From: a virus
Strand: one strand, 5' to 3'
Length of the DNA: 36,885 nucleotides
IMG/VR virus record: IMGVR_UViG_3300010883_000146
Location: 1 to 36,885 of that record
Part shown: piece by piece, positions 1 through 36,885 of the stretch
Position numbering within the stretch: the first letter of the stretch is position 1
How the letters are laid out: every line of letters starts with the position of its first letter
Program-made: the position numbers and the translations under genes
The notes under the pieces: generated by a model
Database searches by the model: none
What the model saw: only the letters and a program-made list of their open reading frames with translations
What the model was told of the DNA's origin: nothing

Positions 1-567
1 CAGTATCCATTTGATAAATTGGCTGAAAATATTATACATACATTTAAATTTTATTATATGGATGGAGGACACAGAGAAGTTAAGCACGAAGTCATAGCTT
101 TTTTATTAGAAAAGTTAGACAAGTTTACACCTGGTAAAGGTAAAGCCTTTTCATATTTTAGTATTGTGGCAAAAAATTATTTAATACAAAATAATAATAG
201 GCACTATAAAGATTTAAAAAATTACGCCCCGTTAACAGTTATTGATTCACGTAGAGATATTGGATCCGAAATATCCAATCAAGACATGTTAGAAGGATTA
301 GACATATTCATAGACAGGTTTAGTGAATATTATGAGAAAAAACTCAATGAAAAATTTAGAAATGATAGAGACAAAAGAACAGCTAGAGCACTATTAACAC
401 TGTTCCAAGATAGAAAAAATATAGAAATATTCAATAAAAAAGCACTATATATTATGATTAGAGAAATGACTAACACCAAAACACAACACATCACAAAGGT
501 TGTTAATGTCATACGGGAAGATTTTGCTATATTATATAAAAGATTTAATGAGGGAAGATTTTTTTAG
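1..567 (+). CDS. 55: Late-transcription sigma factor, gp55-like (5' partial)
   Basis: The frame is open from base 1, so the true start lies upstream; a TTG at 19 would give 182 residues, but nothing supports it as the start. T4 gp55 has 185 residues, so only a short N-terminal part is missing. Counting from the TTG, the stretch around 'EKLDKFTPGKGKAFSYFS' followed by 'VAKNYLIQ' resembles the sigma region-2 core of gp55 proteins. A second conserved-looking block near the C-terminus is 'REMTNTKTQHITKVVNVI'. In T4, gp55 joins host core RNA polymerase to open late promoters with help from gp33 and the gp45 clamp. The protein ends in 'NEGRFF'; I do not see a T4-type clamp-binding tail such as SLDFLYE, though the final aromatic pair could do that job. 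A TATATTTATA motif follows the stop. Family assignment is by recognition of pattern, not alignment. Confidence 0.8.
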   Translation, partial: QYPFDKLAENIIHTFKFYYMDGGHREVKHEVIAFLLEKLDKFTPGKGKAFSYFSIVAKNYLIQNNNRHYKDLKNYAPLTVIDSRRDIGSEISNQDMLEGLDIFIDRFSEYYEKKLNEKFRNDRDKRTARALLTLFQDRKNIEIFNKKALYIMIREMTNTKTQHITKVVNVIREDFAILYKRFNEGRFF

Positions 568-576
568 TCTAAAAAA

Positions 577-586
577 TATATTTATA
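577..586 (+). promoter_or_regulatory. Putative phage late promoter (TATATTTATA)
   Basis: An exact TATATTTATA lies 10 nt after the gp55-like stop codon and 119 nt before the outer-membrane-protein start. The same 10-mer recurs in most other intergenic gaps of the window. No -35-like element is visible, as in T4 late promoters. The distance to the next gene is much longer than at the other copies, leaving a leader that contains GGTTAT repeats. Confidence 0.55.
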
Positions 587-589
587 AGT

Positions 590-655
590 GGTTATAACAA
601 AAGGTTATTAAATAAAGGTTATTAGAATAGCGCGAGGTTATTCAATAAAGGCTTA
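590..655 (+). repeat. Short direct repeats GGTTAT in 5' leader
   Basis: Four GGTTAT copies start at 590, 603, 617 and 636, and a degenerate GGCTTA starts at 650. Spacings are 13, 14, 19 and 14 nt. Several are embedded in a longer unit of the form aataaaGGTTATt. They lie between the promoter-like motif and the outer-membrane-protein gene, so they would be in its untranslated leader. A role in RNA binding or translational control is only a guess; decayed duplication is equally possible. Confidence 0.5.
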
Positions 656-705
656 ACGAAGAGAGCATTCAACTAAGCAAATTAAACAAAAAAAGAGGAA
701 ATTTT

Positions 706-1116
706 ATGAAAAACATGATTTTAACAGTAGTATTGGCATGTGCAACTATTTTAGGTTCACAAGCACAAACAAAAGGCGATTGGTACATTGGTACTGGTGA
801 CGTAGCAAACGTAGCATGGACAGAATTGGCAGTTAGCCCAACTGTAGGTTACGGTGTAACAGATAAGTTGATGGTTGGCTTAGCAGTTTCGCAAGCAGAT
901 TCAACAGTTGACGTATCATATGACTTACATGCAAGATATTTTGTAAAGGGTTATTTCGTATACGCTGCAACAAATGGATTAGATACTGAGACATTAAGTC
1001 TTGGTGTTGGTAGATTATTCACAATTCACAAAGGTATTTATGTAGACCCAAAATTGGTTTATAATACTGGAGAAAAGACTACAAACCTTACAATAGGGTT
1101 TGGTCTTAAATTTTAA
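706..1116 (+). CDS. Secreted outer-membrane beta-barrel protein (phage-encoded)
   Basis: The 136-residue product begins with a classical signal peptide: K2, a hydrophobic stretch at residues 4-17, then SQA|Q at 18-21, a cleavage style common in Bacteroidota. The mature part starts TKGDWYIGTG and consists of alternating short amphipathic strands rich in G, Y, T and V. It ends in LTIGFGLKF, a terminal aromatic like the beta-signal read by the BAM complex. This suggests a small barrel of perhaps eight strands in the host outer membrane. C12 forms only a poor lipobox (VLAC), so I favour signal peptidase I. A GAGG ribosome-binding site precedes the ATG. It is followed after 66 nt by a two-helix membrane protein and shares a promoter-like motif and terminator with it. 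Receptor masking or superinfection exclusion is possible but not shown. Confidence 0.75.
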   Translation: MKNMILTVVLACATILGSQAQTKGDWYIGTGDVANVAWTELAVSPTVGYGVTDKLMVGLAVSQADSTVDVSYDLHARYFVKGYFVYAATNGLDTETLSLGVGRLFTIHKGIYVDPKLVYNTGEKTTNLTIGFGLKF

Positions 1117-1120
1117 TTAA

Positions 1121-1136
1121 TACCCAATAATGGGTA
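1121..1136 (+). other. Short hairpin between two cotranscribed genes
   Basis: TACCCA-ATAA-TGGGTA can form a perfect 6-bp stem with a 4-nt loop, starting 5 nt after the outer-membrane-protein stop codon. No T-tract follows, so it is not an intrinsic terminator. It could stabilise or process the two-gene message. Confidence 0.35.
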
Positions 1137-1182
1137 AATGCTCTCGACAAATTATTAACATTAAAAAACAGGAGAAAACAAA

Positions 1183-1407
1183 ATGGAAAACGTAATTAAA
1201 TATATTACAGGATTCTTTGGCGGATTATTAACAGTTCTTATGGCTGTTCTTCCAGTAACGATCTTATGGTTCGTATTAACTGGTGGATCAGTATTTGGAA
1301 TGGATGTAATCGCAAATCTTACTACATTAGTAAACGGATTTGGTCAAGCTGGATTCACAGGACTAATTGTATTATTAGTTGTAGCATCATTTTTTATCAA
1401 AAAATAA
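1183..1407 (+). CDS. Small two-helix membrane protein
   Basis: The 74-residue protein has two hydrophobic segments, at about residues 9-33 (rich in G, L, V and containing 'VLPVTILWFVLTGG') and about 55-71, separated by a loop with 'FGMDVIANLTTLVNGFG'. It ends in the basic tail KK. AGGAG sits 8 nt before the ATG. It is the second gene of a unit with the outer-membrane barrel and is followed directly by a terminator. Size, two helices and a charged C-terminus fit a class II holin, but many small phage membrane proteins look like this and no lysis enzyme gene is adjacent. I do not recognise the family with certainty. Confidence 0.65.
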   Translation: MENVIKYITGFFGGLLTVLMAVLPVTILWFVLTGGSVFGMDVIANLTTLVNGFGQAGFTGLIVLLVVASFFIKK

Positions 1408-1431
1408 TTGGTAAAATACATATGATTATTA

Positions 1432-1466
1432 GGCTCGGAGTTAATTCTCCGGGCCTTTTCATTTTT
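1432..1466 (+). terminator. Intrinsic terminator
   Basis: GGCTCGGAG and CTCCGGGCC form a 9-bp GC-rich stem with one G-U wobble and the loop TTAATT, followed by TTTTCATTTTT. It lies 25 nt after the stop of the two-helix protein and just before the next promoter-like motif. It is the only convincing rho-independent terminator I see in the window. Confidence 0.85.
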
Positions 1467-1476
1467 ATCGGAATTC

Positions 1477-1486
1477 TATATTTATA
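1477..1486 (+). promoter_or_regulatory. Putative phage late promoter (TATATTTATA)
   Basis: An exact copy of the recurring 10-mer, placed 10 nt after the terminator T-tract and 29 nt before the ATG at 1516, with a GGAG ribosome-binding site in between. The terminator-then-promoter arrangement supports a real transcription start for the hub operon. Confidence 0.7.
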
Positions 1487-1515
1487 GTATATGATAAAGA
1501 TAATGGAGAAAATAC

Positions 1516-1887
1516 ATGTTTAATGACGAAATATTCGAAGGTAAAAGCTTTTCTGACCTATTAAAGGAAATTCACACTAATTCTAAAAGAAAGGAAAAGC
1601 AAATAAATTCATTAATTGCACAACTACAACCATTGGTTAAAAATATAACTGATGCAACTATACTAGTACCACTAATAAAGGATTATTTAGATGTTGGTAT
1701 TAAAAATGACGACGCACTAATTAAAATGGCTGGAATAATACAGAGAGCCATGGTTAGATCAGAATCCGAAGGATCAGACTTTAATTTATCAGAAGATGAA
1801 AAAAAGCAACTATTAGACACCGTTAAAACAACAAGTAAGGTTGAATGGGAAGAAGAGTCTAAAGTACGCGATGCCAAGATCAAGTAA
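1516..1887 (+). CDS. Conserved helical protein upstream of baseplate hub genes
   Basis: The 123-residue product appears entirely alpha-helical and charged, with hydrophobic heptad-like spacing at about residues 10-85 ('SFSDLLKEIH', 'QINSLIAQLQPLVKNI', 'ILVPLIKDYLDV'), then an acidic-basic tail. No signal peptide, membrane segment or enzymatic motif is visible. It is first in the hub operon, after a promoter-like motif, and its last 17 nt overlap the start of the first hub paralog, suggesting translational coupling. I recognise the pattern as a protein often found near hub genes in marine T4-like phages but know no function. A structural or assembly role fits the context. Confidence 0.7.
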   Translation: MFNDEIFEGKSFSDLLKEIHTNSKRKEKQINSLIAQLQPLVKNITDATILVPLIKDYLDVGIKNDDALIKMAGIIQRAMVRSESEGSDFNLSEDEKKQLLDTVKTTSKVEWEEESKVRDAKIK

Positions 1888-4159
1888 TTCACAAAATAAA
1901 GTAGCTACACAAAGAACGACTGCTAATAAAACATTGGATAGTAAAATATCTAAGGCATTAGGACAATCGGCAGAAGTTGTGGATATTATTCTAGACCCAG
2001 GCCATCCTGCATGGTCGCCATCCCAATATCCAAGCAGGAAAATAGGTGATATATTGGCTAGACCTTTATTAGAATTTAATAAGACAACCGATCAACTACA
2101 ATGGTATCACCCTTTATTTCCAAACTTTTTTGCAGGATATCCCCTTATAGGCGAAATACTACTACTAGTTGAAGGGGCTGGAGAATCAACAACCAAATCA
2201 TACACTGGTAAAAACCTATATTATTTACCAAGTATAAATGTTTGGAATGACCCAAATAATAATCAATTGCCTGCTTCAAGCTTTGATATAAACTTGTTAA
2301 GTGAAACCCCATCGGAAGCAGAAAACTGTAATCCTTCGGGACAGTTTACAGCAGAACCAGGAACAGAAAAAGAAGCTGTAGATTTAACGCCGGCTCTTGG
2401 TAGAACTTTTCAAGATATGCCAATAATGAGATTACAACCATATGAAGGAGACGTAATGTTTGAAGGTAGAAACGGTCAAAGTTTGAGATTTGGTAGTACT
2501 TTTAAAACTGGTCTTTCTCCTAATTTTTGGTCTGCTGGTGGTGCAAATGGTGATCCAATAATAATAATGAGTACTGGCCATAGGCCTGGAACAAAGGATA
2601 AAAACGAATCTAATATACCTATAGTTAACCACATAGAAGACCCAAATCAAGACGCTGCAACAATGTTCATGTGCAGTGGTAATAGTGTAGATCTTCAACC
2701 GGCTTCAGATAATTGGGACTCATATGAGGTAACGTATGAATCAAAAATAAATGAAGAAAGAGAAGAAGAAGGATATGCTCCAACTCCTGCCCCAGAACCA
2801 TTTAAATCTAAACCAGCCGAAGAAGCTTCAGAAGAAGAAGAACCACCTGTAAAAGAAGATGAGCCTTGTCCTGAATGTCCAGATGGATCGATCCCTAAAA
2901 AGGATACTGCTGGAGATTGCTCACCCTGTGAAAAAGCATTAAAAGAAGAAAAGGCCAGAAAAGAATCTATAGTTGCTGAAGAAAATAAAACAAAGGACCA
3001 TACTTGTGGATTAGATAGAAGCTTTAGTAAATCTTTATGTATGCAAATAGTAAACGATACCATTGCTGGTGGAGGTTCAAAAAAATATACAGATCTTGGC
3101 TGGATGGAAGAAAAATGGAAACTAAAACCTGGAGGGTTTAACTCTGGAGGTGGAGAATGTTGGGTAGGTATACTACATTGGACAGGTAAATCTACTTCAA
3201 CACTATATAAAGGTATGGAAAAAGAAGGTCTAATTAAAAAATATTGGCCTGAGCCAGTTAAAATACCAAGTAAAAATACAGCTAAAGGCTGGTACTATGA
3301 CGGAACGTATGCTGGAAAAACTGTAACCATAACCTATGACGTATTAAGAGACTTCTGTAAGCATGCTGGTTATAAAGAATTAAATTACCCATGGTGGGCT
3401 GATGCAATGCAAAAATATGTAAGTAATTCTGGTGATGCAAGGAGATCACAAAGAAGAGGGGTATATGAAAAATTTGGATCAAAGGTAAAGGATATGAGTG
3501 CAAGGGCCGAAGCAGCTGGATATCCTCCCTTCCAAACAGCCAGAGAATACGCAATGTTAATGTTTCATTTGAATTCTTACGGGGCTCCCCTTTATTCAGA
3601 TGACTTTTTTAAAGACCAGGAAAGTTGGGGTACAAGACTAAGTTGGGATTCTGAAGAATTATTAAAAATATATTGTGGAGGAATGGTTAAAGGTAAAACA
3701 AAAGACGGAAACCAATCTGACACCCAACAAATAGCTTGTTGTAGGAGTAGGTGTAGTCTCCTGCATAAAAAATATCCACCATGTAAGTGCACTCTAGATC
3801 CTAATAATGTACATTATAAACCATGGATATGGGGCGGATGTGGTGGACCTAGGAGATCTAGCTTGGATGGTTCTGGTGGAACAAATAAGGATAATTGGCA
3901 AGGTGCAAAATGCACAGTTACAGAATATACTGGTGCAGGTGTTGGAGATGTACCACCACTTGCAGATGGATCTCCAGGCGAATGTGCAGATCCTAATTTT
4001 GATAAAGGATTAGATGGTTGGAAATGCATGAATCAAGAAGATTTTTGTACATGGGCAAATGCTTTTTTTAGAAACGTTAATAGGTCTTTTGGTTTTCAAC
4101 AAAGCCTATCTAGTGAAGATAAGGAACTACTAACAGACAGAACAAGGAAGTGTGAATAA
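1871..4159 (+). CDS. Baseplate hub protein, gp5/VgrG-like, paralog A (Cys-rich, lysozyme-like middle)
   Basis: I choose ATG 1871 over ATG 1841 because the product then starts MPRSSNSQNK, matching the MGRSGNSQNK and MGRFKNSKNK starts of the next two paralogs; this gives 762 residues. Residues ~35-290 form the shared hub module: 'AEVVDIILDPGHP', 'WYHPLFPNFF', 'EAENCNPSGQ' and 'PYEGDVMFEGRNGQSLRFGS' (from ~190). An acidic linker follows, with paired cysteines C333-x2-C336 and C350-x2-C353 that could bind a metal. The middle region contains 'GGECWVGILHWTGKS', reminiscent of the (A/G)xxQWTG motif of phage tail lysozymes, and several Trp and Cys residues. Unlike paralogs B and C it lacks their common C-terminal module and ends in its own Cys-rich region with 'TWANAFF'. 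A cell-wall-cleaving role is inferred. Its stop overlaps the next start (TAATG). Confidence 0.75.
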   Translation: MPRSSNSQNKVATQRTTANKTLDSKISKALGQSAEVVDIILDPGHPAWSPSQYPSRKIGDILARPLLEFNKTTDQLQWYHPLFPNFFAGYPLIGEILLLVEGAGESTTKSYTGKNLYYLPSINVWNDPNNNQLPASSFDINLLSETPSEAENCNPSGQFTAEPGTEKEAVDLTPALGRTFQDMPIMRLQPYEGDVMFEGRNGQSLRFGSTFKTGLSPNFWSAGGANGDPIIIMSTGHRPGTKDKNESNIPIVNHIEDPNQDAATMFMCSGNSVDLQPASDNWDSYEVTYESKINEEREEEGYAPTPAPEPFKSKPAEEASEEEEPPVKEDEPCPECPDGSIPKKDTAGDCSPCEKALKEEKARKESIVAEENKTKDHTCGLDRSFSKSLCMQIVNDTIAGGGSKKYTDLGWMEEKWKLKPGGFNSGGGECWVGILHWTGKSTSTLYKGMEKEGLIKKYWPEPVKIPSKNTAKGWYYDGTYAGKTVTITYDVLRDFCKHAGYKELNYPWWADAMQKYVSNSGDARRSQRRGVYEKFGSKVKDMSARAEAAGYPPFQTAREYAMLMFHLNSYGAPLYSDDFFKDQESWGTRLSWDSEELLKIYCGGMVKGKTKDGNQSDTQQIACCRSRCSLLHKKYPPCKCTLDPNNVHYKPWIWGGCGGPRRSSLDGSGGTNKDNWQGAKCTVTEYTGAGVGDVPPLADGSPGECADPNFDKGLDGWKCMNQEDFCTWANAFFRNVNRSFGFQQSLSSEDKELLTDRTRKCE

Positions 4160-6633
4160 TGGGAAGATCAGGAAACTCACAAAATAAAACACAGGTTAAT
4201 CGGCCAGGAGCAGCCAATCGCTCAGCAGCTTCTGCAATAACTAAAATAATAGAAACTGCAGAAGTTATAGATGTTGTAATGGATCCAAGCCACCCTAACT
4301 ACTCTCCAGCATCTGGAATAGTTATAGGTGCAATAAAGGCTCGACCATTATCAAGATTTAATAATCCTATAGAAAATTTATCATGGTATCACCCATACTT
4401 TTCTAATTTCTATAGCCAGTACCCATTAATAGGTGAAAACGTTGTATTAATAACTGCTGCTGGTAAGGGTAATTCAAAAAATCCAAATTTAGACGAAAAG
4501 TATTATTTACCGCCTATTAATGTTTTTCAAGACGCAAATCACAATCAAAATCCAGGAATAAGCATAAGTAAACCTTTAGATCCAAGTGAGGCAGAAGACT
4601 GTAATCCATCAGGACAATACACATCTAACCCTGGTACAGAAAAAGAAGAAGGAGAAGCAGGTGATGTAGAATTAGGAAAAACTTTTGAACCAAAAGATTT
4701 AATAAAAATATTCCCATATGAAGGTGATACTATATTGGAAGGTAGGTTTGGTCAAAGTATGAGATTTGGAAGTACTTCCAAGTTTGCAGATACTCCAAAT
4801 TATTGGTCGGCTGAAGGGAAAAATGGTGATGCAATAACAATAATAAGTAACGGCCATAGCGTACCTGAAGATTCTGAATTCCATTTGGAAGATATTAATA
4901 GAGATTCTGCGGTTATAATGTATTGTGAAGGACAATTAATACCTATTTCAGTTGCTTCTGAATTGTGGGATTCTTACGGAGTAACGTTTGAAAGAAAGGA
5001 TGCAGAACAAAAAGCATTGGATTTTGTAAATGATAAAGAAATTGAAAAACACCCAGAAATAGACGAAAACCTTGAAGATACAGGAGGAGAAAATAAAGAT
5101 GATGCCTGTGAGGACGGGTATATATTGGATGAGGAAGGAGAATGTGTTAAGGAAGAAAACGTAGTTGAAGAAGAAGAACCATTTGAAGCAAATACAGACG
5201 TAAGAGGAACAGTTAAAAATTGTTGGGATGCAGATGAAGCAAATGGTAACGATAAAAGAAAATTACTACTAAAAGAAATGGTTGATGATTTAATAGCAAA
5301 TGGTGCCACACCAGAAGGTGCATGTGCATTAATTGGAAATGCGCTTGCAGAAGGTGCCGGACCAGTATGTAATTCTCCAGCAAGTAAAGATCCAGGAGAA
5401 GCTGTTAAAGCCTCATTGAGAAATTTAGAAAAATGGAGAACTGGTAATAAAGTAAAGTCAAATCAAAACGCGTATTGGAATGGTAAAAAAACAATTGAAA
5501 AGGGTGGTAAAGTTTGTGACGAAGGTTGTTGGTGCGGTGTTGGTGCATTTGAAGTAGATACAGTATATTCACTTGACGGTAAAAAATATGGCCCAAACCA
5601 AACAAGCCAATATTCTAGATATTCTAATTGGCAAGGCGGAATAGGAATAATACAGTGGACAGGTACTAGAAGAACCAAATTTGAAATAGCACTTGGTATT
5701 CCAGCATATAATGATGGAACAGGTGGAATTATGTGGCCAAAAACTAGTATGGGTAAAGGTGGAGGAGGAAAATGGAAAAGTGGTAAACTTATTAAAGCAC
5801 CATCCCCAATTAATTTTACACCAAAACCACATAACCGGTCAGAATATAATAGAGCAATAGAAAACGCAAGATATAAGGGCAGTAAGCCTGGCCTAAATGC
5901 CCAATTAGTTTATGCAATGGAAGAAATGAAATCTAGAAATAATAGTGTGTATGTTCTGGTAACAACAAGTAGAGATATAGGCAAAATAACCCACGAAATA
6001 TATGCTAAATATGAAACCCCAACGTCATATGTTAGGGGCGGCCCAAATGGTAACAATAGAAAGGGAATATCAAATCACCCTAAAAAGGGCAACACTTATC
6101 AAGATTACTATGAGTACTCGGTAAAAAAACGTACTGAAAATGCTGAAGATACACTTATAACTTGGAAAGGTTTTCTTTTTGTCCCAGAAATAGAACCATC
6201 AGTTGCCGTAAATACAAGTGTACAACCTCCCACGCCAGTTGTTGTGGTATTGGGAAGAGCAGATGGACACACAGAAATTGAAGTGTATAAAGGTTTTATT
6301 ATAGCACAAGAAGATACAGCAGAAGAAGATTATAGAGAAATAAATGATAATCCAGCAAGTTACTTTTTTAAAGTAGAAAATAGTTTTTTACCTGGCTCTG
6401 GATTAGACGGTATAACAGATAAGCAAGGATTTAAAGATCACATGGTAAAAACTGGCGGACCCTTAAAATATCATTTACAAACAAATATAAGAAGTGGCCA
6501 ATCTGTACCACATATGGAAGCTGGAAAAACTTTCCCAAGATCAGCACCGTTCGGGTCAGACGGTTATTTATTTGCAATAAAAAGAGTAATAGACGAAGAA
6601 ATAGAAGATTGGATAGACATGGAGAACTTTTAA
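4159..6633 (+). CDS. Baseplate hub protein, gp5-like, paralog B with phage-tail-lysozyme-like domain
   Basis: The 824 residues have the same N-terminal hub module as A and C (about 35-280: 'AEVIDVVMDPSHP', 'WYHPYFSNFY', 'EAEDCNPSGQ', 'PYEGDTILEGRFGQSMRFGS'). An acidic linker carries a shorter cysteine motif. Residues ~370-560 look like a phage tail lysozyme domain (Phage_lysozyme2 type): 'ALIGNALAEGAGPV' with candidate catalytic E398, then 'GIGIIQWTGTRRTKFE' (Q and W near 499-500), the usual GxxQWTGxRR signature. The last ~115 residues, from 'YKGFIIAQ' to 'EEIEDWIDMENF', form a module repeated in paralog C. T4 gp5 likewise carries a lysozyme in the hub, so this is the best candidate for local peptidoglycan cleavage during injection. 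The start overlaps the A stop by one base; C follows after 1 nt. Confidence 0.8.
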   Translation: MGRSGNSQNKTQVNRPGAANRSAASAITKIIETAEVIDVVMDPSHPNYSPASGIVIGAIKARPLSRFNNPIENLSWYHPYFSNFYSQYPLIGENVVLITAAGKGNSKNPNLDEKYYLPPINVFQDANHNQNPGISISKPLDPSEAEDCNPSGQYTSNPGTEKEEGEAGDVELGKTFEPKDLIKIFPYEGDTILEGRFGQSMRFGSTSKFADTPNYWSAEGKNGDAITIISNGHSVPEDSEFHLEDINRDSAVIMYCEGQLIPISVASELWDSYGVTFERKDAEQKALDFVNDKEIEKHPEIDENLEDTGGENKDDACEDGYILDEEGECVKEENVVEEEEPFEANTDVRGTVKNCWDADEANGNDKRKLLLKEMVDDLIANGATPEGACALIGNALAEGAGPVCNSPASKDPGEAVKASLRNLEKWRTGNKVKSNQNAYWNGKKTIEKGGKVCDEGCWCGVGAFEVDTVYSLDGKKYGPNQTSQYSRYSNWQGGIGIIQWTGTRRTKFEIALGIPAYNDGTGGIMWPKTSMGKGGGGKWKSGKLIKAPSPINFTPKPHNRSEYNRAIENARYKGSKPGLNAQLVYAMEEMKSRNNSVYVLVTTSRDIGKITHEIYAKYETPTSYVRGGPNGNNRKGISNHPKKGNTYQDYYEYSVKKRTENAEDTLITWKGFLFVPEIEPSVAVNTSVQPPTPVVVVLGRADGHTEIEVYKGFIIAQEDTAEEDYREINDNPASYFFKVENSFLPGSGLDGITDKQGFKDHMVKTGGPLKYHLQTNIRSGQSVPHMEAGKTFPRSAPFGSDGYLFAIKRVIDEEIEDWIDMENF

Positions 6634-6634
6634 T

Positions 6635-8914
6635 ATGGGAAGATTTAAAAATTCAAAAAATAAGAGTAAAAGTAGCAAAAGAAAAAACAACGCTAAATCA
6701 AGACAGCCCACTGTAACGGCAAACAAGTCATTTGCATCGGCTGAAGTTATAGATGTTGTATTAAACGATGAACACCCAAGCTATAATCCAGCAGCATATA
6801 TTAATATTGGAGCAGTAAAAGCCAGGCAATTAAAGTCAGAGTTTGGTGTGCCCGATAATACATTGCAATGGCATAACCCTTTATTTGGAACGGGCCTTTG
6901 GATTACCCCATTAATAGGGGAGATTGTACTATTGGTTTCTGCGGCTGGTAAAAAATCCCAGACTGACAATAAGGTTACTGAACTATATTATCTACCACCA
7001 ATAAATATTTGGCAAGACACCAACCACAACCAATTGCCTGGCTCGAGCTTCATGATAAACTCAGGAACAGAAACAGATGAAACATCAGAGGCAGAAGACT
7101 GCAACCCATCAGGCCAATATTCTGCAAATCCTGGAACAGCAAGAAGCGAACTACCAGTAATACCGTTGGGTAAAATATTCACTGAAAAAACTATCCAAAA
7201 ACTTTTTCCTTATGAGGGTGATATTTTGTCAGAAGGAAGATCTGGTCATAGTATACGGTTTGGTAGTACTGTAAAAAATACTGAATATCCTAATTGGTGG
7301 TCCACTACTGGTGAAAACGGTGATCCTATAATTATTATAAGTGATGGTCACTCCCCAACTGGTGGAGAATTTACTATTGGTGAAACTACTTATGATAACC
7401 CATATAAGTTAGAAGACCCAAATAATGATAGTGCAGTTGTAATATTAACACACTCCCAAACTATACCAATTGAAATATCATCTACCGTTGGTAATAATAT
7501 ACGACAAGATTCTTATGGCAACTCCCCGTCAAATAAAAAACAAAAAGAAACTACTTTAGACTATAAAGAGGTAATAGACAAAAAAGAAGCAGAACAAGAA
7601 CCAGATGTTGTTGATGATAGGGATCAAGATGTAAAAGAAGAAGCAAAGGCCTGCCCTGAATGCTCAGACGGATCGATCCCTGATAAAGATGCAGAAGGTG
7701 TATGTATGCCGTGCAAAAAGGAAGAAGAATCAAATTCTGATGATAGTGAAATATATGACGTTGTAATAGGTGCATCAATTGCCCACAAAGTTGCAGAAAG
7801 AATAGGTAATGGTTGGTCAGAAGATACTCCTGAAGGTTCTTATGGGAGAAGTAAACCCAATGCATTCCCTAGAGAAGTTGAAGCGTCTTGTAAAAATTAT
7901 CCTGGGGATTTAACTGGATTAAACGTTATACTAAGTTCTGGGCTAGAAAACTTTATGGGCCCAGCCCTAGTTCACGTATACGAAATGCTACCAGCTTACA
8001 AACTAATTACTTTAAATTATGATGGAACATTTAAGCGATCAATACATCCTAAAGACATATATGATACACTAACACAAGATTTAGTTATTGATAAGACAAA
8101 AAATAAAGATTTTAATATAGATGAACCCTTAGACAGTTCAGACTGGAATATAAGTCAAACAGACCAAGGTATGAGAGATAGATTTACCAAAACAATACAA
8201 GATTATGCAGCTGCTGGTGCAGACAATAGAAATGGAAATAGTATTTTGATTGCAATGGATATACTAAAAGAAAGAGGTGTAGGTTCAATAAAATTAACTG
8301 GTGTAGGTAATTATTGGGCAAATACTCCTGGATATCCAGATTATAATTTATTTCTACAAGAATTAGCAGATCAAATAGACATATGTACATTTGTTGGTGG
8401 ATTTGATCAAAAACAGTCTGGTGCTGTACGTGGAGGAGATCCTGCAAATCTAGATGCATATAAAGACCAAATAAACGGTCAAGGAGTACCACCAATAACT
8501 ACTCCACCCCCAACTAAAAAGAAAAAATCAGGTTTTGATTTATATTACGAAAAGGTAGATACATATAAAGGATTTAACATTTGGCAAAGTCTTGATGCAG
8601 AAGAAACATATAAGGGTCATACTTGGGACGAACCCGCGGACTATCACTTTAAGCTTCAACGAAGCTTTGAGGCTGATACAGGCCTAAGTGGTATACAAGA
8701 TAAAGAAGGATTCCTAACGTCTGCACTAGAAAGTGGTGGGGGAATGGATTATCAAATGACGTCAAATATAAGAACAGGGCAATCCCTACCGCATATTTAT
8801 GCTGGAACAACTTTTCCAAAGGATGACCCGTTTAGTGAAGGCGGTTATTTATTTGCAATAAAGGCAGCAATAGACGAAGAAATTGAAGAATGGATAGACA
8901 TGGAGTCAATATAA
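6635..8914 (+). CDS. Baseplate hub protein, gp5-like, paralog C with SGNH-hydrolase-like domain
   Basis: The 759-residue protein has a basic N-terminus, the shared hub module ('AEVIDVVLNDEHP', 'WHNPLFGTGLW', 'EAEDCNPSGQ', 'PYEGDILSEGRSGHSIRFGS'), and a CxxC...CxxC linker like paralog A. From about residue 374 the middle differs: 'DVVIGASIAHKVAERIG' with S381 where SGNH/GDSL enzymes have GDSL, and 'VILSSGLEN' with N439 where they have GxND. A later 'GVGSIKLTGVGNYW' strand fits the same Rossmann-like order. At the position expected for the DxxHP catalytic pair I see 'GGDPANLDAY' (D602, P603) with no His, so activity is doubtful. The C-terminal ~115 residues repeat the paralog B module and end in EEIEEWIDMESI. 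This could deacetylate surface glycans or be a non-enzymatic binding domain. Confidence 0.75.
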   Translation: MGRFKNSKNKSKSSKRKNNAKSRQPTVTANKSFASAEVIDVVLNDEHPSYNPAAYINIGAVKARQLKSEFGVPDNTLQWHNPLFGTGLWITPLIGEIVLLVSAAGKKSQTDNKVTELYYLPPINIWQDTNHNQLPGSSFMINSGTETDETSEAEDCNPSGQYSANPGTARSELPVIPLGKIFTEKTIQKLFPYEGDILSEGRSGHSIRFGSTVKNTEYPNWWSTTGENGDPIIIISDGHSPTGGEFTIGETTYDNPYKLEDPNNDSAVVILTHSQTIPIEISSTVGNNIRQDSYGNSPSNKKQKETTLDYKEVIDKKEAEQEPDVVDDRDQDVKEEAKACPECSDGSIPDKDAEGVCMPCKKEEESNSDDSEIYDVVIGASIAHKVAERIGNGWSEDTPEGSYGRSKPNAFPREVEASCKNYPGDLTGLNVILSSGLENFMGPALVHVYEMLPAYKLITLNYDGTFKRSIHPKDIYDTLTQDLVIDKTKNKDFNIDEPLDSSDWNISQTDQGMRDRFTKTIQDYAAAGADNRNGNSILIAMDILKERGVGSIKLTGVGNYWANTPGYPDYNLFLQELADQIDICTFVGGFDQKQSGAVRGGDPANLDAYKDQINGQGVPPITTPPPTKKKKSGFDLYYEKVDTYKGFNIWQSLDAEETYKGHTWDEPADYHFKLQRSFEADTGLSGIQDKEGFLTSALESGGGMDYQMTSNIRTGQSLPHIYAGTTFPKDDPFSEGGYLFAIKAAIDEEIEEWIDMESI

Positions 8915-8936
8915 AATAAAAAAATACATATAAAAC

Positions 8937-8946
8937 TATATTTATA
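8937..8946 (+). promoter_or_regulatory. Putative phage late promoter (TATATTTATA)
   Basis: Exact copy of the recurring 10-mer, 22 nt after the stop of hub paralog C and 19 nt before the ATG at 8966. An AGGAG at 8954-8958 lies between them. Confidence 0.7.
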
Positions 8947-8965
8947 TATGTATAGGAGAATAACA

Positions 8966-9355
8966 ATGGCATATCAACCAATTCCGCCAGCAGAATACGC
9001 AGGCAAACAAGTTTTAATCAGCTCAAATAGAATACTATTTAATGCTAGAACTGACTCTGTTTTTCTGTTTTCAGAAAAATCTGTTGGAATATCAACAAAT
9101 GGAACGTTTAATGTTGATACTGGTGAAGATACTATAGTAAATAGTCCTGCAATTTATCTAGGTTTAGAAGCAGAAGAAAAAATGGTGTTAGGGGATACCC
9201 TTGTTGCATTAATAGAAGAATTATGCGATGCATTAGCTAAAGAAACCCATCCAACACCGAATGGACCTTCAGGACCCCCTATCAACGCTGCATCCTACTC
9301 CTCAATAAAGTCTAAAGCAAAATCAATTCTAAGCGCACAAAACTACACACTATAA
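8966..9355 (+). CDS. Baseplate spike / hub-tip-like protein
   Basis: I choose ATG 8966, 7 nt after AGGAG at 8954-8958; the in-frame ATG at 8948 would lie inside the leader next to the promoter motif. The 129 residues start 'MAYQPIPPAEYAGKQVLISS' and contain short strands such as 'RILFNARTDSVFLFSEKSVG' and 'NGTFNVDTGEDTIVNSP', typical of the C-terminal beta-helix of spike proteins. The tail has 'LGDTLVALIEELCDALAKE' and 'HPTPNGPSGPPINAA', a region often found at the end of gpV/gp5-type spike proteins. It follows three hub paralogs that end without an obvious beta-helix, so it may supply the needle part as a separate polypeptide. The role is inferred from pattern and position. Confidence 0.65.
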   Translation: MAYQPIPPAEYAGKQVLISSNRILFNARTDSVFLFSEKSVGISTNGTFNVDTGEDTIVNSPAIYLGLEAEEKMVLGDTLVALIEELCDALAKETHPTPNGPSGPPINAASYSSIKSKAKSILSAQNYTL

Positions 9356-9357
9356 TT

Positions 9358-9798
9358 ATGGCATTTAATCCAGCAGCATTCATATCAAATTTAAATTCTA
9401 TTGAATCAAATAAGCCTCAATCAAGATCTGATTTTGCTAACGCCTGGGCAAATGCATTTTTTGCAGGATACGGTAACCCAACTCCTCCTTCCGCAACAGC
9501 ATCTGCAGGAAAATCAGCTATGATGGCATTATTTATGTTGGCATATAAAGATAATAATAATGGTAAAAAATTCATGAATGCAGGTGTTAGTATATTTGCT
9601 GCAACAATGGCGCCAGGTATGCTTCCAGCATTTGCAGCAGTACCACCACTAAGTTATCAAGGATTTGCACAGGTAAATATTGATACAGTAGAAGCACAAG
9701 GACAACTTGGTCCAGCATTAGCAGCAGTAACATCTCCATGGTTTATGTCAGGCACAGCTGTACAAACAACATCAGGTACTCCAACCACCTGGTTATGA
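9358..9798 (+). CDS. Hypothetical structural protein next to spike gene
   Basis: The 146 residues are rich in Ala, Pro and Gly, with helices around residues 25-65 ('DFANAWANAFFAGYG', 'AGKSAMMALFMLAYK') and a hydrophobic 'GVSIFAATMAPGMLPAF' near 78-95. No signal peptide precedes these, and I regard them as packing helices rather than clear membrane spans. It starts 2 nt after the spike-like stop codon, so the two are probably translated together and may act together in the baseplate hub. A 'WANAFF' string also occurs near the C-terminus of hub paralog A (about residue 730). I do not recognise the family. Confidence 0.65.
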   Translation: MAFNPAAFISNLNSIESNKPQSRSDFANAWANAFFAGYGNPTPPSATASAGKSAMMALFMLAYKDNNNGKKFMNAGVSIFAATMAPGMLPAFAAVPPLSYQGFAQVNIDTVEAQGQLGPALAAVTSPWFMSGTAVQTTSGTPTTWL

Positions 9799-9816
9799 TT
9801 ATAATCCATTGTACTT

Positions 9817-9826
9817 TATATTTATA
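9817..9826 (+). promoter_or_regulatory. Putative phage late promoter (TATATTTATA)
   Basis: Exact copy of the recurring 10-mer in a 66-nt gap, 38 nt before a TTG start that has an AGGAG ribosome-binding site. It would drive the wedge operon (gp25, gp6 and the large structural genes). Confidence 0.7.
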
Positions 9827-9864
9827 TAGTGTATAATATTGTATACGAATAAAGGAGAACACAA

Positions 9865-10332
9865 TTGAAAAAATCTGAATTAGTAAAAATAATTAGAGAG
9901 GCTGTAAGAGCCGAAATAAAAGTAGTACTAAAAGAAATACTTGGTACAAAAAAATCCAAAATAACAGAATTTAGTAATGTAATGTCTCATGCTGAAACAC
10001 TATTTAAGCCTAAAAAGACTAAAAAAATAGTTAAACAACAATTCACAGAAAATTCAGTATTAAATGACGTATTAAATGAAACTGCAAATCAAACTGAATG
10101 GCCAACAATGGGTGGTAAAACAATATCTGCAAATTCTGCACCCGCAGGAAAATCTGGTCTAGCAGCTGCCATGGGATTAGGAAATATGGATGAAACATTT
10201 GGAGGAAAGCCAAGCGCACAACAAATGCTTCCCGCAGATAGACAACATGTTTCAGTACCAAAAGACGTAGAAAAAGCTTTAACACGAGATTATTCTGATT
10301 TAATGAAAGTAATAAACAAAAAGAAAAAATAA
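9865..10332 (+). CDS. Small basic protein preceding gp25, TTG start
   Basis: The start is TTG at 9865, supported by AGGAG at 9853-9857 with 7-nt spacing and by the sensible N-terminus (M)KKSELVKIIREAVRAEIKVV. The next in-frame ATG would remove this helical, conserved-looking segment. The 155 residues are helical and Lys-rich at both ends, with a low-complexity middle ('NSAPAGKSGLAAAMGLG') and a final 'DYSDLMKVINKKKK'. No enzymatic motif is visible. It is first in the wedge operon and ends 3 nt before gp25. It might be a baseplate assembly factor or minor structural protein, but I do not recognise it. Confidence 0.65.
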   Translation: MKKSELVKIIREAVRAEIKVVLKEILGTKKSKITEFSNVMSHAETLFKPKKTKKIVKQQFTENSVLNDVLNETANQTEWPTMGGKTISANSAPAGKSGLAAAMGLGNMDETFGGKPSAQQMLPADRQHVSVPKDVEKALTRDYSDLMKVINKKKK

Positions 10333-10335
10333 TAA

Positions 10336-10782
10336 ATGGCAAACAGGGAAATAATATCAAGCCCAGTAATAGACGACAATGAAGACATTGCTATTGGATT
10401 AACTTTACCATTTAATGGTGATGATAATGGGTTGTTTGAATTAAATTATTTTTCAATAGACCAGGCAATTGCCAATGTAAAAAACCTGTTACTTACTAGA
10501 AAGGGCGAAAGAATAAATCACCCTGAATTTGGTACTAATTTACAAGATTATTTATTTGAACCAAATTATCCTGAATTACGAGAAAAATGTGGAACAGAAA
10601 TAACAGAGGCAATAGAACAATGGTTACCCTACATAGTAATAAAAAAATTAGAAGTAAGAATACCAAATAACCAAGTTGGATTAGTAGATCCCCTACATGG
10701 AATATTAATTACCCTAAGTATTGGTTTAATAAACAACACAATAGATGAAAAAGAAATTGTGCTAGAGATAAAGGATATATAA
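10336..10782 (+). CDS. 25: Baseplate wedge protein gp25
   Basis: The 148 residues match the GPW/gp25 family: an N-terminal region leading to 'SIDQAIANVKNLLLTRKGER', then 'NHPEFGTNLQDYLFEPNYP' holding the conserved (G)ER..xPEFG motif, and a C-terminal 'ITEAIEQWLPYIVIKKLEV' helix-strand pair. T4 gp25 has 132 residues. In the T4 baseplate gp25 joins gp6 and gp53 in the wedge core next to the tail sheath. The following gene, 1 nt downstream, is gp6, as expected for partners. The start has only a weak ribosome-binding site, suggesting coupling to the upstream gene. Confidence 0.93.
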   Translation: MANREIISSPVIDDNEDIAIGLTLPFNGDDNGLFELNYFSIDQAIANVKNLLLTRKGERINHPEFGTNLQDYLFEPNYPELREKCGTEITEAIEQWLPYIVIKKLEVRIPNNQVGLVDPLHGILITLSIGLINNTIDEKEIVLEIKDI

Positions 10783-10783
10783 T

Positions 10784-12664
10784 ATGGGCCAAAAATTACA
10801 AATAAAGGATGTAAATTATCTAAATTTAGACTTTAAAGGGTTTAAAGATAAGCTTAATACTTTTTCAAGTGTATATTTTCCAGATATTTCCAATGACTTT
10901 AATGAATCTTCTCCAGGCCAAATGTTTGTTGAAATGTCAGCATATGTTGGAGATGTTTTATCTTATTATATTGATAATTCTTTAAGGGAAAGTTTATTAC
11001 TACATGCACAAGAAAGATCAAACGTAATGGATATATCAAAAGGATTAGGGTATAAACCGCTAGCGTCTGCTCCATCTATGGTAGATTTAGATGTTTATAT
11101 TCTATTACCTTCAAATGGAACTGGCAATGTTTCATCTCCAGATTGGAGATACGCACCACTAGTTCAAGAAGGAATGGTTGCCCAAACCAATGGTGAAGCT
11201 TCTCCATTTTTCACATTGGCCCCAGTAGATTTCAGATATTCTAGCTCAATGGATCCAACTGAAGTATCAATATATAAAATAGATGGAGATGGAAACCCTG
11301 AAACATATCTATTAAGAAAAAGCGTTACTGCAAAATCTGGTACAATAAAATATAAAAGTTTTAGTTTTCAAAGCCCTAAAAAATACGATAAAGTAATTAT
11401 AGGTGATAAAAATATTATTGAAATTTTAGATTGTAGAGATGGTGATGGTAATAGGTGGCATGAGGTAGATTATATAGCTCAAAATTTAATATATGAAGAA
11501 ACACAAAACACAAGAATAATAGATCCTGAATTTTCAAAATTTAAGGACGTGACTCCATATTTATTAAAATTAAGAAAAACTGGTAGAAGATTCACGTCAG
11601 ACTTAAACGCAGAACTAAAAACTGTAATAAATTTTGGAGCAGGAAATTCTAATATAGCTGATGAATTATTAATTCCTAATCCAGGCAATATGGGATTATC
11701 ATTACCATACGGTAATATTTCTAATCTAGACAATGCATGGGATCCACAAAATGCAATGTTTACAAGAGCATATGGACAAGCCCCTGCAAACCAAATATTA
11801 CAGTTTAAATATGTAGTTGGTGGTGGAATTAAGGACAATACAAGGGCGGGTACAATTAGAGAAGTTACGTCTGTAAACTTTAACCTGGATACCGACGGAT
11901 TATCTGGGCCAACAATACAATTTGTAAAAAAATCAATCGCTGTTAGTAATCCTGAACCAGCAACTGGTGGAAAAGGACTAGAATCAGTTGAAGAAATGCG
12001 ACAAAATGCAATGGCGTTTTATGCCGCCCAATCTAGAACAGTTACTAGGGAAGATTTTATAGCCAGATTGTATTCAATGCCTGCAAAATTTGGCAATGTT
12101 GCAAAGTGTTTTATTATACAAGATGAACAAATATCTCAAGAAACTGGTGTTGACTTGGTAAACCCTTTAGCACTAAACTTGTATATGTTATCATATAATC
12201 AAAGTGGTAATTTAACCCAAGCAAACTCTGCAACCAAGGAAAATGTAAGAAATTATCTAAGCAAATACAGAATGTTAACTGATGCAATTAATATAAAGGA
12301 TGGTTTTATTATAAACCTTGGTATAAATTATTCTATAATACCTTTACCAGGTTATAATTCTAGTGAAGTTATATTAAGAGTAAATAGGGTATTGGCAAGA
12401 ATATTTGATATTAGGAATTGGCAATTTAATGAGCCTATATTCTTAGCAAACATAGCAACTGAAATAGATAAGGTTGAAGGAGTACAAACTGCGCAATCAT
12501 TAGATGTATACTGTAAACATGAAGTAGCAAGTGGATATTCTGGTAATTTTTATGACGTAGGAGAAGCAACAAAAAATAAAATTGTTTATCCTTCACAGGA
12601 TCCTGCAATATTCGAAATAAAATTCCCAGCAATAGATATTAGAGGAAGGGTGGTAACCTACTAG
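10784..12664 (+). CDS. 6: Baseplate wedge protein gp6 (baseplate J-like)
   Basis: The 626 residues are close to T4 gp6 (660). The N-terminal part has the gp6/baseplate-J pattern 'FNESSPGQMFVEMSAYVGDV' then 'LSYYIDNSLRESLLLHAQER' near residues 45-85. A later block 'AFYAAQSRTVTREDFIARLY' (about 408) and 'PAKFGNVAKCFII' is the conserved J-domain core, and the C-terminus contains 'LPGYNSSEVILRVNRVLARI' with 'IANIATEID'-like packing. gp6 dimers form the inner ring joining baseplate wedges. It is adjacent to gp25 and followed after 9 nt by a structural gene with an AGGAG site. Confidence 0.93.
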   Translation: MGQKLQIKDVNYLNLDFKGFKDKLNTFSSVYFPDISNDFNESSPGQMFVEMSAYVGDVLSYYIDNSLRESLLLHAQERSNVMDISKGLGYKPLASAPSMVDLDVYILLPSNGTGNVSSPDWRYAPLVQEGMVAQTNGEASPFFTLAPVDFRYSSSMDPTEVSIYKIDGDGNPETYLLRKSVTAKSGTIKYKSFSFQSPKKYDKVIIGDKNIIEILDCRDGDGNRWHEVDYIAQNLIYEETQNTRIIDPEFSKFKDVTPYLLKLRKTGRRFTSDLNAELKTVINFGAGNSNIADELLIPNPGNMGLSLPYGNISNLDNAWDPQNAMFTRAYGQAPANQILQFKYVVGGGIKDNTRAGTIREVTSVNFNLDTDGLSGPTIQFVKKSIAVSNPEPATGGKGLESVEEMRQNAMAFYAAQSRTVTREDFIARLYSMPAKFGNVAKCFIIQDEQISQETGVDLVNPLALNLYMLSYNQSGNLTQANSATKENVRNYLSKYRMLTDAINIKDGFIINLGINYSIIPLPGYNSSEVILRVNRVLARIFDIRNWQFNEPIFLANIATEIDKVEGVQTAQSLDVYCKHEVASGYSGNFYDVGEATKNKIVYPSQDPAIFEIKFPAIDIRGRVVTY

Positions 12665-12673
12665 GAGATAAAA

Positions 12674-13879
12674 ATGTATTATTCAATAACAGCGAAAAAA
12701 GATGCAACTATATATGAAAGGTCTGAAAGCCTTAACAGCGGAATAGACGAAATTTTAGAAATAGAAAAAACTATTTCATCTTCAGGTACAACAAACACAT
12801 ATAATTCTAGAATAATTATAAAATTTGATTTAACAGATATATCAAAGTCAATTTCAAATGGAACAATACCCGCAGCATCCTTCAATCCTTCAGCTAGGTC
12901 AAACTTTGAATTACAATTAAAAACTTCAGAAGCAAAAGACTTGGCTGTTAAATATGGATTAGAAGCTTTTCCAATTTCTCAATCTTGGGAAATGGGTAAG
13001 GGTAGAAAATCAACTAAAAAAGTAAGTGCAGGTGGATCGATTGTAGCAGAAGAAGAAGGTGTAAGTTGGAAATATAGAGATGGTAAAACTCAATTTGGAA
13101 ATGTTTGGGCAACATCATCATATGCTGTTGGATCGACTGGTTCATTTACAACAACTGGTGGTGGAGGTACATGGTATACTGGATCAGGATACTCAGCATT
13201 TAGAAGATACGATTATGAAGACACTGATATATCTTTAGACGTTACTTCAATTGTTAATAAATGGATTACGGGTGGTATACCAAATGAAGGGTTTATATTA
13301 CTAAGAAGTGGGTCTTCCGGCCCTGCCGAAGCTGGAGTTAATCTATCTAAATTAGTAAATGAAGAACAAAATTCTGTTGACTATGGTACCTTAAAATATT
13401 TTTCAACAGATACACATACAATATATCAACCTAGACTTGTATGTCATTGGCCAGACGTTGTATTTACTACTGGTAGTTTAGACGCATTAGATATAGCAAA
13501 ACACAATATATTATATATAAAAAATAATAGAAAATCATATAAGTTAGGTAGTAAAGAAAGATTTAGAATAGTTGGTAGAGAAAAATATCCTACAAAAACT
13601 TATGATACAAAATCCAATGAGCTATCGATTAAGTATTTGCCAAGTTCAAGTTTTTATTCTATAGAAGATGCATTAACCGGCGAAACTGTAATTCCATTTA
13701 ATACTGGTAGTAGTAAAATACAATGTGACTCACAAGGAAATTATGTTGACCTGTGGATGGATCAATTTTATTCAGATAGACGATATAAATTTTTATTTAA
13801 GATAGTTAGTGGTTCTTTAGAATCCCCGTTTTTAGAAAGAATTTATGATAAAGACTATTCATTTAAGGTGGTGAGATAA
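12674..13879 (+). CDS. Baseplate/tail structural protein, DNRLRE-like
   Basis: The 401 residues begin 'MYYSITAKKDATIYERSESL', with 'LNSGIDEILEIEK' and 'SRIIIKFDLTDIS'. This is the layout of DNRLRE/TGF-beta-propeptide-like beta-sandwich domains, which also show 'DISLDVTSIVNKWITGG' (about 188) and 'NEGFILLRSG'. The segment 'YFSTDTHTIYQPRLVCHW' precedes a C-terminal beta-rich region with Tyr and Phe. It sits directly after gp6, where T4 has gp7 and gp8, so it is probably a wedge component. I do not claim homology to gp7 or gp8. The start follows TAGGAGATAAAA. Confidence 0.75.
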   Translation: MYYSITAKKDATIYERSESLNSGIDEILEIEKTISSSGTTNTYNSRIIIKFDLTDISKSISNGTIPAASFNPSARSNFELQLKTSEAKDLAVKYGLEAFPISQSWEMGKGRKSTKKVSAGGSIVAEEEGVSWKYRDGKTQFGNVWATSSYAVGSTGSFTTTGGGGTWYTGSGYSAFRRYDYEDTDISLDVTSIVNKWITGGIPNEGFILLRSGSSGPAEAGVNLSKLVNEEQNSVDYGTLKYFSTDTHTIYQPRLVCHWPDVVFTTGSLDALDIAKHNILYIKNNRKSYKLGSKERFRIVGREKYPTKTYDTKSNELSIKYLPSSSFYSIEDALTGETVIPFNTGSSKIQCDSQGNYVDLWMDQFYSDRRYKFLFKIVSGSLESPFLERIYDKDYSFKVVR

Positions 13880-13880
13880 T

Positions 13881-15209
13881 ATGGCAATACGTAAAAAAAG
13901 ATCAATGGCCTCTAGATTATCTGCCCAAAGATATAAGAAACCAAAGATAAAAACAGTAGGAATGGAAAGTGACATGGGAAAGGCTTTTCCTATTTCTGAA
14001 ATAAAAATTAAGAAAACTCAAGAAGATGGAAATGACGTAAATTTTGCAGCATCAACTGATACAATAACCCCATATGACGGTGCAGTTGATTTACAAGATT
14101 TTGACTTTGCGCAATCTTCAGAATATGGTGTTAATGGTGCTGACCCTTTAGCCGGTGGCTTATCAATACGAGAAGACGGTACAACAACACCAACAACAAA
14201 GGTATCAAGGACTAGGTTTGGTGTTATTATGTCGTCAACAGATGATAACATCCGATCGGCCTCTAATCCATATGTTGTACCATTAGTAAAACATGTTTTT
14301 CTTGCAAGTAGTTATATTGATATTATTGACACTAGCATTACACAATTAAAACGTGTACCAAAAGAAATTTCAAAACCTAAAAATGCACCAATAATACAAA
14401 CTGTGCAATGTTATCCTGGATTTGGTACTCTTGACGGAGAATATAGTGATGGCTACTCGATACAAGTACTTCCAGAACTAGGAGAACCCTCACTACAATT
14501 AGCTGCAAATAATACCTTAGTTTTGATGTCAAAGGCTTATAATTATGTAAATGAACTTGGAACTAGGATTAATCAAGGTTTAACATATACTTGGAAATTT
14601 AATGCTGACGGAATAGGTAATGCGCGGGATCAAGTTGTCGGCAATACGCAGGTACTTAGATTAAATAATGTACAATTACAACAACGTGGAAGATATCACT
14701 TAGAGGTTTCAAATGAAAAAGGAACTACCTCTTCAAAATCATACTTTGTAAACGTTCTTGGTGGACTATTAAACGCTCTAACGCCACAACAAATTGGCGA
14801 ACAAATAGTATATATTCCAACTGGAGATTATGTTAGAGATGAATTTCATGACGCAGAGGTTTCGAAATATGATAATTATTTTGACTATGTCGAATCAGAA
14901 GGAAGGTGGATTGAATTAGAATGGCAAAATAGCCAATGGGTTGAAGTACCTGGTGGAGCAAGGCAATCGGTTAGATCAACTGGAGATGACGATAATCCTG
15001 TAACAAAAATAGATGGAGGAATTTCAACTGCTGCTAAAGTAACTAAAGCTACTGGTGGAGTATATAGGAGAGTAGCTAACGAACTTGGAGTTTATTTTGA
15101 TGCTCCTGGAGGAATAAGCTATAAATTCAAAACAGACACAGAATACTTTGAACATAGAGCCGCAAGAGGATTACCTCGAGACTGGTCAAACACAGGTCTG
15201 GAATTATAA
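13881..15209 (+). CDS. Structural protein with Ig-like domain
   Basis: The 442 residues begin with a very basic segment ('MAIRKKRSMASRLSAQRYKK'). The middle carries an I-set-like Ig domain at about residues 205-295: 'LVLMSKAYNY', 'LTYTWKFNADG' with the Ig core Trp, 'TQVLRLNNVQLQQRGRYHLEV' with the D/R-G-x-Y motif preceding strand F, and 'SYFVNVLGG'. The C-terminal part is rich in Tyr and acidic residues ('FDYVESEGRWIELEW'). Ig-like domains on phage structural proteins usually bind weakly to glycans or surfaces. It lies between the DNRLRE-like and giant structural genes in one run with gaps of 1-3 nt. Position suggests a baseplate or tail component; exact role unknown. Confidence 0.75.
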   Translation: MAIRKKRSMASRLSAQRYKKPKIKTVGMESDMGKAFPISEIKIKKTQEDGNDVNFAASTDTITPYDGAVDLQDFDFAQSSEYGVNGADPLAGGLSIREDGTTTPTTKVSRTRFGVIMSSTDDNIRSASNPYVVPLVKHVFLASSYIDIIDTSITQLKRVPKEISKPKNAPIIQTVQCYPGFGTLDGEYSDGYSIQVLPELGEPSLQLAANNTLVLMSKAYNYVNELGTRINQGLTYTWKFNADGIGNARDQVVGNTQVLRLNNVQLQQRGRYHLEVSNEKGTTSSKSYFVNVLGGLLNALTPQQIGEQIVYIPTGDYVRDEFHDAEVSKYDNYFDYVESEGRWIELEWQNSQWVEVPGGARQSVRSTGDDDNPVTKIDGGISTAAKVTKATGGVYRRVANELGVYFDAPGGISYKFKTDTEYFEHRAARGLPRDWSNTGLEL

Positions 15210-15212
15210 AAT

Positions 15213-18200
15213 ATGTCAACAGAAAGAATAACACAATATAATCCAAAAGACTTATCACTTGTTAAGTCCAAAACTATTTTTACTAATTTCGGTAAAGGCA
15301 AGCACACTGATCATGTAGAATTACATGTATATAGTGGTGAAAATGTTTTAGAAAGCAATTATAATGTTAAATCGTATAATATTGACCAAAAAGAAACCGG
15401 CCAATTAGCACCCTCAATAAAATTAGCTATTCATGCTGATATTAGGTCAATGGGTTATCAAACTGGTACTTTTGGTATTAAATATAACTTTTTAAGATGT
15501 CTAGTTGGAGACCCAAATAACAACCTATATATTGACGAAATATCTAACGACAGGCGAGAAATCAGGGTACGTCCACTTGAGGATGATCTAGATCTCAGCG
15601 ACGATTTCTTAGAGTTTGGTGAAAGAATTGAAGGTAGTGAATTATCGGCCCATACTTTCTGGCCAGATATTAGATTAAATTTTGGTGAAGATACACTTTT
15701 ACTAGCCGTTAATTGGGCAGTAGATTATGAGGCCTATCCTAACTTTCCCCATTCAATGGTGTTTAAACTATATGAACCTCTTCCAGATGAATTAGAAGAT
15801 GGCGATAAATTTTGGATATGTCAATCGGTAGCTGAACCAATACAAGAAGATATAAAGTTAACTTCAGAAGCCCGAGGTTTTTCATCAAATACTCTAGCTC
15901 CACCTGATTTTTCAATACCTGCTCAATTTGATCCTCCTAAACCAACTGGATATAAGAGTGAAACTGATATACTATCATCAGGAGAAGCTTCTGTTAAAAA
16001 TAAATTATTTCAAAAACTATATAGTGGAAGTTTTGGCGATGTACGGATAAACATTGATTATAACATTCCACAACAAGTAAATGATAGTACATACACGGGA
16101 TTTAAAAATATTGTTCATTTTGGATCCGCTGTAACAAAATTAGAAAACTTTAAATACAAACTAAGACAATTAGAAACTTACGATGCTAAAATTGCAGAAG
16201 TTTCGACAAACTTAATTGGATTAGTTAGTTCTTCTGCGACGGGTTCATATTATTTTACTGCAAATAAATTAAAATGGGAAAATAAAAAAGTAGGACTTGT
16301 TGGAACGTTTGATGATTTTGAAGAACACCTATATTATTCGTCTCAATCATTTATTAGCAATTCACTTGGTGACTTTATACCTTTTTCCTGGCCAAAAACA
16401 GGTCGCGCAACACCATACACCCTAGCAGCAGTAGACTCGGTACAATCAAGAGAATGGTACGGCCAAATAGATAATCCAACTGGTGACTATTATAATGCCG
16501 GCGTAATATACTCTGCATCTAGATATGACGAACACAATGATAATGCCTTATTAAATACTGTACCTGCTCATATAAAAAACACAGAAGATAACGATAGATA
16601 TGTAACGTTTGTTAACATGGTTGGTGATCACTATGACCAAATGTATTTATACACTAAGCACTTGTTGGATATTCACAAGCGTGATAATCCTGTATATGAA
16701 GGTTTACCTAAAAAATTACTTGAACCAGTTTTAAAATCTTTTGGTTGGCAACCCTTCCAAAGTCTTGATTTTGATGATATATGGTCATATAACTTTGGTA
16801 CTGATGGTAGTGGAAGTTATGGTGGAAAACTAAACTTTACTGCATCTGTACTTACTAAAGAAAATGGTGGTGTAGTCACAGCAAAATCTTCAATAATTGG
16901 TCTTAATGGTACCCCACCATACTCATTCATTTGGTCACATACACCAAGCACAAACTTAATAAGTGTAACACAAACTTTACCTTCGTCATCTACAGCAATA
17001 CCAACGGTTACGGTAATAGATAGTAGAGGACTAAAAGCAAGTGCAACTGGAATAATTGCCCCATCACTATCTCCTGGTGCATCTGACATATTAACACTAC
17101 ACAATAGTACCCCTTCAAACAGACCCGTTTCTGCATCAAATGACCAACAATACGGTACATTATCTAAAGATGATATATCAAAAGAATTATGGAAAAGAAT
17201 ATTAAATAATCTACCCCACATATTAAAAACAAAGGGTACAGAAGAAAGTATACGAAGTGTAATAAGTGCATATGGTTTACCTTCAACAATATTAAAAATA
17301 CATGAATATGGAGGACCCCAAAAACTACCAGGAAGACACTCTAAAAATATATATGATAGATTTTCATATTCTTTAAATTTTGATGGTGAATCTAATATTA
17401 CTGGGTCTTGGTCGCCTGTTAGTACCTCATTAAACAAGGTAAGATATCCAAATGCTGTTGAGTTTAGATTTAATATTCCAGATAAACCAGAAAATAAAAA
17501 AGATATGGTTTTATGGAACACGTGGAGTGGTAGTGCTGCTATATGGGCCGAGCACACGAGTTCATTAGTTGGTAACCAATCTGAAAGTCTTTATGGAAGA
17601 ATAAACTTTGCACTTAGATCTGGTTCAATTGGACAAAACCATAACCATAGATATATAACATCATCAACCGACTGGGCCCCAATATATGATAATGACTGGT
17701 GGAGTGTAATACTTAATAGGCGAGATCCTGGAAAAGACCACGAATCTTTAGCCTTTACTTCTTCTTTAAATTTAATAGACCATGAAGGGCAAGACTTACA
17801 ATATGAACTATTTTGTAAAAAAATGTCAGATTTTTCTAGATTTGGTAGAATAAATTGGGCTGTTAGTTCTAGTTTAGTTATATCAGGATCTCTTGGAGAA
17901 CCATCAAACAGTTATAATAGATCTTGGGGAGGAGGTAACCACATCCCGGGTGGATCTAATGCCCCTGTTATAATAGATGAATCTAATGATTTAACATTAA
18001 AACATTTTTTAGGTGGAGCAACCTCTTCTTTTGCAGGTGATGATTTTTTATATAAAAGTGCCAGCAATGATCCAAACAGGACAATATCAGGATTTTCAGG
18101 GTCTATGCAAGAATTTAGATTATATGTTAACCCTTTATCTGAATCAATATTTAATTTTCACGTACAATCTCCGTTAACAATTGTAAGTACTGGTATAACG

Positions 18201-20063
18201 TCTTCTTATGATGACTTATTAGTTAGATGGCCTCTTGGAGCAGATTTAGCCCAGTATAACGCCTCTCATTCTAATCTTATACCTGGAATTCAACCAAACC
18301 AAATTTCTAAATTTGTATCTCCAGGCAACACTCGTTTATCAACTGCAGGATATCTATATGGTTTTAAAGCGTCAATATATAATAGTGCTGTATCAGATGG
18401 ATATAGTCAAGAAGAGGAACGATATTATACGGTAATGCCTAGGGCTATTGGTCCATCTTCATATTCTGAAAAAATAAGAATAGAAGACAATAAATTAAAT
18501 GGACTACTTCACCCAATAATGAAGAGAGAATTTAGTTCTTTTGATAGAAACCCACTTGACTCAAATAAACTAGGAATCTATTTTTCTCCAACTGATGAAA
18601 TTGATCTTGATATTGCTCAAGAATTAGGCCCCTTTGAATATGATAATTTTGTTGGAGACCCAAGAGATACATATTTAAAAAAGTATACTGGCTTAAAAAG
18701 AATTAACGATCATTATTGGAGAAAACACGGAGGAAATCCAAATTTCCATGAATTTTTAAAAATGCTTAGATTTTTTGATGATTCATTATTTAAAACGGTT
18801 AGACAACTTGTTCCAGCTAGAGCAAAGGCCCAGGTAGGATTATTAGTAAAACCCCATTTTCTTGAAAGACCAAGAATATTAAAGTATCCTAGTGCAAGTA
18901 GAACTGATTATTCCGTTAGAGATCTAGGAGAAAAACATAAGTTTGACCAAACAATTTTAGAAGGCCAGATTTCAGTATATGAATCCTCATCTCAAACTGG
19001 TTATTCTGCAGGAGAGTCTGGCCCATTTACATATACTGGAACAACTAATAAGGCCGGATCTAATAATAGACAAGGAATTAGAGATGGAGGGTTTGTCTTT
19101 ACTCCAGCAATAAATAATTCAGCAATACAAAAGGGTAAATTTAAACCAACAAATAATGCTGAACGAGAAAAAGGATTAGATAATAGAACAGTTGGTGAAC
19201 TAGAAGGAGACTATAAATATGATAAGTTCGGATACGATCTTAGAGGAGAAGGAAGTAGGTATATACATACAACTGTAGAATTTCCACCAACAGCTGCCGG
19301 TACACAAGAAGACGGTGCAAAAGTCTGGAATGCATACTATCGTAGAGATGCAATTGGAATGACCATACATACTCCTCCACATGGACAATTACATTCTCAT
19401 CCAAAATATGGAAAAGTAGGATATGATTATAATAACTTCACAGCATCATCTGCTAGAGACGTAACAGACGGCCATGTTAGATATGGATTAAACAGACTAG
19501 CACACAGTGAAATGTATGTCCCATTTGTTGGTGATCCTAGGCCTTCTTTTGAAAAAAAGAAACAGATATATTATTATGCGACAGCTTTTAGTGAATCACT
19601 TAAAAAAGCAATACCATTATTTCATCATAAGAATTGGGGAAATGCTGCTGTTTTAGGAGGAAATGGATATCCTTCCTATGCAGGTACAAGTGTACCGTCG
19701 GCGTCTTTACCTTCTCATTCCTTAGAAGAAGCAGCAGAATATCAAGATTTCAGACAAACACCATTAATGAACCTTTATTTTAATGGTTGTAAGCTCGTTG
19801 GATCTAATTGGAATATGGAATCTAAACAAACCGTTGATGGTGGTCCTGTTGTAGAATATTATGATGTTAGCCCGTATAAATATGTATCGTCAGATGACAG
19901 TGCAGACGGAAAAATATTAACGGCTGGTGAAGGACTTGGTGAAAGTTTAAATCAACGAGAAAATAGTTTACCAGTAGGAAGAAGATTTGGTCGCCCAGCT
20001 GGTCAAAATTTAAGAGGAGCTACCCCAGCACCAAGAGGTCGAAATTTTAATAGGGGTAGTTAA
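15213..20063 (+). CDS. Giant baseplate/tail structural protein with SprB/PKD-like and LamG-like modules
   Basis: The 1,616-residue protein is the largest complete gene here. Visible regions in order: an N-terminal beta-rich part ('ITQYNPKDLSLV', 'GTFGIKYNFLRCLVGDP', 'FWPDIRLNFGEDTLLLAVNW'); a Tyr-rich helical part to ~530; an SprB/PKD-like Ig module at ~536-630 ('GLNGTPPYSFIWSH', 'PTVTVIDSRGLKA'); 'LPHILKTKGTEESIRSVISA' with 'YGLPSTILKIHEYGG' (~665-710), which I associate with large structural proteins of marine T4-like phages; a concanavalin/LamG-like region (~715-985) containing 'FSGSMQEFRLYV'; and a long C-terminal region ending in an Arg/Gly-rich tail. It lies at the gp7-gp10 position of a T4 baseplate gene order, so a wedge or peripheral baseplate role is likely. 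There are no membrane segments or signal peptide. Confidence 0.8.
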   Translation: MSTERITQYNPKDLSLVKSKTIFTNFGKGKHTDHVELHVYSGENVLESNYNVKSYNIDQKETGQLAPSIKLAIHADIRSMGYQTGTFGIKYNFLRCLVGDPNNNLYIDEISNDRREIRVRPLEDDLDLSDDFLEFGERIEGSELSAHTFWPDIRLNFGEDTLLLAVNWAVDYEAYPNFPHSMVFKLYEPLPDELEDGDKFWICQSVAEPIQEDIKLTSEARGFSSNTLAPPDFSIPAQFDPPKPTGYKSETDILSSGEASVKNKLFQKLYSGSFGDVRINIDYNIPQQVNDSTYTGFKNIVHFGSAVTKLENFKYKLRQLETYDAKIAEVSTNLIGLVSSSATGSYYFTANKLKWENKKVGLVGTFDDFEEHLYYSSQSFISNSLGDFIPFSWPKTGRATPYTLAAVDSVQSREWYGQIDNPTGDYYNAGVIYSASRYDEHNDNALLNTVPAHIKNTEDNDRYVTFVNMVGDHYDQMYLYTKHLLDIHKRDNPVYEGLPKKLLEPVLKSFGWQPFQSLDFDDIWSYNFGTDGSGSYGGKLNFTASVLTKENGGVVTAKSSIIGLNGTPPYSFIWSHTPSTNLISVTQTLPSSSTAIPTVTVIDSRGLKASATGIIAPSLSPGASDILTLHNSTPSNRPVSASNDQQYGTLSKDDISKELWKRILNNLPHILKTKGTEESIRSVISAYGLPSTILKIHEYGGPQKLPGRHSKNIYDRFSYSLNFDGESNITGSWSPVSTSLNKVRYPNAVEFRFNIPDKPENKKDMVLWNTWSGSAAIWAEHTSSLVGNQSESLYGRINFALRSGSIGQNHNHRYITSSTDWAPIYDNDWWSVILNRRDPGKDHESLAFTSSLNLIDHEGQDLQYELFCKKMSDFSRFGRINWAVSSSLVISGSLGEPSNSYNRSWGGGNHIPGGSNAPVIIDESNDLTLKHFLGGATSSFAGDDFLYKSASNDPNRTISGFSGSMQEFRLYVNPLSESIFNFHVQSPLTIVSTGITSSYDDLLVRWPLGADLAQYNASHSNLIPGIQPNQISKFVSPGNTRLSTAGYLYGFKASIYNSAVSDGYSQEEERYYTVMPRAIGPSSYSEKIRIEDNKLNGLLHPIMKREFSSFDRNPLDSNKLGIYFSPTDEIDLDIAQELGPFEYDNFVGDPRDTYLKKYTGLKRINDHYWRKHGGNPNFHEFLKMLRFFDDSLFKTVRQLVPARAKAQVGLLVKPHFLERPRILKYPSASRTDYSVRDLGEKHKFDQTILEGQISVYESSSQTGYSAGESGPFTYTGTTNKAGSNNRQGIRDGGFVFTPAINNSAIQKGKFKPTNNAEREKGLDNRTVGELEGDYKYDKFGYDLRGEGSRYIHTTVEFPPTAAGTQEDGAKVWNAYYRRDAIGMTIHTPPHGQLHSHPKYGKVGYDYNNFTASSARDVTDGHVRYGLNRLAHSEMYVPFVGDPRPSFEKKKQIYYYATAFSESLKKAIPLFHHKNWGNAAVLGGNGYPSYAGTSVPSASLPSHSLEEAAEYQDFRQTPLMNLYFNGCKLVGSNWNMESKQTVDGGPVVEYYDVSPYKYVSSDDSADGKILTAGEGLGESLNQRENSLPVGRRFGRPAGQNLRGATPAPRGRNFNRGS

Positions 20064-20080
20064 TAAAATCATATTAAAGA

Positions 20081-20090
20081 TATATTTATA
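20081..20090 (+). promoter_or_regulatory. Putative phage late promoter (TATATTTATA)
   Basis: Exact copy of the recurring 10-mer, 17 nt after the giant structural gene and 27 nt before the ATG at 20118, with AGGAG at 20106-20110. Confidence 0.7.
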
Positions 20091-20117
20091 TATGAATTAA
20101 TATATAGGAGCAATTGA

Positions 20118-20789
20118 ATGGGATATTTAGATAAAACAACAATAACAGTAGACGCAATTCTTACCAAGAAAGGTAGAGAACTTCTTGCAAAAGGATCTGA
20201 GTTTTTTGAAATAACACAGTTTGCATTGGCAGATGACGAAATAGATTACAATCTTTGGGATGTTAATCATTCTTTAGGTAGTAATTACTATGGCCAAGCT
20301 ATTGAGGCTTTACCATTGGTTGAAGCAGTACCAGACGAAACTCAAGTTTGTAAATATAAGTTGGTAACTCTTCCAAAAAATATTGCAAGAATGCCGACAG
20401 TAACTGTTGTCCCTACTTCAGTAACACTTACAAGTGCAGGACAAACTGCGGTAATATCCCCAACAACAACTAACTTTGCAAATGGTAATGCAGCATATGG
20501 ATACACTGCTATACTTTCTGACACAGATGTTTGTTATTTAAATGTTGCTCCAGGTGGAGGAATAGATTCTAGATATAATCCTACTGTAGCAGATTTTTCT
20601 GGAGACTCTACAAAATCAATTTCAGTAGCAGGTAAAAGGTTTCAAATTGTTGCAAAACCTCAACCAATTGAAAGTAAAACTGCAACTATCACACTAATTG
20701 GAAATGAAACTGGTGGTGTAGTAACGGTAACAGTAACAGTTAATAAAGAAACATTAAGTAGTAATGTCCTAGAACAGGCAATGTACTAA
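20118..20789 (+). CDS. Structural protein with C-terminal Ig-like domain
   Basis: The 223 residues begin 'MGYLDKTTITVDAILTKKGR', followed by 'ELLAKGSEFFEITQFALADD' and 'VPDETQVCKYKLVTLPKN', an N-terminal module I recognise from structural proteins of marine T4-like phages. From about residue 92 a beta-sandwich of the bacterial Ig-like type begins ('TVTVVPTSVTLTSAGQTAVI') and ends in 'ATITLIGNETGGVVTVTVTV'. No enzymatic motif is seen. It is first in a three-gene structural run after a promoter-like motif. The N-terminal half may anchor to the particle and the Ig-like half be exposed. The anchoring site is not known to me. Confidence 0.78.
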   Translation: MGYLDKTTITVDAILTKKGRELLAKGSEFFEITQFALADDEIDYNLWDVNHSLGSNYYGQAIEALPLVEAVPDETQVCKYKLVTLPKNIARMPTVTVVPTSVTLTSAGQTAVISPTTTNFANGNAAYGYTAILSDTDVCYLNVAPGGGIDSRYNPTVADFSGDSTKSISVAGKRFQIVAKPQPIESKTATITLIGNETGGVVTVTVTVNKETLSSNVLEQAMY

Positions 20790-20804
20790 TAGGAGATATA
20801 ATAA

Positions 20805-22010
20805 ATGGCTAGATATAGTAACAAAATGGATCGTTCACCAAGAAGAAACCAGGTGGAAAGAGTTGGTAGATCACGAGATTTACCAAGAATACGACAGGTA
20901 AGAAGAAGACCCACACAACCGGTATTACAACCAATATATAGTAGATTTGGTGGAAATGATATAGTTGATAGTGGTGACACTGATACTGTAACAGCTGCAT
21001 TATTTTCTAATCAAGATGGCGTACTAACTTCAGGAGAATATCATACATCATCTGTACAAAGTCAATCTTCAGGTGAATATTATTTAGACGTTTACAGAGA
21101 AAGTCTAGCTACAAACGCAGATAGAGAAGTACAATTTGCCGCAGGATATGCCCATTATAAAGGGTCAGGATCACAAGTACCACAATATGCAACAGAAGGA
21201 TTTACCCCTACAAAAGCCCTACACTCCCAGTATGCTAATTTATTATTGGCCCCTGGTGATGATAAATTTAGTTTATCAAATAGATCAGGATCATTACCTA
21301 CAGACATGATACAATTTCATTTTATAAATGTACAAAGAAGTAGAATGAAAGAAAGGCTAGATCCTGGAAACTGGGAATTACACTTAGGCGGATATGGTAT
21401 TGGAAATATACCAAACCAAAGCATAGTACCTTCTCATTCAGTTATTAAACTTATAGATGATTCAACTGTATCTGATGGAACAATAGCAGAAGCTGGAACA
21501 GTTTATAAAATTGTTAGTGGTACAATTGCAAACGGTTTATCTACTACAACTGGTGTAGCTACTGAATTTGGATTATTTTATCCAGATAATGGTGTTATAC
21601 TATTAGATAGTGAAGGAATAGACGGCGAAATAAACCTATACATTAATTCAGCCTCCCATGCTTATTGTGCAACACCAGTTACCATGTCAAATGCTAATAC
21701 TGTAGGATTTTTAAACGCCCTTAGTGGATCTGCATATTTTGCCGCAAGAAATAAAGAAACGGTACATGCTACGCATTATTTTATTAGAGTAAGAAACCAA
21801 GATTATAATTTTAGTAATAACCCATCATTCACGTCAGGCTCACAAGGAACATTTACACACCCATCATTTTTCAAGGACCCTAAAGTTTATATTACAACTG
21901 TTGGTATGTACAATGACAACAATGAACTTTTGGCTGTTGCAAAAATGAGTAAACCTTTATTAAAGTCATATAATAGAGAAGCTTTAATACGAGTTAAACT
22001 TGAATACTAG
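20805..22010 (+). CDS. Structural protein with C-terminal module shared with the next gene
   Basis: The 401 residues start with an unusually Arg-rich segment (about 12 Arg in the first 45 residues). The middle is beta-rich ('GEYYLDVYRESLATNADREV', 'IQFHFINVQRSRMKERLDPG', 'WELHLGG'). The last ~85 residues ('HYFIRVRNQDYNFSNNPSF', 'PKVYITTVGMYNDNNELLAV', 'AKMSKPLLKS', 'ALIRVKLEY') align by eye with the C-terminus of the next protein. The start follows AATAGGAGATATAATAAATG. Probably a tail or baseplate surface component; I cannot assign a T4 counterpart. Confidence 0.75.
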   Translation: MARYSNKMDRSPRRNQVERVGRSRDLPRIRQVRRRPTQPVLQPIYSRFGGNDIVDSGDTDTVTAALFSNQDGVLTSGEYHTSSVQSQSSGEYYLDVYRESLATNADREVQFAAGYAHYKGSGSQVPQYATEGFTPTKALHSQYANLLLAPGDDKFSLSNRSGSLPTDMIQFHFINVQRSRMKERLDPGNWELHLGGYGIGNIPNQSIVPSHSVIKLIDDSTVSDGTIAEAGTVYKIVSGTIANGLSTTTGVATEFGLFYPDNGVILLDSEGIDGEINLYINSASHAYCATPVTMSNANTVGFLNALSGSAYFAARNKETVHATHYFIRVRNQDYNFSNNPSFTSGSQGTFTHPSFFKDPKVYITTVGMYNDNNELLAVAKMSKPLLKSYNREALIRVKLEY

Positions 22011-22027
22011 GATAGGTTTGTGATGAT

Positions 22028-25000
22028 ATGTCAATATTTAAAAAAATTCCTAAAGAAAATGTTGTAGTATCTCCGTATACTGCACACAAAAAATATACCT
22101 TAACCCTTCATAATTATTCTGCATCAAATAATAATATAGAAACTGCTAGGGCTTTTGGTTATGATTCTGAACATAAACATGCATTCTTAAAGGATTCTAC
22201 TGTACCTAGACCAACAAATGTTCATTCTCATCTTATACGGGGAGATGAATTTACCTCAGGTAGTGAAACATTAACAACTAATGGATATGCTAAGCGATCT
22301 ATTCACGATTCCCTATTTCACATGTACTATAGATCTGTTAGAGATTTATCTAATACTTTTTGTGTTGAACCAACTCGAAATGAGTTCAGAGAATTAAACG
22401 GTGCAGCACAGGTAATATCAATTCCACAAAGACTATTGGGTGATAAAATACAACAAACAACCGAATTACAGAGTTCAATTCATATAATATCAGGAACAAC
22501 TGAAATTAAGGATGATGGACATGGTAATTTATATGACGTTGCTGCTGGAGGATTTAATAATCCTCTAGGAACGTATAGGTCCACAACTGGAAGTTTAGTT
22601 TTCCATGTAGGATTTAACGAAAAATTTCCATATCACAAACCAAATGTTGGTCCTCATTGTCCAGCTTTTTCTGATATACTAGAGGATAAATCTAGGTATG
22701 AAACAGATACTAGAGGACATACAATGTTTTTTAATACTGGTAGCCAAAGTAAACACGGAACTGGGGTAATGTTCACTGGTACAAAGGGTGGAAATATATA
22801 CGATAATACTAGATATAGTTATTTTAAGGCTAAAAAACACCAAAATATTGACTTTAGAAAAGATGAAGATTTTGCAGTAAGTCTTTGGTGTAATTTACCA
22901 ACATCTCAATCTGATGATACAAACCTATTTAATTATATCCTTACATCGGGCCAAGGTGATCATTTTGACAACCAAACCCTATCACCTTGGACTAGTAGGT
23001 TTCCATTTGATATTGTAACGTATAATCATACAACAAATCCTGTAGATCAATTTCAGCTGGAAATATTTAATAATTTGCGACCAGCAACAGGTAGTTTAAG
23101 GATAAGAAATATAGCAACTCACTCTTTTTCAACCTCATCATTCTTAATATCAACTGACACTATAACTGGTTGGTGGAATCACCAGTCAAGTATGTCTATA
23201 GCAGGTTCACCTCACCCTAATACTGCAAGTTTTATTCTAGGACATAGTGTAGACAATGCTGTTTCGTTTTCTTTTTCAGGTTCAAGTTATACATCTATTA
23301 ATCCATTATTTAACCCATCCCATTCTGCTACTACTTTATTTGTAGATACTGGCTCTAGTTACCCTGTATTCTTTCTCAACCTTGTACAGACAATCAACTC
23401 GGCTTCAAGAATGCCCGCATATACTGGCAAATTATCATCAATATCTGCATCATATATATTTTCACAAGGAATAACAGTACACTCTAAAGACCCAACTGGT
23501 TCTGTTGGTAATAACTTTATTTTTCAGTCTAGTTCTGGTTTTTACCCAGGAACAGATTTCCCAGTAACCACTTCAAATTTCTCAGGTGGTACAGGGGTTG
23601 GTAATAACCCATACAAGTTTGGGCCATCACAATCAGCATTTTTTCAAATGACAGACGGTTTAGGAACATCGGTTAGATTTCCAGTAACCACAGAATCTGG
23701 AGACTTTGGTGGCCAAGATACTTATCCAACTATTAGTTTCCATGGATCAATAACTTCGTCGGCATTGTCAATGGCAAGTGCATCTGCTGCAAGGTTAAAT
23801 CAAGGAATATTATTTGGATTTACTGCTTCTGGTAACCATTTTCCATTACTAATAAGTGCAAGTGCAGAAGCAATAACAGGAAACGCAAATATGGGAGCAA
23901 GACTTGATTTCTCAGCTTCTATACGTGGTACTAATGGTAATGTAGGACAATCAAAACAGGTTGGAGTTTTTGGGGTAACTAACACAGGTAATAATACGTT
24001 TAACCTCCATGACGGTACATCAAGACTTTCAGGCGGTACAGGAACATTTAGTTTAGCATCAATGCTTACTTCAAGTTATTTTATAGCATCAACCCTAGGA
24101 GACACAGCAGCAGGCCAAAACGGTATGGAAAATGGGGCTATTCCGTTAACACAAACAGAAAGCTTTGAGCGCCACATTTTTTATTGGTATAGTGCTTCAA
24201 ACGTTCCACCACAATTAGGAGCATACACAACCCACAGTACTACGGCAATACCCTTAAATGAGGTTACAGATTTTTCATCTGGTAGCCATGACATATTATC
24301 CATAATGTCTAAGTCTATGCAAGTAGTAGACTCTCACCCTTCTTTTAGTTATGCTCCAACTCAAGGAGACGCCAATGCACTTGAAAGAAAAAGATATATT
24401 GGAATTGCCCGACGTACAACACCTGGGCCCGCCCTTGATACATATAGTAAAAATTTATCCACAATATTAGGAGAATCATTTTCTTTTCCTCTTGGTGCAG
24501 CTAATACTGCCTTTCAAACCTTTAACGATGGTAACCCAGGAAATGCTCCAAATGGAAGTTTACTGGTTAGTGGTTCTACAACAGGATTACACCAAAACCC
24601 AGGTGTAGGAGGATTAGTTGTACCGTCAGGTGGTACTACAGTAGACAGTATGACCAATCTACAAACTATGAAATATACTTTACTTAGTGGCGGTGTAGTT
24701 GGTTTTCCTGGCCAAATAGTTGCTCGTAGAAATGACGGCACAAACCTATTTAGGGTTAGTTCTTCAACGGCAGTTACTGAAAGTTGGAATCATGTAGTAT
24801 ATCAAAAAACAGGATCACAGTTAGAGTTATATGTAAACAATACCCTTGAATGTTCGTTACCGTTTGCTCATGACGAAGGACAATGTAAAAATAATGATGA
24901 CTTATTTTTTGGTGTAGCAACAAGACTAACATGGTCTGGTGATTTTGTTAGAAATGACGCTGGTGATATATTTATAAACTCAAATGGTACTGCTAGAAGA

Positions 25001-25495
25001 GAAATGGTTAGAGAATTTATGAGACCCTTATCTGGAGCACTTGATGAAATTAGAATCCACGATAAAGCACTAACCCCTGATCAAATAAAATTTTTATATA
25101 ACTGCCCAAATGGAACACCTTATGTAGGTAACGCATTTTATGAACATGGTATATTAGCAATAACACATCCATCTACTTCATATGCTGGTATTGCCCAACA
25201 ATGTACAATGTCATTTAGAAATTCTTATGAAATCCAAGAACACGAGTATACTTTAAATGTAAAAAAAGGTGAATATAATTTTACAATGAATCCAAGCATA
25301 ATAGAAAAAAGTGCAACTGGATCAAGACTCGGCCAAATTGCGCCATTCGTAACCGATACAGATTGGGATCCGTATATTTCAACTGTAGGATTATATAATG
25401 ACGCTGGACAATTATTAGTTATTGGAAAATTATCTAAAGCACTTAGAAAAGAAGATGGTTATGATACAACAATTGTTGTAAGATATGACACATAA
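22028..25495 (+). CDS. Large structural protein with LamG-like domain interrupted by a long insert
   Basis: The 1,155-residue protein has a conserved-looking N-terminus ('KYTLTLHNYSAS', 'RSIHDSLFHMYY'), then the front half of a LamG/concanavalin-like domain at ~190-348 ('GSLVFHVGFNEKFPY', 'KDEDFAVSLWCNLPTSQS', 'FPFDIVTYNH'). The matching back half appears only at ~892-1055 ('GQIVARRNDGTNLFRVSSST', 'TESWNHVVYQKTGSQLELYV', 'LSGALDEIRIHDKALTPDQI'). Between them lie some 540 residues of Ser/Gly/Thr-rich fibre-like sequence ('FGFTASGNHFPLLISASA'). The last ~80 residues are the 'YISTVGLYNDAGQLLVIGKL' module shared with the upstream gene. Probably a surface-exposed, glycan-binding baseplate or fibre-network protein. 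Confidence 0.78.
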   Translation: MSIFKKIPKENVVVSPYTAHKKYTLTLHNYSASNNNIETARAFGYDSEHKHAFLKDSTVPRPTNVHSHLIRGDEFTSGSETLTTNGYAKRSIHDSLFHMYYRSVRDLSNTFCVEPTRNEFRELNGAAQVISIPQRLLGDKIQQTTELQSSIHIISGTTEIKDDGHGNLYDVAAGGFNNPLGTYRSTTGSLVFHVGFNEKFPYHKPNVGPHCPAFSDILEDKSRYETDTRGHTMFFNTGSQSKHGTGVMFTGTKGGNIYDNTRYSYFKAKKHQNIDFRKDEDFAVSLWCNLPTSQSDDTNLFNYILTSGQGDHFDNQTLSPWTSRFPFDIVTYNHTTNPVDQFQLEIFNNLRPATGSLRIRNIATHSFSTSSFLISTDTITGWWNHQSSMSIAGSPHPNTASFILGHSVDNAVSFSFSGSSYTSINPLFNPSHSATTLFVDTGSSYPVFFLNLVQTINSASRMPAYTGKLSSISASYIFSQGITVHSKDPTGSVGNNFIFQSSSGFYPGTDFPVTTSNFSGGTGVGNNPYKFGPSQSAFFQMTDGLGTSVRFPVTTESGDFGGQDTYPTISFHGSITSSALSMASASAARLNQGILFGFTASGNHFPLLISASAEAITGNANMGARLDFSASIRGTNGNVGQSKQVGVFGVTNTGNNTFNLHDGTSRLSGGTGTFSLASMLTSSYFIASTLGDTAAGQNGMENGAIPLTQTESFERHIFYWYSASNVPPQLGAYTTHSTTAIPLNEVTDFSSGSHDILSIMSKSMQVVDSHPSFSYAPTQGDANALERKRYIGIARRTTPGPALDTYSKNLSTILGESFSFPLGAANTAFQTFNDGNPGNAPNGSLLVSGSTTGLHQNPGVGGLVVPSGGTTVDSMTNLQTMKYTLLSGGVVGFPGQIVARRNDGTNLFRVSSSTAVTESWNHVVYQKTGSQLELYVNNTLECSLPFAHDEGQCKNNDDLFFGVATRLTWSGDFVRNDAGDIFINSNGTARREMVREFMRPLSGALDEIRIHDKALTPDQIKFLYNCPNGTPYVGNAFYEHGILAITHPSTSYAGIAQQCTMSFRNSYEIQEHEYTLNVKKGEYNFTMNPSIIEKSATGSRLGQIAPFVTDTDWDPYISTVGLYNDAGQLLVIGKLSKALRKEDGYDTTIVVRYDT

Positions 25496-25501
25496 ATAAA
25501 T

Positions 25502-25915
25502 ATGGCAAGAAAAATAAGCAAAGCTAGGGCCAACGCTATAAAACATGGCTATAGATCAGGTTTCGAACATACAGTTGCAGATCAATTAACCGAATCAAAA
25601 ACAAAATTTGAATACGAAACAACCGTTATTAATTATATTAAACCTGAAACGTTTCATAAATATACTGTTGACTTTACACTTCCAAATGGTATCTTAATTG
25701 AAACAAAGGGTAGGTGGGTTTTAGAAGATAGAAAAAAACATCTATTAATAAAAAAACAACATCCAGAATTAGATATTAGAATGGTATTTCAAAACCCAAA
25801 CGGAAAAATAAGAAAGGGCAGCAAAACAACCTACTCAGATTTTTGTGAAAAGCACAATATTCTTTGGTCAAATAAAGAAATACCAATGGATTGGATAGCT
25901 GAAAAAAGCCAATAA
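25502..25915 (+). CDS. T7-type endonuclease I (Holliday junction resolvase)
   Basis: The 137 residues match T7 gp3 endonuclease I closely along their length. The catalytic set is intact: E22 in 'RSGFE', D57 in 'YTVDFTLPNG', and E67 and K69 in 'IETKGRW', corresponding to T7 E20, D55, E65 and K67 with a constant offset of two. The block 'DRKKHLLIKKQHPELDIRMV' and later 'FCEKHNI' and 'IPMDWI' are also conserved. The enzyme cuts four-way and branched DNA, resolving recombination intermediates before packaging. T4 itself uses the unrelated gp49 endonuclease VII for this. It precedes primase and the Mre11-Rad50 fusion. It starts 6 nt after the structural gene stop without a clear ribosome-binding site. 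Confidence 0.95.
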   Translation: MARKISKARANAIKHGYRSGFEHTVADQLTESKTKFEYETTVINYIKPETFHKYTVDFTLPNGILIETKGRWVLEDRKKHLLIKKQHPELDIRMVFQNPNGKIRKGSKTTYSDFCEKHNILWSNKEIPMDWIAEKSQ

Positions 25916-25953
25916 ATATTTTTTTAATTGAATTATTTTTCTTATATTAAACT

Positions 25954-26874
25954 ATGAATAAGTTACGATTAGTTCAATTGTTGGAGTCTGTACTATTATC
26001 AGGAAGCCTTAATGATAAGAGTAGTGAAATAACCTTTCACTGCCCATTTTGCAAACACCACAAAAAGAAATTAAATATAAATTTAATAAGTCAAAAATGG
26101 CATTGTTGGGTATGTGGTGTCGGTGGATATACAATCTTAGCCCTATTTAAGAGGTTAAAGGTAGAAAAAAGATTTTATGACGTTCTAAATAAAATAACAG
26201 GTAATAACTTTTCAAGGGTAAGTGTTGATAAAGAATACGATTTTTTGTCCCTACCTTCAGAATTTATTGAATTGGCTAAAGCAACTAAAAACAATCCTGA
26301 GGTTAAAAATGCTCTTTCATATTTAAACAAAAGAAACATAACTTCTCAAGATATACTAAAATATAATATAGGTTATTGTCCAACTGGAAAATATGGAGGA
26401 ATGATAATTATCCCAAGTTACGACCAAACAGGCCTACTAAATTTTTTTACTGGAAGAAGTTATTATGATGTTAATTTTAAACATCTAAACCCTACAGTTT
26501 CTAAAGATATTATAGGATTCGATATGCTCGTTAATTGGAATGAACCTATAACTATTGTTGAAGGGGCATTTGATGCAATAGCTATAAAAAGAAATTCTAT
26601 TCCATTATTTGGAAAACTAATATTAGATAACTTAAAAATCAAAATTCTGGATTCAAAGGTAAAACGAATAAATATTGCCCTAGATAAAGATGCATCTAAA
26701 AATGCATTAGAAATGGCAAACTATTTTTTTTCTAATGGTATAGATGTATATCTTGTTGAATTACCAGAAAAAGATCCTTCTGAGCTAGGGTTTAAAACAA
26801 TAACCAATATAATAAACAAGGTAGATAAATTAACACCTCAAAAATTACTAGAGTATAAAATAAATGAATATTAA
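25954..26874 (+). CDS. DNA primase, gp61-like
   Basis: The 306 residues carry an N-terminal zinc ribbon with C30-x2-C33 and C51-x2-C54 ('FHCPFC', 'WHCWVCGVGG'), as in CHC2/gp61-type primases. A Toprim core has E203 in 'ITIVEGAFDAIAIK' and D244-K-D246 in 'INIALDKDAS'. The helical linker between them contains 'ALSYLNKRNIT' and 'YNIGYCPTGKYGGMIIIPSY', the RNA-polymerase-like primase part. T4 gp61 has 342 residues. It would make RNA primers on the lagging strand together with a gp41-type helicase, which is not in this window. The gap upstream is 38 nt and AT-rich with no clear ribosome-binding site. The stop overlaps the next gene by 11 nt, indicating translational coupling. Confidence 0.9.
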   Translation: MNKLRLVQLLESVLLSGSLNDKSSEITFHCPFCKHHKKKLNINLISQKWHCWVCGVGGYTILALFKRLKVEKRFYDVLNKITGNNFSRVSVDKEYDFLSLPSEFIELAKATKNNPEVKNALSYLNKRNITSQDILKYNIGYCPTGKYGGMIIIPSYDQTGLLNFFTGRSYYDVNFKHLNPTVSKDIIGFDMLVNWNEPITIVEGAFDAIAIKRNSIPLFGKLILDNLKIKILDSKVKRINIALDKDASKNALEMANYFFSNGIDVYLVELPEKDPSELGFKTITNIINKVDKLTPQKLLEYKINEY

Positions 26875-29800
26875 CATTGAATTTAAAAATGTAGAAAAAA
26901 TATTACATGTTGCAGACATACATATTAGAAACTACAAAAGACATAAGGAATATAGGCAAGTTTTTAGAAAGCTATACAGGCAAGCAAAACAATTGCCAAA
27001 AAATAGTTTAATATACCTTGCAGGTGATATCGTCCATACTAAAACAGATATAAGTCCAGAACTTGTACAAATTGTCAGTGAGTTTCTTAATAAGCTGGCA
27101 AATATTAGACCAACAATTGTTATAGCTGGTAATCATGATGCCAACTTAAATAACTCTTCTAGATTAGATTCTCTTACTCCAATTATTGATAACCTTGCAA
27201 ATCCAAATCTATTTTATCTAAGGGATAGTGGCATATATAGTGTAGCTGACATAGATTTTATAGTATATTCTATATTGGATAAACCAGATCAATGGCCAAA
27301 CCCAAAGGATTCGAAATCAAAAAATAGAATAGGGCTATTCCACGGAGCAGTTAACAATTCTAAAACTGATGCTGGATATACTGTTAGGGACGAAAATCTA
27401 CCACTAAAAACTTTTGATGGTTGCCATATGGTAATGCTAGGCGACATACATAAATACCAATACCTAAATAAAGGCGAAACAGTTGCTTATGCAGGATCAC
27501 TAATACAACAAAACTTCGGTGAAACGTTTGAAAACCATGGATATGTTATTTGGGATATTAAAACACGAAAGTCTGAATTTTTTAATATTACAAATGATTA
27601 TGGCTACTATACTCTACGGGTAAAGGATGGTGTACTACCAAACATAGATAATATTCCAAAGCATCCAAGGCTGCGATTTATAACTGAAAATACAACCCAA
27701 GCCCAGGTAAAAGAATTATTGGTTGAAATTAGAAAAAAATGTTCTGTCCATGATTTTGTAGTAATAAAGGGTGATAAACTTTCTAACACGTCTAATAATT
27801 CTAGGGGTAGTACTGAGATAACCAAAGATATTAGAGACTCAGAGTACCAAAATAAATTAATAAAGGAACATCTAGAAAGAAATTTTCCAATAATAGACGA
27901 ATCTATTCTTAAAAGGGTTGGAAACATAAATAGAGACTTAAACAAACTTTTACCTGATGTTGAGATAGGTAGAAATATAAGTTGGAAACCTAAGGTTTTT
28001 GAATTTTCAAACATGTTTAGTTATGGCGAAAATAACTCTATAGATTTTAACAATATGAATGGAGCAGTTGGAATATTTGCCGATAATCACGCTGGTAAAT
28101 CTGCAATTTTAGACGCTTTGGCCTATTGTATATTTGATAAGTGTTCTAGAACTAAAATGGCTGCAGCAGTAATAAACAACAAGAAAAATAGTTTTACATG
28201 TAAACTTAATTTTGAAATAGATGGTGTTGATTATTTTATTGAAAGAACAGGTAAGCGAAAAAAGGATGGTGGAGCCCGTGTTGACGTAGACTTTTGGATG
28301 ATTGGAGAAGATGGAAACCCTATATCTCTTAATGGAGACCAAAGAGTATACACAAATAAAAATATACGTGGATACCTTGGTAATTACGATGATTTTGCTT
28401 TAACATCTTTATCTGTACAAAATAATAATACTGGATTTATAGATAAAACGCAAACAGAAAAGAAAGATTTATTGGCTCAATTTTTAGACATAAGTGTTTT
28501 TGAAGAATTATATAATTTCGCAAACGAAGAAATAAAAGACGTACAGGTATTACTAAAAGATTTTAAAAATACTGATTTTTCTCATAAGCTACACGAAGAA
28601 AACATACTTAAGGATGAATTAACTATTGAATATTCTAAAATAGAACAAGAAAAGTCTGAATTCTTAAAAAGTGAAAAAGCTGCAAATAAAAAGATTATAG
28701 AATATACGTCTAAAATAATTCAATTGGACCCTGAAGTACCTGAAAGTGTAGAGACACTAGAATCTGATGCCAAGCAGTTGGTTATAAACTTATCAACTGA
28801 AAAATCAAAATTAGAAAAATATGAAAAATATACTGAAGAAAATAAGTCAAAGTTTTATAAGCTAGCTAAAACATTAAAAACATATAATAGAAAAACCCTA
28901 GAGGCTGATTATACTAGAAATGACCAGGTAGAAAAACTACTTCAAAAACTAAATCATGAAATAGAAATGATGAAGGTAAAGGTTAAAAATAAGCTTGATA
29001 CTGTTAATCAACTTCACGAACATGAGTATGATCCGGACTGTGAATATTGTTCTGATAATTCTTTTGTAAAAAACGCTGAAACAGCTAGACAAGAATTGCC
29101 TAAGTTAAAGTTGGAAACAGAAAAATTACTAGAGACAAAATCAAACCTTGAGCTAGAGTTATCTAGCCTAAAACAATCAGTTATAAAATCAAACGAACTC
29201 ACAGAGTTAGATTCAAAAATTTCCCTAATAAGACAATATCAATCAGAAATAAAGGTAAAAACAGTAACTAGAAAATCTAATATAGCTAGCAAAGAAGTCC
29301 TACAGAAATCAATAAACAGGTCTATTGATAAATATTATGAAAATAAGCGGTCTATAGTTTCAAATATTAAAATAAATGAAAAGATAAACCTAAAAGATTC
29401 TGAATTAGATTCTATTAAAGATAGTTTATCGGTTGTAAATTCTGAATTACAAACATCATATAGTAATATTAGTGTTTGCCAAAAAACAATTGAAAATATA
29501 TTAGAATCTATAGAAAGAGCCCACGATCTAGAGGAAAGGCTAAAAGCATACGAATACTACCTAATAGCAATACAACGAGATGGTGTACCATATGAATTAA
29601 TATCTGAAATATTACCATACGTTGAAGAAGAGGTTAATATAATACTTTCTCAAATTACTGACTTTTCAATCCAGTTTGAAACAGACGGTAGAAATATAAA
29701 TACATTTATAGTGTATAGCCAAGACGAAAGATGGGCCCTAGAAATGACTTCTGGTATGGAAAAGTTTGTTAGTTCACTGGCAATAAGAGTAGCTTTAATA

Positions 29801-30019
29801 AATGTATCTAATCTACCTAGACCAAATTTTCTAGCCATTGATGAAGGATTTGGAAACCTTGACTCAGGAAACTTAAATTCAATATTTTCATTATTTGAAT
29901 ACTTAAAATTAAATTTTGATTTTATTATAGTTATATCTCATATTGATCTAATGAAAGATGCAACTGATAATCTATTAGAAATAAATCAAAACAAAGGATA
30001 TAGCCACGTAAAGTACTAA
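26864..30019 (+). CDS. Fused Mre11-Rad50 (gp47-gp46 / SbcD-SbcC) recombination nuclease
   Basis: One uninterrupted 1,051-residue frame holds both subunits that are separate in T4 (gp47 339 aa, gp46 560 aa). Residues 1 to ~260 are a calcineurin-like nuclease: D18 and H20 in 'VADIHIRN', D55 in 'LAGDIVH', N90-H91-D92 in 'AGNHDAN', H160 in 'GLFHG', and 'GDIH' at 193-196. After a helical linker the Rad50 part starts near 376 ('VFEFSNMFSYGENNSIDF'), with Walker A A406-D-N-H-A-G-K-S413, long coiled coils at ~560-900, a zinc hook C726-E-Y-C729, an ABC signature-like 'EMTSGMEKFVSSLAIRVAL', and Walker B 'FLAIDEGFGNLD' (D993, E994). It would process DNA ends for recombination-dependent replication. The start overlaps the primase stop by 11 nt. 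Confidence 0.93.
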   Translation: MNINIEFKNVEKILHVADIHIRNYKRHKEYRQVFRKLYRQAKQLPKNSLIYLAGDIVHTKTDISPELVQIVSEFLNKLANIRPTIVIAGNHDANLNNSSRLDSLTPIIDNLANPNLFYLRDSGIYSVADIDFIVYSILDKPDQWPNPKDSKSKNRIGLFHGAVNNSKTDAGYTVRDENLPLKTFDGCHMVMLGDIHKYQYLNKGETVAYAGSLIQQNFGETFENHGYVIWDIKTRKSEFFNITNDYGYYTLRVKDGVLPNIDNIPKHPRLRFITENTTQAQVKELLVEIRKKCSVHDFVVIKGDKLSNTSNNSRGSTEITKDIRDSEYQNKLIKEHLERNFPIIDESILKRVGNINRDLNKLLPDVEIGRNISWKPKVFEFSNMFSYGENNSIDFNNMNGAVGIFADNHAGKSAILDALAYCIFDKCSRTKMAAAVINNKKNSFTCKLNFEIDGVDYFIERTGKRKKDGGARVDVDFWMIGEDGNPISLNGDQRVYTNKNIRGYLGNYDDFALTSLSVQNNNTGFIDKTQTEKKDLLAQFLDISVFEELYNFANEEIKDVQVLLKDFKNTDFSHKLHEENILKDELTIEYSKIEQEKSEFLKSEKAANKKIIEYTSKIIQLDPEVPESVETLESDAKQLVINLSTEKSKLEKYEKYTEENKSKFYKLAKTLKTYNRKTLEADYTRNDQVEKLLQKLNHEIEMMKVKVKNKLDTVNQLHEHEYDPDCEYCSDNSFVKNAETARQELPKLKLETEKLLETKSNLELELSSLKQSVIKSNELTELDSKISLIRQYQSEIKVKTVTRKSNIASKEVLQKSINRSIDKYYENKRSIVSNIKINEKINLKDSELDSIKDSLSVVNSELQTSYSNISVCQKTIENILESIERAHDLEERLKAYEYYLIAIQRDGVPYELISEILPYVEEEVNIILSQITDFSIQFETDGRNINTFIVYSQDERWALEMTSGMEKFVSSLAIRVALINVSNLPRPNFLAIDEGFGNLDSGNLNSIFSLFEYLKLNFDFIIVISHIDLMKDATDNLLEINQNKGYSHVKY

Positions 30020-30034
30020 TTTACCAATTGAGAT

Positions 30035-30044
30035 GATATTTATA
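30035..30044 (+). promoter_or_regulatory. Putative phage late promoter (GATATTTATA, one mismatch)
   Basis: GATATTTATA differs from the recurring TATATTTATA only in the first base. It lies 15 nt after the fused nuclease gene and 24 nt before the fibre start at 30069, with a GGAG site between. Confidence 0.6.
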
Positions 30045-30068
30045 TATTGATAGATTGGAGTATATTAA

Positions 30069-33000
30069 ATGGCAAAAATATTAAGGTTTGAAGAACCATC
30101 AAGTTTTTCACCAATATCATATAGAGGATTGGATCAATTACCTGTGTTCATTGCGGAGGAAGGGGGTATTTCATATGATTACTTTGGTTTTACTAATGTA
30201 CCAGATGAATTAACTGCTGGAAGAAATCTATTATCATTTACTGGTACAAAAAACCTATTACCAGGTGCAGAAATTGCAATAGAAGTTTTAGATGCAAATG
30301 GTAATTTAATACCCACAACAACACATGACCACATAGGATTTGGTAATGAGCGCGTATTTTCTATAGAGGTAGATGATAAAGTACCAGAAGGAGATGCATT
30401 AATTTCTGTTGTAAGTATTGCAAAAGGAAAGGTTGCATATAACGCGCAATCTCAAAAAGATATATCCCAATCACCCCCAGCAAACTTTAGAAGTAGGTTT
30501 AATATTCGCTGGCAAAAAAGATTAAATTGTTCTCCTAGAAAAAGAAATGTTTCTGACATTGTTTTCTTTCCAAACCCAGATATAACAATAAACGAGGTTA
30601 AACGACCATATTTTAAATTACACTATAATTCTCAACTAACTAGTTCTTATGGAACAGTACCAAATAGTGGATCGGAATTTTCTCTTGTATCTACATCATC
30701 AATTTCAGATACAGGTTTCCAAAATACATCTGCTAGTTTAAGATATGAGGTTCAAGGTGATAGATATTATATCTTTTGTGATGATAACCCAGATTTTGGT
30801 GGGTTTACTGATGATATGGTTGGTGGAATAATATACTTTCCAAATCCTAAAGGTGTATATCCTAGTTCAACATTTGGACCATTTGCTAATCCAGCATATA
30901 ACGCACTAGAAGATGGAGACGGCCAGGGAGAACTAGATTCAGGATCAGCAACTGCCCAATATAAAAACCAAGGGGCGTACAATACATATATAATGGAAAG
31001 ATTATCTCCATTACAAGTTAGAGTAAATAGTCCACATACAACCTTCCAAGGATTTGGCAGAGCAAATGAGCAAGAGGTTTTTCATCAAAAGTTTTCATAT
31101 AGTGATTTTAGATTAGATTGGGCACAATCACCAGTATCTAGAAGTAATCCATTAGCAACTTCAGATAATGAGATGAATACATCTTACGCAAAAATTTCTT
31201 TTAATAATCTTACACCATTAGTTGGAGATGTTAGTAGAATAAAAACATATATACGAAGTGATCAAACGGTTGGTGATTATTTTTTAGTTGGTGATAACCC
31301 TGTATCTGCTCCTGAATTACTTGTTCAAAGTAGTTCAAAGTTTGACGGTATACCAGCTGGAGATTTTTCTCCATTTGGCGTTAGTGAATCTTTTTCTTCA
31401 TACTGGACAGCATCTGGAGCAGACTCAACCCTAGCAGGTCCTGTAATATTACCATTTACTCCAAGTCTATCAACCCTAGCTAATCCAATGCCTGAAGCAT
31501 TACAAATCGGTGATTCTAATACTGCAACTGGTACAGTATTAAATAATATAAATTACTGGATGGTAGAATCAAATGTACCAATGGTTCTTCAAAAAGATAA
31601 ATACTATCAAGTAACGTTTAAATCCTTTGCGTTTAGAAATGCAGCATCAACCTTCAGCCCTAATCTTGAAGTGTATATAGGTGGACCATCTGTAATAGAC
31701 AGCGGCAATAATATAGGAAAACAAATAGGTGTAATAGAAGACGTATCTATAGGAGAATTTATATCAGAAGAAGATAGTTACGATCAATATATATCTAAAG
31801 GGACAAAATTTACTTTTAAAGCAGATGCCACGGAATTTGGTTTTCTTAAATTTAAAATAAATCATGGTTTATGGTACTTATCAAATATTTCTGTAAAACC
31901 CTTTGATAAGTTTGGATATACTCCCCACTATTATGAAACAATAATACCTACACCAAAGGCTAATGTTGCAACTAAAGATGCACTAGATTTTAAGTTTGAA
32001 TTTTACAATGATGACCATAGAAAAGCAACTTATGTTTCTGAAATAAGAAACGTTGAATTTGATAACGAGTTTGTATTTACTGCAACAAGTGTAGTTTTCA
32101 CAAGCGCTAGTGTAGAAAACTGGTTTGGTGGTACCCCAATTGGTGATGACGATTGGGTAAGACCAGGTTTTCTTACTGCAGTTGCTGCTGAAGACCAACC
32201 TGCGCTAACCGAAAGCATATATCATAGTGGATCTGTTGGTATGGGAGATTTTAGTTCTACTGCGGTTCAATACCCGTTACATATAAAAAGAGGTGATAGG
32301 GGCGGAAATACAACCATAAAATTAGAATCTTATTCTGCATCAATACTACATCTAGCGGCTGATGTTGCAGGAACAGGCCCAGCAAGTAGAAGTGCACATA
32401 TTGTATTTGATCAAAATAATGCTGCAACTTCGTCAATAATAGGATATACAGATAAACAAGACTTGGATCCAGGTGGAGCAGCAATGGATGGCGTTACCCA
32501 GGGAAGTTTTGTTATACACGAAAGAAATGCGCGAGTATTAGCACTTGGTGTTGGTGGAACAACACCATTACAAATTACAACTGGTAAATCTTCAACCTTT
32601 AGAAATGCAGGTTATGGTGGAGTTTTCATAGGTCATAGGCATGTTCAACCAGGTTCGTATGATCATGAATTAGATGTTTCTGGTAGTATCCTTGTTAACA
32701 GTGGTAGTATATTTTTACCCGACCTACATGTTACAACAAGTGCTGGTGTAGGTTATTTATTGGGTTCTCACGGATCTGACGGCGAAACAAAAAAGGTAGA
32801 ATTATCTGGGCTAATAAATGACCTAGATTGGCATGTTCAACCAACATATATTTCACAATCTAGAATAGTTGGAACAAGTGGTAGAACTGTGTTTATTGGT
32901 GATAATCATGACGTAAATAATACAATAGCTCCAAATTCATATATATTTCAAATATCACAAAGTGGAACAGCACCAAGACTAAAATTTGAAGGTATACCTC

Positions 33001-36000
33001 AATCAACAGTAACCCATTTACTTGGTGTTGATGTAAATGGAAATATTTTTGTTACAGAATCAGCTGCTGTTGGAGGAACAAATTCTAGTGGTGGTGGAGA
33101 TGACGGCGATTGGCATATACATAGTGATGGTATCTTAACTGGATCAAGAGATGTTCAATTAACTGGTTCGATATCAATGTCAGGAGTACTTCATGCATCT
33201 AAAATACATGCAGGATTTGCCCCAGATGGTGACGGAAATATAGGACAGGGACCATATCAGAGTAACGTAGGAAATGACGTACATACTCTTGAAGGTTCAT
33301 TATTTGTTGGAGAAATGGCCTTTAGTGGACAGCCTACAACAATAAAAGGTGGAGCAGAGTCCCTTATTGTAGGAAAACAAAATCACATGGGTACTTCTAA
33401 TGCCAGAGCATTAATGGTTGGGTTTCAAAATTCACAGTCTGGCACAGGCCATGCTAGTGTAATACTTGGTACCAGTAATGAAAATATTAATGGAGACCAA
33501 TCACTGTTGATAGGTTCAGGCAACTTTAATAATGGTGCTGATGTTAGTGCACTAATTGGACAATATAACAACACAACCAACCAAGGCCTACAGTATTCTA
33601 TAGGTGTTGGTTTAGAAGCTTCTGGATCCCTTGGTGGTCAAGTCTTTCTTGGAAGATATAATACAAAAACCTCAACAAAGGCAATGCTTACTGTTGGTGG
33701 TGGAGATAATGATGGAAGTAGATTAGATCTTTTTACAGTTAACCAAGCATCAATACACAACCACGTACCAACTGTAGTTTCCATGTCAGAAGACGGTTTC
33801 GGCCTAGGTATAGGTATATTTCCAGAATACCCACTTGACGTAAGAGAATTAGAATCACAACACGATCCAGTAAGAATACGAACACTTAATAAACGTGCTG
33901 GTCGCCCTGTTACATACGACCCAGCTTCTGGAATACTCACATACACTGACGGTACCATAAAAGAACCTGTAAAATTTGGTAATGCAATGTTCAACGTTTT
34001 ATTTTTACAACCAGCATCTCCAACAATGCAATTTATATCTGGATCCCTTCAACTTATATCTAGTACAGCAACTACTAGTTCAAATGAAGGATACTATACT
34101 GGCTCTGCAATAATTGGAGAGGTAAAAACAGACCCCCTTGACGATAATAGCTTTTATATATCTAGTTCACTTAATACTTCTGCCAGCATATACTTTTCAG
34201 GATCAGGCCAAGTTGGTATAGGAACAACTAATCCTCAATCAGATTTTGAGGTAGTAGCAGATGAAGTTAAATTTGTACAAAGATCAACTGATACTGGTCT
34301 TAGAATAAACAAAGAAGGTAACATAGAATCATTTGCAAACTCAACAGCAGCAGCTGGAACAGGAAGTGAGGTAATATTAAAGTACAGTAGGGGTACTGGC
34401 CTTGCTGCGATTAAGCCAATCGCTGGTGATATTATTGGAGCAATTAGATTTGTCGCAGACTCAGGTTCTCAAATAAACCCAAAACTTAACCCAAGAGGTG
34501 GTGGAGACGCTGGTTCTATAAAATTAATTGTTGCTGGCTCAACCCCAGATGGTGTAACGGGCAAACTGGCTATTAGTCTACCTGCCGATCCTGGTGACAG
34601 CGCGCAGGAAATGTATACCATAGACGGTGCAACACAAAAACATGAATTTACAGGTAGTGGTGGATTTAACTTTAAAGGAAATATAGTAACTCAAAACAAT
34701 ATAAGTGCAAGTGGTAATGTCACAGCTACAAAAGGTATATTCGGTACAGGTACAACAACAATTGACGATGATATACAAACAACAGGTAATATAAGTGCAA
34801 GTGGTAATTTAATTATAGAAGGATTTATATCAGCATCTTCAATAAATTCTACAATAATATCTTCATCTGTATTATACTCAAGTGGTTCGAACATATTTGG
34901 TGATGAAATAGCAGATACACACACATTTATAGGTAACATAACATCATCAGGTAATATAAGTTCAAGCGGAAATATATATGCACAAGATTACTATGACGAC
35001 GGTGTAAACATAAATACTATATATGTCCAGAATTCTCAAACAGGTTCATTTCTAAACAGTGGGATAATTAGTAGTTCTCAACACACATTTACTGCATTAA
35101 CCTCTTCTGGTGGTATAACAGGAATATCAGGTTCATTTGGGCCTGTAAATATAACAAGTACTGCAAATTCAACTGGTACTACATCTCATGCAGCTCTAAA
35201 AGTTGCAGGTGGTATATCAGTAGCTGAAAAAATAAACACCAAGCATTTAATTGTTTCACAAGATTTAGCTGTTGGTAATAATGCAATACTTGGAAATGGA
35301 GCAAACGACCAAATTCAAATGCATGGAACCGTAACAACAAATATAAACTCCAATGCTAATATAAGCGCAAGTGGCAATATATATGCAGCAGATTACTATG
35401 ATGACGGTATAAACATAGATACTATATACGTTAAAAACTCTCAAACAGGATCATTCCTAAATACTGGAATTGTTAGTAGTTCTCAACATATATTTACTGC
35501 ATTAACCTCTTCTGGTGATATAAGTGCAAGTGGAGATATAGTAGCAGGTAATTTAGAAGTACCAACTGGTGGTAAAATTATTATAGATGGTAATTCAGCT
35601 GGGGCTTACATAGATTCTCCTGGTATAAATCAAATTGATTTTAGTGTAGCAAATACACAAAGAATGTTATTAACACATAACTTAGCTAAAATAAATACTG
35701 ATGTCCAACTTGGTCTTCAAAGTACTAATTATGTTAAAGTTTTAGGTCACCTAACGTCATCGGGTAACATAAGTGCAAGTGGAAATGTTTATGCACCAGA
35801 TTATTACGATGATGGTGTAAATATAAATACTATATATGTCCAGAACTCCCAAACAGGTTCATTTCTAAACAGTGGGATAATCAGTAGTTCTACTCAATTA
35901 CCTAGTGGAATAATTAGTAGTTCACTTTCATTTGTACAAAACTCCGCAACAACTTCGTTTGTTCAAAACTCTGCAACCTTATCGTTTGTACAGAATTCTC

Positions 36001-36885
36001 AAACAGGATCATTCCTAAACAGTGGAATAATTAGTAGTTCTGCACAATTACCTAGCGGAATAATTAGTAGTTCTTTATCATTTGTACAAAATGCATCTAC
36101 ACTATCATTTGTACAAAATGCCTCCACACTATCATTTGTTCAGAATTCAGCAACAACTTCATTTGTACAAAATGCATCTACTAGTTCTTTTGTTCTTAAC
36201 TCCCAAACAGGTTCATTTCTAAACAGTGGGATAATTAGTAGTTCACAGCATATATTTACTGCATTAACCTCTTCTGGTACTATAAGTGCAAGTGGTGTAA
36301 TAAAGGGATATCAACTACATTCAGCTGGAGGTATATACCCCAATGTAGGTGTTGGTACTGGTGTGATTAAAGCTTTATCTGATAATTCAATTCAAATATC
36401 TCAAAAACTTTATGTTCATAGTGATGCCATTGGAAGTGGTGGTGGTCACATACATGCAACAGGTAACATAACAGCCTCAGGTGCTATAAGTTCAAGTGGA
36501 GATATTACAGCGGATAAAATACTAGTTAATAATTTAGATGTTATAGATACAGTTGATAGTTCACCTACAGTAGTACGATTTGGTCTTGATGCCGATCTGA
36601 CTGCTATTGAAATAGGTAGAAGTAATTCCCCAACTAAAAATATTTCATTATTTGGACCAGTAACAGCCTCAAGTAATATAAGTGCAAGTGGCGGTGTTTT
36701 TGCACAAGATTACTATGACGACGGTGTAAATATAAATACTATATATGTTCAGAACTCCCAAACAGGTTCATTTCTAAACAGTGGAATAATTAGTAGTTCT
36801 GCACAATTACCTAGCGGAATAATTAGTAGTTCTTTATCATTTGTTCAAAACTCATCAACTAGCTCATTTGTACAGAATTCCCAAA
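30069..36885 (+). CDS. Giant repetitive tail-fibre/structural protein (3' partial)
   Basis: The frame starts at ATG 30069 behind TTGGAG and stays open to the window edge, giving at least 2,272 codons. The N-terminal ~190 residues ('MAKILRFEEPSSFSPISYRG', then 'FGFTNVPDELTAGRNLLSFT') look like a conserved particle-binding region and include 'NFRSRFNIRWQKRLNCSPRK'. The middle holds several beta-sandwich-like regions. Fibre motifs then appear: 'HELDVSGSILVNSGSIFLP' near codon 870 and 'VGIGTTNPQSDFEV' near codon 1382. From ~34700 at least nine 'NISASG'-like units occur, with four copies of a 31-residue 'DYYDDGVNINTIYVQNSQTG' unit and nonapeptide arrays. This resembles trimeric marine phage fibres that bind host surfaces. 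No C-terminal chaperone or adhesin tip is seen because the gene is cut. Minus-strand open frames over it are shadows. Confidence 0.85.
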   Translation, partial: MAKILRFEEPSSFSPISYRGLDQLPVFIAEEGGISYDYFGFTNVPDELTAGRNLLSFTGTKNLLPGAEIAIEVLDANGNLIPTTTHDHIGFGNERVFSIEVDDKVPEGDALISVVSIAKGKVAYNAQSQKDISQSPPANFRSRFNIRWQKRLNCSPRKRNVSDIVFFPNPDITINEVKRPYFKLHYNSQLTSSYGTVPNSGSEFSLVSTSSISDTGFQNTSASLRYEVQGDRYYIFCDDNPDFGGFTDDMVGGIIYFPNPKGVYPSSTFGPFANPAYNALEDGDGQGELDSGSATAQYKNQGAYNTYIMERLSPLQVRVNSPHTTFQGFGRANEQEVFHQKFSYSDFRLDWAQSPVSRSNPLATSDNEMNTSYAKISFNNLTPLVGDVSRIKTYIRSDQTVGDYFLVGDNPVSAPELLVQSSSKFDGIPAGDFSPFGVSESFSSYWTASGADSTLAGPVILPFTPSLSTLANPMPEALQIGDSNTATGTVLNNINYWMVESNVPMVLQKDKYYQVTFKSFAFRNAASTFSPNLEVYIGGPSVIDSGNNIGKQIGVIEDVSIGEFISEEDSYDQYISKGTKFTFKADATEFGFLKFKINHGLWYLSNISVKPFDKFGYTPHYYETIIPTPKANVATKDALDFKFEFYNDDHRKATYVSEIRNVEFDNEFVFTATSVVFTSASVENWFGGTPIGDDDWVRPGFLTAVAAEDQPALTESIYHSGSVGMGDFSSTAVQYPLHIKRGDRGGNTTIKLESYSASILHLAADVAGTGPASRSAHIVFDQNNAATSSIIGYTDKQDLDPGGAAMDGVTQGSFVIHERNARVLALGVGGTTPLQITTGKSSTFRNAGYGGVFIGHRHVQPGSYDHELDVSGSILVNSGSIFLPDLHVTTSAGVGYLLGSHGSDGETKKVELSGLINDLDWHVQPTYISQSRIVGTSGRTVFIGDNHDVNNTIAPNSYIFQISQSGTAPRLKFEGIPQSTVTHLLGVDVNGNIFVTESAAVGGTNSSGGGDDGDWHIHSDGILTGSRDVQLTGSISMSGVLHASKIHAGFAPDGDGNIGQGPYQSNVGNDVHTLEGSLFVGEMAFSGQPTTIKGGAESLIVGKQNHMGTSNARALMVGFQNSQSGTGHASVILGTSNENINGDQSLLIGSGNFNNGADVSALIGQYNNTTNQGLQYSIGVGLEASGSLGGQVFLGRYNTKTSTKAMLTVGGGDNDGSRLDLFTVNQASIHNHVPTVVSMSEDGFGLGIGIFPEYPLDVRELESQHDPVRIRTLNKRAGRPVTYDPASGILTYTDGTIKEPVKFGNAMFNVLFLQPASPTMQFISGSLQLISSTATTSSNEGYYTGSAIIGEVKTDPLDDNSFYISSSLNTSASIYFSGSGQVGIGTTNPQSDFEVVADEVKFVQRSTDTGLRINKEGNIESFANSTAAAGTGSEVILKYSRGTGLAAIKPIAGDIIGAIRFVADSGSQINPKLNPRGGGDAGSIKLIVAGSTPDGVTGKLAISLPADPGDSAQEMYTIDGATQKHEFTGSGGFNFKGNIVTQNNISASGNVTATKGIFGTGTTTIDDDIQTTGNISASGNLIIEGFISASSINSTIISSSVLYSSGSNIFGDEIADTHTFIGNITSSGNISSSGNIYAQDYYDDGVNINTIYVQNSQTGSFLNSGIISSSQHTFTALTSSGGITGISGSFGPVNITSTANSTGTTSHAALKVAGGISVAEKINTKHLIVSQDLAVGNNAILGNGANDQIQMHGTVTTNINSNANISASGNIYAADYYDDGINIDTIYVKNSQTGSFLNTGIVSSSQHIFTALTSSGDISASGDIVAGNLEVPTGGKIIIDGNSAGAYIDSPGINQIDFSVANTQRMLLTHNLAKINTDVQLGLQSTNYVKVLGHLTSSGNISASGNVYAPDYYDDGVNINTIYVQNSQTGSFLNSGIISSSTQLPSGIISSSLSFVQNSATTSFVQNSATLSFVQNSQTGSFLNSGIISSSAQLPSGIISSSLSFVQNASTLSFVQNASTLSFVQNSATTSFVQNASTSSFVLNSQTGSFLNSGIISSSQHIFTALTSSGTISASGVIKGYQLHSAGGIYPNVGVGTGVIKALSDNSIQISQKLYVHSDAIGSGGGHIHATGNITASGAISSSGDITADKILVNNLDVIDTVDSSPTVVRFGLDADLTAIEIGRSNSPTKNISLFGPVTASSNISASGGVFAQDYYDDGVNINTIYVQNSQTGSFLNSGIISSSAQLPSGIISSSLSFVQNSSTSSFVQNSQ
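34986..35078 (+). repeat. 31-codon fibre repeat, copy 1
   Basis: A 93-bp in-frame unit encoding 'DYYDDGVNINTIYVQNSQTG' followed by 'SFLNSGIISSS'. Nearly identical copies lie at 35391, 35799 and 36708. A 'FTALTSSGG' segment follows this copy. Confidence 0.85.
35391..35483 (+). repeat. 31-codon fibre repeat, copy 2
   Basis: The same 93-bp unit with several substitutions (GIN-ID-TIYVKN and FLNTGIVSSS). It is the most diverged of the four and is followed by 'FTALTSSGD'. Confidence 0.85.
35799..35891 (+). repeat. 31-codon fibre repeat, copy 3
   Basis: The same 93-bp unit, encoding the same peptide as copy 1 with mostly synonymous changes. It is followed by 'TQLPSGIISSSL' and a nonapeptide array. 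Confidence 0.85.
35928..36008 (+). repeat. Nonapeptide array, three 27-bp units
   Basis: Three consecutive 27-bp units encode SFVQNSATT, SFVQNSATL and SFVQNSQTG. The consensus S-F-V-Q-N-(S/A)-x-T-x has hydrophobic F and V at fixed spacing, as expected for a repetitive fibre shaft. Confidence 0.85.
36015..36085 (+). repeat. 71-bp exact direct repeat, copy 1
   Basis: This stretch starts CTAAACAGTGG and ends TCATTTGT. It is identical by eye to 36774-36844, with no synonymous differences, which points to recent duplication or gene conversion. It encodes 'LNSGIISSSAQLPSGIISSS' and following residues. Confidence 0.85.
36078..36212 (+). repeat. Nonapeptide array, five 27-bp units
   Basis: Five in-frame 27-bp units encode SFVQNASTL twice, then SFVQNSATT, SFVQNASTS and SFVLNSQTG. 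They are the same family as the array at 35928; a third, partial array begins at 36837 and runs off the window. Confidence 0.85.
36708..36800 (+). repeat. 31-codon fibre repeat, copy 4
   Basis: The 93-bp unit again, encoding the same peptide as copies 1 and 3. It overlaps the second copy of the 71-bp exact repeat. Confidence 0.85.
36774..36844 (+). repeat. 71-bp exact direct repeat, copy 2
   Basis: Identical by eye to 36015-36085 and 759 bp downstream, a multiple of three, so recombination between the copies would delete or add 253 codons in frame. Confidence 0.85.

Follow-up and report, generated by a model that had tools for sequence, protein, structure and literature searches.

Three tandem gp5-like hub paralogs with different payloads suggest a heterotrimeric spike base in a phage

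Phage spikes of the gp5 type are described as homotrimers, and the locus analysed here raises the question of how a phage would use three different hub genes in a row. The window, which is the whole stretch of DNA analysed, comprises positions 1 to 36,885 of the IMG/VR record IMGVR_UViG_3300010883_000146 (36,885 nucleotides), for which a close annotated phage was not found. An earlier note on this DNA had pointed to three adjacent genes, and three neighbouring open reading frames, all on the plus strand, were indeed found there and are referred to as hub paralogs A, B and C. The start of A is placed at the ATG at 1871, which matches the A orthologs; the TTG at 1841 is merely the start of the longest frame. 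The array and its surroundings are arranged as follows:

1516 to 1887, plus strand: open reading frame of 123 amino acids upstream of A, overlapping the start of A by 17 nt
1871 to 4159, plus strand: hub paralog A, 762 amino acids
4159 to 6633, plus strand: hub paralog B, 824 amino acids, its ATG sharing 1 nt with the stop codon of A
6635 to 8914, plus strand: hub paralog C, 759 amino acids, starting 1 nt past B
8966 to 9355, plus strand: predicted needle protein, 129 amino acids, homologous to the C-terminal part of the single-gene hubs of other phages
10336 to 10782, plus strand: baseplate wedge protein gp25
10784 to 12664, plus strand: gp6-like baseplate wedge protein

Since gp25 and gp6 are encoded downstream, the A-B-C array sits in a baseplate cluster. 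In the phage Mel-JY01 (L010), a 134-aa protein ahead of the hub resembles the 123-aa frame, as judged by eye. Elsewhere in the window, the open reading frame at 706-1116 encodes a small protein without a PHROG match, which by eye has the look of a signal peptide followed by an outer-membrane beta-barrel, and 136-aa frames occupy the matching position in the relatives L005, L007, L008 and L009. An open frame at 30069-36884 codes for more than 2272 amino acids with repeated FVQNSQTGSFLNSGIISSS-like units, runs off the end of the record and is, from its sequence, likely a tail fibre.

The three proteins have an N-terminal module of about 300 residues in common, with an identity of 42-48% in the multiple alignment of the N-modules. 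In pairwise BLASTP comparisons of the N-terminal 300-370 or so amino acids, A and B are 46% identical (E 1e-76), B and C 43% (E 9e-74), and A and C 39% (E 1e-71), and every motif quoted in the earlier note does exist. The modules are located at:

1871 to 2770, plus strand: gp5-like N-module of A, with OB-like strands at residues 32-118 and the EGDxxxEGRxGxSxRFGS block
4159 to 5025, plus strand: gp5-like N-module of B
6635 to 7567, plus strand: gp5-like N-module of C

Past the N-module, the homology reaches into a Cys motif, CPEC(P/S)DGSIP.KD..G.C..C, which is found in A and C and is degenerate in B. It lies between the base module and the payload (residues 333-353 in A, about 340-361 in C) and could possibly form a disulfide or metal knot.

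Searches of Pfam and PHROG gave no match for the N-module family, and a PDB sequence search with the hub profile gave nothing meaningful. The structural comparison was made with AlphaFold models that are weak (mean pLDDT 57 for A and 59 for C), in which five strands are predicted at residues 32-118 of the N-module. For both weak models, P1 Gp5 (9vzk chain q, from the P1 baseplate) came first among the PDB fold matches, with E 0.004 and a probability of 0.94 for C and E 0.14 and a probability of 0.63 for A, and neither model had a PDB fold match with E below 0.001. The second match of the C model was a chain from a Streptomyces contractile-injection baseplate. An hhalign comparison of the N-module with T4 gp5 relatives gave P of about 0.01-0.07 over 28-40 columns at the start of the OB region, which is too weak if taken alone. 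The proposal that the shared module is gp5-like is thus supported by the modelled folds, while at sequence level its resemblance to T4 gp5 is marginal. P1 gp5 is a T4 gp5-like needle protein that is encoded by one gene and has no lysozyme domain (PMC9024508).

The earlier note had described the three genes as sharing both ends. This holds for the N-terminus of all three; the C-terminus is shared by B and C only, as a module of about 120 amino acids with 51% identity (E 7e-35, pairwise BLASTP), and A lacks it. Its two copies are:

6268 to 6630, plus strand: C-terminal module of B, common with C
8546 to 8911, plus strand: C-terminal module of C, common with B

The middle regions show no match between any two of the three proteins, which agrees with the different middle domains proposed before. 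These regions, referred to as payloads, are:

2993 to 3859, plus strand: payload of A, predicted lysozyme-fold/GH46-like, with Glu429 in GGECWVGILHWTG invariant in nine copies
5272 to 5682, plus strand: payload of B, Phage_lysozyme2 (PF18013), residues 372-508, with Glu398 invariant in orthologs
7742 to 8479, plus strand: payload of C, alpha/beta, failing the SGNH residue test

The payload of B, which had been called tail-lysozyme-like, matches Pfam PF18013 with E 3e-8 and 34.2 bits (cut-off 28.2), and its ortholog in L009 matches the same family with 35.7 bits; by sequence family it is clearly a tail lysozyme. For A, the suggestion of a lysozyme-like domain stands as far as structure is concerned. 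The best structural matches of this payload are a viral model without known function (E 8e-12) and a BFVD phage model annotated as GH46 (TMt 0.53, probability 0.75), and the A model has weak structural matches to T4-type lysozymes. A match to a sequence family was not obtained, Pfam searches with the payloads of A and its orthologs giving none, and the invariant Glu429 has no assignment to a catalytic position. The A payload therefore likely has a lysozyme fold according to the models, and its activity is predicted. The SGNH-like domain that had been suggested for C was given up. Its topology is suggestive by eye; the motifs are absent and a fold match was not found. The position of the catalytic Ser reads GAS, GGY or GDA in the orthologs where a GDS-like motif is required, and the conserved His is absent across orthologs in the region of the C-terminal DxxH. 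Since no family match was obtained and neither the Ser nor the His position is conserved, the assignment was dropped; Pfam searches across the orthologs, PDB sequence searches and fold searches all gave no match for this payload. PDB sequence searches with profiles of the A and C payloads gave nothing meaningful, and neither payload gave a tblastn match in 50,697 phage records. In viral contigs, all matches to the three payloads belong to contigs of the triplet clade or to short fragments bearing the same needle gene.

In order to place the array among its relatives, viral contigs were searched with an N-module profile, which detected at least 489 related stretches, and the 80 best of these were retained. 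Among the matches listed, all ten contigs covering the region carry exactly three copies in the order A-B-C, so that the question raised before, whether related genomes keep three copies, can be answered positively for them, and the same 129-aa gene follows wherever the contig reaches that far. As L007 and L008, and likewise L016 and L095, are near-duplicates, these ten contigs represent about eight lineages, and loss of a copy was seen in none of them among the matches listed. Another 67 distinct relatives were seen with a single hub, and 27 of these are flanked by at least 2.4 kb on either side. By searches of whole records, the phage Mel-JY01 (190 kb) and a 484-kb phage record, which belong to these relatives, each have one hub copy, as opposed to three in the triplet contigs. 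In the phylogenetic tree, the A modules form one clade (99/98), as do the C modules (100/99); the B modules form one clade (100/99) with seven of eight sequences, the exception being L016_B, which has no firm position in the tree. Together, the 23 triplet modules group at 82/94 and adjoin the single-copy contigs L017-L027. The paralogs thus cluster by position across phages, which means that all three have been kept since they split, and the simplest reading of the tree is a single triplication of one ancestral gene.

Between this record and its relatives, dN/dS lies at 0.03-0.25 in almost every part of the three hub genes (0.36 for C past residue 290 in the comparison with L008) and at 0.01-0.04 in the needle; by these sequence comparisons, A, B and C are under purifying selection. 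A recent or redundant duplication without functional consequence would be in line with the general observation that tandem paralogs are common in the structural gene clusters of phages, yet the event appears to be a single old one, the paralogs have stayed apart over deep divergence, they carry different payloads and their dN/dS is low, which makes such a duplication very improbable.

In the single-hub relatives, the payload slot is occupied by a VanY (E about 1e-12), amidase_2 or M15 peptidase domain, which is either fused to the hub or encoded by a gene of its own that lies between those of hub and needle; L018, L019 and L024 have one VanY payload each. Wall-degrading domains on spike proteins are accordingly represented by Phage_lysozyme2 in B and by VanY, M15 and amidase in relatives. 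The single hub of L074 (3081-5474, 798 amino acids) is without a recognised payload family. In simple relatives, including Mel-JY01, the base module is fused to a C-terminal part that is homologous to the 129-aa protein (35%, E 5e-21), and every such needle-fused phage seen has no payload between hub and needle. Since its homology is to the C-terminal half of hubs that are encoded by one gene, the 129-aa protein, which the earlier note had called a spike protein, is most likely the needle, and the split between hub and needle often occurs at the level of genes in the A/B/C hub family.

The spacing of the genes differs along the array. In all triplets, the A-B junction measures -1 to +3 nt and the B-C junction -1 to +11 nt, and this tight spacing indicates that the three proteins are made in a coupled manner. 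The gap between C and the needle gene is wider: eight distinct triplets have 44-62 nt here, whereas hub and needle genes lie -8 to +14 nt apart in 36 single-hub phages. A promoter-like motif was found in this gap and ahead of the array:

1479 to 1486, plus strand: promoter-like TATTTATA in the context CTATATTTATAG, 29 nt ahead of the 123-aa gene leading into A-B-C
8939 to 8946, plus strand: promoter-like TATTTATA in the 51-nt gap between C and the needle gene, at -27 from the needle start

The motif at 1479 is found at the same place in the triplet relatives and in most single-hub sister contigs; it is preceded by a strong terminator-like hairpin at 1431-1456 (10 pairs, 7 of them G-C, followed by T-rich DNA). 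Ahead of the needle, TATTTATA is present at -27 or -28 in all nine triplet contigs, and near the needle in one of 24 single-hub phages, L074 being the sole case. As the triplets form one clade, the needle motif counts as one evolutionary event and not as nine. More generally, TATATTTATA-type motifs lie upstream of genes on the plus strand at 579, 1479, 8939, 9819, 20083 and 30037 and are kept at the same places in relatives, and six of the eight plus-strand TATTTATA sites fall within about 870 nt of intergenic DNA, for which 0.5 would be expected from its composition. A scan for sigma-70 promoters performed no better than on shuffled sequences. The TATATTTATA-type motif is probably the late promoter of the phage, and the needle leader with its motif fits a needle supply that is matched to A+B+C, the promoter being predicted from the motif.

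These observations can be combined into a spike assembly. A trimer has three positions, and three genes without losses, made by coupled synthesis and followed by a separately controlled needle, are most economically accounted for by a heterotrimer. A heterotrimeric spike base (A:B:C) on a homotrimeric needle is therefore our best reading of the genomic evidence; proposed from the genes, it is in our judgement somewhat more probable than all else. The needle motif, which is shared by descent, also fits mixed homotrimers, i.e., alternative AAA, BBB or CCC spikes in each virion or in a subset, giving a mixed population for different hosts or wall types. With a paralog identity of 37-48%, each protein may have kept its self-assembly, the evidence on needle dosage is equally compatible, and payloads can be exchanged between slots: the C-position hubs of L016 (5962-8208) and L095 (9647-11893) carry an A-type payload, the base module being retained when a payload changes slot. 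However, dispensable alternatives would allow loss, and no lineage among the matches listed has lost a copy; nor is there any sign of switching or of individual promoters for the three genes, which are spaced -1 to +11 nt apart, and we regard such homotrimers as unlikely. One paralog might also be the spike base and the other two accessory enzyme carriers at different sites of the baseplate or tail tip, given that A lacks the C-terminal module of B and C and the three are thus not equivalent. This placement appears distinctly unlikely, because the conserved base module is under purifying selection in all three and it is in the triplet phages alone that the needle gained a promoter-like leader, suggesting more needle per hub.

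Under the heterotrimer, one ancestral gp5-like spike-base gene would have been tripled once to give A, B and C, each keeping the base module that would lie between tail tube and needle, with a GH46/lysozyme-fold payload on A, a tail lysozyme on B and an alpha/beta domain without SGNH catalytic residues on C. One copy of each (1:1:1) would occupy the three positions of the spike base, a homotrimer of the needle, made from its own gene, would sit below it, and a single contraction would bring several wall-active domains into contact with the peptidoglycan. We infer the trimer composition and the delivery from the genes. For the stricter version, in which the heterotrimer is obligate, each paralog brings a distinct wall-active payload and the homotrimeric needle is supplied by its own promoter, we see about even chances.

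VgrG proteins are fusions of gp27-like and gp5-like parts. With VgrG1, VgrG2 and VgrG3, the type VI secretion system of V. cholerae has three paralogous spike proteins, two of which carry an effector domain at the C-terminus, and a VgrG heterotrimer is reported as required (PMC8668125), whereas a later study on Aeromonas dhakensis put the need down to multiple effectors and not to the heterotrimer as such (PMC8668125). Unlike the phage spike, this is a bacterial secretion system, whose effectors hit competitors instead of opening the wall for DNA. In T4, gp5 is cleaved between Ser351 and Ala352, between lysozyme and needle, and the mature spike is (gp27-gp5*-gp5C)3 (PMC3004832). A base module, of OB type in T4 and predicted to be so in the A-B-C phages, a wall-cutting domain and a needle are found in both cases, and the separate needle gene of the A-B-C phages resembles the cleaved state of T4; however, T4 has one gene and a homotrimer, and the A-B-C phages have three base genes with different payloads and one needle gene. 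The hub protein gp15 of Anabaena phage A-1(L) also brings more than one hydrolase activity to the tail hub (PMC10966104), but both activities reside in one protein of a homotrimeric hub without paralogs. Close as well are the Microcystis phage Mel-JY01 and the IMG/VR contigs L017-L027, which have the same base-module family with gp25 and gp6 nearby and differ in having one hub gene, with the needle fused (Mel-JY01) or separate. A phage example of a mixed three-paralog spike, an arrangement proposed for type VI secretion, was not found in the open-licence papers.

The triplet clade represents a natural experiment in which the base module was kept, the payload was swapped (L016) and needle expression was apparently re-set. 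If the heterotrimer is true, several distinct wall-active domains could reach their target in one tail contraction, and gene triplication would have made a symmetric phage machine asymmetric, in parallel to the VgrG heterotrimers proposed for type VI secretion.
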